Origin: Microthyrium microscopicum
Lineage: Eukaryota; Ascomycota; Dothideomycetes; Microthyriales; Microthyriaceae
Length of the DNA: 64,000 nt
Direction of reading: 5' to 3'
Assembly (NCBI GenBank): GCA_010405405.1
Contig: MU004230.1
Location: forward strand, 1,199,744 to 1,263,743
Shown: positions 1-64,000 of the stretch, piece after piece
How the letters are laid out: each line of letters begins with the position of its first letter
How positions within the stretch are numbered: the stretch's first letter is position 1
Translations under genes and position numbers: made by a program
Notes under the pieces: generated by a model
Databases searched by the model: none
The model's input: only the letters and a program-made list of their open reading frames with translations
Told to the model about the DNA's origin: nothing

Positions 1-1588
1 CAAGCATCCCATTCTCCTTTTCTTGGCTTAGGAGCGCTTGGGTCTCGTAAAGATTGGTTATTGACCGCGTACGAAAAGGTTGAGTTCTTATCGTAATAGT
101 AGTTCAGTAATGTAGTCCGGTCAGTGTCAAAGCCTGCAAAGAAGGTTTGCAGAAACTTTGCACCAAGGCCGGTGGTGTCTTCGAAGAGTCCGGGAGAAAT
201 CTTTGGAGTGGCACCGTGAATCTGAATGCCTTCACGGTCAGCGGGGGTAATGACTGCACCGTCGACCAGTGCGAGTTTGGGGAAGGCCCGTAGGACATCC
301 TTCTTGAATTCGGCAGTTTGCTCGATAGGATTGCCAGAAAGAATGATATGCTGGAGCTCGAGACATCTTCGGAAGTGAGAGACTCCATCTATTCCGCCGA
401 TCTTGTTGTTGGAAAGGTCTAGATTCTGAATATCCGGAAATTCTAGAGCCAAAGGTCGAGCGATGGACGCGGAGTGCCAGCCATTGTTGCTCAGGATGAT
501 ACCAGTGACTGCTTCCTTTCGGGCCTCGGGAGTGGGGAAGACGTCTTCAAAAACGGCACAGAGTGCTGCAAACAGCTTTGTCGTGGTGTTGTTTGGCTGT
601 TTTAGAAGTTCCTTCACATCGGGCTCTTCGCCAATGTTACTGAAATTTAGGACTTTAGTCTCAGCATCGTAGCGGGTGGTTAGAAGCTGTCGGAGTGTTT
701 CTTTGAGAGATTCCGTCTCCTTGTTTGACTTGAAAGAGAATGCGGCTTGTCCAGGTGCAGGAGATCTTGCAGGCGAATCTCTAGCAGGTCTAGATCCACC
801 AATTGCTCGAATATTGATGGTGGCCTGAGCGTACTCATAGCCATCGAGTTTGCTGAAAGCAGTTGAGTCTTCCGCTGTCACATAGATATGTAGAACGTCT
901 TTCTCGACTTTTGACTATATTTTCACAATGGTTAGTATAAATCTCAAATTAAAAAGTTGACCATCGCAGATCCGCCGAGGACCGTCAGAGTGACACCACG
1001 AGTGGAGGCACCTATGCCATCAAGACCCATAGAGAGCTTTTGCTATTTGTCAAGCGTCCAAGTAACCGGAGCTTCGGGAACTCCAGAATTGAATGCGGTC
1101 GAGAGGATATGGCTCGTCAGAAGACACAATTTGTGAACGTATGCTGCTTGTGCTTCGAATGCGCAATGCGCAAAGAGGATGAGGTTGGACAACACTGTGG
1201 TGGCCCCCGACTAAAATACGTGGCCATCTCCATGGAGGAAATGGGCTTATTCCAAGGACCGGTGGTTACACACCTTTCGAATTCTCACGTTCCCGCGTTT
1301 CTGGATTCCGGCGTGCTGTGGAAGTTTATCTTGTATCACCCGCGCCTTGCGCTCTAGCCATTGCGTGAGAGCTCGGATTAATGTTGAAGTGTTTTCGGTT
1401 GTCTTTACCGCGGCAGAGTCGGTCCATCCTGTGACCTGGAGATGGATAAGTGGTGACGAGCCAGAGCGCGTTGGCATAGGCCCGTTGTTGATTCGAGAAG
1501 AAAGACTGCTGCGTGACGCGATGGGTTCTCTAGTTGTTGCGCCGCGACCTCGACCTCGACCACGACGAGCTGGGCCTGTCGGCGGCAT
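1..1588 (-). CDS. mex67: mRNA export receptor Mex67 (NXF1/TAP family), 3' part cut by window edge
   Basis: Mex67 with Mtr2 carries mRNPs through the nuclear pore. The start is the ATG at 1588, giving MPPTGPARRGRGRGRG, an RG-rich RNA-binding N-terminus. Then come the family element LTQWLERKA...VRIRK, an RRM-like segment (KDVLHIYVTAEDSTAF), a leucine-rich region (NLDLSNNKIGGIDG; ILSGNPIEQTAEFKKDVL) and the start of the NTF2-like domain (KFLQTFFAGFDTDRTTLLNYYY). The TAP-C/UBA domain lies beyond position 1. One intron is clear at 961-915. Upstream, either an 81-nt exon (1042-962, in frame) sits between introns 1273-1043 and 961-915, or one 359-nt intron (1273-915) joins VRIRK directly to SKVEKDVL, which resembles relatives more closely. 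The family call is firm; the 5' exon structure is not. Confidence 0.88.
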
Positions 1589-2644
1589 ATTGAAAGGTTG
1601 ATGAGTGCGGAATAGATGTGGCGAAAGCTGTGTAGAAGCTGTGTGGAAGCTGTTTGTAAGCGGTAGAGGAGGATGGGAAAGACGACGATAGCAAAAGCAG
1701 TTGGAGGAGAAGAAGAGCAATGAAAGGCTGAAGAGAATTGGTGGGTGGGTGGTGTTTTATGTTATTGACGGGGATGAAGGTGATGTTGGGTTTTGCAAAT
1801 GGCGAGGATGAATGGGTGAATGAGTGAATGGGTGAATGGGTGAATGGGTGAAGGATGTGTCGAGTGAAGGTTGGTGGAGAAACCAAACCAAAGTAAAGGT
1901 GTGAGGTTGAGGTAGTTGTGAGCGGGACAAGAGAACAATGAGGAAGGCACGAGACAAAGCTGCGGGCAGTTGCGACCTGCGACTGGTTGAGATGTTGGTC
2001 TCAGGAATGCCTCGTGGTTGCCTGATTTAATTTGACAGTTTTTGAGTCACCCAGCGCCAAGCCCGCTAAGCCTCTTTAGACTTCACTTTTGTTCCTTCAA
2101 CTAAATTACCGCCAAATGAGATCATGAGAGATAGAATACAACATATATAGCGTAATATAGGTATGGGTTGAGCATTTTGAAATAGGAGCGAAATCTTTGA
2201 GGATTATTCATGCGGGCACACAAAGGAACAAGGACATCGGGCTTCAAGCTGTGAGCCAATAAAACGGTTCAGAGCGAGATATATCGAAATAGCACTATAT
2301 TCATCTATATGAAGGCTATTTAAGGGTATATAAAATCAGAAAAGGACATCTTCTCATGCTGCATTGCCCCACTTGACCCAGACAACCCCACTAAGAGAGA
2401 AGCGGCGACAGTTGATGGGTCAAAGTCAAATGTCATCAGAAAGCTCGCCATCCTCCCCCAAGTTTTCTCCAAACACTTTTGAGCTTCAGATACCCGTATC
2501 CAAGACCTCTTTGTTGATTACTTCTCCATTGGCCTCAATTGCTACTTCCCCATCACCATTTGCCAGACCAAACACTGATATCTTCCGCTCACACCCTCTG
2601 CTTAAGGCAATTTCGTAATCGCGCAAAATCTATAGCTTGCGACC
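1589..2644. other. divergent intergenic region between mex67 and the glutaredoxin gene
   Basis: It holds the promoters of both flanking genes and one short tandem repeat near 1809-1856. Several overlapping reading frames on the minus strand (1530-1957) are low-complexity Ser/Pro/His translations of the CT-rich leader and I do not regard them as genes. Nothing else was recognised. Confidence 0.6.
1809..1856 (+). repeat. short tandem repeat, 8-bp unit
   Basis: The unit AATGGGTG is repeated about five to six times, with one variant copy (AATGAGTG), some 220-270 nt upstream of the mex67 start. Read on the mex67 strand it is a C/T-rich array. Confidence 0.8.
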
Positions 2645-3636
2645 ATGACTGAGGTAATTTCCACCGCTAATCTTATCAATCAGCATCTAATTCGTCTACA
2701 GGTCAAAGAAATCACCACAGAGGAGGCATACTCCAGCTTCGTCTCGTCCTTCCCCTCTTCCTCCCTCCTAGTCATATACTTCTACGCATCATGGGCCCAG
2801 CCATGCAAGCAAATGTCCGCTGTCCTCGAGGCACTAGCCAGCACATACCCAGTCGAATCTCCCCCAACCATTGGCTTCATCTCCATGGACGCTGAAGAGC
2901 TCTCCTCCATAGCCGAAGAACATGATGTGACGGCCGTCCCCTTCGTCGTTCTCCAGAAAGATGGCAAGACACTAGAGTCCGTATCAGGAAGCGATGCCGG
3001 CAAAGTGCGAGCAGCAGTTGAGAAGTACGCTGCGCAACCCGAGCAAACCAACGGCTTCAGTATACCACCAGCCCAGAAGGTCACACGACCAACAGAGGAG
3101 AGAGAACCAGCACCTGCGCCAACAGGTGCTGCTGTGCCATCTACAACCGGCGCATCATCCGGAGCTTCAAAGGATCTGAGTGCGTATGTGCCCCCGGCTG
3201 ATGCTCCAGCAACAGCACCGGAAGTTACAGGTGGAGAAGTGGACAAGGAAGCGCTATTCAAGCGTCTGGAGCAGCTCGTGAAGGCTGCACCCGTCATGCT
3301 CTTCATGAAAGGCATTCCCGCTTCTCCACAATGTGGATTCAGTAGACAGCTAGTTGCTATGCTTAGAGAACGGAGCATTCGCTACGGATTCTTCAACATT
3401 CTTGCCGATGACGAAGTGCGGCAAGGCCTCAAAGAATTCTCCGACTGGCCTACCTTCCCACAACTCTATGTCGAGGGAGAGCTGATTGGAGGCTTGGACA
3501 TAGTGAGTTCTTTCTGTCATACATTTTTCGGATACCAAAAGCTAATCAGTCATATCAGGTAAAAGAAGAGCTCAATAATAATCCAGAGTTCATGATGAAC
3601 TATGCAGTCAAAGGACCCGAAGCAACAGCCGCCTAG
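2645..3636 (+). CDS. grx4: monothiol glutaredoxin, Grx3/Grx4 type (Trx-Grx fusion)
   Basis: Nuclear/cytosolic iron-sensing glutaredoxin of the Grx3/4 group, which binds an Fe-S cluster with glutathione and regulates iron-responsive transcription factors. Three exons: 2645-2653, 2702-3502 and 3559-3636 (introns 48 and 56 nt), 295 aa. The first intron removes an in-frame stretch so that MTE joins VKEITTEEAYSSF, a typical family start. The thioredoxin-like domain carries the degenerate WAQPC site (residues 34-38). A long Ala/Pro/Thr-rich linker (about 120-180) leads to a glutaredoxin domain with the monothiol CGFS motif (214-217) and WPTFPQLYVEGELIGGLDIV. Yeast homologs are about 240-285 aa, so the linker accounts for the extra length. 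It is divergent from mex67. Confidence 0.93.
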
Positions 3637-3827
3637 AAGGTACTGTAGATCAGGATGCCATGTAGTTGTAATCAAATGCTATTGCCAAACGCTCCCAATT
3701 GTTTAACCAACAAAATCGTGCCCACTAAATTGGCAGAAGTACAGGGGTATCTATACAAAATTGCAACCACATCTATCATCCTAATCACATGCCGCAACTG
3801 AGTCAAAAACTGCTCCACATATCTTCC

Positions 3828-4669
3828 TCAAACCTTAACCTCCTGCGTCTCCTCCCTCAACGACTCCCTCGTCTCCAACCGTCTCTCCCTCCCCACCCGT
3901 GTCTCCGTCAACCAAACCCTCAACCGGATCAGATACCGTACCACCACAAACAACACGACCACCAACAACAGCACCCCAAAAATGTACGCCGCTACTCGCC
4001 CACGCCCACCAGGCCTATGATAGTCCAAGAATCCATAAACATAGAAATGCTCCGTATCGACCGTGATGAACACCACGCCCAGATACATCGCCAACAACAC
4101 AACCAAGTACGCCAAATGAATCCACGGCATCGGTTCCGTGCGCGCAAACGTTATTTCCAAAAGCGCAAACACGCTATTGAGCGCATGTTCACTCAAATTA
4201 CTCCATAATGTGAATGGCGTAGGTAAACTGGTGTATAACAGACTCCAAAACACAACTATTTATCCCATCATTAGCCTAAATTTACTTCCCCCAAATCCAT
4301 CGGAGGGAAGAAACACTTACTAGTCACAAGAAACGGAAATACCACAATCGTGCTATAAAACAGCGAATGTAGCTTTCCCAGCACACCAGGCCATCGCGCC
4401 AAAGCAGGTGTACCAGTACGCCAATAACTCAAGCTATGGTATGCGGCAAACGCGTGGTAGAAACCGAGACTGATGAATGTTATGTTGGTGAAGTAACTCC
4501 AGTATCTGGCGACTTCGACAGGTGAGTTGTGCGAGTCCCAGGCGAGGATGGTTAGTATGGATGTTAGGATGTAGAGGGATATGAGGGCGCGGAATGCGGC
4601 GTATGTTTTGGCGGTGAGGGCCCAGCTGGTGGAGAAACGGATTGGGTCGGCGGGTGGGAGGAGGATCAT
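3828..4669 (-). CDS. polytopic membrane protein, fungal rolling-stone/FAR-17a-like family
   Basis: Two exons (4669-4321 and 4255-3828, intron 65 nt) give 258 aa. The spliced junction reads FLVTIVFWSLLY. About six hydrophobic segments are visible, for example ALISLYILTSILTILAW, FISLGFYHAFAAYHSL, IHLAYLVVLLAMYLGVVF and VAAYIFGVLLLVVVLFVVVRYL, with family-like elements YWSYFTN and SEHALN...FARTEP. The C-terminal tail is charged. I chose the ATG at 4669 (MILLPPADPIRFSTSW) because the residues from an upstream in-frame ATG at 4807 are Ser/Pro low complexity. The molecular function is unknown to me; the family name is from memory of similar fungal proteins. Confidence 0.72.
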
Positions 4670-7412
4670 TTCTGCGGTAGGAGGTTTGGAGAGGGAAAGG
4701 GATGGGTAGATGGAAGGAGGAAGGGAAGGGGGGATGTTATTGTTGAATGTTGGGGAGAGACAAAGAGTGCGGCTGAGAAGGAATGAGGTTTCGCTTGATT
4801 CAGCCACGAATTTACGAATTTGGTGTTTTGTGGTCTTGTGCTGCGGTCAGCCTAGCGCTTGCAATTGACGACAAGTCAAGAGGGCTGACATGTGTAGAGA
4901 GGCATTTAGGCATATACGAGGCTTTTCTATAGGGATGTAGAGTATATACGCTACTAGTATAGTGTGTTTGTTCTAAGAAGTGTTGTTGTACCATAGTTTC
5001 GAAACTAACCTGTCAGCACTGCCGATCTTGTGAAACACCGGAAATAGGTTCTTGGTATTAGATGGGGTATATGTGATGAGTTATAGGTTTAACATTGGTG
5101 CTGTGTAGAGTTTTCTCTATATCCGAAATATGGGGTTGGTATAATACTGAAAACTGAGTGAAGTGGGTAAAATGCTTGAGTAATTTAGAATACTCTAGCG
5201 GGATTGTAGTTTAGTAAAGTTCACTCGAAATGAATCTCAAGGACAATGAATAGTTCTGTAAACTATAAAGTCTCTAGACGACTGGCTAGCACAGTATTCA
5301 CAAGCGGAACACAGCGAGACAAGAAGCTATCTTCGAGTCTGGTTATTGCAAGTGTAGTACGTGAGACGTTAGACACTGACGACCTTGATGGTAATCTAAG
5401 AGCATTTTCAAGACTTCGGGAAAGTCAGAAAGAGTATCTCGTTGCTTACCTGAAATGATCGAAAAGATCGTTGTGCCAAATCTTTGGATCAGTGTCGCGG
5501 AGGAGTCTTGTTAAGACATATCTCATAGCAATGAGGGTGTACATATTGAAATACAGAATAATGAGAGATATGGATCTTCAGTGGAACGGGGGCCAATGGC
5601 GAGAAGGAAATGACGGATTAGATCCCAAAGTCACATTGATTTTTACATAGAATGATGATTTATGCATGGGAATAAAGCTTTTAATCTTTTCCTTGAGATC
5701 ATTGAGGACCCATCTCTAATGTGGATACAACAAACGATAGTAGCAGCTCACCTTTCGAGGCTCTGCTCGCAAAAATCTCTCAAGCCTCACATCATTAACT
5801 CTTATCAACTTCATATTGTTCCATTGAAGTGAAAGAATGAACTTGCAGTACTTGCAATGCCCTCTTCAACAGAAAATTCATTTTTGTAGGCGTAAGGCTG
5901 AAATGCTTGGCTATCAGGCTGAAAATATCAAAAACATTATATTGCGTTTGAAAGCCGATAAATGTCTCTTTTTGTGGTTCGCGGACCATTAGAAACTCTC
6001 AAACAATTGCTTTCATGCTCAAGCTTCTCGTGCCTCTTTTTCAGGGACGTGTTGCAGTTTACAATTGTTCATGGACGCGCTTAGTTGCTCACAGTGCTGC
6101 TCCATTTCTCCAAGCACAAGCTTCCAGGGACTCAGAGAAGAGGTCCAGAGGCAGCGACTTCGATTCTTGCGTCCATGCGTCGAGCTGTTGCGAGTCTTAA
6201 CATTATTCATCTAATCTTTCTTGACTTCCATCTCGATAAGGGAAGCCTTATCCTATACTGCCACGTATCCCAGCCACTCTGCCGCTTTGATACTCCCTTT
6301 CACATTGCCCCCTTTTATGCGCAGATCCTGAAATTGAGATACTGGAAGGTCGGCAATACTGACCACATGATAACATACGTGGTACCAACCGTTATTGTCA
6401 ATATCAGGCCTCCGCGTGCTATCACTGACCGGCAACCAACAGTGCAAACCCTTTTGCCAAAGACTTGCAGATGCTCTGCGAATGGTAGTCATGCCTCAAC
6501 GTGGTACCGCATGGAAATGCCGCTTAGAATAATTAGGCTGATCGGACATGAGGCATCCATCCTTGTGTGGCTATAGCAGGCGAACAACCAGTTGCCTTGT
6601 TCCTCTGACCGGTCGTGTCAACCAGTTCCGGTGAGTGGGTCAAGGGGTTCAGCTAATTTGCACTTAATGTCCTTGTTCCGGGGGTTTGAGCCATTGAGAG
6701 TGGCGAACATGATGGTGGTGCTAAGGAGTGGCTCTACACAGCCGTTGAGATTGAACTAGTTGTTGCTGTTTGATTCTGCGATATTCTGCCGATTTCTGGA
6801 AAAGAGGTCGGAACAAGGATCGATCTCTTGGATTTCGGCAATGTGAGTTAGTTCATTGTCTAACATGGCAGCAATGTCAGCGTTGAGAAGTGTTGCTGAG
6901 TGGCAACCATATATTTATCCTTATCTGGTCATGTATCGCTGCGGCTCGTAAACGAGCCGAGAGCATCTTATGTTCTCAAGGTTTTGTTTCGACGTAAGTT
7001 GATCTTCCCGTTCAAAGCTCTTTGGTGTCATGCACAACATAAATCCTAAGAACGATGCGTTGTCACTTATCTGCATGGCGTGCAAGGACGATATTGCTCC
7101 CATGTTGTCTCATTACCATTTGGTGTTGCACACTTACCTATCGGTTGGTCTGTCTATAAGATTGGCATGAAAATTCTATCTTGATATACGCCCTCATGAT
7201 TGTCCTCGGATTTGGAACCGAAAGTGACCCTGTTCGAGTGGTCTATTGTTTAAAATTGTGTACCGTCATACCGGGATAAAAGTCCAGACAACCTTCAGAA
7301 GAATACTGCGGTTGATAATCCCGGTAAGTGAAGTCTAAGTCATCTTCTAGTATTTGAAATTAGCCTTAAGATCTAACAAGAGTGGATGTAGAACCTCTAC
7401 CGCGCAGCTCTC
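4670..7412. other. 2.7-kb gene-poor region
   Basis: No gene that I can support. Short open frames (5246-5458 plus, 5795-5989 minus, 6019-6210 minus, 6085-6576 plus) lack recognisable domains, and I could not join them with credible splice sites. A minus-strand stretch near 6600-6870 has a mildly protein-like composition but is broken by stops. It could hold a non-coding RNA or a decayed gene. Confidence 0.4.
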
Positions 7413-8003
7413 GTGGATACCATTCTCAAGCCAGCATATTTACCTAGAAAGTTTTTCACCCTTTTGGCTCGAATCAGCATGGCTACAAACTCTCCAGCGA
7501 GAAATATAGATCGGACCAATGGAACTGGAACTGGCCAGACACCGGATGATGTTAATACTCAACATGAGCACCAACAGCCATCAGAGGATGGCACGGAACC
7601 ACCTTGGATTGATTCCGACGATCACTCTCAGGACAACGTGGGTCATGTGTTAGAATAGCATATCCAGGTAATCAGCTAATCAGTAGAATAGGAGCCCATC
7701 AGCTCCGAGTCCTCGATGGTCGATTCAGATGATATGTCAGGACAAGCTGGAGAGAGTGACGGGCTAGCCCGTTACGAACATTTGCAAGAAGACCCATGGA
7801 CTCCAGAAATACTCCAGGCTAGCACCGAGGATAATTCTAGAGCTGGATTTGGTCAATTCCCTCATTTCCAGTGGAACAATTTCGCTTCTGAGTCCCGACC
7901 GAATGGAATTGTGTCGAGAGCCAATTTTGAAGAAGCAGAAGCCGAGGATGGAGAAGAGCAGGAAAGTAATGGTGTAGATGATGAAGAAAGTTACAGTGAC
8001 TAA
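7413..8003 (+). CDS. acidic orphan protein
   Basis: Predicted from two exons, 7413-7637 and 7692-8003. The 54-nt intron has a GTGGGT donor, an AGCTAATCAG branch region and a TAG acceptor; removing it fuses two frames so that SQDN joins EPISSESSMVDSDD. This gives 178 aa, or 156 aa if the ATG at 7479 is used, which has the better start context. The protein is Asp/Glu/Ser-rich, especially the tail (EEAEAEDGEEQESNGVDDEE), with no signal peptide, membrane segment or domain I know. The matched intron phase and shared acidic composition on both sides argue for a real gene. Function unknown. Confidence 0.5.
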
Positions 8004-8918
8004 AGAATCAGGAGTAGTAGAATGTAAGAGAACGGGCTTAGATACCAGTAATATGAGACAACAAGGGCCACTAAACAGTTGATTGAAGCAATGCATTTCC
8101 GCTCTTATGACCCGACGTTGTTATCTCGGCATGTAGCAGCCCACTAATCTCATCACTACTAGTAGTGAGGCTGTTCATATGATGCCAATCATGCACAACT
8201 TCACCAGGCTGAGGTCGTGAGGGGTCACAGTGACTTGGGTAGCAATTACTGGGAGCCCGATAACCCAAAAGCAAGGCGTAGTAAGAAAGAGTAAATACCG
8301 GAAACCTTAAGCTTAGAATCTGGATGGCATGTGGGAGACCTGTTACGCAGTAAGGGAAGGATGACTGACGAGACAAGTAAGCTAGCTGGACTAATCAAGG
8401 ACTTCTCAAAAGAAAGCAAGCCCTCTTTCTGGTGGCATGTACGTGTCTGTAGTAGCTTTGATTCCTTGACAACAAATAAATCTACCAATCATCCATATAT
8501 CGAAGCGTGGTGTTGTAGGCTTGCAGTGATGAAGGTCGGAACCATGAAGTGACATTCGGCTCATCGGATATTTGCACAGTGATCCCACCACTCGTCCGGT
8601 ATTACCCGACTTCAGTGCTGTATTCTAACCCATTAATTCACCAATTACTCCATCATGTAAGGAAGGCTTCATAATGGGAGTGAAGAACATGCCGCAGCAC
8701 TGAAACACGATTTGAAAATGCAGAAAGAGCTTGGATTCTCGGGAATGGAAGCTTAGGGGCATCAATCAGGCAGCCCATATATATCGCGAAAGGATCTCCT
8801 AAGCTCACAATTTTGGCAGGACCACTTGTTATACTAAAGACCAACATCATAAGTAAGCGGCCAGACGGTTATTAGTAGGAGAGGTTTTACTTCTGCATAC
8901 GACAGTCTTCACTTCAAA
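8004..8918. other. intergenic region
   Basis: Short overlapping frames on both strands (8071-8591, 8653-8850) show no domain and conflict with each other. The only structure noticed is a perfect 16-bp palindrome at 8153-8168. Confidence 0.5.
8153..8168. repeat. 16-bp perfect palindrome
   Basis: TCACTACTAGTAGTGA is its own reverse complement. It lies 150 nt beyond the stop of the acidic orphan. It could be a binding site or chance. Confidence 0.6.
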
Positions 8919-9962
8919 ATGGCAGACCAACCGCTTCCTCCGCCGCCGGACAAAGGAAAATCCAAGGCTAAAAACGAACAAGATGCATCACAGGAATCAT
9001 CGAACCCAGCATCAATGGCTTCAAGAGTCCTCGCATCAGCAACTGGTCTAGCCAGAGACTTTATGTCCTCCACCAACGGAAACATGGCCACCGACCTAGG
9101 CTCGACTTTATCGTCAAATGGAAAAGCCATACCTTCGGCATCAAACACCAACAGCTCAGCGTTAGAATCCCTTCAGTCCCCTCAGACTAGACTCCCCAGT
9201 GCGGCAACAGCCGTTCGACAAGGAGAGACGTTCCAGGAACCAGAAATGCATTTCAACACGGAAGCCGAATTCCAGAAATTCACACAAACTGGCCTCTATC
9301 CGTCCTCTCTAGCATATGCCCAACCTTACACCACAGCCTCCCAGTGGACATCTGAATTCAACAACTCCACAACAACCCCCGACCGTGGAGCCGGAATTCA
9401 GAAATCAACCCCTGTTGGCCTATATCCATCACCCTTAGCTTTTGCCCAACCATCCACCACAGCCTCTGAATGGAAAGACGAGTTCAGCACCTTCATAGAA
9501 ACTCCCGCCGATGGAGCCGAAGTATCCGCGCTTCTAGATGATCCCTCCTTCGTGGCCATGACAGACATCTACGAGCTGGACGACCCCAATGCGCCCGATG
9601 CCGCAGATCTCTTTTCCACTGAAGCACTCTCGCCCGCCGAGCTTGAGTCACTTAGAGATCTCAAGACAAACGCTCTCGCTCCCCCACCCACACATGGCAA
9701 AGTGGGCGCACACAGCAATATCAACTTGCTCCCTGACTTCAGCGGTGCTAGCCCCGAACAGCGCGAAGCCTGGTTCAGAGACTGGGATAATGTGCTGAAT
9801 GGCTACACGGACCAGGTATGGGGCGACATCTTACCAACAGTGCAAGAAGCGCGTAAGCATCTGGAGGAGGTGCAAGCTGGCACGAGCTCGCTGGATAATT
9901 CAGCAGTGGCAAGGTTACGTATGATCTTGGGACATGTGGACGCGATTGCAAACACGCAGTGA
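8919..9962 (+). CDS. conserved fungal protein with duplicated WxxxF segment
   Basis: Single exon, 347 aa, mostly hydrophilic and Ser/Thr/Pro-rich. A 30-residue segment is present twice (residues 118-147 and 160-189), each with the core GLYPSxLAxAQPxTTAS followed by WTSEF or WKDEF. These fit the WxxxF/Y pattern that Pex5 and Pex20/Pex18-type receptors use to bind Pex14/Pex13. The C-terminus (about 285-345) is a conserved fungal module with REAWFRDWDNVLNGYTDQVWG, TVQEARKHLEEV and RLRMILGH, probably helical. I recall similar uncharacterised proteins in other filamentous fungi. A peroxisomal role is only a suggestion from the WxxxF motifs; no N-terminal cysteine like that of Pex20 is seen. Confidence 0.8.
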   Translation: MADQPLPPPPDKGKSKAKNEQDASQESSNPASMASRVLASATGLARDFMSSTNGNMATDLGSTLSSNGKAIPSASNTNSSALESLQSPQTRLPSAATAVRQGETFQEPEMHFNTEAEFQKFTQTGLYPSSLAYAQPYTTASQWTSEFNNSTTTPDRGAGIQKSTPVGLYPSPLAFAQPSTTASEWKDEFSTFIETPADGAEVSALLDDPSFVAMTDIYELDDPNAPDAADLFSTEALSPAELESLRDLKTNALAPPPTHGKVGAHSNINLLPDFSGASPEQREAWFRDWDNVLNGYTDQVWGDILPTVQEARKHLEEVQAGTSSLDNSAVARLRMILGHVDAIANTQ

Positions 9963-10050
9963 GATGTCTTTGATATAGTCTTCTATTGCGCTGTCTATGA
10001 CTATTTCTTGCACGAACGCTAGCAGTGCATACTTGACAGCAATGGATTTC

Positions 10051-13000
10051 TTAGAGTCTATTTTGCGCCATAGCTTCCGGGGCCTCACTCCCATCTTTAC
10101 GCGTCCACGCTTGCTCAGTGCTCGCTGCACCGCTCGGTCGCCGCCGACTTACGACTCCTGGAAACATGCGCGGTTCGCTACCGTCTAGTGGACCAGTTTG
10201 CTGTGCCATTGAGCTAGAGCGTATTGGCATTGCAACAGGAGAAGAAGCGCCGCCTGCGGCACTACTAAGGTCCGGAGAGAGGACTCCCGAGGAGAGAAGT
10301 TCCGAGGCTGATGGCTGCGGTACTGTGGCGGGTGTAAAATGCTGCTGTAGATTCAAAGCACTTGGCTCCGTGTGCATGGATGCGGTCGGCGAGCCAGGCA
10401 CCTGCGTCTTCGATGCTGTCGGATGCGTAGCAATCGCCGAAGCAGAGAGTGGTTCAGGCGGCGGCAAGTGGGAGGAAGGCTGCATGTTGGATGTATATTT
10501 GTCGATCATGGCAAGTTCCTGCACGAGAGTTTCATGGCGGAAGGATTCGCGGATATTGGGCACGTTGCATTTGGAGACATCGTTACCAGCGACGCCAGGC
10601 AAATTATAGTTATGGCCGAGCCAGTGCTGCTTGAGGACGTGTTCAAAGCCTGATTGCTCAACGGAATGTTTGGCCAGCTCGCACATATCTACCGCGGAGA
10701 GCTTGTAGATTTGCGCAGCGACGGCGTATTCTTCGATGAGCGGCTCTTTGGTGAAAGCGAACTGGAGTGGGTCGTCGGTGGAGAGGGAGACGTTGAGACC
10801 TCGGCGAAAGTATTGGAGAAAGGGATTGCGCTCATAGGCGAGGAAAAGGGCATTATTGCTGAGCGGCGACATGGCTATGCCTATTTGCTCGAGGTAGAAG
10901 ATGTATTGTAAAAATGGAACTTTGCGGAGTAATAGACCATGACTGATGCTGTGGCAGCATAAGACGGCGCTGGCTAAGTGATCAGTGTCCCCAGCCTCGC
11001 CGCAATGCGGCCTTAGTAGAAATGTGTTGAAGCCGCGGGCTTTGCGCCAGACGTTTAACGAAGCGATATTGGCAAATAGATAGTATATCCAGTAACTGTA
11101 AGGCGGATTTTGTTTGGTGCCCCATTCTCGTGGTGGAGGAAATTTCTTGAAGAGACGACGTTCGACTTTGCTTTCATCATCGACGCTATCGAAACCAATA
11201 ACGCGTTGTAAGAATATATGCAGCTTAGGGTGACTTGCTGGATTTTGTGTCACTTCAAACAGCGGCTGGAAAACGTTGATGATGACTTGCTCAAAGTTGT
11301 CCATAAGTTTGGACGATTTGTAAACATCAAAGAGGCGAGGTATTTGGATCAGCCATCGAACATTTGGTGAGAACAGCTTGTTATCAATGACCCAAGCTGC
11401 GAGTTTATCCCATTCGTCAATGGTGCGACCGTAAATGGAGATCCGCCATTCGACAAATTGATATTTGCTTGCTTCGAGATCTGAGATGACTTCTTTAGTG
11501 ATTTCTGCAAGGTACCGACCTTTGATATCGTTATCTGTCTTCAGAAATATGGTTCTCAATCTCGATTCACCCACTGGGTTATATTTCAGATTGAACTTGT
11601 CGAAGCGATGGAAAGAGTCAGTGTGAGCATGCATATCCAACGTGTCGATACTGAGATCATATGCTGTCAATTGAATGCTCTCAAACACTTCCTTGAGCGT
11701 AAGATACCGTCCGTCTCTGAAAAGCACCACTTCATCTGTGCTCTTCTTCATTTTGCTCTTGATGAAGCGAAGCAGATGCTTTTGATTCATACAAGCCGAA
11801 TGATGTACGTGAGTATCCACTTTACGCACATTGTAAAAGTCTCTATGAGGAACACGCTTTGTATCTGCCATCTCTTGATACTCATTGAGGAGGATGTACA
11901 GATTAAACTTTCCTTCCAGATACTGTAGTCGCCGGAATGCAAAGCTCTTACTAGGGCCATCAGAAGAGACGTCTAGAAGTGTATCCAGATCCATGTAAAA
12001 CTCGCGAATGCTTGGAACATTTACAATCGGCGTCGAGGTCTCCACGTTTGCAATTGGACTTTCATAGACTTGAAAGACACCTTGATCATCGAGTCGAAAG
12101 GTCCACTCATCTGTGCCAGGCAGAGGATGGAGATCATCCATATCAAAGTCCTCGCCGATATTCTTTCCCGGCTTACGAGACTTTTTGGGCGGGCTTTCCT
12201 CTTCCTCCTCCTCTTCTTCCAGAATCGTGCTATTCACCATGCTATTCTGAGCCGTCGCCTCCTTGTGGCTTTTCCACGCCGGCACAGGCGGAGGCGGATA
12301 AATATTCCACTCCGGATCGTCCTTTGGATTATCATTCGCACCCTGCAGCGACAGCCGTATGTATTTATGCCGAATATCCAACACCTTCTGAATATTCCCG
12401 TATATCGCACTCAGCTCGGCAGCCACATGATCATCCGCATCAGCAAACCCGCCCGCTCCACTGCCAACACCCACACCCGCGCCGGCTCCATGCAGACCTG
12501 CGTCTGCAAGTATACTGCCCGGCGGCTTGGGTTCATGTGGCAGCCCCGGGTGTCGGGTATGTGCTCGCGCGCTCTGATCCGCCTGGGCTAGGAACCCATC
12601 TTGATGCCCCATGACATAATGTTCGCTCCCCGCAACCTCTGTGCCTGCCACACTGCCCATCTGGCTTGTGATACTACGCATGCTCTCGATGCGGCTCAGC
12701 GCGTCAGGATCATTGCTGTTGGCGTGTGCAAGACTCGTGCCACTACGCGCTCGAAGCATTGGACTTGCGCCGTCAACGCTGGAGCCGCGCTCGAGTTCGC
12801 GGTGGCGCTGGTACATCTGCTTGGCTTCTTCATGGCCGGTGCGGCGCTCGGAGGAGTAGTCATAATAGGCAGTTTTACGTTGCTTGTCGCGGGGCAGCAC
12901 GCCTAGGAGGTCTTCGTTGGGATTCGTTGCGTCATTGGGAAGGTCTTGAGGGATGGTGTCGTAGCCGAGTTGATTGCTGGCTCCAGCGTTGGGAGTGGGG

Positions 13001-13077
13001 ACGTCGTCGAAGGAGCTGGAGGAGTCACTTGCTCTTCGAGGTCCGGATTCGAGCTCTTCGTCGGAGAGAGGATCCAT
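10051..13077 (-). CDS. amd1: AMP deaminase
   Basis: Converts AMP to IMP and ammonia in the purine nucleotide cycle. Single exon, 1008 aa, starting at [17 protein letters not shown]. The catalytic part carries the zinc-binding [18 protein letters not shown], then [16 protein letters not shown] and the signature [21 protein letters not shown] with metal and catalytic Asp residues, followed by [17 protein letters not shown]. The N-terminal 400 residues are divergent and include an acidic run (EEEEEEEE) and basic patches, as usual for fungal and animal AMP deaminases, whose N-termini are regulatory. The C-terminal 120 residues are a Ser/Pro-rich tail. The reading frame stays open upstream to 13206, but MDPLSDEE is the natural start. 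Confidence 0.95.
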
Positions 13078-13657
13078 TGTGAGATGTGTAGAGTGAAGAT
13101 AGGGAGAGGTGGTAGGAGAGTGGGCGCTGTCTGCAGTCAATTGAGTCAGTGGAAACAAAGAAAGTTGGAGGGATTGGAGATTATACTTCTGTCCATGGTG
13201 GTACACAGCGAGGATCTAGGAAGAGTCTATTGTAGGAGGTGCCAATGGCGGTCAGCGGCTTGCGTCTTGGTGCAAGGCCACAGACCTCGAAAAGTGAACG
13301 CGGAGATGCGGTTGGACGCGGCAGGTGCAAGGCTGAGACAACTTGCCCATCCATCATATGCGCTCCTGCACTTCAATATTGGCTTAGATTAAAGTACACA
13401 GCACAACGATATGGAGAAATAATGGGTATTGTAATTGTCTTGAAATTGTATACAGAAACAAATGTCATATACATTCGACCCACCGATACCAGAAAATGCA
13501 GCTCATTCATCCATCAACCATTCTTCCGCTTCAGCAATCTTTCTTATACAGTCCTTCGTACTATTCACTAGGCTAAAATGCCAATATCTAAGGTTTCGCC
13601 CCTAAGCACCTATGGTATGCAAAGCCACAAAAGAATCCAACTCCCAAGAAAAGCATT
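13078..13657. other. intergenic region between amd1 start and sdh1 end
   Basis: It contains the amd1 promoter and leader and the 3' end of sdh1. I recognise no other element. Confidence 0.5.
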
Positions 13658-15882
13658 TTAGTAAGTTCTCTTGAAAGGAGGTACAGGCTTGCACTCGGCC
13701 TCGTCGAGGGTAGTTGCGATCACAGAGCGGTATCCAATGTCCACCTTGCCATGTGGTTCTTTTTGCCATGTTAGTGTGTGCTTCATCCAGTTCTTGTCGT
13801 CACGATCAGGGAAGTCTTCACGGGCGTGAGCTCCACGAGATTCCTTGCGGTTGGATGCAGCCTGGGCTGTTTGTGTACTATATAGGATTAGCATGCTGTG
13901 TTGATAGAAGATGAAGGTTCACTTACGCGCAGGTTAAAAGGTTTCGAAGTTCGAGGGTTTCAACCAAATCCGAGTTCCAGATCATGCTGCGATCCTTGGT
14001 GCCAACTTGGGAGAACATCTGGTCAACCTTGTCGATACCTTTGACACCCTCATCCAAGCTCTCTTGAGTTCGGAAAACGCTGACGTCTGTTTGCATGACC
14101 TTTTGCATGGCAGAACGAATCTCAGCAGTGCTCTTGGGACCATCTGCAACACGAGCCTTGTCAATGACCGAAATGCTGTCTGCACCGGCATCAGGCGCAA
14201 CCTCTTTTTGTGCCTGGCCAGGCTTGAAGTTGTCGCGGATAGTGTGTGAAACAGCACGGCCGAAGACAATGAGATCGAGTAGAGAGTTTGCACCAAGACG
14301 GTTAGCACCGTGGACGGACACACATGCAGCTTCACCACACGCGAAGAGTCCGGGTACGACTTCATCGTCACCCTTGGCATTTTGGGTGAGAACTTCTCCG
14401 GTATATTTGGTTGGGATACCACCCATGTTATAATGGACGGTTGGAAGGACAGGAATTGGTTGTTTAGTGACATCGACACCGGCGAAAATGGCAGCAGTTT
14501 CGGAGATACCTGGTAGACGCTCGTGAAGAATATCCGGAGGAAGATGGCTGAGTTGGAGGAAAATGTGATCTTTCTCGGCGCCCACACCACGTCCTTCACG
14601 GATTTCCATGGTCATTGATCGAGATACGACGTCACGACTGGCGAGATCCTTTGCAGTTGGGGCATAACGTTCCATGAACCGTTCTCCCTCGGAGTTGAGT
14701 AGATATCCACCCTCACCTCGAGAACCTTCGGTGATGAGGCAGCCAGCGCCGTAGATACCAGTAGGATGAAATTGCACAAACTCGAGATCCTGGTTAGGAA
14801 GACCAGCACGAGCAACCATAGCCATACCGTCTCCAGTGCAAGTATGGGCTGATGTGCAACTGAAGTACGCACGACCGTAACCACCTGTAGCCAAAACAGT
14901 GTTTAGAGCCTTGAATCGATGGATGGTTCCATCCTCTTGGTTATAAGCAATGACACCCTTGCAGACGCCATCTTCCATGATTAGATCGGTGGCGAAAAAC
15001 TCGATGAAGTATTTGGTGTTGTGTCGTAGCGATTGGCCATAAAGAGTATGTAGAAGAGCGTGTCCAGTACGATCAGCGGCAGCGCAGCATCTGTAGGCTT
15101 GGCCACCCTTTCCGAAATCTTGAGATTGACCTCCGAAAGCACGTTGATAACTGTCTTTGTTAGTTCTGAGTAGAAAAATCAAAAAGCGTTGCCTTACATG
15201 CGACCATCTTCCGTTCTCGAAAATGGACAACCGTAGTTTTCGAGTTCAATAACACTTTGAGGAGCTTCACGTGTCATGTAGTGGATAGCGTCTTGATCTC
15301 CCAACCAATCTGAACCTTTGACGGTATCGTACATATGCCACCTCCAGTCATCTTTGTGCATGCTACAAAACCAGTTAGCCATGCCAATCAATCAGTGCTT
15401 GATATAGTAGACACTCACTTTCCGAGAGCTGCATTAATACCGCCCTGTGCGGCTACAGTGTGGGACCGCGTAGGGAAGAGCTTAGAGATACAGGCAGTGT
15501 TGAATCCGGCTTCAGCAAGACCAAAGGCGGCTCTGAGACCGGCACCACCGGCACCGACCACAATAGCGTCGTATTCATGGTCAATGATCGGGTATGAATG
15601 TGTTGTGGGTGATGGCGCCTCTTTGGCACGGAGGGGTTGCGTGGAGATGATGCGGGCGACGGGTTTGGTAGAGGAGAATTGACGAGTCTGCGATCGCACA
15701 GCTCGTGAGAGCTAATTAGGTTTGAAAAGTCAGCATTTGATCGAAATTGAGCTTGATAGAGAAGAGCACGAGTGGCTTTCTTGGAGACCAAGAGACCTTG
15801 AACTCGAAGCAAGCGAGCAGGATTGGAAAAGGAAGCTTACCAGGCGTGGTACAGCGACACGACGCAATGCTAAAGGACTCAT
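13658..15882 (-). CDS. sdh1: succinate dehydrogenase flavoprotein subunit, mitochondrial
   Basis: Catalytic subunit of respiratory complex II, oxidising succinate to fumarate with covalently bound FAD. Five exons: 15882-15841, 15711-15419, 15362-15198, 15150-13927 and 13877-13658 (introns 129, 56, 47 and 49 nt), 647 aa, the usual fungal length. The N-terminus [20 protein letters not shown] is a mitochondrial presequence. Key elements are the FAD dinucleotide motif [13 protein letters not shown], the flavinylated His98 in SHTVAAQGG, the substrate region [20 protein letters not shown] and [19 protein letters not shown], and the C-terminal [14 protein letters not shown]. Exon joins restore [24 protein letters not shown] and LLTCATQTAQAA, all as in known SdhA proteins. 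Confidence 0.97.
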
Positions 15883-16506
15883 GGTGCCGGCGTTGTAGAG
15901 TAAAACGCGCAACGAGAGCAATTGACAGGTGTTGAGTGGAGAGTGTACAATGCAGTGGTGATGCTGTCTTTTTGGTGTATGCCCTGTCGCAGTTTGTCGC
16001 CTCCAATGGGATTCAGGTGCCGGCCACTTTCGGCCAAATCAAGCCGAGGAACTCTTTCTCGAAACAATCCAAAACGCCGACAATTCGACAACGATCATAT
16101 ATTTAAGTATGAAAAGTTTACTACATCGAAGATAAAATACTCAACTTGAATCCATCGCTATTTTCATTTTCATATCATGCATGCTGCGTGTTATCCTAGC
16201 TGTTGCATGGCATTCTCGTGGCTCGGGATTGTCCGCTTCTCACTATTATCTGCGCCCTGATTGGTTGTCATCCTCTATATAATACCATCATCGATTGCCT
16301 CAATAATTTCTACATCATGTGGAGAGTGGAATGCTATAGAATGCGTTGCGAGTTGCTTGTGTTATTCAGCATATACACTTTCACTAGAGCATCAAATCTT
16401 ATCATCAGAGTATTCATTTTTTGACTATCTCTTACACAGCCGGATGAGCTGCCAATGCTCCTCCGATCAACGCCATTGCAGAAAAGAACCCAATGCATCA
16501 AGCAAG
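15883..16506. other. intergenic region, sdh1 promoter
   Basis: Upstream of sdh1 and downstream of rpl3. The open frames here overlap on both strands and show no domain. Confidence 0.5.
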
Positions 16507-18691
<2,185 letters not shown>

Positions 18692-20447
18692 ATGGTGGAT
18701 GCGCTAGAAGGGAACCCAGTGACTTGGAAGTTTACACAGTAAGATCTTGTTGCCACACCGCATCTTTGTTGCTGGTGTGTGGGTTAAGCACAACGGAGAC
18801 TGACTTGCTGCGACAGATGTTTTGGTGATAAAGGAGATGTTGAAGACATTACGGAAGGTGAGAAACAACTTTTTGTTTGACCAAAAGCATTGTCAAGAGA
18901 CGCTAAACATATTCAAGCCGACATCATCTCTACCGTTGAGTTTGATCAGACAGGAAACTACCTCGCGACCGGTGACAAAGGTGGACGTGTTGTTCTGTTT
19001 GAGCGCAATGAAACGGTTAGCCATATCCCCATCTGATCATTCCTTAGCTGTGGCCCAAGAAATTGACCAACACATCGCAGAAGAAGACCTGTGAATACAA
19101 GTTCCACACCGAATTCCAATCCCACGAGCCTGAGTTTGATTACCTAAAATCGTTAGAAATTGAAGAGAAGATCAACAAAATAAAATGGTGTCGTCGACAA
19201 AATGCATCTCACTACCTTCTCTCAACGAACGACAAAACAATCAAGCTCTGGAAGGTTTACGAAAAGTCATTGAAAGTTGTGGCAGAAAATAACCTGTCCC
19301 ATGAACTGACTCCTGGAGGTGGTGTTCCTGGAGGCGGCCCACCTGTTCGAAATGCTCAACATAGATTCCGGCAAGCCGCCGACTTGAAGCTACCTCGACT
19401 CACTCACCATGACACCGTTGTCGCCGCGGTACCGAGAAAAACATATGCCAATGCCCATGCCTATCACATCAATAGCATATCTGTCAATAGTGACGGGGAG
19501 ACTTTTATCAGCAGTGATGATCTTCGAATCAACCTTTGGAATCTTAACATCCAAGATCAAAGCTTCAACATTGTGGATATCAAGCCAGCAAATATGGAAG
19601 AGCTTACCGAAGTCATAACTGCCGCGGAATTTCACCCTACTAGCTGCAATTGGTTCATGTATGCCAGCTCCAAGGGAACTATAAAACTGGCAGACATGCG
19701 AGAGAATGCACTCTGCGATGTGCACGCAAAACGTGCGTTCTTCCACTTCACCTTGTGTACTAAATTACTAACAACCAAGCAGAATTCGAACAGGAAGAAG
19801 ATCCACAGGCGCGCTCATTCTTTTCAGAAATCATCTCATCCATATCCGACGTTCGCTTCTCTCATGATGGCCGCTATCTCCTTTCCCGCGATTATTTGAC
19901 CGTCAAAATATGGGATGTAAATATGGAACGCGCGCCGATAAAGGTTATCCCAATCCATGAGCACCTACGACCTCGTCTTTGTGACACATACGAAAACGAT
20001 AGCATCTTTGACAAATTTGAGGTTGTGTTCTCAGGCGATGCCAAGAACGTAATGACAGGAAGTTACAACAACAACTTTATGATCTACCCAACGGATCCAG
20101 AGAAAGATACTGAAGTGGTCCTTCAAGCGGATAAGTCGGCATTCAAGGCCAAGAAGGTGGGCATTCCTACGCCAATGAACGCCACGAGTCCCACTGGATC
20201 GAACAAGAAGGGAGGTTCGCGGGCAGGTAGTCCCTCTGCTGGCGGGGTTGCTCCCGGACAACGAATGCGAAAGGAGACCGACGCTGATCAGATTGATTTT
20301 AACAAAAAAATCCTGCATATGAGTTGGCATCCATTCGAAGACAGCATAGCAATTGCAGCGACAAATAATGTAAGTACAACTGGTTCAGCACATTTTCAAC
20401 TGACTGTACTAACATCATGGCAGCTTTTTGTCTTCTCAGCTTTGTAG
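18692..20447 (+). CDS. cdc55: PP2A regulatory B subunit (B55/Cdc55 type, WD40)
   Basis: Targets protein phosphatase 2A to substrates in mitosis, morphogenesis and septation. Six exons: 18692-18738, 18817-18857, 18918-19015, 19081-19732, 19783-20369 and 20424-20447, 482 aa. Family blocks are intact: [107 protein letters not shown] and the C-terminus NNLFVFSAL. An insert rich in Gly/Ser/Pro (about 435-460) replaces a short loop. The third intron (19016-19080) uses the unusual donor GTTAGC but is required to join ERNET to [15 protein letters not shown]. The last exon is only 24 nt. Confidence 0.96.
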
Positions 20448-21332
20448 ACGATGAACGTCTTGGGGTAATGCACGTTTAGAGTTGAATTGAATGCACACAT
20501 ATCAGGAGGCCTATCTCTCGTGGCAAAGGGTTGGGTTTCTGATTATTGGCATGCTAGGAGAGGTTTGATTCTTTCTAAGATGTCACATATATGTGTGTAG
20601 GACTTTGCAGACTGAGATAATTTGGCTTCGCAAGAGGCTTATATCAGTAAGAGGCAAAGGTAAAGAGAAGAATGTCAAAAATAATGACGAATCATTCATT
20701 GCATTGTAAACTTTCAGACCTCAAAACGTGCATTAATGATATAGCAGAGCAGCGGTATTTGAAGAAGTTAAAACAATACCGGTACTCTCAGAGCCCATCT
20801 CGATTTGAGATATGGTCCTGGAGATTTACTTGATAAGCATATCCAACCATTGAGATATTGTTCACCACGTTTTCCCCTATGATGTGTCAAACAGTATTTA
20901 TACATGATCTGAAGCGTAATTAAATGAATGGTCAAACAGGTCGAGTTGGAGATGCTGTATGCTGATTGGTTAACTAGGGCCATTAGCTCTCATCAGATCC
21001 ATCATCATTGAATTGACGGTTGACATTTGAGCCTCCAACTTTCTCCATCACAACTACATTCCACGCTGGCCGTTTGCTTTGATATTCATCCGGGATCGTC
21101 TCAATGTCCATGCAATTACACCGAAGATAGACTCGCTCGCTAGTGTCGCTCCTTACGCGCCTCTCTCGTTAATCTGGACCCGTTGCGCACGTCGCAGTGC
21201 ACAGAACATTGAACGTGGCCCCAACCTCTACCACGCACCGTCAAACAAACCTCTGGACTTGTATATAGCTACCACATTTAATTGGACTCCATCGACTTCT
21301 ACTTCATAGCATTTTCAGACTCTCAAAACATC
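20448..21332. other. intergenic region
   Basis: 3' region of the PP2A subunit gene and promoter of the transporter gene. No gene recognised. Confidence 0.5.
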
Positions 21333-22605
21333 ATGTCTGAGCTTCTCGCACCATTGCTCATTTTTGGGGGTTGTTGCTCCAACGTAAGCATCAGAATCGA
21401 GCACGCCCAGCATCGCATTGTACTAATCGGAAAATAGGTGTATGCATTAGAAACAATATTGAAGTAAGTATAGACTCAGATAAAAGAATATGTCCACTAA
21501 CAATTCACAGACATGACATGGACAGCGGTAAAGTTCCACTCATCGCCTATCAGATTCACCATTAATTCTAACGTCCTATTAAGGTCTCCTCATCACATTA
21601 ATGCAATTCATCCTCGTTGCCTTAGCAGTCTATCCATCTCAATCATCATCTTCGCCGCCAACCTTTCTCAAAAAGACCAAGATCCCCATGCGCGTTCTCT
21701 TCACCAGCGCCGCCATGTTCTACGCCGTCAACATGCTCAACAACTGGGCCTTTGCCTTCAACATCAGCGTGCCCGTGCACATCATCCTACGCTCTTTTGG
21801 CAGTGTCACCACCATGGTCGCTGGTTACCTAAAGGGCAAATCCTACTCGCGGCTGCAAATTGTCGCTGTCATAACGCTGACCGTTGGCGTGATGCTGTCC
21901 GCCTGGGCCGACGCGATTGCCAAAGTATGGAACCTCACATTTGCTGACCCACCAAGCTCCATACTAATCCAACCCCAGGGGAAAACTGCTCACGTAGAGA
22001 AGACGGAGAACGACAATTCGTCGGCGCTGGGTCTACTGATATTGTTGGTAGCCCAGATCCTCTCATCGTACATGGGCATTTATGTACAAGACACGTACGC
22101 GCAATATGGAACGCATTGGCGCGAAAATCTCTTTTACAGCCATCTTTGGTCTCTCCCACTTTTCTTGCCGCTTCAACCCACACTCTCCCGGCAATTTACA
22201 CGCCTCGCCTCATCACCACCACCGCATCTACCACAGTCTCTAGTGCCGTACATTCCCCTCGCTATTCAACGACTCATTCTACGCACGCCAACTTCATTGT
22301 ACCACTTGGCACTTAACTCGGCCACGCAACTAGTCTGTATCACAGGCGTAAACTTGCTCGGTGCGAGAAGCAGTGCAGTAACGGTAACGATTGTCCTGAA
22401 TGTGCGAAAGCTGGTGAGCTTTCTGCTTAGTATCTGGATCTTTGGAAACCCGATGAGTGGATTGATGGCGCTGGGTGCTGGGCTGGTGTTTGGAGCGGGC
22501 GCATTGTATGGATGGGAGACGAGCGTGGGTATTAAGCGGCGGAAGGCGTTGGAAGGCAAGGAGAACGGAGTCGCGAAGAAGGAGGAGCTGAAAAAAGAAT
22601 TGTGA
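21333..22605 (+). CDS. UDP-N-acetylglucosamine-type nucleotide-sugar transporter (Yea4/SLC35B family)
   Basis: Golgi/ER antiporter bringing nucleotide sugar into the lumen for glycan or chitin synthesis. Five exons: 21333-21383, 21438-21463, 21511-21527, 21584-21924 and 21979-22605, 353 aa. Splicing restores LLIFGGCCSNVYALETILKHDMDSGLL, close to the Yea4 family start. Later blocks are family-typical: LNNWAFAFNISVPVHIILRS, YSRLQIVAVITLTVGVMLSA, GIYVQDTYAQYGTHWRENLFYSH and TVTIVLNVRKLVSFLLSIW. About ten membrane segments are visible. The C-terminus ends KKEELKKEL with a Lys-rich ER/Golgi retrieval-like tail. Exon 3 is a 17-nt microexon, and the last intron (54 nt) is stop-free and in frame. Yea4 and Golgi paralogs cannot be told apart by eye. 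Confidence 0.88.
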
Positions 22606-23484
22606 TGAGCCCGGTTTTGCGTTGGTTGGCTTGTTAGTATATTTGCTGTTTGATATGGGTGGCGCTGGCGTTCAGTGGTGGTATTTTGACATTGGAACTG
22701 TTTATGTAAATTATTGGCGATAGACTTGTTGAGAATAGAGTTGTATATGCACTTTGTTTTGAGAATTGGTGGTTTGGTTGGCATTGAAGTCGTTGAGTTT
22801 GGAAATAGGGGTATTGTTGACATTATCGACATTTTTCACGTAAAACTGCCACATCATTAAGCAATCTCCACGCCAACATTTCTGGAGGTAGAATCGGATT
22901 TAACATTTAGACTTAGCTGTGTTCGAGTTGTATATGCCAGAAAACGGGTTGGAAGAATATAAAATCGCTAGTAGCGGTCTCTGATCAAAGCTCTGATATC
23001 TCTGAAGTATCACGACAGAGCCGTCAGGACATCTCGAATTTGAAATAATGAGCTTAAAATCGTAACAAAGGTAACAGGTACTATTATCGAAATTGCGGGC
23101 GCTTTAAATATGCCAGTGACTGCTGATGTGACCACAGTATAAAATTCGGTCAGTCAAAGAGTCATCTTAAGTAAAACCAAGTAACTGCGCAATACCAATG
23201 ATTTCTTGCTCGTCAGCGTTCAATGGTATCTCTAGTGGCAGACACATCACTCTATCGGCTAGAGCTGGCGTGAGATACTGTTGATCATAGACGATACAAG
23301 GCTCGTTTGAAAAGGACGCTGAGAAAGACACATTGAACGAACCGGGACAGATGTGAAATCAAACTACTTTTTTTGTCTTTTTGTGTCTGTTTTGTATGCT
23401 AAATGGGTACAAGAAGTGTCATTACAAGATAGCAGAAATCAATGATTGCAAAGCATATGTCTCCTTCTGTGGCCTACACCTCAG
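22606..23484. other. intergenic region
   Basis: 3' flank of the transporter and of the convergent small gene. The minus-strand frame 22266-22832 is antisense to the transporter. No gene supported. Confidence 0.5.
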
Positions 23485-23736
23485 TCACTTCTTCCAGGCA
23501 GGTGGGTTTGCCACCCGATTTTCTCGAGCTTTCTTAGCTTCCTCCCATTCCTCATCCGTCCAACCTGATCCTGTATCGATGTATGGTTTGATGGCGTCTT
23601 CGTCCAGGCCCCGTTGGAAGTCTCCCCGCCACTCAAGGTATTGAACTATCTCTTCAATAGTATACCAATACCCTGTCCTACTGAGATCTCCGATCTCCAC
23701 TGCTTCTTTTTTCTTCGGGCTAATAGTCTTGACCAT
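23485..23736 (-). CDS. small orphan protein, 83-93 aa
   Basis: A compact open frame reading MVKTISPKKKEAVEIGDLS, then tryptophan-rich text such as GYWYTIEEIVQYLEWRGDF and SGWTDEEWEEAKKAR, ending NRVANPPAWKK. I chose the ATG at 23736 for its strong context (CAAAATGG); an in-frame ATG at 23766 would add ten residues. The amphipathic helix-like periodicity and five Trp residues look like a real folded protein, but I know no family. Two copies of the 18-bp CTACT...AGAAGTAG element lie upstream (193 and 353 nt from the ATG). The same element occurs upstream of the first paralog at 25.6 kb, suggesting shared control. Confidence 0.55.
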   Translation of the reverse strand: MVKTISPKKKEAVEIGDLSRTGYWYTIEEIVQYLEWRGDFQRGLDEDAIKPYIDTGSGWTDEEWEEAKKARENRVANPPAWKK

Positions 23737-23927
23737 TTTGGTGTTGGTTGAGGTATCGTTAGGCAAATTAGCACGAAACTTTGAAGTATAAAGGGTAGGT
23801 ACCTTTGTCTCGAGTCTGAGAGTTGCTAGGACTGTAGCTCCAGTCGGCGTGAGGTGCTTGTTTCTTGATGAGGAGCAGGCTTATGCTTGGTTGTGTATTT
23901 TGCAATCGATTGATAAATTTTTGACTC

Positions 23928-23945
23928 CTACTTGACCAGAAGTAG
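23928..23945 (+). promoter_or_regulatory. 18-bp palindromic element, copy 1
   Basis: CTACTTGACCAGAAGTAG: 6-bp inverted arms CTACTT/AAGTAG around GACCAG. It lies 193 nt upstream of the small orphan start. The following bases TAGCTTGAATGAAGG resemble those after copy 3. Confidence 0.6.
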
Positions 23946-24087
23946 TAGCTTGAATGAAGGAAGCAAAGGGGTTTAGTGTATTAATTGTGTTTGTTCCCAC
24001 GAGAGCCGTTGGACGTCTGGGCTGGGAAAGGTTGTATGAAGTTGTCTTGTTCTTGATATAAGGTAGAGAATTGAAGAATGCTTTGGT

Positions 24088-24105
24088 CTACTCAGCCAGA
24101 AGTAG
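24088..24105 (+). promoter_or_regulatory. 18-bp palindromic element, copy 2
   Basis: CTACTCAGCCAGAAGTAG: same arms with one mismatch. It lies 160 nt beyond copy 1 and in the same orientation. Confidence 0.6.
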
Positions 24106-24844
24106 TATGTCTAATGTCTTGAGAAGTCTTTTTGATGTCTGCTTTTCATCTATCATTGTCCACGGCTATATACCATTTCTTTCCCACTGAGCAAACAAGC
24201 TTCAATCAAAGCCTAGACTTTGGTTCACATACGATACCAACAGGAACTTCTCAAACGATCTGCCAAAGGCTTCTAGAAGGACAAAACACGCACTGCTGTG
24301 ATGGAAGCCAACAGTAACGTTCAGCAATCCTAGCTCTCTACAAACAGCTACTCAAGAAGAAATGAGACAAGTAACGGATCACAAACGTCTAGTGGGATTT
24401 GAAGCTGTCTTTTCAACCATGTGTGGATGATTTAGTGTATAGAAGATATTGTCCTGTGATATCTCATGGTCGTTCTTTAAGTCAGGGCTCACTTCTACGA
24501 TCTAATTCTTCTGGCTCCCATAAGATCTCATGGGCTTAGTTTCCTTATGTTCATACCCGACATTTACATTATTAGAGTCGGCTTGATAGTCCGTTGTTGG
24601 TTCTTTTCGGATTTATGCATCTTGGTGTTCAATTCTTCACATACATAGGGACACGATATCGTCGTTCAAAGGTCGAAATCAAATAAACTCTTTAATTAAT
24701 ATCAGATGAATGACAGATGAAGCAAAGCACTGTTACCCCTACATATAAAAGCAGTTCAAACACTTCTGCTAGACCTCCCCTAGGTCAAAAACTTCAAGCA
24801 ATTCGATCATTACAAAGTTAACTAGTCGCCGCTCCTCAACTCAT

Positions 24845-25570
24845 TCAAGGCTCTCCTAACTGCTCCAATCGTTTGTGGATCGCTGACCAGAGCTCTTTAC
24901 TTCCCACTTTCTCATCTTGCTGAAAGTCATTCCCAATAGTTGTCTCAATGCTAGACTGTGGGTCACGTTCTTGCCATTTCTTGTATGTTTTACCAGAGAA
25001 CAGCTTCAGACCCCAATCCACTGTCAGGTTGTTGGTTTGTATGTGAAAGATGACCTTATTGATTTCAAGGCCTCGAAGATGAAAGTCCAGCATTGGCTCA
25101 AACTTGGGAAACCAGATCGACTTATGAAGTTTGTTCGTGTTCGTACAGGTGTTTGCATAGTAAGTCTGAAATTTTGGCTGTAGCCAGAATTGAACTTCAG
25201 GGCCATTTTGTCCTGGAAAGCGACATGTGGTTACTGTGTTGTTTCCGGTGAACTTCACACCCATTCCTGGAAATAGGTAGGTAATCTCTTCCTTTATCTT
25301 ATGCATTTGAGGTTCACGTACAAGTACACACCATGCCTGAAAAGAAGTCAATGTCTCAATATGGAGAAGCATAATCAGGAACTCTGGCCGAGAACTTACG
25401 ACTGTGCCTTGAAAAGGCTCCGATGTGGGCCCCCAAACAAGTGATGCTGCTTGTCCGTGTACACAATACTGGATGCCACGCCGATCCAATCTTGTCAACA
25501 AAATTTTCACCTGTTCCCACCCTTCGGTCTCATCAAAAATGCTGAGAGGTTGCGGTTCGGCTGGTATCAT
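24845..25570 (-). CDS. paralog 1 of a fungus-expanded family (possible nucleotidyltransferase-like fold)
   Basis: Two exons, 25570-25400 and 25336-24845, 220 aa. The 63-nt intron is in frame and stop-free, so it was placed by comparison with paralogs 2 and 3, whose intron falls at the same point: QGTV joins AWCVLVREPQ. The core IQYCVHGQAASLVWG followed by AWCVLV matches CCVIGAGAMRYYG...QWVLLV and CCVVGPGAMRYHG...HWQLVV in the other two. This resembles the G-rich helix and following strand of nucleotidyltransferase-fold proteins, but the acidic catalytic pair is not evident. A later SIWFPKFEPML may correspond to the IPYP motif of the others. It is the longest and most divergent of the three. 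Function unknown. Confidence 0.68.
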   Translation of the reverse strand: MIPAEPQPLSIFDETEGWEQVKILLTRLDRRGIQYCVHGQAASLVWGPTSEPFQGTVVSSRPEFLIMLLHIETLTSFQAWCVLVREPQMHKIKEEITYLFPGMGVKFTGNNTVTTCRFPGQNGPEVQFWLQPKFQTYYANTCTNTNKLHKSIWFPKFEPMLDFHLRGLEINKVIFHIQTNNLTVDWGLKLFSGKTYKKWQERDPQSSIETTIGNDFQQDEKVGSKELWSAIHKRLEQLGEP

Positions 25571-25641
25571 GATGACAGAAGTGTAGGGAATGATATGTAT
25601 TATCCTGTGAGACGAGGTAGGGACCGATGATTGCCAACGTG

Positions 25642-25659
25642 CTACTAAGCCAGAAGTAG
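25642..25659 (+). promoter_or_regulatory. 18-bp palindromic element, copy 3
   Basis: CTACTAAGCCAGAAGTAG, 72 nt upstream of paralog 1. It is followed by AAGCTTGCCTGAAAG, similar to the bases after copy 1, so the similarity extends past the 18 bp. Confidence 0.6.
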
Positions 25660-25780
25660 AAGCTTGCCTGAAAGCAAGCAGTTGTTGGATTGAAGGATGC
25701 GAGTAATAGCTTTGGATATTCCGAGATAAGAATATTGTACTGCCTGCAGATGCTGTGATGAATGGATAATCTGATATGTG

Positions 25781-25798
25781 CTACCTGACCAGAAGTAG
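25781..25798 (+). promoter_or_regulatory. 18-bp palindromic element, copy 4
   Basis: CTACCTGACCAGAAGTAG, 211 nt upstream of paralog 1 and in the same orientation as the other copies. Confidence 0.6.
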
Positions 25799-26379
25799 CA
25801 GCCTTGTCACGAGAAGAAAATAATCCGAGACAATTGTTTTTGATTCTTGGCTTTCGCCTAGCAGCATTCTCATACATATACCTTTTCAATGTGTTTCGCG
25901 AACAGACGTCAGTGAAGAGTTATTGCTTGTGAGTGGCTTTTTGCAAAACGAGGCCTCCCATGCAATCCATCGAAGTGTTTGCAGTGATGAAAAGACGACG
26001 TGCGATGACTAGAAGTATCAAGCAGTCAATCGACATCTTCCCTCAAACAGCTACTTCGGTATGTATGTAAGCAGAAGGCGGTGTGTCAATCAAAAAGACA
26101 TGGGGCTTGCCGCAAGGAATTGATATGCCTGTGTTCCTGTTTGCTTTCCGCGAAGGCTTGTGCTTAGTATGAAGCCGAAGTATCCATTGCGAACGAGTGT
26201 CATCTGAGCCATGATTTGCGATGGAAGCCAACAGGAGTCTTGGATCTCAAATTATGAGGCCAACACATGTGTTTGCATACCAACGATCTCAGCCTCGCTG
26301 AATTTTGGATTTAGCTTCTGTACTGTATCATCGTGGGAGAACGATCAGGAAATGATCGGGCTCCAGGGCAGATCATTAT

Positions 26380-26403
26380 GATCGTGAACTCGATCGTGAA
26401 CTC
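26380..26403. repeat. tandem duplication of a 12-mer
   Basis: GATCGTGAACTC occurs twice head to tail, next to other GATCA/TGATC words at 26343-26380. Confidence 0.7.
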
Positions 26404-26706
26404 AGCTAGGCTAGAACATTATTGAATGACTGACAGGGTATCATCTCATAAAACCGCCATCATAACGCAAAGAAAAGCTACCGTGTTACCAAAAACATTG
26501 GTTCAAATCAATAGTAATCGAAGCACGAGATTGAAATCACCTCCCAGCCTGCCATTAGTTTCAAATGATATCTGTGCATTATTGAATTCACTACATACAG
26601 GAGGGTTCTTGCTTCCCATGGGTACAACCAGTCCACCACGATCAAAGAATAGCTGATCTCAACGGCCACGTCAAGTCATGCTTCCCGAGAGGCGCTCTAT
26701 GAGGCA

Positions 26707-27263
26707 TCAAGGGCGGAAGCTCGGTCGAGGGTACTGAAGGAATCTGTTCTGCTGCAAAATCCCTTGCTCAGGATATGGAATCTTTCGATTGCTCAAGACA
26801 ATGGTCTTAGATTTAAGAGTGACGAGATCCAGTACAGACTTTAAATCTTGCCAATCGCTACTTATGATCTTCATATCGCGGTACAGTGTGATCATATTCA
26901 ATTTGGCTTTTGATCGATTGTCGGTCGCACCGCGGAGGTCTTGTTCCTTCTTTTTCAATTTGCCCTCATAGTAATAGTCCCGCAGGTTAGTGGAATATCC
27001 GACATCGTCATGTTTCACAAGTAATACCCATTGCTATAGTAGAACATGTTAGCATACGCAGATGGTGGATCTTAGCAATTTACAGAGTCAAGTTCACTTA
27101 CACTGTCCTCGGTTGACATCCCATAATACCGCATTGCTCCAGCTCCAATCACACAACAGGGAGTGCTTCTCGATCGAAGTAATTTGACGAGCTTCTCAAT
27201 GTGCTCTATTCCGTATTCCTCGTCGAATGACCTTGAACCAAGGCTTGATGTCGAAGAACCCAT
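26707..27263 (-). CDS. paralog 2 of the same family, with MGSSTSS N-terminus
   Basis: Two exons, 27263-27102 and 27033-26707 (intron 68 nt), 162 aa. It begins MGSSTSSLGSRSF, which fits the N-myristoylation pattern (Gly2, Ser6). The family core follows: YGIEHIEKLVKLLRSR, TPCCVIGAGAMRYYG, then after the intron QWVLLVKHDD. A charged middle (KLKKKEQDLRG) and a C-terminal KIPYPEQGILQQNRF end the protein. The GIPYP-like motif near the C-terminus, as in paralog 3 (RGIPYPKKVILEANP), is a family hallmark as far as I recall from other fungi. Membrane anchoring through the lipidated N-terminus is an inference. Confidence 0.68.
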
Positions 27264-28055
27264 GGTGTCTTGTACTTGAGGTAAGTGGATACAAAAAGTA
27301 AGTGTCGAGAGTTGTGTTTTGTTTATACTTCTGGTTTTGTGTAAGATGGGATGTGGCTAAGGAGGAATTTATGGTTGGCGTTATATACTGGGGTATGGAA
27401 ATCGTATGTGAGTTTGTGGTGTCGTTGTTGTTGTATCGTAAAATACCAGTGAATTGCCACAGGCGACTTATCGCCAAGGTCGGGGCAGTGTCTGGAGAGT
27501 TCTGAGATATATAATATCTGTGACTATCCTCCGGCTCACCTACCTAATATACTATGCTGCAATTCGCTCTACAAACAAGGGTTAATAATAAAAGCACGTC
27601 TCCGAGCAAACGCAGTACTCTCCAACGACCTTCAGGCACCATAGCTGGCCAAAACTTCGTTTTCTAGACGGAAGGGCCATCAAGCGTGAACGCCCATGCA
27701 CAAGCCCCACAAACAGTGTATCTTAAGACATAGGATAACTAAGAGTGAAGGAGTGGTGTCGAACAAGACGATTGTCTACCAAACTCATTTTTGACTCGGT
27801 CAATCGTCACAACATGGGGTACAGCTTGAAAGCCTGGTGGGTTGTTAGAGATAACTCATATTATTGAGAGTACGTAGAGCATATCAGATGGCAGACACGT
27901 GAGTAGGTAAAATATCTAATGTATAAGGATTTGGACTAATAGTCAATGGAAATCGTTATGTCAGGTAGTTCATCCACTCATCAATATAGCCTAGTACGCC
28001 GCCTAAACGGATGACGGAGAAGCTGTGTATTATGTTGGATCAATCGGTATGTTGC
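27264..28055. other. intergenic region
   Basis: Promoter of paralog 2 and 3' flank of paralog 3. No copy of the 18-bp element was found here, and no gene. Confidence 0.5.
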
Positions 28056-28625
28056 TCATACGCCACTCATACCACAAAGTGCAGGGTTTGCCTCCAGGAT
28101 AACCTTCTTCGGATATGGGATTCCTCGCTCAGGACTGACTTCACAATGTGCATACCCAGCTTCATCGAGATCCAATACACGAGCTCCGGGCGCGGCCGTC
28201 GAAATAAGCTGCGTCCCCTGGCATAACTCCATCATCTTCTCGTGTTGCTTCAGTTGACTGTGGTTCACAAGTCTGATTCTTTCGGGCCGCATGTTTTTCA
28301 CAAACTCGCGATACGTTTCTGTTCGGATACGTTTTGCGGTTGCCAAGTCTATATGTCTCACAACCAGTTGCCAATGCTATGAGTGACATATATTAGCATT
28401 GACTGATGATGTTTTGAGTTTCTATGTCGTTTTACTTACGTCGAATCTGCTTCTGATTCCATGGTATCTCATTGCACCTGGACCGACTACGCAGCATATA
28501 ATATTACTCTTATCGAGCGCTTGAACGAGCATTTCGATGTATTCTATTCCATATGGTAGATCGAAGGTCTTGCTATGAGCGGAAGGAGTCGCTCGGGAAG
28601 TCTCTTTAGACCCTCCGCATCCCAT
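28056..28625 (-). CDS. paralog 3 of the same family, with MGCGGSK N-terminus
   Basis: Two exons, 28625-28440 and 28376-28056 (intron 63 nt at the same position as in paralogs 1 and 2), 168 aa. The start MGCGGSKETS is a classic dual-acylation sequence (myristoylated Gly2, palmitoylated Cys3). An in-frame upstream ATG at 28670 would bury it, but the downstream ATG matches paralog 2. The core is YGIEYIEMLVQALDKSN, CCVVGPGAMRYHG, then HWQLVVRHID. The second half contains RERIRLVNHSQLKQHEK-like basic text and ends RGIPYPKKVILEANPALCG. No catalytic residues can be assigned. It is divergent from the Zn2Cys6 regulator at 29.7 kb. Confidence 0.68.
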
Positions 28626-29748
28626 GGTGCCTTTACTGTCAATGGGATTATTGATGAGTGAGTATGACAACCCGATCTAGAGCTGAATGATCTGAGTCGA
28701 ACTGGACAAGTTTTCTGTAGATGGTTGTGGTGGACGGAAATTATGAAAGTGCAAATCGATACATGATTTGCATGCTTTGAATTCCATATTCTTATACTGC
28801 TTCAGATGTATCACGAAAGAATATCAGGCGAACCTGGGAATCATGTCCGCATGAACAAATTGCTTCCAGCTGACTGATAGAGACTCCCCAGCTGGCATAC
28901 TCTTCCGTTCGTGACTTGGGACTTCTGCATTAACCTTCCTGTTGCAAAGGACATTGTCAAATGATTGTCCGTTATGGAGTGCCATGCTTCAGTGACACCC
29001 TAGAGCTGAAGTCTATTCGAGGCCAGATGATTAATGCCAAATCGCAGTCTGGAAGAAGGCGGATATATTTGATCTGCTAGATTTGCCCATTTATAGGTGC
29101 CTGTAGCCTATAGACATGACATAAGTGCAATGATGCTACTTACTTCGGCAGAAGTTATTGAGCAGCTATATGACTTTTCTATGAATATTTTATTTGTTGT
29201 TGAAGATTGAATGATGTTTTGGGCCCCTGAATGCTCCGATATGATCGACAGGGATGTAGTTGCAGGAGCGAGCCTACTTTGTTGGATTTGTCATGATCCA
29301 GTCACCCTCTTTCAACTGCCAATCTTCTCAATTCTCGAGAATAATTTATCGACGATCATTGCAGGGCTTGCATTTTTTTGCTCCAGATCACTACGAGTTC
29401 AGCTGCTGCCTAGACTTGTAACTCTCTCGCCAATAATCTGTTACCGCAATTCCCCAAAAGAGAACCAAAAAAATCACGTGCAAGGAACTGTTGAGATCTT
29501 GGTATCCACTTTCTCGGCGATAACAAAGGCTGAAGCCGTCAGCCCCAAAGCCCCTCTACTTCTCCAGTCTACTTCTTTCCCTCGTCACTCTCAACACCTT
29601 TATCTCGACTCCCTTGCGCCCTATCCATTTGTCCTCCAATCCACTGCAAAATCCTTCCAGACCTTACTGCTATCCTCAACCATTGTGCTTATCTACCTGC
29701 GCACACCAGTATTGGATCCCTTTCGCGCCTCCAACCTCCTGCGCAGCC
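28626..29748. other. divergent promoter region, paralog 3 / Zn2Cys6 regulator
   Basis: A weaker copy of the 18-bp element (TACTT-CGGCAG-AAGTTA) lies at about 29141-29157. A CACGTG E-box occurs at about 29475. The open frame 29211-29792 (193 codons, plus) overlaps the regulator's start in another frame and has no domain; it is probably leader sequence. Confidence 0.5.
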
Positions 29749-32407
29749 ATGACGCCAACACCCTCCTCAACAACTTCCTCAAGCAACCATAATTCACCTA
29801 ATGAGCAGTTTCGAGTCGTGAGACGGCGCAATCGTGTTCCACTCTCTTGCGGACCATGTCGCCAAAGAAAGCTAAAATGCGATCGATCGCAACCATGTGA
29901 TAATTGCCGTAAAAGAGGAGATCTGGACTCCTGCGCCTATGCAACTCCAGTCGCGCGCAAGAAGAACTCGCTGAGCTCAACTTCATCCAATACTCCCGAT
30001 GAAATGCAAAATCGTATCGACCGTCTGGAAGGCTTGGTCTTGTCCTTGATGACCAATGGACCTACGGCTGCTGGACCCGCCGCTGCTGTGGCTGCAATTG
30101 CGCAAACTAGCTCGATGCCTGCTAGTAGCGTGAGCGGCAGTTCGAGTGAGTTCCCTGTTGACACGGATGATACGATACATGAAGAAATGGACGAAGGAGA
30201 AGATATGACAGATGTAGATGTTGATAAGCTTTCCAAGAATATCGGCGTTATGAAGGTCGATTCTGGCAAGAATATTTTCATTTCAGAGGCGCATTGGTAT
30301 TCTATCTTGGCAGAGATATCGGAAGTCAAGAATTATTTCAACGATAACAAAAAGTCATTCGAGGATTTAGGGAAAAAGATCAGCGCAAATAAAGAAGGTA
30401 GCAGCTCTACGACAGGTCTTTTCTTTCTCAATGCAGGTCCCGCAACAAAAGGGGAAATCCTACGGTCATTTCCGTCCAAGGGGACTACAGATGTGCTCAT
30501 TGCCCGATTTTTCGAAGTCTACAACTTTGACCCATCATTTCAAATTGTTCATGGACCCACATATCAAAAACAGTACGACCGGCACTGGGCTGCCCCTCAA
30601 GAATCCGAGGCCATTTGGCTTGGGTTGACCTATGCAATGATGATGGTTGCACTAGTCTCATATCAACGCAATGGGGATGAACCACCTGACTACCGAGGAC
30701 GTACCGAGGATATGTTCCGCGACTACAAACGACTTTCAGCGCAATGTATGGTTTTGGTAGATCTATACTCTCCTGCAAATCTACTGCTTGAAACAGCAGT
30801 GTTGTATATTGTTGCGGAACTTGGAAAGTCGAAAGACGCCGAAATGGGCACCATGCTTGGAATCACCACTATTGTACGACTGGCTATGAAAATGGGCTAC
30901 CATCGGGATCCGAGATACTTCCCATCCATCACACCATTTGCTGGTGAGATGCGAAGACGAGTCTGGGCCTTGATCAAGCATGCAGATTTACGGATATCAT
31001 CGCAATTCGGAATGCCGCCAATCATTCGAAGCGATGTTACGAATACTGAAACACCAAAGAACCTTTACGACGATGAACTGTCAGAGGATTTGAAAGAACT
31101 ACCTCCATCTAGACCACTTCAAGAAGCAACGCCAATCTCTTACATAATATACAAGGCGCAGGTCACCGATATTGGCTACCAAATTATTGAAGAAACCCAG
31201 AAACTGAACGACTCTTCGTATGAGGTTGTGATGGATCTTGATCGAGAGCTGCGAAGAGTTCATGAGGCTATTCCTCCACATCTCAAAATGCGCGCCGTCG
31301 ATGAATCGATACGTGACCCACCGAACGCAATTTTGAAACGGTACATTATGGAGATTATGTATCTCAAGTTCATATGCCTGTTACATCGCAAGTACAGTGG
31401 ATGTCCACGATACCCATTTTCGAAACGAACATGTGTGGAAAGCGCCATGGAAATATTGGCTTACCAGGCCACTATTTTCACAGAGCAGCGCCCTGGTGGT
31501 CGTTTGGCGGATGCGAAGTTCTTTGTCACATCTCTCACTAGCCATGATTTCCTCTTAGCCGCCATGATCGTTAGTGTCGATTTACATCGCGCGGCTGAGA
31601 CGGAACGTAGTGGACGCAGTCCAACAGACGTCTACGATGCCAATACACGAGCAAATAAGATCGCTGCTCTGGAGCAATCGTTACGAATGTGGGATAGTGT
31701 CAAGGAAGAAAGCATGGAGGCCTTCAAGGCTGTTGCTGCTCTAACAGCCATGTTGACCTTGCTAAGAGAACAAGACTCCAAACTGCGCAACAAGCTCCAA
31801 CCTTATGCTGCCCAAGCATTTGCATCTAATAGTGCGACTCCAGAAGACTCTAAACTAGCACCAGAACACTCAGCAGCAATGACTCTTGGTCTTCTCAGCT
31901 CAGGTCAACCACTCGGCACGCCTGCCAACACCTTCTCTCCAAACCCGTACGACTTGTCCAGCACATCAGCCTCAATGGCACCCCAACAATTCATGACTAC
32001 CGGCATCGCAGACAACATCCCCACTAACGCTGCTGCTCCGTTCACAAATCTCTTTGGCGCTGCCGGTAATTTCCCAGCCCTTGACATCCCACAGAATCTT
32101 GACTGGGTAAGTTATGTATATATCTCTACTATCATTACCAACTGACGTCTAACAATAGGATGCCTGGGACTCGTACATTCAAGGGGGCAATCCCATGGAT
32201 CCCACGATGGCCGCAACCATGTGGCCTATGAACCTGGATCCCGCCATGGACCCGTCTGCCAGCTCGCCATCGAGTCCAAATGCGCAAGCAACGAGTGGCG
32301 CAGGCAGCTTACCGCCTAATGGCTCAATGACCCAGCCGCTGACTGGATTCGGAGCAGTATTTAACGCGAATACAGTGTCAGAGCAAGCGCGCAACGGGCT
32401 GATGTGA
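29749..32407 (+). CDS. Zn2Cys6 fungal-specific transcription factor
   Basis: Two exons, 29749-32106 and 32159-32407 (intron 52 nt), 868 aa. The N-terminal binuclear zinc cluster has Cys34, 37, 44, 50, 53 and 62 (CGPCRQRKLKCDRSQPC...), followed by a likely coiled coil (MQNRIDRLEGLVLSLM). A Fungal_trans-type middle region includes RRRVWALIKHADLRISSQFGMP. The tail is Ser/Pro/Asn/Met-rich, probably activating. The second exon restores NLDWDAWDSYIQGG. I chose the ATG at 29749 (MTPTPSSTTSS); an in-frame ATG at 29614 exists, but its 45 residues look like leader. The family is conserved in filamentous fungi, but I cannot name the ortholog or targets. Confidence 0.92.
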
Positions 32408-34063
32408 AAACCAAAAGCAGTAACGGGAGTTGCACACTCGTTTGAGTCTGCTAGCAGCGAAACTGGTGAAGCTGGAAACGACAACACGAAGCCAAATAAC
32501 AACCAGCTGTGATAGTATATCGCGTCTCATCAGATCAGGTTGCCCCCACTGGCGGAACCTACGCTATATATGTGGCTAGGAGATATTGAACATATCCATG
32601 GAAGATGGAGATTGGAATGAAAGGAATGAACATGACGGCCAGGAGGTGACTCGATCTGGGAATGAATGGGAGACTATAGAAGGACGGAACGGACCTGGGT
32701 AGGTAGAGTATTGTATGATAAATGATGTGCTATGGCCTAAAAAGTCTTTTGATAGAGGTGGCGAGTTTCCAACGCGTGTTGGCTTATGATATCAAAATTC
32801 TCCACTCCGTTACGGGGGGCGTTTGGGGAGTGTTTGGGGAGCTGTATATTTGATTGAAGAGCTGGATTGCATAGACATGGCTATTGGAACAAAATACCAC
32901 GCAATTGAATACTCCTTTGCTGTCAAGATTTACTACACCTCAAACTCGAGACCAAGCTTTGCGAAGTATTTGAAAATTGTGTCAAGTCTTACGTATCAGT
33001 GAGGGACAGGATGGACATAATTTGATATACAAAAGAATAGAATTGTCTCGCTACCGAAAAAGGGTTGTCTGTTGCCAGTCCATTTCTAAGAATTCCTAAC
33101 AAAGTGCCAATTCCACTGCCAGAAAACCCATTGGTGTTTATGAAATGCCTACTCCTCCGTCACACGCCGGTAGAAAAGAGTTCTCAGACTAAGATTTAAA
33201 GCAAACGACAAAAACAAAGCCCAATGGTGAGTAAACAAGGTTTGGTATGCATAGATAGAGGGAATTTTCTTTGGAATCGATACATATAGAGCCAGATTGA
33301 GCAGAAAAGTCCAGGATCTCAAGCTATTCTGCTAGAAGAAGAAACCCAAGCAATTTCTTCCTTTGCTGCTTCACTCTCAAAGTGTTCTTCTTTTCCTGGT
33401 CGTCTGCGTAACTTCGATTTTCCTCCCATAGCGGTAGCGAAAGCCTCGTGTCTTCCTCCAACCCTATTACGGCGCAAATCATGACAGCCACTGGGGCATG
33501 TATCCGGTAATATGCGCTCTTCTTCGCATAAAAGTATATGTAGCTAAAGGCTACAAGGTAAGAATGGTTCCCATAATGGGAAGGGTATCTTTCCCAGCGC
33601 CTCGCTTTTGGTTTTCCAGAAAAGCCCCCTGCAACATGGTCCAAACCGTCAGGACCCAGAAATCGCTACATGAAACCGTGCTTCAAATGGAGGCGAGTAA
33701 GATACATAAGAAATGTTGAAGATGTCCAGAGAAAGCCGGGGTAGAGAAACAAGTTGTACTAAAAGGTGTATTGGTCATGGAGATAATTTGAAGTTAAAGA
33801 AAAAGCTCTGGCCATCATCAAAATGAGAACAGACCAAAGCGAGTGTTTTAAAGAACCCAAGACGCAATCCCGTTCAGTGGTATCAAGCGGGTCAAGCAAG
33901 AAAATTCAAGTCGTCGAAAAGGGAATAAACCAGCAGGAAACGACTGATGCTTCGTAACTTCATGAAGTAATTTTTGGGGTATAGAAATCGATCGATACAA
34001 AGAAAGGTTGAGGTGACAGAAAAAGAAGCAATCAATCGTGACGATCAAACGTTCGAAGATCGA
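32408..34063. other. 1.65-kb convergent intergenic region
   Basis: 3' ends of the Zn2Cys6 regulator and of HapB. Frames such as 33324-33644 (minus) lie downstream of the HapB stop and probably fall in its 3' untranslated region. No gene supported. Confidence 0.5.
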
Positions 34064-35044
34064 TCATCCCTCCTCGTCTTCTTCAGCGTCTTCATCTTCA
34101 TCATCTTCGACATTGGCCGCAGCGATGGGCTTAACATCCAAATTGTGCCCTCTCGGCTTTTTTGCGGAAGAGCCACCGGATGCGCCAGCCTTGCGCTTGG
34201 AGCCTGGTGCAGGCATAGATGGCGCATCTGCTCCAGTGTTGGGATCGCCCATTGGCTCAAGTTTTCCATCCTTTTCCATCTGAGCAACTTCATCAGCAGT
34301 AAGGAAGCGGCCTCCTGGGCCACGAGGTCGGCGCATAGCGTGGTTATGACGACTCTCGTGGAGGTATGGCTTGCGAGCTTTAGAAGTGAGGCGAAGAGCT
34401 TCTTCAAGCTTTTGTCGCGCAATTCTTCGTTTGAGTATTCGGTGGAATTGCTTCGCATTAACATATAGTGGCGCATCCTCTACGGTGGCAGCATCTTGCG
34501 CTTGTGGAGGTAATTGTCCTTGCTGAGGCATGGCCGATCCCGCACGAGCGCTGAGCCCCTGAGGTTGTTGCTGGACGACTGGTGGAGAGCCCATATGGCT
34601 CATGCGACGTTGAGGGAGTGCTTGCTGCATTTGGGCCGGAGGTGTTCTACGCGATCGACCATCACCCTTGTCGTGAACCATATTTTGGTTCGGCATAGGG
34701 TAGTAGTGAGGACCGGCGGCGGCAGCGGCAGCCATCGCAGTTGCCTGCGTGAGGCCCGGATAGGGTTGCATTCCATATTGACCAGCAGTGTTATACGGCA
34801 ATTGTTGGTGTTGTTGTTGATGACCCTGAGGATAAGGGTGACCGGCTTGTGCCATGAGGGGTGAGGTTTGAGGTGGAGCCTGGTGGATGGTTTGCTGATT
34901 GGGAGAGGTTATGGAAGGGTTGCCGTTATTCGCGTAATTCTGATGGTGGGAGTTGTGGGGTTGTTGAGGCTGCTGAAAAGTCGCGAATGAGGCTTCCATT
35001 GCGGCGCAAATGGGCGCTTCTTGTTGGCGTGACGAGTTAGACAC
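34064..35044 (-). CDS. hapB: CCAAT-binding factor subunit HapB (NF-YA/Hap2)
   Basis: Sequence-specific subunit of the CCAAT-binding complex, working with HapC and HapE, and with HapX in iron control in many filamentous fungi. Single exon, 326 aa. The N-terminal half is Gln/Asn/Pro-rich. The NF-YA core is complete: A1 subunit-association helix [20 protein letters not shown] (194-213) and A2 DNA-binding part [20 protein letters not shown] (222-241) plus GPGGRF. A basic stretch KKPRG and a strongly acidic tail ([14 protein letters not shown]) end the protein. The ATG at 35044 is used; one at 34999 ([10 protein letters not shown]) is also possible. ATTGG (CCAAT on the gene strand) occurs at 35071 and 35277, of interest because hapB is autoregulated in Aspergillus. 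Confidence 0.96.
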
Positions 35045-38000
35045 GCGAAGGTGTTGGTAGTGAAGTAGGGATTGGAAGGCCTATTCAGGCTTTTGACTGG
35101 TTGGCGAATTGCAGGTGGTTATTCGCGGCGGGGGAAGGCTGAGTAAACTGCGCCCCAAGCACCTGGAGCTAAAATGGAGGGACAGGGAAAGGAAGGAGGA
35201 TGGATGGTTGGAAGAGCTGGGAGGCTGGAGCTTCAGGGCCAGTTATGTTAGTTTCTGTTGGGCAAAACCGGATTTGATTGGGCGGCAACAAGATGGGTGG
35301 TGCTAATGCGCTGGCGGCAAAAAGAACAACTCATCGGCACGGAAGATCAGACATACCTATTTTGACAGTTCTGTTCGCAGCCAGTCTGAGTGGTCGATTT
35401 GAGGTGAAGGTGGGGTTGCTGTGCGCTTCAATGTCGCATCTACCCAGTTTGGTCAGACAGCGCAGCGCAGTCAAATTGCGTGCAGACTCACCAGACAGTA
35501 AAGGACCAGGCAATTAAGTCGAGGCCGTCAATGTTCGGGGGTGGGCGAAGATTGTAAAGATGAAACCTGCTGGGGTTGCGGGTTAGCTTACTGGATATTG
35601 CATCGACCGCAAACAGGGAGAAAAGAAGGATCGGTGAGCGCACAGGGTAATAGAGCATGCGGGTGAGTAAGACCAGTCCAATAAAAGCAATATCAAGACA
35701 TGCAAAACCAATACAAGCGTTATTATATCATAACATATAGCAAATGAACAGACAGTAAGCCTAGTATTACAATTGCGATGCGTAAATAATAGTGAATTTG
35801 CAGCAAGACCAACAGACCGCTGGATGCAGCAAAATGATGCTGAAGCGCAGGTGGACTCGATCTTGAAGGCAGCAAGTAGTAACAGGCGGAATGGCCGGCG
35901 AAGGAAGCTAGGCTGACCACGTCGACCTTGTTGGCCATGGTGCGGTGAGGTCCCAAAAATGGGAACGCTCGTGCGTCAGATGCAGGCTTGCAGACATACA
36001 GGACTTGGCCAGCATCAACTGGTCAAAAAGGCCGAGCGCGACAGCGACAGCCATCTCATAGAGTTGCGGATACAAGCGTGATCTGGTGCCATGGTGGGAC
36101 AGGAAAGCAATGTGTTTGGGAATATGGTTTGGGGGAGTAGAGACCATTGATCCAATTGCAAGCGCGTTTGCGACGCGTTCAATGGATTGACAGATGCGAC
36201 CACAGGACCGAAAAAAATAGCGGCCTGGGGAAAAACAGGGGAGCGCAAGTGGATTGAGATGGTAATGATGGAAAGTAAAGCGATAGAAACATACCAATGG
36301 GTGTGATGCAGGTGGATTGGTTTGTGAGTTGTCAAAGTCTTGTACACACACGTCAAAGTGGAGTGGTGGAGAGGCGAAAACGCGAAGAATTTCTCGCAGC
36401 GGTGACAACAAGACGAGATGTTTGCTTGAGCAAGGTAGGGATGAAGTTGAAATAAGGTGTGTTGAGCTGGGTACGCGGAGCAAATCAGAATGGAATTGCT
36501 TGGGCGCTGGGGCGGGGGATAGTAGACGAATAAAAGAGTCGAGCAAGAATTGAGAGTACGGTCTGGGAGACTGGGAGTAGGCAAAGAATAAGTTACGGAT
36601 AGCAGGAACCTATGAGAGGAGTTTAGGCAGTCGCTGCTTGCACTTTGGGATGATTGGGAGCAGAAGTTGGGGAAAGAACGATGGGCAAATGAGCAAATGA
36701 TTTGGGGCCTTGCAAAAATGAGAAGAGACCGTTTATTGGGCAGAAAGAGCCAGGGCGGACCGTCCTTCTTTATGCGCTGCCGTGTCATCGAATCAATCCT
36801 GCCCGGTCCACCTCCAAGACAAGTCACGTGCTCTGCGCCTTCCCTGTTGGCATTTATCCAAGCTTCATTTCGGATGGCTCCTGCCCTCCAAGTCCTCCTC
36901 TGCTCAAGCTCTTGCCGCTCTCACCCATTTCTAGCTTGGAGCTTCCACGAGCTTGGGAAGGAATAGTGGGCCCTGCCTAGCCTGATGGCTGCTCCTTCCT
37001 TCTCAAAATTCAATTGCCTCTCCATATCGCATTTCTTTTGATCAATTCAACATGAAACCTTCAGCCTTGAAGTTATGATGAGCATTGAGCAGTCAGACTG
37101 TCAGTCACGCTCATTGCATGGCTAAAACTTCCCGTCTGGTCTTTGATTATGCTTCTTTTACATATACCCTGCAGAAGACGCGCTGACCAGCTGAAGGTCA
37201 AGGGGGAGGCTCTTTTCTTCTGCTCTACGGCTTAACGCTGCAATATCATCATATATTTACATGCACTATCAAATAACACTTAGTCGTATATACTCTCTTC
37301 AATATCTCAAATCCACAATCAATAAATCTCACCTACCACCAACATTCTTCACTATCAAACACAGCAATCTGCTACCCGTCTCCCGTATCAAAAGAAGTAG
37401 TATGTACTCCATAATTTGGCCAGGAGCTTGCCTTCCCGGTCCATCCGTCAGATCCTGTCTCAACTCTGCCCGTCGCATCTCCATAATTACCATACTTTGT
37501 ACTAAATGCCCACTATCGCCGATATTGAACTTGTTTACTGCCCCGCTCCCCCCATTTCTGCTTGTAACGCGCCGACAAGGCCGACTGCGTGACCTCGCTT
37601 CCAGCTGATGTCTCCCAGTTGCTAACCATTCCCCATCGCGAGCGTAGGGCCAGCTCAACTTCTCAAGTGTCCACAACGCCTCGTAACTTGATCTCCACTG
37701 CTCGCTTGTTCCCGTCATAACCTGCAAGCGTCAACCAGGGCTCCTCGCTCTCCATTGGCCAGGTCAGGCGAACCTCTAATGATGATCATTGATCCGATCC
37801 TGGCGCAAGATCACTCTTGCCACGGACCTCCGCTTTCTTTTTCGCTGCGCTGAGCTGTGAAGAAAAAGCACTGACGACAAGACAACGGGAGACCTGCGCA
37901 ATAATGAACAGAGCGGGGGTCAATCAAACGCCCTCTCGCTCGTCCCCTTTTCATTTTCTCATTTTCTCTCTGGCTGCTTCCCATCGCCCGGCAATTAGAT

Positions 38001-39996
38001 ACTCTGCGCAATAACCTTCCCCTTCTAATCTCATCAACCCATCATACCGCCTTGCTCGCCTTGCTAACCAAACGCGATGCGGACTTGGGGTTGTCGGAGA
38101 TGATGCTGTTCTCGATCCCTTCATGACATTGATCGCTTCCAGACTCCAAAACCCCCGTATACTCTCCTACCTTTAGAGTTTCTTCATGCATGTTTTGAGA
38201 GGTAAGCGGATCGATTTCAAGTTCCCTACCTATTGCGCGAATATCAAGCACACCGTGAATTGAGTCCTTGTTGCCTCGGCTTCTTTGCAAAGAAATGCCT
38301 CCCAGCCTCGTGTTTGTTCATTCCCCCTCTTACAATTCATTCTGGCTGCCGACTCCGTGCCGACGCCGTCTCGTCATAATTCATCTCCTCTTTTTATGAG
38401 CGACACAAGATATCACTGACAGGTGGTGTCATGAACTAATCAAGGATTCCAAAAAGTTACTGGTTGCACCTGTATCCGCTACAACCTCTAAGCGCCGTGA
38501 ATTTCATTCGACTGTCGAATGGCATGCAAGTTCATCGCCATGATTGTTTTATTGGCTAGATGCTCATGTCTCACCCGGCGCCGTGCTGGCCCGCCCCTTC
38601 CCACGGTCCGCTGGAAAGCTGACTCTGCTTCAATGCTTCAAGATGGCTTGGAGGTTGCATCTGACAATCTGTCCAACCCTCTTCGCTCGCGTCCTTGTCA
38701 CTTTGCCCACAGCTGGCCCTGATTCGCCCGAAATGAAGGACCAACTGCAAGCACTTTGCATGGGAAAGTGCTCAAATGGCAAGGCTCAAAGCGTCTGACA
38801 TTCTGGACCCATTGACGGTTTGTGCTTTTCTGTTTTGCTGCACGCAATCACACCTCGTCTTCGCGCACGGTGTGTACTGTACCTCCTAGTTCTGGGAGAT
38901 ATCATTTGACTCGCTGGCTGAAGAAATCCCCCGCGATTTTCGGTAGGGCTCAAGCAAGCTCAGATAGCCCACCAAATTGGCGATTGGATACCGACCTCGA
39001 CGCTTAACATCGCTGCTCCTAGTTTCGCTCCCGCCGTGCGTTGAGCAGATCTGGAGTGAGCTTAGTTAATCAATTGACCACTCCCAGAAGGCCATCTATC
39101 GTCTTAGCGACTTTTGAACGGCATGGGCATTCGTTTCCTGCCACGTGCCATCCCGCGAACTGATGCATATGAGATTCATTCGTGCGGAATATGCCAGACA
39201 CCATTTGAACGTCCAACGCCTTCTCTGCAACGGCTCAAAGCTGCCTACGATTCATACCCGTTCTTCGTGCTGTACTGCGGCAGGTTCATGTCTCATTGGT
39301 TCAATGCATCAAGCTTTAGAATCATGCTTCCAGAGCTTGGCCATACACGATGCTACAACTGTTGTATCTAAATCCATTGGCTGATACATCAAAACAATCG
39401 CATCAATGCATCCTATTGGACGAATGGTTATTTTTAAAATAGCTGTCAAGGCTGTGATATGCGCTTTTCTCATGCAGGTCTAGCAGCAAAGGTCCTTGGG
39501 ACCGAACGTGTGGTGCGATGCCAACTTCACAGCAAACACCAGATACTACTAACACGTTGAAATTGGCATGAAATGAAGCTCACGATAGTTTATATCACTA
39601 TATTTCTTGTTGTCATTACTTATCGTAATTGCTTGAATAACTTTATAATGAGACCGAACACAATGCTAACTTCATTTGCTTTAGTTTGGCTTGAACCATG
39701 TGTCTGACCAAGGCGGCCATTTCCACGGTCCTCTAAAGCTTCCCGTAACACCACTAGAAGCTGTGATACTAGCTACTATCAAAATATTGAACTAGCCTCT
39801 TGGAAGCTTCTTCTTGCTGGTAACAACGTCGTCATGCCTAGCCCAATACCCATAAGCTCAACAAAATCCCTTGTGACTTGCATGGCCCTTACTACATGTC
39901 CATGTCTTGCTGTATCTAGCTCACATTACATTGCAAGTAGCGTTCTCATATACCCAATGATGAACTCAAACCCTGTATAGACCTCTCTCGCTGATC
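35045..39996. other. 5-kb region without a supported gene
   Basis: The left 1.5-2 kb is probably the hapB promoter and long leader. It is C/T-rich on the minus strand and contains several overlapping open frames (35908-36546, 36015-36827 and others) with no recognisable domain, so I read them as leader or chance. The right 3 kb (37-40 kb) has only short conflicting frames on both strands. One CACGTG lies at about 36825. A non-coding RNA is possible but nothing in the sequence proves it. Confidence 0.45.
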
Positions 39997-40897
39997 ATGT
40001 AAGACACATACCCCTCTGCACAGCATAAACATCAACCTAAACTCCCGATTCCAGGTTCACCAGTCCACGCCGCAACTCCTCCATCAGCGATCTTTCTGGC
40101 AGTGAGCTCTACTCCTCGAGCATCAGTAACCCACGCTCTGCCATCCAGTCTTGGACTCCACGGCGACACTCCACAGACCAGCAATCCCCCAACCAACAAT
40201 CCGCCGCTCAATTCAAATGTCATCAACCCGCCGAGCAATCTACAGAGCACAAAGATAGCTATGGCGGCTGGTGGGTCTACCCCAGCTCGTCTCATGGCCG
40301 CCGCTCCCTACCGCCCAGCCAAATGACTTCGAGACGCGGAAGCATGGATGCATGGAATGAGTTCTACAAGACACAGCACGATGAGGGTATGGGCGAAAGA
40401 CTAGTCAGGCGGGCGGAACAAAGGCGGACTGCACGGATTATGGCGATGGATACGAAGGGCGCTGGTGACACGGGTAGGTGCTTATAGCTGCAAGGCGTAT
40501 ATATTTAGATCACTGACGTGTAGTAGATCGAGGCGGCTCAGAAGCTCAGGGGAATGACGCAGAACGGACTGAAGACCCGACGTCGATGGTGGGTGGAGAG
40601 CAGGAGGGTAGTGTGGTGGTAACGATGCAGTTGGATGCTCACACGGTGCCGTATGAGGATATGCAGAGTGTAATAGAAGAGAACGGTGGAGTGGACTTTG
40701 ATGTGCAGAAGGTGTGGCCGCCGCCGCCGTCGCTGGGCCCTCGGAAGAGTTCGTTGGCGGTCAATTTACAAAGGGACTCCCGAGAGGTGCACCAGGATTC
40801 GGGTGATGTTGAGGATGGAGATGTTGTGGCTCATGCTCTGGGGGATGAGAATGAGCTTGTTGAAATGGGTCAGTGGAGACACGACCCTGCAACATAG
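39997..40897 (+). CDS. Ser-rich fungal protein with start codon formed by splicing
   Basis: Predicted join 39997-39998, 40055-40473, 40524-40897, 264 aa. The frame 40041-40473 is open but has no early ATG. A 56-nt intron (GTAAGA donor at 39999, CCTAAAC branch, CCAG acceptor) places AT before G and makes ATG, giving MFTSPRRNSSISDLSGSEL. Later text reads GGWWVYPSSSHGRRSLPP, then SMDAWNEFYKTQHDEGMGERL and RRAEQRRTARIMAMDTKG. The second intron (50 nt) joins GDT to VDRGGSEAQ. The C-terminal half is acidic (MQSVIEENGGVDFDVQKVW). The basic Ser-rich start resembles small fungal proteins of unknown role. If the first join is wrong, translation could start at the ATG at 40323 (174 aa). Confidence 0.6.
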
Positions 40898-41414
40898 TGG
40901 CTTGTTATAGGGTTATTCATTCTTGTCAAGTTGTGCTGTTGTGGATTCGGTTGAGAGATTGCCTTTTGTTCTACATATGTTGGCGATGGAGTGGAGGTGT
41001 TTCCCAGGTGTGTCGGGCCTCTTTGCTTACTATGCGCATCGAATATAGACTGATTCGACACGAACCCAAGTGACGTTGTCACTAAGGCTTGAAGTGTTGT
41101 GGCCCTATGTTTATTGGTCTTGGACATGTTACCTATTACGCGCGACATATGGGGCTACTGGGCTGTTTGTAGCCACCTTATCAGTGTCGATATTGCAGTA
41201 ATCCTCGATACTTATAGCCGAGCAAGAAACAAAACATGTTCATACTCATATAGCTTCTAAACAGAACAGAGCCGCCATTCCGATATATCAAGTAGCTAAA
41301 ACTCTACAGTTGAGCTATTCGTCGTAGCAATACGTAACCAAATCCTGCCAAGTCAGAGGCATCCCATGCAACTAGAGCTAATTCTTTCTCTCGCCCAGTA
41401 TAAACTAGGGAAAG
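40898..41414. other. convergent intergenic region
   Basis: 3' flanks of both neighbours. No gene recognised. Confidence 0.5.
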
Positions 41415-43737
41415 TCAGAAATCATCATGCGCTCCATCTCCAGCATCTCCGTTGCTTTGTGGATGACCAGAGATATCGTCCCCTAAGTGATCTATGCTCG
41501 AACTAGTCTCGTCACTCAAATTCGCGTAACTGTTCCAGCGCCTTTTGACGAAGCTGCACGCGATCATGATCTTTACAGCTAGCCAAATAATGGTATTGAA
41601 GACACACATGCCAAGTTCTCGAAATTCAACAACAATGCAAGCCTTCCACAATATCCACGCCCAAAGCTGGTCATGATAGCCGCCTTCATTTGTTCTTTCA
41701 ATGAGCTCTTTGCGTCTCTCAGATGTAGAAAACCTGCGACTGCCTACAAATAAGATGATGCATACTGCAATTATGGCCCAGAAGCCAATAGCAGAGACGT
41801 TCTGATATGCACTGTTCCTAAACTTGAACATCTTTGATATTTCAATTCCGGCATTGAGGTTGCTTGCGCCTTTGAGGGAAGATGGTGTACTGTCAATGAC
41901 GTTTTCATGAGATCGATATGTGCCACGAGCGTAATCGAAAATCCGTATCTGCATGGCAGCAAGAGTGGCATTGAATATGCCGTCGACTTCAATTTTCCAT
42001 TGCTCAGGGTGTAGTCTGATACCAACGAAACGGCGTGCCCTTCGAGTGGCATCAAGCACACTAGCCTGAGGATATTGTACGACTTTCCAGGCATAGAAAT
42101 CCTCTAAAGCCACAATCAGTAAATAAAATGCTCGCCTTCTTGCTAGATCGTCCTGGAACTTTTCATCGAAAGCCCGCTGAATATCGAAAGGGCCCCAGCA
42201 ACCTTTGCCTGTCGAATCTGGGCATATTTCGTGCGAGTCAACACATCCAAGAACTCCAGCTCTGGTGCTATTGTTGTACCAAAAAAGACTTCTTTTGTCT
42301 GGTTGGAATCGATATGGTATTGACTTGTGCGCTGGAAAGATGGGATCATGACTTTCGAGAACATGGAAGTATTCTCCCGCGGTTGAAATAAAGAACAGTG
42401 TTACAACCTTGTTGCCAGCCGTCACTTCTCGTAAAGGGTAAAAATTGCTTCTCGCCGGAGCTCCAGGGACGTAAACAACAGGCCTGTCCTCTTGTTAGCA
42501 GTGATTGACAATGTATCAGAAGTAATAAAAGCTTACCAGAGAGTATAAGGAGTGATATCATCAAAGTCAGGCTTCCATTCCATCGGATTACGATACGTAT
42601 TGGGGTCAGTAAAGTCCCCTATAAGCTGAGGACCATAATCGTAAAGGTACTGATTTGGAAATACTGGTGGACCTCCCGGAGTGATGTAGGGACTATCCAT
42701 GCGCAAAGGAGAACAATCCATGGTTTTTCGAAAATGAAATATTTTGGAGGCTGGGGCGTTGATACCAAGAATATTGGAATCCAGAAGTCCAGTGGTGCGT
42801 CGATAAGCCCCGAACTTGCCATAAAGACAGATATCTCCATCGAACGGACATGATATGTTTACTTCTGATGTTGAGGGGATTAGAGTGCGATAAAAGGTTT
42901 CGCAGCTAAGATCTGACTGATCGCCATTATAGCAGGCGTCTTTATAAGCCCATACTCTTCTTTGACGATCCTCATCGATCACAAAACGGTCTCCAAGCAG
43001 AAAATCGGGACTGTCAGGATTGGACTTCCAGGCGCCCGCCTTTTGTGAAGATGTACATACAACTGAATCATCAGCAATGTCTGAATACCTTACTGTAGCA
43101 TATATGCCACCGACAAACAGGACCATGAAAAACAAGATTGACAACCATAAGGCGAGGGTTTCACGCTTCTTACGATACCCCGGCACGCCTGAGAGAAATG
43201 CGCGCCCTGTTGTATTCAAATCTTCGCGAAAATTTGGCCATATGTCAGACGTTGGCGGTGGTTCTTCATTAGCGAGTTCCCCGTTATGTCCATCTTCATC
43301 AGGCAATGCTATAGGGCCATGACGGCTAGGAGGTCTTCCTGCCTTCTCCCCGATCTTTTTGATGGACTTCAATGGATTCTCCTCATCTCCAGGAAGCGAA
43401 AGATACATCGCCAATGTCTTCCGGACTCCAGGCTCCCGGTCCTCCTCGCCGTCGGGTGGTGTTTCACGTAGCGTGGCATGGATTATGGCAAGGACCATTC
43501 GACGTAGCCAGATATATAGGCATGGTAGAGTAAGAGTGAGGAGTATAGCAAGCCAAGTGATCATATGTCGAGAAGTTCTTCCGGTGACAAGAATTTGCGG
43601 TCCTACAAGTACAAAGGGCGCGCTGTCAGCCTGGTTCCACAGTATGCGTTGTCCTCATACATACCACGTAGAACATTACGATCATAATCGTAGAAAATGG
43701 ACCAAAGTCCGCTCTGAATGTCGTCGTTGGTAGGCAT
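41415..43737 (-). CDS. large multi-pass membrane protein of unknown function, fungal
   Basis: Three exons, 43737-43665, 43602-42537 and 42483-41415 (introns 62 and 53 nt), 735 aa. Splicing restores NVLRGPQILVTGRTSRH followed by membrane segment 1 (MITWLAILLTLTLPCLYIWL), and TLWPVVYVPGAP. Segment 2 is LWLSILFFMVLFVGGIYATV, segment 3 IGFWAIIAVCIILFVGS, and a hydrophobic stretch is ELGMCVFNTIIWLAVKIMIAC. Between segments 2 and 3 is a large Cys-containing, probably extracytosolic domain with NxS/T sites. The N-terminus is uncertain: the frame upstream of MPTNDDIQ reads LCLLVFSNNASAYQLSC, like a signal peptide, but has a stop and no ATG, so a further 5' exon may be missing. Resembles uncharacterised fungal proteins; function unknown. 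Confidence 0.7.
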
Positions 43738-44481
43738 GGATGTTACACACGATAGCTGATAGGCGCTGGCGTTGTTGGAAAAGACCAATAAACATAGGGT
43801 GATACGTGAAGCAAATCAAAGAACGTTGATTCACCCAAAAATGACGCCCCGCTGCAGCATTTGCACCGAATTGCGGTGTTGCAGAGTAGGCTGAATATTG
43901 CCTTGTTTCTATTATTAGATTCAGCCTGATCGGATTTTTGCCCCCAGTCAACAGATAAAGTAACTGGAAATGCTCACGTTCAACTTTCTACCATCGCACT
44001 GTTCTGAGAGACAGACAATAAAATTGCACCCTTCAAGTGTGCGGGTAAAAAGATTGATTCTGGTTTCGAGGCACCGAATCGACAAAATAAATGGTTACCC
44101 TCCTATCGAGTGAATTTTTACCACCACACCTTATATAAAGCACCCTTTCTAATACCTATCGTATTGACTATTTCACCTACCTGACTTTACAAGAGATCAA
44201 GCAGTCGATAACAGGAGTGATTTGATCCATATCATGAATTACAAAGGGGCAATACACAATAACCACAACACCATATCCATTGAATTCTCAGCCTTGCGCT
44301 AAAATAGCTCAGCCTCGTCAGCCATGCCAACCATCGCCCTGTCACTTTGTCATACAAGGTTCCCCCTCCTTCTCATCTCGAGCAAGGCTGACCATTCTCA
44401 CCATCGTGAACTCTCAACACCATATCGCATATACCAATCAAGAAAAATATAAGCAACCTCCAAACTCTCCCCACAGTCACA
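43738..44481. other. divergent intergenic region, membrane protein / cupin
   Basis: Promoters of two divergent genes and perhaps a missing 5' exon of the membrane protein (43750-43950). The open frame 44280-44687 overlaps the cupin gene in another frame and is not a gene. Confidence 0.45.
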
Positions 44482-45136
44482 ATGACCTCTCCAATCGAGC
44501 GCCACCGAATCCCAGTCGGCAAGGTGACACACCCCCTATTCCCAACCAACCCAACTTCTCACTAACAACACCAAGGGTGTCTCTATGCGCTTCATGTTCG
44601 ACACCAGCACACCACCAACCTCACCAGGCCACAACTGGGCCGAAATGCGCTACGACGGCGCCCCAGACTCCTGGGTCCCCGAAATAGGAGCGCACTGGCA
44701 CGCCCACCACGATGAACACATGGAATGTCTAGAAGGCCGCGCCAGCTTCACTCTCGGATCATATCCCAGTAGCCAAACGACAATCCTAAGCGCTGGCGAC
44801 CCACCGCTCCTAATCCCACGCTACACAACGCATAGCTTCAAATTCTTCAAAGGCGAGGCAGCCACGCTAAAAGAATCTGCGAGCCCGGCGGGCACGTATA
44901 AGCAAGAGTTTTTCGAAGATTTGTTTTATACGGGGTCGGTTGAGAAGTTGGGGTTTTTGCAGGTGGTGAGGGTTTTTCATGATGGGGATGCGTTTATTGC
45001 GCTGCCGGGTGGGATTGGGGTGCTGGATCGGGCGTTTACGTATGTTGTGGGGTGGTTGGCAAGTTGGCTGGTGCAGGGGAAGATGGTGAAGATTGATGGG
45101 GAAGGGAATTATGTAGAGGGTGCGAAGGATAAGTAG
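44482..45136 (+). CDS. cupin-domain protein
   Basis: Two exons, 44482-44523 and 44576-45136 (intron 52 nt), 200 aa. The first 14 residues, MTSPIERHRIPVGK, join GVSMRFMFDTSTPP. The cupin motif 1 is GAHWHAHHDEHMECLEGRA, with metal-binding His residues and Glu; motif 2 is PPLLIPRYTTHSFKFFKG. A hydrophobic C-terminal segment (about 168-182, AFTYVVGWLASWLVQGK) could contact membrane. Such small single cupins in fungi are often near secondary-metabolism or detoxification genes, but here the neighbours give no hint. Substrate unknown. Confidence 0.85.
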
Positions 45137-46228
45137 ATGGGAGTCTGAGTTTGGTCGTGAGAGAGCGATTTGACGCGTTGGTGCCGTGCTTTTGTCAGAG
45201 CGGTGGCGTATGAATCACAGGTTTATGGGAAACTGAATATCAATGGAACAGTGACCTATATTCGGATGGTGATCTACGTGAGGCACCGCAGTTGGAATGA
45301 TCAAAGTCTTTTACGGGTGGAGAAACATCATCGAGGCGTTCGTTACTTGGATAGCACAAAACTTAGGACGGACAGTAGTGTCCTAATAACGATGCAGTCT
45401 ATAATAGTTTCAAAACTAGAAGCAATGAAAGAGGAGGGTTATATGAGGGTGTTATATTCATGTAAGACAACAAATCGCTTCTATATACGCGCTGTTCCAG
45501 CTCGAACTCTAATATCGTAAGACTGGGCCTCAGCAAAGATTAGAAACAAAACAAAGGTCCAGGAAAGACGCTTGGGTACTTGGAAATGAGCTAAGAAAAG
45601 AAAAGGTAAATGCAAAAGCCAACAAACAGATTCTGCAGTCTGGGATCTCGTTAAATAGAGCAAAAGAGATGAAGAAAAGGGGGTATTGTAACGGTTTTGC
45701 GACAAGCAAATACAAGAATACTCAGAGAACCAACGCCTCCGGAACCCAGCTGAAGTGGAGGGTTTTGCTTTTCTAAGACTGATTCCAATGAAAATGGTTT
45801 GCTTTAACGAGCGACAACAAGGTGTGTAATTATAGCAGGAATATTACTCCTACACTGCTCCGCAGCTGATATCAGTGTGAAGTTTTCAGAGGGTATTTGG
45901 AAGTTTGATGACAGAGTTTGTGGTGTGGGAGCCGGATTGGAATGTGTAGGTCGATCAGGAATCCATGTAGGCGAGAAATGAGCCTATTAAGCGCAGACGT
46001 TCAGAAAACTGGCAGGCCATTCCTTGACGCCGGAGAGAACACGCAAACTCGACTTCAATTTGAAACAGTCATTGATGTCGTATATTCCTGTCGTGAAATC
46101 ATGTGGTATAGAGGAATAGAGGCACGTCCCGTGGTCGATGAAAAGAGAAGTTGGGTATATTGATGGCCAGGCAAAAGTAGCCCGGAAAATAGACAATCAA
46201 GATCGCAATGTTCAGCTAGTGACGAGGT
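45137..46228. other. convergent intergenic region
   Basis: 3' flanks of the cupin gene and msb1. No gene recognised. Confidence 0.5.
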
Positions 46229-49200
46229 CTAATGAACGCGGGGAGCAGTGGTGCTAGCATCCATGTTGCCTAGTAACATGTTAGATAATAGAGCTTTACA
46301 GATGAGGATCGTCTTTACCTGTCAATTCGGCAACTCGAGCTTTGATTCTGGCCACTCTCGATTCGATGGTCTCTTCACCACTAGTGTCACCATCATCGGA
46401 ACGGGCACTGGCACTTGGATTGCGACCATGATGCTGGGCATCACTAGCATCATTCAGTCGCTGAGCACGTTCTGCAGCATTCTTGCGGATTTGTGCCCAT
46501 CTATCAGAAGGTGAGCTTGTGTCAGCCCCAGTCGGTTGATCTACACTCGTCTCTGACATGTTATGGCTATGGACGGGTTTCTTGCCCAATGCCTGCGATG
46601 TTGGAGAAGAGTAGTCCGGCTCACGATGCACTTTGACAGGAATGCGATTATTAGCCGCACGTTTGATGACTGGTGGAGGTGCTGCCGCATCATCATCGCC
46701 GTCATCATAAGGTTCGTCTTCAGGGACAAATGCAGGAACGTCCTCTATAGGGCCTTGATCGAATCGTGAGAATTCTCGGTCTGCTTCCAGACGTTCTAAA
46801 GCTTCACGTCGAGCCTCATCGCGTTCCTGCTGGTCATCATGGCTATCATGTTGCATAGGTGGAGCATTGAATGTTGGCTCTTCGTGCACACTACGTGGTG
46901 GCGAGTCTGGAACTCTATCTGGTATGGGCTCTGGAGCTCGAGAAACCTCGGGAACAATGATAGGTCTGGATATAGGAGCCTTGGCTGCTGGCTTGCCTTC
47001 AAGCAGCGGATTTTGTCGTGGTTGTTTCTCCATGACTGACTTTTTACGGCCAAATAGCTTCTTAAACCCGCCGCCGGCTGGATCCTTCTTTTGTAACTTC
47101 TTATGTTCCTTGGGAGGACTCAACTTCTTCACTTCTGGACTAGGGGCTATCAACGGCTTGCTCTTGGCAGGGGGTGGTGAGTCATCTGGAGTCCGCAGAG
47201 CAGGGTGTTGGCCCTCTGGGGGCATTTTGTCATCCGCAAGTACATGTACTGGAGAGGCTGAAGATGGCACAGGGGCAGGGGGAGGTGTGACTGGACGAGT
47301 GGGAGTTCTCTCAATCTTGTCAGGCTCCTCTTCGGTTGGCAGTGCTGGAAGATCGCGGTTAGACAGTTCTCGCTGAACAGGTGTACGAGCACCATTTGAG
47401 GTGAGATCAATAGCACTCGTGCTGTTGCCATATCCCTTTCCTGTGCCTGCGTGCGGATCTTGCAGATATTGTTGTCTAATGTCATCTTTCAAGTTTCCAC
47501 TGTCATAATGATTGGTCCACTTAAGAGCCGCGCCAGCTTCGTTCAAAAAGTTACCCACAGTCATGGTACTGTTGGTTTTGGATGCTGAATCAGCATCCAA
47601 TCGAGATCTACGTTGCACAGAATTCTCCATATCGGCAGGTGTTTCTCCCTTTGCAAGTCTAATTGCGGCAGCTTGCAGTTTTTGATGCTTCTCCGGAGAA
47701 ATTCTGCTCGATGGTGTGGCTGCTAAGTCTCGATCCAAGGATTCTTGGGACGACTTTTCCTTCTTCTTCATAGTCGTCTTTTTACGGCTCAGTCGACCAC
47801 GTCTGGTGAATGAAAATCGACTTTTCTTTTCGGCGATATAAGCGCCTTCTTCTTGACCTGGCGATGCACCTTTGACCTGTTCTTCCATAAGAAGCCAATG
47901 GGCACCGCGGATATGAGTTTCAATGAGCGCGCATCTTCCAAACACGGCCTTTCGCTCTGCTGGCTCCTCCGCCGCGAGACTCGTCATCCAGACCCACCAA
48001 AAGGTTTCGTCCAAATCAAAATGAGCGATGCTAGCCAACTCACCGGGCTCAAGATCAGCAATGCCACCCATGGGACGATGTGATTGAGAGCTATGTGCCC
48101 GTGGCCCTCCCATCATTGGTATCTGCTTGTCCGGGGGAAGGAGTGTTGGAGATCGATCAGCCGGGAAACCTGTAGACAAGAAGTCCGCCCATGATGGAGT
48201 CGTTGGTCGTCCCAGATCGTTTGTCACACTGCCAGGCCCTGAGCGTATACCAGTACTACCAGGATTTGCCAGATCACCAGGGCTAGCCATCGAGTCGGAG
48301 AAATTGCCAAAGCCCATGTCTTCAAAACGAGACCATGATGGGTCTTGCACAGCAGTTCCGTTAGAAGGAACGGCAGACTGGTTTGTTGCTGAAATGCAAT
48401 CTAGAACTCGGCGGCATTCGTCCGTAAGTGCGCGAATCGGGTCTTCATAGTCCGAGAACTCTTGTAAAGCGTGGTCATCGTCGCGATATTCAAAATTCCT
48501 CGCTCTACGTAGAAGTGCAAATGGGGTTGGTGAAACATCCTGCACAATCATGACAACTTTAGTTGTAGCTGATTGCATTAAGCTAGGTGCTTCTGGAGGG
48601 TACTCGGTTTGCGAAAGGAGAGCTTGTAAGGACCGGGGTAGCTTCGAGATTCCGCTCACAGTTGGTCCCTGATCTGGAGCTAGAGAGCGCAGATATGCGA
48701 AAAACAAATGGCTAGTCGCATCGGCAGCACTATAATATGTTAGACTTGATATTTATTTTGCGCGTGGAAAGCGTACTTAGCCCATGATTTATAGCCTCCG
48801 TCAAAGCCTTTGCCTTGGTCAGAATGTTGAAAAGCCCACCATCCGGCATATCGTGAGAGTTTGCGGCCACCAAGGCCATTTGTCTTGCCTCGGGCAGACA
48901 CTGCGGCTAAGAGGTCGAAAAAGTCGTAGATGATCTCCTTTCGTGCATCAGAGTCTGTGCTTAGAGGAATGAAGACGTCAAAGGCATTCTTGGACATTTT
49001 TGAATCTTCACCTGTTAGTCCCTTTCCATTAGCGTGTAGATTTCCAACTCACCAACTTCTGCTGACTTGAAAAGTTCATATGTTTCCCATGTTACGACTC
49101 CGCCAGGGAGACGAGCCCAACACCACTTCATTATACTACAGAGGACCTGCAAAGCCATTAGCGTGGACCAACAATGATTTGAAAATAACCTACGATTGGT

Positions 49201-49600
49201 TCCATGAGTCGCAATTCACGACGGGCGAATGATTCGGAGCGCTTAGAGTCTGGCTCTCGATATTCTCCTTCATCATATCTGACTTTGAAATATTGACGAA
49301 CAAAGTTCTTGGAGCCTATTGGATCGAGACCGGGGCGGAAAGGAAGTAGGAGAAAGGGCATGTCGAGTGCTGCTCAGAGTCAGGAAAGATACCAGTAAAG
49401 TGGATAGAGCACACACCTCGAGATTTCATCTCATGCGTACAGACACTGATCAGCTTTTGAATTTCTTCAGGCTGAACCTCTGTCCGCGACCATGCTTCCT
49501 CCCAATTGGGTTTTGGTGGTGCCACAACATTGTTGGCCTCGAGGTTTTTCTTAGATCTCGAGTTTCCGTCGCGTCGAAAGACGCGGAAGATTGAAGGCAT
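46229..49600 (-). CDS. msb1: cell-polarity adaptor Msb1 (Msb1/Mug8 domain)
   Basis: Scaffold of polarised growth acting with Cdc42, Rho1 and formins. Six exons: 49600-49417, 49369-49194, 49146-49053, 49011-48777, 48729-46319 and 46269-46229 (introns 41-49 nt), 1046 aa. The N-terminal RhoGAP-like Msb1 domain is clear: KPNWEEAWSRTEVQPEEI, LDMPFLLLPFRPGLDP, MKWCWARLPGGVVTWETYE, FFDLLAAVSARGKTNGLGG, KLSRYAGWWAFQHSDQGKGF and AADATSHLFFAYLRSL. A second conserved part (ETFWWVWMTSLAAEEPAERK, HIRGAHWLLMEEQVKG) follows. The C-terminal half is disordered: Pro-rich, Lys-rich (PAGGGFKKLFGRKKS) and a helical end (ESRVARIKARVAELTG). The last small exon ends NMDASTTAPRVH. Confidence 0.93.
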
Positions 49601-51554
49601 CGTCGACTCTTGGTAGAGAAAAAGTTGAAAGGGGTTATGGTCAACTTTTGGATGCAAGAGGTGAAACTTGAAACAGCATTCGGAGAGAGATTTGGTAGGG
49701 CGACGGACAAAGTATAGGTAAATGAGGAAGAATTAAGCGCAAAGAGGGATGACGCGCACAGCACAATTGATGGAGGACAAGAGAATTAGAGAGTGGTGAG
49801 AGAGATTCTAGAGAGAGCGTGGTATTCGGCGAGGTTGTAGGAGTATTGAGAGTTGCAGCCCGTGGACATGGCAGTAGCGATGCAGGTGGATCATGGCCTG
49901 AGATGGAACGAAGCCTAAATTCGCTGGCACTGGCTCGCACCTGCATCAATCCAGAGACGCGACCTCCCAAAGTAGCGGCGACAGCACTAGGGGCTTGGTC
50001 CATGCACCAGCCGAGCTAAAAGATTGGAAAGAACAACCCATGAACAGTTAACGTATTCGGTAACTGCACCTGCCCATAACTAGCATCGCGACTGCCGCAA
50101 TTGCTGCGCTTTCTAATGATTTGGGATATGTTAGGGTGCATCAATACCTAGGTAGAGAAAGAGCCGCCTGAGCCACATAGTTACCCCGGATATCGTGGCA
50201 ATTGCATGATGTAGTTGCCCTCATTAGGGAGTCAAGGCAGTATATATACATCCACCAAACTGCTTTTCATATACATTGCTGTCGCACAACACCAACTACA
50301 AAAGTAACAATGCGCTATCTTCACCTGTCAATCTGTCAATCATTGACAACTTCTTCTCCTTTCGACAATGGCTGCGCTGGGCTGTCTCCCGCTCGTCAAA
50401 AACAGGAAATGAACAGGCTGTGAGGCGTCCAGCCCGCTGTCCCTCAATCACAAATCCACGCTGCTGCCCCTGATTTGTCCCTGCATTGACAACTCACTCT
50501 TTGCTGGCCTATCACCACTCTTTGTTCCATTTCCACCTAATTTTACTTGACCAAGTCTTTGCATTATCATTGATCATTCGCGACAACCCAACTACACTCT
50601 ACGCCTCACCAGACAGGAAGAGTTTTCTTGTGAGACCTGCAAGACAAGCTGTCATATGCACTCCAGCCATGCGCGTTGTTTGTATTTGGTACCTGAGGTC
50701 CTCTTCAATAGGCCAATGCGGGCACTAGACTATTCGGTACCAGTTCCACGCTATTCGAAGCTATCAAACAAAACCCGCGGTTAAATTCTCCAGCCTCTAA
50801 GAAAAAAGCCAAGATTTTTTCTTGCACGGAGTGACGGAGTGCGCCATACCCGCGAAGGTGTAACAGCCAATACTTTGAAATCGCCGAATCGGACCGTTAA
50901 AGACTTCAAAGGCGTCGCCAATTCTAGATGCTTTCAACTACTTGTACTTTTGGATCTTGGTAAAATGCAATTGATAATCTCCTACTAAAATCCTGGTGGT
51001 TCAAAACCTACATATTTAATTATTCATGATGCAGACGGTAGGACGATAAACCAGATATCCAGCACACATACTATCATTTGCGACTGCCAAAGTCAATATC
51101 TACTAGTAGTTGCAAATTCTTGGAGCCTGCTCGGATCAACGGATAAGGCTCCGATCGTTCACTCCAACGTTACTCTATCTGGCGAAAATGAACCTTGGCC
51201 AAAATACAAACCTGGTTCAATCATTTCAATCATTGATCTTCGCCAGGGTTACCTACACATACCTTGACATCCCAGTATCGCGGATCTCGAAGTGGGTGGA
51301 AGACTTGAGATGAAGAACTGGACCATGAGGTCTTTTTCTCCTTCTATTCTCCATTGCAACATGAGTCGACTTTTTCGCACTTCAATCTCCTCACTACCTG
51401 GGATTCAATGGACTTGAAAGATATATGATCAATCAGCGAGTGTAAGATTAGATATGTAAGTGCTGCAGCATCAGAACAGTTCCATCGTCTGGACTGGAAC
51501 CACAACCAAGTTACCTGGAAAGACGACCACGAACAAATTTTCTGCGCTTGCAAC
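49601..51554. other. 2-kb intergenic region
   Basis: msb1 promoter and 3' flank of the MFS gene. Short plus-strand frames (50202-50728) show no domain. It separates the core gene msb1 from the accessory cluster. Confidence 0.5.
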
Positions 51555-53277
51555 CTATATAATGTATCTAAAGCCTGGTGCTCTCCTCTCCTGAAAATGG
51601 TCCTCCACAACTTCCGGATGCCCAGCGGCCGCAGCCTCCTCTTCAGACAGCGCGAGCTTTGTATTCTCCCGAATGTGGACCCATCGCAAAATAGCAGCCA
51701 TAGTCGCGGTAAGCAGACAGACTATTGTGTTTGCAGTGCCTCCAGGAATGAACCGCGGACTATCTGTTGACGGGTACATATACGGACCATAAATACTTGC
51801 AGCGGTGCCCAGCATGTTGGCGATGGCGATGCATGCCGCTCGCTTGACAAGAGGACGAGGGAATGAGCTCACGGTCCATGATACCAGGATGGTGTCTAAA
51901 TATTGTTAGATTCATGACGAGAGTCAAGTTGGGAGGGCTGATGGTGTTGAACTCACAAGCAGATACGGAGCCTATTGGCATCAAGAACATGGCGAAGAAT
52001 CGTGCCCCAGTATGAGTGGTTCCCGTGGCAATGGCGTTGCCGACGGCAGAGATGAGCATTAGGACGATGATGTGGATCGATCGATCTTCAAATTTCGCTG
52101 ATGTCCATGTCACGAGCAAAGACACCAAGAGAGTAGCGAACTTGAAGTTGTCAGCAATTGCGCAAAACCATCAATCGCTTGACTCACCCATGGTGGGACT
52201 GTCAGCAGCAGTGTAGTAATCGGACCATATCCGAGTGTGTTCACAATCGCTGGAAAGAAGTACTGAAATGTCAGACTGAGAAGACTGAAATGCTGGCAAA
52301 GCACAAAGAGTGGAAGCCGATAATCCTTGAGCGCGAGCTTTAAACCAATCCAGACAGATTCTGCGTGCCTGGTGTCATCCTCTTTGATGTCTTCTTTTAG
52401 TCTCCATGCTGCAAAGGCCTTTTCTTCTTCGTTCAGCCAGCGAGTCGTATGAGGATAGTCTGGTAGCACTACAGCAGCAGTTATAGCAACGACAATGGTT
52501 ATGGCTCCGTCCTGTCACTTGTTAGCACCGCGGAAGAAAGCTTTGCAATGGCAAGCTCACGATGATGAAAAGCCACCGCCAGCCTGCAATACCTCTGTGA
52601 CCGTTCAGATTCCCAAGAATACCAGCGCTGATCAATCCCCCAAACATCTGCGCGAGCGCGTTGCCCGCGTACAGATATGAAATTCGACGAGTCAGCTCCG
52701 GGCGTGTATACCAGGAACTCATGAGGAAGACAGCGCCAGGGAAGAACGGCGCCTCTACAAAGCCCAAGAGAAAGCGCACAACAACGAGCGAAGGAAAGCT
52801 GTGGACAGCCGCGTTGCAAGTCGACACCACGCCCCAGAGTGTCATGACGGTCCCAAGGTACAGCGACGGACGCTTGACGCGCGTGATGAGAAGATTGGAT
52901 GGCAACTGCATGAGTAGGTAGCCCACAAAGAGGACTGATGTCGCGATGTTGTAGTCGTCGCCTTTCATCTTGAGGTCTTTCTGCAAAGTTCCCTGACGTG
53001 CTTGTGAAAGATTAGAGCGGTCGAGGTAGTTGAGCAAGTACATGAGGACCAGGAACGGGAGTAGGTGAATGTCGATGCTCCTGACAAGCTTTCGATGCAT
53101 TAGATCGCGAACACCAGTGTCGAGGTTTTCGAATTTGGTGGCCCATTCAGCAGTGGTGTCGCCATCGTAGACTGGCGTCACGGTGCCTTTGTGTGTCTCA
53201 GTGATGGGCTTTCCGTTGTCTCTATCGGAGGATATGGCCTCCTCAAACTTCTCATTGGTGTCCTTGAGTGTTTCCAT
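51555..53277 (-). CDS. MFS transporter, allantoate permease (Dal5/ACS) family
   Basis: Plasma-membrane importer of an anionic or small polar nutrient by family. Four exons: 53277-52561, 52511-52188, 52140-51957 and 51895-51555 (introns 49, 47 and 61 nt), 521 aa, usual for the family. The cytosolic N-terminus of about 70 residues is followed by 12 membrane segments. Family landmarks are LVLMYLLNYLDRSNLSQAR (segment 1 end), SVLFVGYLLMQLPSNLLI, RFLLGFVEAPFFPGAVFLMSSWY and IAGWRWLFIIDGAITIVVA (across the first intron). The linker has PHTTRWLNEEEKAFAAWRL. It is divergent from the dehydratase-like gene, with two copies of the 28-bp motif between them. Substrate unknown. Confidence 0.92.
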
Positions 53278-53692
53278 CTTTGTATGTACGTGTCGGCAGG
53301 AGGAAGTACAGTGAAGGCGGAAGACTGGAAAACTTCTCAAGGGAGTGAAGTATGCTATGTGACAAGGACAATGTTCAATCCCCGAGCTCTCTTATATGGT
53401 CATGCCACTCCCTCCCAGAAAATGGTGTTCATATCCAGCGTCGATCATCGACTCGCAGTTCACCCTTGCCGGCCAGATAGGCGTTTTTGCTATCGTGTGC
53501 TTCCCATGGGGACATTCGCTCATGTAGCTGCTGATATGATATAGATACGAAGCATTCGCACCCGCACACCTTGTTTAGTTCGAAGAGTTATTCGCTTATG
53601 CAGAAGACGAATTGAGTTATGCCAAATGCTGTCAGATTCAGAACTTATCGAATTCTAGGTCGCGGAGGCCGGATAAGTCATGGACGCTAGGC

Positions 53693-53720
53693 TGTCGTTC
53701 TCGCGCACCATATCCGGTGA
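53693..53720 (+). promoter_or_regulatory. 28-bp cluster motif, copy a
   Basis: Fits TGTCG-N4-CGC-N-CAC-N3-AT-N-CG, the 15 positions shared by all four copies. It matches copy b at 22 of 28 positions. It lies 415 nt upstream of the MFS start. Confidence 0.7.
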
Positions 53721-53858
53721 ACGGGAACATCCGCCCATTATGCCTACTTGTCAGTGGTAAGGATGAGATTTCATAACAAATATCGCGATCATCCAAGAAT
53801 AGTAGCGAAGTCTAGGTGGAAGAGCCCTGTAGTCAAGGATGTGTGGTTGACATTAGGT

Positions 53859-53886
53859 TGTCGCACCCGCTCACCACATCCGGTAA
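53859..53886 (+). promoter_or_regulatory. 28-bp cluster motif, copy b
   Basis: Same pattern, matching copy c at 22 of 28 positions. It lies 267 nt upstream of the dehydratase-like start. A CTTCTTTT-rich stretch follows, as after copy c. Confidence 0.7.
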
Positions 53887-54153
53887 GGCTTCTTTTTCCA
53901 TTCTATCATTCTAATTGTGGGCCTGACTTTTGATTTCTTTGACATCTCATTTGACATGACTGTTGAGATCAATTGTTTGAAACACTGATTCGATGACCCA
54001 ATTTATCGTCATCAGGTCGTTTTACCAGTGGCACTAGGCGTGCATCCTGGCAGCATTTTGGTCCTATAAGGTGCGTTACACAGTCGCTTGCATTCTTCCA
54101 AAGATAAAGCAATTCCAAGATATATCTAACTTTATCGATCAGAAGCAATCGCT

Positions 54154-55585
54154 ATGGTTTCACACGCCATACTCGAGAACGGGACCAACTCGCTACGCCA
54201 CTATGTTGGCAGATACATCACTGACCTGCCGAAACCGGCGGTGATAATTGACAGATCAAAGATGCGTCGACACTGTCAATCTCTCGACAAAGCCGTCAAT
54301 TTCCTGGGAGTGGATTTCAGGTTCCATGTGAAGACGCACAAGGTACCGGTACTTGACATGATTCCAAGCGTTGCTGACTATTGGTCAATAGACACGGGAA
54401 GGTGTGCGCCTTCAAGCTGGAGAATCGAAAGATGTTCGACTGATAGCATCAACCATGTCAGAAATCGACTTTCTCCAACCCGTCCTTCGTGGATTTCTCG
54501 ATGCTGGTCGCAAAGTCAACATGCTGTACGGTATGCCACTGCCACCTTCGCAAGTTGAACCGTTGGCAGACAAGGCCCAGCAGCTGGGTCCAGGCACTAT
54601 ATCCGTACTCATCGATCACGCATCACAGCTCCAGCATTTGATCCGCTTCTTCGAAAAGGCAGGAACCCCAGCAGGTGTCTATCTGAAAGTGGACACTGGC
54701 TACCACCGCGCTGGTCTCCCGCCATCCGGCATCAATAAGGATGGACTAGTCACTAGATTGATGGACTTGGAGAAGGAAGGCAAGATTGACTTTATCGGGC
54801 TATATTCACACAGCAGTCTTAGCTACAACGACTCGACGACGAAACAGGCGATGGCGAACCTAGAGGGTGAGATCCTTGGTTGCCTTGAGACACTTGATAA
54901 GAACGCGAGTCTTTTTCCAAGGGACAAGAATCTCACAATCAGCGTTGGCGCTTCACCCCAAGTGACTGCAGTGGAGAATCTAGTTGGACCAGAAAATACC
55001 TTATCTGAAGGCGCCAACAGTCTGCGACAGACAATGCAAAAGGCCATCACGGAAAGACCAAGCGGATTTTGCACAAGGCTTGAGCTTCACGCTGGCGTGT
55101 ACCCATTACTTGACGTTCAACAGCTTTCCACCCATTCTCGCGCCGACTTTGGCGATTACGAAGAAGAAATAGCCATCTGCGTCCTGGCAGAAGTGGTCAG
55201 TGTCTACAACGATGGCGAGCGAGCGCAGCCCGAAGCATTATTGGCAGTGGGCGTCACTGGCCTAGGACGAGAGCCGTGTGCTGCTTATGAAGGCTGGGGT
55301 ATACTTGATCGTGAGGCATACTCGCCTGATAGTGCTAAGCCAGAACGTCGCTTGGTCTTGAGTCGCATCAGCCAAGAGCATAGTATTGTTGCATGGAGCC
55401 AGATCAAGGGTCTTGGTGTAGAGGAGCAACTGTCTCCGATTCCTCTTGAAGTGGGCCAGACTGTTCGCATCTATCCTAATCATGCCTGCATTGCAGGTGC
55501 CATGTTTGACTCGTACTTTGTAGTGGATTCATCGGAAGATGGGAAACGAATTGTGGATATATGGGAAAGGGCGAGCAGGCGATAG
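54154..55585 (+). CDS. D-serine dehydratase-like / D-threonine aldolase-like PLP enzyme
   Basis: Fold-type III (alanine racemase-like) PLP enzyme of the Dsd1/D-threonine aldolase group, acting on D-beta-hydroxy amino acids. Two exons, 54154-54342 and 54392-55585 (intron 49 nt), 460 aa. The N-terminus has LPKPAVIIDRSKMRRHC and the PLP-lysine motif FRFHVKTHK, joined across the intron to TREGVRLQAG. Later come GVYLKVDTGYHRAG, GLYSHSSLSY and SVGASPQVT. The zinc site typical of Dsd1 is near the end: YPNHACIAGAMFDSYFVVD (His and Cys). The usual family sequence is RPHVKTHK; here Arg-Phe replaces Arg-Pro. Whether it dehydrates D-serine, cleaves D-threonine or acts on D-threo-3-hydroxyaspartate cannot be told. 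It lies between the MFS gene and the regulator. Confidence 0.9.
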
Positions 55586-55746
55586 TTCCATCACGTAACT
55601 CACGAAGTCCATGGGCGGGTATAATATAATGAGAATCGTATGTAAAAACTTAATGCTTTTATAACCTGACATATCTGCCTCAGACCAGAGCAGTCGTTAA
55701 CACAAGACGAAAAGACATCAAGGATTTTGTATCAACATGAACAGTC

Positions 55747-57777
55747 TCAAAGCACCGCGATATGCCTCTCAATCTGTTCCCTCGAAACTCCAGGCGTAAC
55801 TTGATATGAATACAAATTTCCAGTCTCATTACATCTCGCATAAACCAAAAACGACTGAATATGCTGGCTGGAATATGAGCCAAATTTCCCACTACCACCT
55901 TCATCATCCACTGTCTGAAACAGTGAAATTACGTCGCGCCCGTTCACGCGCTCATGGTTAATAACCTGCACTGCGTCCAAGATTTGAAAGACGGGAAAGT
56001 TTCCTTCTTCCAGAGCATCTTCTTTCAAGCGTTCTTCCAACCATTCCTGAATCCAGAGGCCTGTGGCCAGCTTGCGAGAGCGAAGAGCGCAGGCAAGTAA
56101 GAGCCCGGCAAAGCCAATTGTGTAGACGTTGAGTCGAATACAGTCGTTCCAATTGATTCCTGCAGCTATGCGGAGAAGTATTTGAATCCAATCTTCCATT
56201 TCTTCGTACAGGTCATCCGTGTCATCAAGAGATTTGCTACGTAAACTCTCCAGGGGTCCTGTGCATTGCATGGCTCGGGCAGTCACGTAGTAAGCAAAGT
56301 TGATCGCCAGACCATGTGACTGGAAGATTATCGGTGCGTTCTTTGGTTTTTGCACACTGTTGACATACCAAAGATTCAAGTCTTCCATGATCTCAGGCAA
56401 TTCGTGGTCTTGGAGAGAGGCATGCCACTCATCCAATTTCTCAGACTGATCGCTCATCAAAGCCATGAGCTCTTGATCCGATGTGGCGAGATAGGTTTCT
56501 TTGCTTGTGGTGTTTTTCAGAAGTGATGCTTCATAGGACGTAATGATTGCTGCGGTGCTGAGACGATGTGACTCGCAAAGTGTCCAAAGAACAGACGCTC
56601 TTCGATACGCCGACGTTTCCGACATGTTGTTGAACATCGGATCAAGCAATGGCGTTGACCACCTTCTATAGAAGTCCGGGACGCCGAAGTGGGCTCTGCG
56701 CCACCAGTTCTGCATCTTGACCTCCACCCATGCCGCGAGTAATCCAGCACCATCAGACATCAATTGATCGGAGTAGCTGATTAGTAGCTTTTCGATAGCT
56801 TGAGAATGAACCTGAAACTCTTTGAAGTTGCCCATTGACGATTCCAAGTAGCAGAACAGGACCAATGCTGTTAGGGCCACTGTTGGTTGTGAATGCAGTT
56901 CTTGATGTCCCCATGCAGATATCTGTCGCATCGCTGAACCGTAAAGCTCTCCACTCAAGCTCTCATGTCCAGCTTCTGGTCGATAACAGACACTTGAAGG
57001 AGCCGAAATCTTGGTAATCTTTCTTTGCGGTAGTGTGCGACTGAGACGACAAGCTGAAAGAGTGGCCATGGTGTCTCTGATGAGTCGTGACTGTCCACCA
57101 AGCGCCTCGATTTGGTTAAATGAGATATGCATTGCTGGCAAGCAGTAATGTCTCCATATGTTCATGTAGAACTTCATGAGATAACTGTAGTCGTGGCGTG
57201 GTACAAGTGTCGGTGGCATACGAATGCAGAGGTCGCTCGTACGCTTGCTATCCAACTGTGTCTCCTGAGAAGATAAATCCATGGGAGCATATGGCTCAGT
57301 CGACGTTTCGAAGTCATGATTATTTATATCATTCGAGTGCCAGTTAAAATCGTTATCTTCAAAATCTATTATCCTCGGATCGTCAGCATCGAGTGACCCT
57401 GTTGGACAAGGGGATGCTGTCGAGATAGTGAGAACTGTTGCTGAGCATGGTGGAGTACTTTGACTTTGTGAACCCTCACGGCTCAACGAAGCGATATCAA
57501 ATGAAGTCGAAATGGGCTTAGGGCGTGGTCTCTCAGTCTCACTCGGCCGAACGCTGCGAAATTCAAACGCCGGCGAGACTTGCTCACAAGGCTTCTCAAG
57601 CTTCAGACAGCTGCCACAGGTCGGTTTCTGTTCATCACACTTTTGATCTAATCAGCCAGGAAGCGAAAAAGTCTCAGCCATGGTCACCTTTTTTCGTCTT
57701 TTCCTGCAACTGACACAGCCCGCACGAGAGCGACAGATATTGGTCTTTTTCCGACGAGTCGGGGCGGGCCCATACAT
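55747..57777 (-). CDS. Zn2Cys6 transcription factor, likely regulator of the local cluster
   Basis: Two exons, 57777-57688 and 57639-55747 (intron 48 nt), 660 aa. The zinc cluster is split by the intron: MYGPAPTRRKKTNICRSRAG, then CVSCRKRRKK, joined to CDEQKPTCGSCLKLEKPCE, with Cys21, 24, 31, 38, 41 and 48. The acceptor is AAAAG at 57640 rather than the nearby TTAG, because only that choice keeps the cluster in frame. The long C-terminal part is the Fungal_trans_2 type (helical; SAMRQISAWGHQELHSQ, TVALTALVLFCYLESSMGN, AAWVEVKMQNWWRRAHFG). It is divergent from the HAD gene and convergent with the dehydratase-like gene. The shared 28-bp motifs suggest that it controls the cluster and itself; this is inference. 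Confidence 0.9.
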
Positions 57778-57899
57778 GATGCATTGATGAGGAATGCCTG
57801 TTGAAAGGTAGCCATCATATCAAAAAGGAATTGTCGACGCGGTCATGTATGTATGGGCTAGTTTACCTTGCTGTCGGAAGACCGACGTCAATTTAAAGT

Positions 57900-57927
57900 T
57901 GTCGCAGTCGCGCACCTCATTCGGTAT
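57900..57927 (+). promoter_or_regulatory. 28-bp cluster motif, copy c
   Basis: Same pattern; 23 of 28 positions match copy d and 22 match copy b. It lies 122 nt upstream of the regulator start. Confidence 0.7.
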
Positions 57928-58136
57928 AGCCCTTCTTTTCCCAGACTCTATATTTGGCCTCCTCGCTTGCAAGTCGAGACACTGACTCGACACTATATGG
58001 GCCGATAGTGAGATTAATCATGCTTTCTAGCAACTTTTGAAAAAATTACCTTTCAAGTATCTACCCGGTTCGGAAACTGGCAGGGGTCTTACTACGCCAG
58101 CAAATTGATCATGGTCCATCATCAACACGCGAGCGT

Positions 58137-58164
58137 TGTCGCTCTCGCGCACTTCATTCGAGAT
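58137..58164 (+). promoter_or_regulatory. 28-bp cluster motif, copy d
   Basis: Same pattern, 132 nt upstream of the HAD start and about 34 nt before its TATA box. It is the least like copy a (19 of 28). Confidence 0.7.
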
Positions 58165-58296
58165 AATGCCTCGAGAGGCACGTCAAGGTCATGAGGATAT
58201 AAATGATAGCTTTATCATCGATGTCGTCAGCTCGCCAACACATTCAACGGGGAGTTTCAATAATATAACCGCCTTAACCAAGTCTCCACCGTCATC

Positions 58297-59022
58297 ATGG
58301 CACCACAAAGCAAGATAAAAGCAGTTTTCTTTGATTTCATGGGCACATGTGTCGACTGGCACAGCTCTGCTCTCGGTGCAATGCCACCAGCAGTTCCAAA
58401 AGACATCGCATCCAAAATGGCCATCGACTGGCACCAGCGATACTTCTGGGAAAACAGCCAACTCTCCGCCAAAGGCTTAGGACCGGAAGACATTGACCTA
58501 ACTCTCGCGCGCGCCCTCGGCGCAATAATCGATCAGAACCCAGAACAAGCCGGTCATTTCGACGACGCAGCCAGAAGAAAGCTGGTGGAGAAATGGCACT
58601 TCCAGTCTGCCTGGCCCGACGTCATAAAAGCCATCAATAGTCTCCGCGAAGATCTTGGTCTGGACGTGCTTGTGCATGGCAACGGCACTCCAAGGATGCA
58701 GATGGATCTTTGTCGCTCGTCTGGAGTGCAGTTTAGCATGCTGTTTTCGAGCCTGCTGCTAGGCTTTTACAAGCCTGATCCGAGATCATACAAGAAGGCA
58801 TTGGAGCTTGTCAATTTTGGGCCAGATGAGGTGGTGATGGTTGCGGCGCATGCTTATGATTTGCGAGGAGCGCAGAAGGCTGGGATGAGAACTATTTATA
58901 TTCATCGATGGTCGGACGATACTGACGAGGATATGGAGAAGGTGAAGACAGAGTTTGATGTCTTCTTGGAGGATATGGTTGAGCTTCCTGCGACTATAGA
59001 GAAGTGGAATGCTGCTGTGTAG
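58297..59022 (+). CDS. HAD-superfamily hydrolase, type II haloacid dehalogenase-like
   Basis: Single exon, 241 aa, usual length. HAD motif I is FFDFMGT with the nucleophile Asp13. Motif II is in VLVHGNGTPRMQ (a Gly-Asn-Gly variant of the common SNG). Motif III is GFYKPDPRSY (Lys159). Motif IV is VMVAAHAYDLRGAQKAGMRT (Asp188), the VAAHxxDLxGAxxAG form characteristic of L-2-haloacid dehalogenase-like proteins. Fungal members are often annotated as dehalogenases, but true substrates are mostly unknown and may be phosphorylated or carboxylated metabolites. It is the last member of the cluster, followed by core DNA-repair genes. Confidence 0.9.
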   Translation: MAPQSKIKAVFFDFMGTCVDWHSSALGAMPPAVPKDIASKMAIDWHQRYFWENSQLSAKGLGPEDIDLTLARALGAIIDQNPEQAGHFDDAARRKLVEKWHFQSAWPDVIKAINSLREDLGLDVLVHGNGTPRMQMDLCRSSGVQFSMLFSSLLLGFYKPDPRSYKKALELVNFGPDEVVMVAAHAYDLRGAQKAGMRTIYIHRWSDDTDEDMEKVKTEFDVFLEDMVELPATIEKWNAAV

Positions 59023-59528
59023 TGATTCAGAAGAGCAAATCTGGGGACTGTACATAATAGTAGACATCAAAATCTCCACTATCAAAAAGCCAAGTCTCAA
59101 GAGCTTAACTGCAGATGTTCAGTGAAACTATAATTCGCTGTGGTATATGCAAAGTTGACCAATCAGCTTGGATACAATACAGCCTTGTTGTGGAACAATT
59201 CAATACCCAGGAGATTATAATGATGTTGCGGTTGGAGCATTAATTGAGCCTCGTTGAAGTGTTTGTCCCTGAGACTGGCCGGCTGATATTGTCTAAAACA
59301 ATCTGCATTCTCGCTCTATCAGACACACTGTGGAAAGGTGGGTGATGATGAGTATTGTCTTCGGTACATAAATTATGCATTGACGAGGAGCAGCAACAGC
59401 TATATACGCTATTTCGCATGCTTCTGAACATCGATCTATTCGAATCCGCTATGCAAAATGCAATGGTATCTTTGGTATTCATGCATCATCGCTAATCGCA
59501 CACAATGCACGGTTCTGTCTCAAAAATT
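59023..59528. other. convergent intergenic region
   Basis: 3' flanks of the HAD gene and wss1. No gene recognised. Confidence 0.5.
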
Positions 59529-61155
59529 TCACGAGGCGTTCTTCATGTTCCCACAAATATCACAAGTCCACCACTGATGTTCCATAAAATTGCCGCAGTA
59601 ATCACAATTCCAACCCGCAGCACGCAAGTTCGACAGGTGTGAGTTCGCAGCGGGCGGTCCTGGATGTGCTTGCGGCACAGATGAACGTTCTGGCCGCTCA
59701 ACTTCACATGCGCCGCACACTATAGCGTCTGCCTGGTTGATGAGCGTGCAGATTTCGCACTGCCAAGTAGTGCTGGGCGATGACGTGCTAGCTAAGGAGG
59801 GTGTGTTGGAGCGTGAGGAGGAGCCTCCTTGGAGGGACTTTTTAATGATCTTCTGCTTCTTTTCGCTTTCTTTGACTAGGCGGGACATGGGCTTGCCGAA
59901 GCGATTGATTTCGGGCACTTTCTTTCCCGGCTTGTTGGGTGGTACTAGTGGAGCTCTGGACGAAGATGGTCGCGATTTGGGGTTGGGTATGGGAGGGGAC
60001 GGACCGTAAGATATAGGTGGTGGTGCTGGGCGAGATGCTGCAGGCACAGGATGCGGAGGTCGTGAGGTTATCGGAGCAGCGCTGGTTGGTGCTTCCTGAA
60101 GACCATTGATGGGATCCCAGGTTAGGCCTTCCGATACGGGCGGAGCGACAAGGTTTGTGTGGTATTCTTGATCCAGCTGACGTTCTTCGTCTGTAGCCAT
60201 GAGCTCTATAGTGGCTTGTTGAATGGCCATGGCATTTGCTTGGTCCATATCTTCCTTCGTTCTGAAGCCATTGAGCAAGGCGTCATGCGCAGCTTGCTCA
60301 GCACCCTTGGATCCAGTAGCACATCCAGTTGTAACAGCTCGAGTAGTCTCTGTGGTTCTCCGAATCGTAGCATCAGCAATAACTTCGTTGATTCTAGTGC
60401 CCGGCGTTGGTCTAGCGCCTCCTAGTCGATGTCCTTGGCTTTGTTGGGCCTTGCGCTCCTTGTCACGTTTCACAGCTTCTGCTCGAGCGCGACGTCTCAT
60501 CTCTTCTCGAGGCATATGAGCGCCGCCTAGTTGGCGACCTTGGCCCAAGAAGCCTTCTCCAGTATATCCCTTGATGGTGAGAGTCTCCCACTCGTCTCTC
60601 AACTCGTTCCAAAGCTTATGAAAATCATCGTTATGAGGACCTATTGCGTTATGACACAATTCATGAAGCATTGTGTCTAACGCGTGTTCGAATGGGAGAA
60701 ATGACCGAGAGTTATGTGCGTATCTTAACCGAATGTGTATTGTTTCGCCGCGATTCACGTTAAGACCTTGTTTTAGTTAGCCTGCAAGGCCTCATTTTCT
60801 TCAACCAAGTGGTGTAAATACCTAAGAGATTTTGCTGTTGAGGAAAGAATTCGCTCAGTGTACCAACACGCCAGCCTCGCTTGCGCATAATGGGTTTGAC
60901 GCAGGACGCGATCTTGCGAAGCATTGTGAGCGCGCTCGCAGAGTCGGACATCTCCTGCATATGCACATATTGTTGAATCAAAGGGTCTATTTCCCGCATC
61001 TTGGACAAGCGCTTCCTCGCTGAGCGGTAGAGATCTGAGAAGTCTTCAAGCACTGAGCCTGGTGGTAGTTCGGTTTGAGCGTATTGAGGTTGAGGTTGAG
61101 GAGGGCGGCGAGGGGACTTGGAGGAACGACGGCTGGAAGGATTTGAATCTGGCAC
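59529..61155 (-). CDS. wss1: DNA-protein crosslink protease Wss1 (WLM metalloprotease, SPRTN group)
   Basis: Metalloprotease that removes proteins crosslinked to DNA, with Cdc48 and SUMO. Two exons, 61155-60822 and 60766-59529 (intron 55 nt), 523 aa. The join restores NLLGLNVNRGETIHIRLR. The WLM domain carries the active site TMLHELCHNAIGPHNDDFH (HExxH at 146-150 and a third His). Next are GHRLGG-type repeats (GRQLGGAH, GHRLGGAR), a Pro/Ser-rich linker with FGKPMSRLVKES, and two C-terminal RanBP2-like zinc fingers: WQCEICTLINQADAIVCGAC and WNCDYCGNF...WTCDICGNMK. The linker is where Cdc48- and SUMO-binding motifs normally lie. Confidence 0.94.
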
Positions 61156-62626
61156 TCTGGAGAAACTATGAGAAGCTCAACGAATTAGTGAATGTGAAGA
61201 CCTTCCAGTTGCAGCTCGGTGAGGTGGTTAGAGTCTTACAAATCCGTGGCAACACTCTTGAGTGGACGCATCGCTGCAGAAGTTGAGGCTGCACTATGCC
61301 GCGTCAGCCTAATGGCCACTAGAACCTTTTACTCTACTGAGTAGAGCTACAATTCAACAGTGAATGTAACAGAAGATGAAGGTACTGCAGCTACCAACAT
61401 CCAGCAAGATAGTTAATTTGAGACCTTTTGTAGGTTACAGCGTTTAGTAACAGCAGCAGAGGGCTCTAGTTTTGAACATTGCGGATTTGTTTTCAAGGGT
61501 CTCTCTTGTCCACGTAATTCGAAGGGCTAGTTTCTTTACAAGTGCCTGGGCGGTCGATTGGGCTGGATCTCGATTATGCAGGCACTTACAGCACTGCAGG
61601 TAAAAGAGCAGTCTTGAGAGGCGAAGAGTCGGCATTTCAACAAACCCCTTTTGAGATATGGATGCAACTGGTCAGCGGTTAAGCATGGATTGTCGGATGA
61701 CGGGTGATGGCACATTGTAGGGATATTTTTAGATTATCGAAACGGCTAGAGCAAGCCGCCAGATCTACCTTCCATATCCACACAAATGGATGAAAATCAA
61801 GGTCTAGGCCACGATAAAGGGATAATCAGGCCAGTAGTAGGAGAATTATCGGGACTATTGAGCTGACCAAAAGGCCATAGATTGCCGTGTGGGGATAGAT
61901 ACAACAGGCTGTGACTGCGTACTCACTGCTGCTACTGGGGGCCTTTGTAAATACAGGGTAGTAGGAAGTATCTTTAGGTATATACAGTAGTAGTAATCGT
62001 GAATGGTAACACAAGTTACATCCGTAGGGAAACTCTATCATTATTGAAGCCTTTTCTGATCTTGTTCTGATCTTAATCTAATCTCAATCAAGATTCCCAT
62101 TAAGATAAGATAAGATGCTAGGTAAACGCGGGGCGCGTCTGAGTAGTGCCTTAGCAACGAACGCGTCTGTGCCTTCCTTTCCAATGTTCTTAGATCTTTC
62201 CTCGACAACTTCGACTCCCACTACCTATCTCTACTATTACACCACCTCACCACCTTACATCCTTCACTCCCTCAACATCTCCCTTGGCATTTGGTTCCCG
62301 CGTTGTTTTGTTTACTTGTTTCCATATCTGTCGTAATCTGGTTCCCGTTGTTACTCACGTCCCTCAACTGCTTCCCATTTCCCACACGTTCCTAAAAGTT
62401 CTCCAGCCATTTTACGTCACGCTCTCCAGTTTCTCAATAAGATCAATCAGGTTTAGTTGGACTACTCGAATTGCCTACTCAGTCTCCTCCATCAAAATCA
62501 TTATCAAGGCCGATAATTTTCGTTTCGTTTTGAGGCGACGGATCGATCAAAAGGAGGATACACCCATACCTTTGCATGGCCCTGAGCCAAGAGAGCTCCG
62601 GCAGCTACTCTTAGGCTCCAGCTATC
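61156..62626. other. 1.5-kb divergent region, wss1 / rad53
   Basis: Promoters of two DNA-damage genes. The right part (62150-62500) is C/T-rich and likely the long leader of the kinase gene; the open frames there (62115-62829) run out of frame with the kinase and are not genes. Nothing else recognised. Confidence 0.5.
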
Positions 62627-64000
62627 ATGGCGGACGAAGCTACTCAGCCGGCGACGCAGCAAATGCTCGATCCTCGAAGACTGGGCCGCAACAACTCAGG
62701 TCTCTCAGAAGAAGATGTATCCGATGTGCTGTGCATATTACATCCTGGGTCACCAGCGGCTTTCGATATATGTCGTCGAACAGCTCAAGAGAATCCCCAA
62801 CATGTCTTGCAAGGCCACGACACATTTGAAGAAGGTCTGGAAGATACTTTCGACTTGGACTTGGACAATGTCAAAGGACTTGCTCTTCGCTTTTCCTCAC
62901 GTCTTAAACTCCCTCCTATGGGCTTTACCTTCGGACGACATCCAGACAAATGCGATATCGTTCTGAATGATGGCGATGAAAAGTCTAGACGAATCAGCAA
63001 CGTCCATTTTCGCATATACATTAATGAGCATGGAGTACTGCTGTTGGAAGACGAGTCCACAAATGGCACAGTCGTTGACGATGTTCATCTCAAACGACGG
63101 GAAAATAATGGTAAACCTACCACTCGAACTCTTTCGAACATGACTCGAATTGTCATTCCTTGTGTTTCGCAAAAGCACAACATTTTCTTCCACGTCCACA
63201 TACCTCCCCGAGACGGCCACGAAGCCAAGTATCGACAAAAATTCGAGAACTATATGGCTATGCTTGCAAAATATCCCAAAGGCGCCACCGATCTCACCCG
63301 ACGACGACCTGTTATGAATACAGGGAACTCATCTCGAGCCCCTTATATTCAGACCAATCGATTTGGCATGGTGTGGGACGGGAGCCCCGACTATAGAGTG
63401 TCTGGATTCCTTGGAAAAGGAGCTTTTGCCAATGTTTATCATTTGACTACTTGCATGGATGGTCGGGTGCTTGCAGTGAAAGAACTCGAAAAACGGCGTT
63501 TCATCAAAGACGGAGTCCTCGATCGACGCCTCAGCAACGAAATACAAATAATGCGAGCAATCAAGCATCCTCACATTGTTCAATACGAAGACTTTCGAGA
63601 CGTCAACGATCACCTTTATATCATGATGGAATACGTTCCATGTGGAGATCTTCAGAAGTATCTCAAGCAGGGATTGCTTACTGAAGATAATGGGATGTTG
63701 TTGGCACGACAAGTCTTGCAAGCCCTGGCATATCTCCATGAGAGTAAAATCACTCATCGGGATATCAAACCCGATAATATTCTTATAGCGAGCGAGGACC
63801 CTCTTTTTGTCAAGCTATCTGATTTTGGGCTTTCCAAAGCTACCACGAATGATACTTTCACAAAGACGTTCTGTGGGACTTTGCTCTACTGTGCTCCTGA
63901 AGTGTTCCCACACTACCACAACGAAAAGCAAGGAACCAAGCGACGACACGGTAGGAAATCACACTCCTATGATTATGCTGTCGATATCTGGTCTCTTGGA
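62627..64000 (+). CDS. chkB: FHA-domain checkpoint kinase Rad53/Cds1/ChkB, 3' part cut by window edge
   Basis: Effector kinase of the DNA damage and replication checkpoint. Open without introns from the ATG at 62627 to the edge (458 codons). The N-terminus MADEATQPATQQMLDPRRLG has TQ sites (Thr6, Thr10) like the SQ/TQ cluster phosphorylated by ATM/ATR-type kinases. The FHA domain (about 88-185) has FTFGRHPDKCDI, RISNVHFRI and LEDESTNGT. The kinase domain begins at VSGFLGKGAFANVYHL, with AVKELEKRRF, MMEYVPCGDLQKYL, ITHRDIKPDNIL and SDFGLSK, then the activation segment TFCGTLLYCAPEVFPHY. Extra residues (NEKQGTKRRHGRKSH) before YDYAVDIWSLG match the insert known in ChkB relatives. The C-terminal lobe and tail lie outside. 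Confidence 0.95.
   Translation, partial: MADEATQPATQQMLDPRRLGRNNSGLSEEDVSDVLCILHPGSPAAFDICRRTAQENPQHVLQGHDTFEEGLEDTFDLDLDNVKGLALRFSSRLKLPPMGFTFGRHPDKCDIVLNDGDEKSRRISNVHFRIYINEHGVLLLEDESTNGTVVDDVHLKRRENNGKPTTRTLSNMTRIVIPCVSQKHNIFFHVHIPPRDGHEAKYRQKFENYMAMLAKYPKGATDLTRRRPVMNTGNSSRAPYIQTNRFGMVWDGSPDYRVSGFLGKGAFANVYHLTTCMDGRVLAVKELEKRRFIKDGVLDRRLSNEIQIMRAIKHPHIVQYEDFRDVNDHLYIMMEYVPCGDLQKYLKQGLLTEDNGMLLARQVLQALAYLHESKITHRDIKPDNILIASEDPLFVKLSDFGLSKATTNDTFTKTFCGTLLYCAPEVFPHYHNEKQGTKRRHGRKSHSYDYAVDIWSLG

Follow-up and report, generated by a model that had tools for sequence, protein, structure and literature searches.

Four adjacent genes of the fungus Microthyrium microscopicum raise the question of whether they make up a single, jointly switched pathway and, if so, what compound it breaks down. 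The genes lie at 51555-59022 of the window, i.e., the whole stretch of contig MU004230.1 that was analysed (64,000 nt, 64 kb). A preliminary description had delimited this range and called the four genes, and in-frame splice models together with Pfam matches bear out both. The splice models are clean and define two divergent pairs, MFS transporter/dehydratase around promoter A and regulator/HAD hydrolase around promoter B:

51555..53277, minus strand: MFS transporter, 521 aa, four exons (introns 52560-52512, 52187-52141 and 51956-51896; reading frame open)
53278..54153, no strand: divergent promoter A, with TATAAG at 53391 (-) and 54065 (+)
53556..53569, plus strand: 5'-half-only copy of the shared motif, TCG-N4-CGC-N-CAC, in promoter A
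53693..53716, plus strand: motif copy 1, MFS/dehydratase promoter (pattern, matrix and core-versus-flank comparison)
53859..53882, plus strand: motif copy 2, MFS/dehydratase promoter (pattern, matrix and core-versus-flank comparison)
54154..55585, plus strand: D-serine dehydratase-like PLP enzyme, 460 aa (intron 54343-54391; spliced frame open)
55747..57777, minus strand: Zn2Cys6 regulator, 660 aa (intron 57687-57640 within the zinc cluster; frame open)
57778..58296, no strand: divergent promoter B, with TATAWA at 58198 (+)
57900..57923, plus strand: motif copy 3, regulator/HAD promoter, first base 123 bases from the regulator ATG
58137..58160, plus strand: motif copy 4, regulator/HAD promoter, first base 160 bases from the HAD ATG
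58297..59022, plus strand: HAD hydrolase, 241 aa, intronless, haloacid dehalogenase/cis-epoxysuccinate hydrolase fold with a changed active site

Outside the four genes, the closest ones recognised by Pfam encode Msb1/Mug8 to the left and a WLM-domain protein to the right, and both look like housekeeping genes. The stretch from 48753 to 51554, next to the MFS gene on its left side, yielded no clear gene models. A search of the whole window against Rfam at gathering scores gave no match.

What ties the two pairs together is a motif, TGTCG-N4-CGC-N-CAC-N3-AT-N-CG. A window-wide pattern search returned four exact copies, two per divergent promoter and all on the plus strand, which reproduces the positions previously given for them (53693, 53859, 57900 and 58137). 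The motif had been described as 28 bp long, but its written pattern comes to 24 bases. The earlier count of exactly two copies per promoter is right for full copies, although promoter A also holds the 5'-half-only match at 53556. Half-sites of the form TCG-N4-CGC-N-CAC occur seven times in the window, five of them in promoters A and B (four inside the full copies). The motif is followed by CGGT in copies 1-3 and by CGAG in copy 4. By eye, the copies translated in frame resemble the N-terminus of the regulator, a likeness for which an origin of the motif from coding sequence was considered.

When up to three mismatches are allowed, one extra match appears window-wide (at 32328, with three mismatches), and five matches at this tolerance were reached in two of 100 shuffles. 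Because the pattern was derived from the copies themselves, a pattern-free test was also applied: the best ungapped 28-mer shared by promoters A and B agrees at 23 of 28 positions, a value that none of 400 random segment pairs reached (maximum 22), these pairs being window segments of equal lengths that are mostly coding rather than promoter sequence. The repeat within each promoter alone is weaker, being equalled by 10 and 4 of 400 random segments, respectively. A weight matrix built from the four copies scores them at 41.7-45.7 bits and the next best site in the window at 13.3 bits, in line with the earlier remark that no further motif had been noticed in the window; since the matrix comes from the same four copies, only the score gap is informative. 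Over the six copy pairs, a 30-base core has a mean identity of 74%, compared with 19-30% for five flanking blocks. On these grounds the motif copies are very probably regulatory sites.

GATA-type sites number 7 against 3.2 expected in promoter A (P 0.036) and 4 against 2.0 expected in promoter B (P 0.132), with eight patterns tried on the two promoters; the weak excess in promoter A speaks for the cluster, but the P values are marginal. A sigma-70-type promoter scan of the window is meaningless for fungal DNA.

A plausible candidate for reading the motif is the regulator encoded between the two promoters. It matches PF00172 with 34.7 bits (cut-off 21), and its cysteines C21, C24, C31, C38, C41 and C48 fit the Zn2Cys6 consensus, C-x2-C-x6-C-x(5-12)-C-x2-C-x(6-8)-C, a fit that rests on the intron ending in AAG. 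The remaining 601 aa have no Pfam match even at E 10, so that the Fungal_trans middle domain PF04082, which is common but not obligatory in Zn2Cys6 regulators, is absent at this threshold. The usual target triplet of the class is CGG, which is present in copies 1-3, whereas copy 4 has CGA. The 24-bp asymmetric site is long for the class, and its least variable portion, TGTCG-N4-CGC-N-CAC, does not to our knowledge correspond to any standard Zn2Cys6 site. Despite these features, we consider it likely that the motif is read by the Zn2Cys6 protein of the cluster itself.

The two genes flanking promoter A encode the transporter and the PLP enzyme. The transporter matches PF07690 with 146.1 bits, and its top NCBIfam subfamily is TIGR00893 (D-galactonate transporter) at 202.8 bits, under the cut-off of 395. 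The PLP enzyme carries PF14031 (73.6 bits) and PF01168 (40.6 bits), and among proteins of solved structure it is nearest in sequence to chicken D-serine dehydratase (3anu) and to D-threo-3-hydroxyaspartate dehydratase (3wqc). K60, H427 and C429 are invariant in all four rows of the alignment; we take K60 to be the PLP lysine, and H427 and C429 are the presumed metal ligands. The enzyme thus has both the lysine and the His-x-Cys pair by which a Zn-dependent D-serine/3-hydroxyaspartate dehydratase is recognised. The metal ligands are His and Cys in the dehydratases and His and Asp in D-threonine aldolase (AxDTA His347 and Asp349; PMC4401734). D-threonine aldolase was therefore set aside as an identity for the enzyme, because its metal pair reads H-A-C rather than His-x-Asp. 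The dehydratase-type HxC site agrees with a beta-hydroxy amino acid as substrate, as suggested earlier, but a D-hydroxy amino acid is just one option; we give a beta-hydroxy amino acid an even chance of being the substrate of the cluster.

The HAD hydrolase is harder to place. It falls 0.7 bit short of TIGR01428 (2-haloacid dehalogenase type II; 124.7 bits, cut-off 125.4), and its predicted structure (pLDDT 90.2) has 8wbp as best Foldseek match, with a TM score of 0.83. The catalytic Asp, Lys and His (D13, K159 and H185) are kept and are the same in 40 of 40 aligned prokaryotic relatives, an invariance that is partly built in, as the Asp and His stretches formed part of the search patterns. 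Around them the enzyme departs from these relatives: H46 replaces a cap-domain Arg (R in 38/40), V126 stands where the relatives have Ser or Thr after a core strand (S in 39/40, T in 1/40), H127 takes the place of Asn (N in 40/40), and D207 that of Glu (40/40). Roles for R55, T133 and N134 of RhCESH[L] are described in PMC10869282. Since all of these otherwise conserved residues (Arg, Ser-Asn and Glu) are replaced, the substrate of the HAD enzyme probably differs from that of its relatives. Activity as a cis-epoxysuccinate hydrolase or 2-haloacid dehalogenase was judged unlikely because of these lost substrate-site residues. As the enzyme does not have the substrate-binding residues of either fold family, the proposed pathway is not readable from it.

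Prokaryotic loci were searched for a link between the two enzymes. Viral contigs scanned with the HAD enzyme and with the dehydratase contained no relative of either, and a first scan of genome contigs with the dehydratase likewise gave no relative. A HAD-alignment scan of genome contigs kept 80 loci from at least 536 relatives, with flanks of up to 10 kb, many shorter. The fungal dehydratase, MFS transporter and regulator had a match in none of these 80 loci (tblastn, E 1e-5), and fragments of three solved dehydratase-family sequences had no match in them at E 0.01. PF14031 was found at 17 places in 14 of 20 genomes (20 of the 80 listed HAD loci were used), with no overlap between any of these places and a HAD locus. 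The fungal dehydratase query detects just 7 of these 17 prokaryotic PF14031 loci, so that the tblastn test of the HAD neighbourhoods is weak. Within the 17 loci there was no HAD or MFS match, which says little for loci of about 3.3 kb each. A further search, with the longest open frame of every PF14031 locus as query, was discounted: at least one of these queries was not the dehydratase, and its two hits, in L051 and L046, are fatty-acid hydroxylases. Because the HAD enzyme and the dehydratase did not turn up as neighbours in the prokaryotic loci examined, these provide no independent pathway link, and a bacterial operon was dropped as a guide to the substrate.

On balance we favour a four-gene fungal catabolic cluster under the control of a Zn2Cys6 regulator that it encodes itself. 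The MFS permease, nearest to the anion:cation symporter type, would import a small organic acid or amino acid, and the metal/PLP dehydratase would turn a beta-hydroxy amino acid into a keto acid by removing water and ammonia. The HAD enzyme, through its Asp nucleophile, may make or dispose of a related compound. With substrate present, the Zn2Cys6 protein would occupy the 24-bp sites of both promoters, which would act as activation sites and raise expression of all four genes, the regulator's own included. A single cluster is supported by four isolated sites confined, in the window, to both promoters, with a conserved core and flanks at the random level, and by the housekeeping appearance of the neighbouring genes. 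The small importer-enzyme-hydrolase regulon proposed in the preliminary description is thus supported in part: four genes, two promoters and a shared site found nowhere else in the window favour co-regulation, but the HAD enzyme gives no pathway. A more specific version is tentative at best: a so far undescribed fungal pathway for a beta-hydroxy or beta-substituted amino acid, or for its precursor, would combine a remodelled, less polar HAD pocket that hydrolyses the Asp-ester of a new substrate with a Zn2Cys6 regulator that reads an unusually long, one-directional 24-bp site in both promoters.

The shared motif admits other explanations. Part of the similarity between copies 1 and 2 stems from a longer diverged duplication that encloses them (48 nt matching at 73% and a 25-nt block at 76%), as it would if the repeats had not been selected as sites but had arisen incidentally through local duplication or a mobile element. 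Yet when one promoter is compared with the other, or copy 3 with copy 4, similarity largely ends at the core edges (best flank block 10/24), which makes such an origin highly improbable. The same features that sit poorly with the cluster's own regulator, a copy 4 without CGG, a non-standard invariant part and a long site, mean that another factor could bind. The motif might then belong to a broader factor, e.g., a nitrogen or stress regulator, of which the local Zn2Cys6 gene is merely a target; the long, asymmetric site, its invariant part not based on CGG, and CGG in only three of four copies speak for it. Such a site would be likelier to recur, but 64 kb, itself a small sample, holds no other good match, and we regard a broader factor as rather unlikely.

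The remaining alternative accepts common regulation through the shared site but sees two divergent pairs rather than one pathway. No single substrate suggests itself for both enzymes, the HAD enzyme is without the carboxylate-binding residues of its relatives, and no co-localisation was found in the prokaryotic loci examined. Against this, the genes adjoin, the sites are shared, and importer and regulator are in the same block; two separate functions thus seem decidedly unlikely. The shared site in both promoters suggests instead a small, jointly switched nutrient-breakdown pathway. If true, the single catabolic cluster would be a self-contained and testable fungal regulon of one regulator, four sites and three structural genes. 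Its puzzle is a HAD enzyme that has retained the Asp-ester machinery while the residues with which its relatives hold their substrates are replaced, pointing to a substrate with which this fold has so far not been associated. Identifying that substrate could put a name to a nutrient, or a plant or soil compound, for whose breakdown in fungi no route is known.

Among known systems, no description of a four-gene cluster of this kind was found in the titles and abstract openings among the matches listed, and in the literature collection searched no paper contains both 'haloacid dehalogenase' and 'D-serine dehydratase'. A table in PMC11537073 includes a D-serine dehydratase-like gene of A. niger, with no cluster mentioned there. 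The Zn-dependent D-serine dehydratases (3anu and yeast Dsd1p) and 3wqc share the PF01168 and PF14031 domains with the cluster enzyme, and 3anu and 3wqc also share its lysine in an HVKT stretch and its His-x-Cys pair; identity is 34% to the 3anu fragment and 30% to the 3wqc fragment. Unlike these dehydratases, the enzyme sits in a cluster with an importer and a regulator. L-2-haloacid dehalogenase type II (3umc) and CESH[L] (8wbp and 8wnh) have a fold in common with the HAD model (query-normalised TM 0.77-0.83) and share D13, K159, Y165, H185 and D188 with it, but by hand count M15 and F50 occupy the positions of the RhCESH[L] pocket residues Q20 and R59. The anion:cation symporter family (TIGR00893) is nearest to the transporter by score, yet the match is well under the 395-bit family cut-off. 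An importer, enzymes and a regulator are the usual make-up of a fungal catabolic cluster, e.g., the nicotinate cluster of A. nidulans (PMC5746545), whose regulator is of a class other than Zn2Cys6. The closest regulatory parallel is TerR, the Zn2Cys6 factor of the terrein cluster, for which PMC4360782 describes several own-regulator sites in a bidirectional promoter. The arrangement here, multiple sites in shared promoters that the cluster's own Zn2Cys6 factor would bind, is similar. The TerR target consists of CGG direct repeats (TCGGHHWYHCGGH) and its cluster is biosynthetic, whereas TCGG-N5-CGG is absent from promoters A and B and the motif of the present cluster is longer and differently built.

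Splice models and Pfam matches place the four genes in the families proposed for them in the preliminary description. Introns are 47–61 nt long, and the models for the first three genes below are open throughout. Introns of this small size point to an ascomycete as the probable source.

MFS transporter (−): 521 aa; Pfam MFS_1
D-serine dehydratase-like enzyme (+): 460 aa; Pfam D-ser_dehydrat and Ala_racemase_N
Zn2Cys6 regulator (−): 660 aa; Pfam Zn_clus
HAD protein (+): 241 aa, intronless; Pfam Hydrolase/HAD
46296–48752: Msb1/Mug8, nearest flanking frame with a Pfam match on one side
59529–60776: WLM-domain protein, nearest such frame on the other side

Two short frames within 48753–51554 have no Pfam match. 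By eye, a stretch of the short frame at 50989–51264 (+) resembles a retrotransposon reverse transcriptase; at E 1 the frame matches no Pfam family.

The two divergent promoters, A (MFS/dehydratase, 53278–54153) and B (regulator/HAD, 57778–58296), share a real set of sites. A pattern scan of the window found TGTCG-N4-CGC-N-CAC-N3-AT-N-CG exactly at 53693 and 53859 in A (copies 1 and 2) and at 57900 and 58137 in B (copies 3 and 4), all on the plus strand, as first described; the length of 28 bp then given does not hold, the pattern as written having 24 bases. The motif had not been noticed elsewhere in the window, and the scan adds a single match at up to three mismatches, at 32328. Because the pattern was derived from the copies themselves, the promoters were additionally compared without it, using ungapped 28-mers and random window segments of the same lengths, which are mostly coding sequence. 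The top 28-mer common to A and B (23/28) was reached by 0/400 random segment pairs (maximum 22); within-promoter similarity taken alone is less striking, being equalled by 10/400 and 4/400 random segments. Mean identity over the six copy pairs is 74% in a 30-base core and 19–30% in five adjoining blocks, and the four copies are therefore discrete sites. A weight matrix built from the copies gives them 41.7–45.7 bits and the rest of the window at most 13.3 bits, a comparison in which, given its origin, the gap alone is informative and the copies' own scores are not. The sites are very probably regulatory, and the simplest reading would be that the local Zn2Cys6 protein reads them.

Further promoter features are as follows.

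53646–53718 and 53803–53884: longer diverged duplication inside promoter A, carrying copies 1 and 2
53556: 5'-half match TCG-N4-CGC-N-CAC, promoter A
53391 (−): TATA-like word upstream of the MFS start
54065 (+): TATA-like word upstream of the dehydratase start
58198 (+): TATA-like word upstream of the HAD start

Seven such half-sites occur in the window, five of them inside the two promoters, where four belong to full copies. Neither of two TATA-like words tried was found in the promoter for the regulator start. By eye, TTTAAA directly adjoins copy 3 on the regulator-start side, with a GACGTC core nearby (57885–57905). GATA-type sites number 7 against 3.2 expected in A (P 0.036) and 4 against 2.0 in B (P 0.132); since eight patterns were tried on two promoters, this excess is just a hint of nitrogen control.

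The regulator's six cysteines are spaced 2-6-6-2-6, and its 601 residues beyond the zinc cluster have no Pfam match. An intron at 57640–57687 (−) interrupts the zinc-cluster codons, with AAG as the in-frame acceptor. If a TAG lying 8 bases before the AAG served as acceptor, the protein would be cut short at 44 aa, and at 41 aa if the intron were retained, so splicing itself could be a switch. In the first coding exon, 57722–57735 (−) matches TGTCG-N3-TCGYGC, the 5' part of the motif, probably by chance, since the codons there are those for the beginning of the zinc cluster. At 29524–32145 (+) the window has another Zn2Cys6 regulator gene, whose product carries a Fungal_trans domain; the match at 32328, just beyond its end and at chance level, is the sole motif-like place beside that gene.

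The solved sequences nearest to the dehydratase-like protein are chicken D-serine dehydratase and D-threo-3-hydroxyaspartate dehydratase. K60, the presumed PLP lysine, and the pair H427-x-C429 are unchanged across a four-row alignment whose other three rows are fragments. As described in PMC4401734, the metal ligands are His and Cys in the chicken enzyme and His and Asp in D-threonine aldolase; by its predicted ligand pair, the fungal enzyme is thus of the dehydratase type, unlike the aldolase.

The HAD protein falls 0.7 bit under the NCBIfam cut-off for haloacid dehalogenase type II. Its AlphaFold2 model (41 aligned sequences; pLDDT 90.2) has predicted structural similarity foremost to cis-epoxysuccinate hydrolases and L-2-haloacid dehalogenases (TM 0.83 to 8wbp; 0.77–0.81 to 3umc chains). 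For the alignment, 41 relatives were picked among the longer matches of 80 prokaryotic loci kept from 536, and one, L038, was left out for a stop codon. D13, K159, Y165, H185 and D188 are identical in 40/40 relatives, although the invariance of D13, H185 and D188 is partly built in, as they lie within the search patterns. Positions 46, 126, 127, 159, 165 and 207 lie outside them, and at four of these the fungal residue departs: His46 (Arg in 38/40), Val126 (Ser 39/40, Thr 1/40), His127 (Asn 40/40) and Asp207 (Glu 40/40). A pairwise tally of the 80 loci agrees at position 46 (Arg 71/80, His 1/80); at 126 it gives Ser 54, Thr 5 and gap 20, and at 127 Asn 55 and gap 21, and with these gaps and a two-residue insertion nearby in the fungal protein the exact register at 126–129 is less sure than elsewhere.

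Residues of RhCESH[L], with roles as described in PMC10869282, and their fungal HAD counterparts, paired by hand count on the 8wnh alignment, whose numbering reproduces the published residues.
R55, proposed proton donor: H46
T133 and N134, holding one carboxylate: V126 and H127
Y58, R59, N134 and Y192, holding the other carboxylate: Y49, F50, H127 and Y187
D18-H190-E212, triad: D13-H185-D207

By this correspondence, the fungal protein retains the ester-forming machinery, and most of its anion-binding pocket has been replaced. The altered residues may reflect decay of the enzyme; a changed, less anionic substrate is probable from the same residues. The altered active site is the part of the cluster most worth following.

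The prokaryotic loci provide no link between HAD and dehydratase. Relatives of the fungal dehydratase occur in 0/80 HAD loci (of 536 relatives), with a query that finds just 7/17 prokaryotic family members, and 0/17 dehydratase-family places overlap HAD loci among 20 genomes, a subset of the 80 picked chiefly for being named isolates. The cluster belongs to an already known kind of system. In the documented case of TerR (PMC4360782), a Zn2Cys6 factor has several sites within a bidirectional promoter of its own cluster. The several sites per shared promoter are alike in the two systems, whereas the TerR site, a CGG direct repeat (PMC4360782), differs from the motif here.
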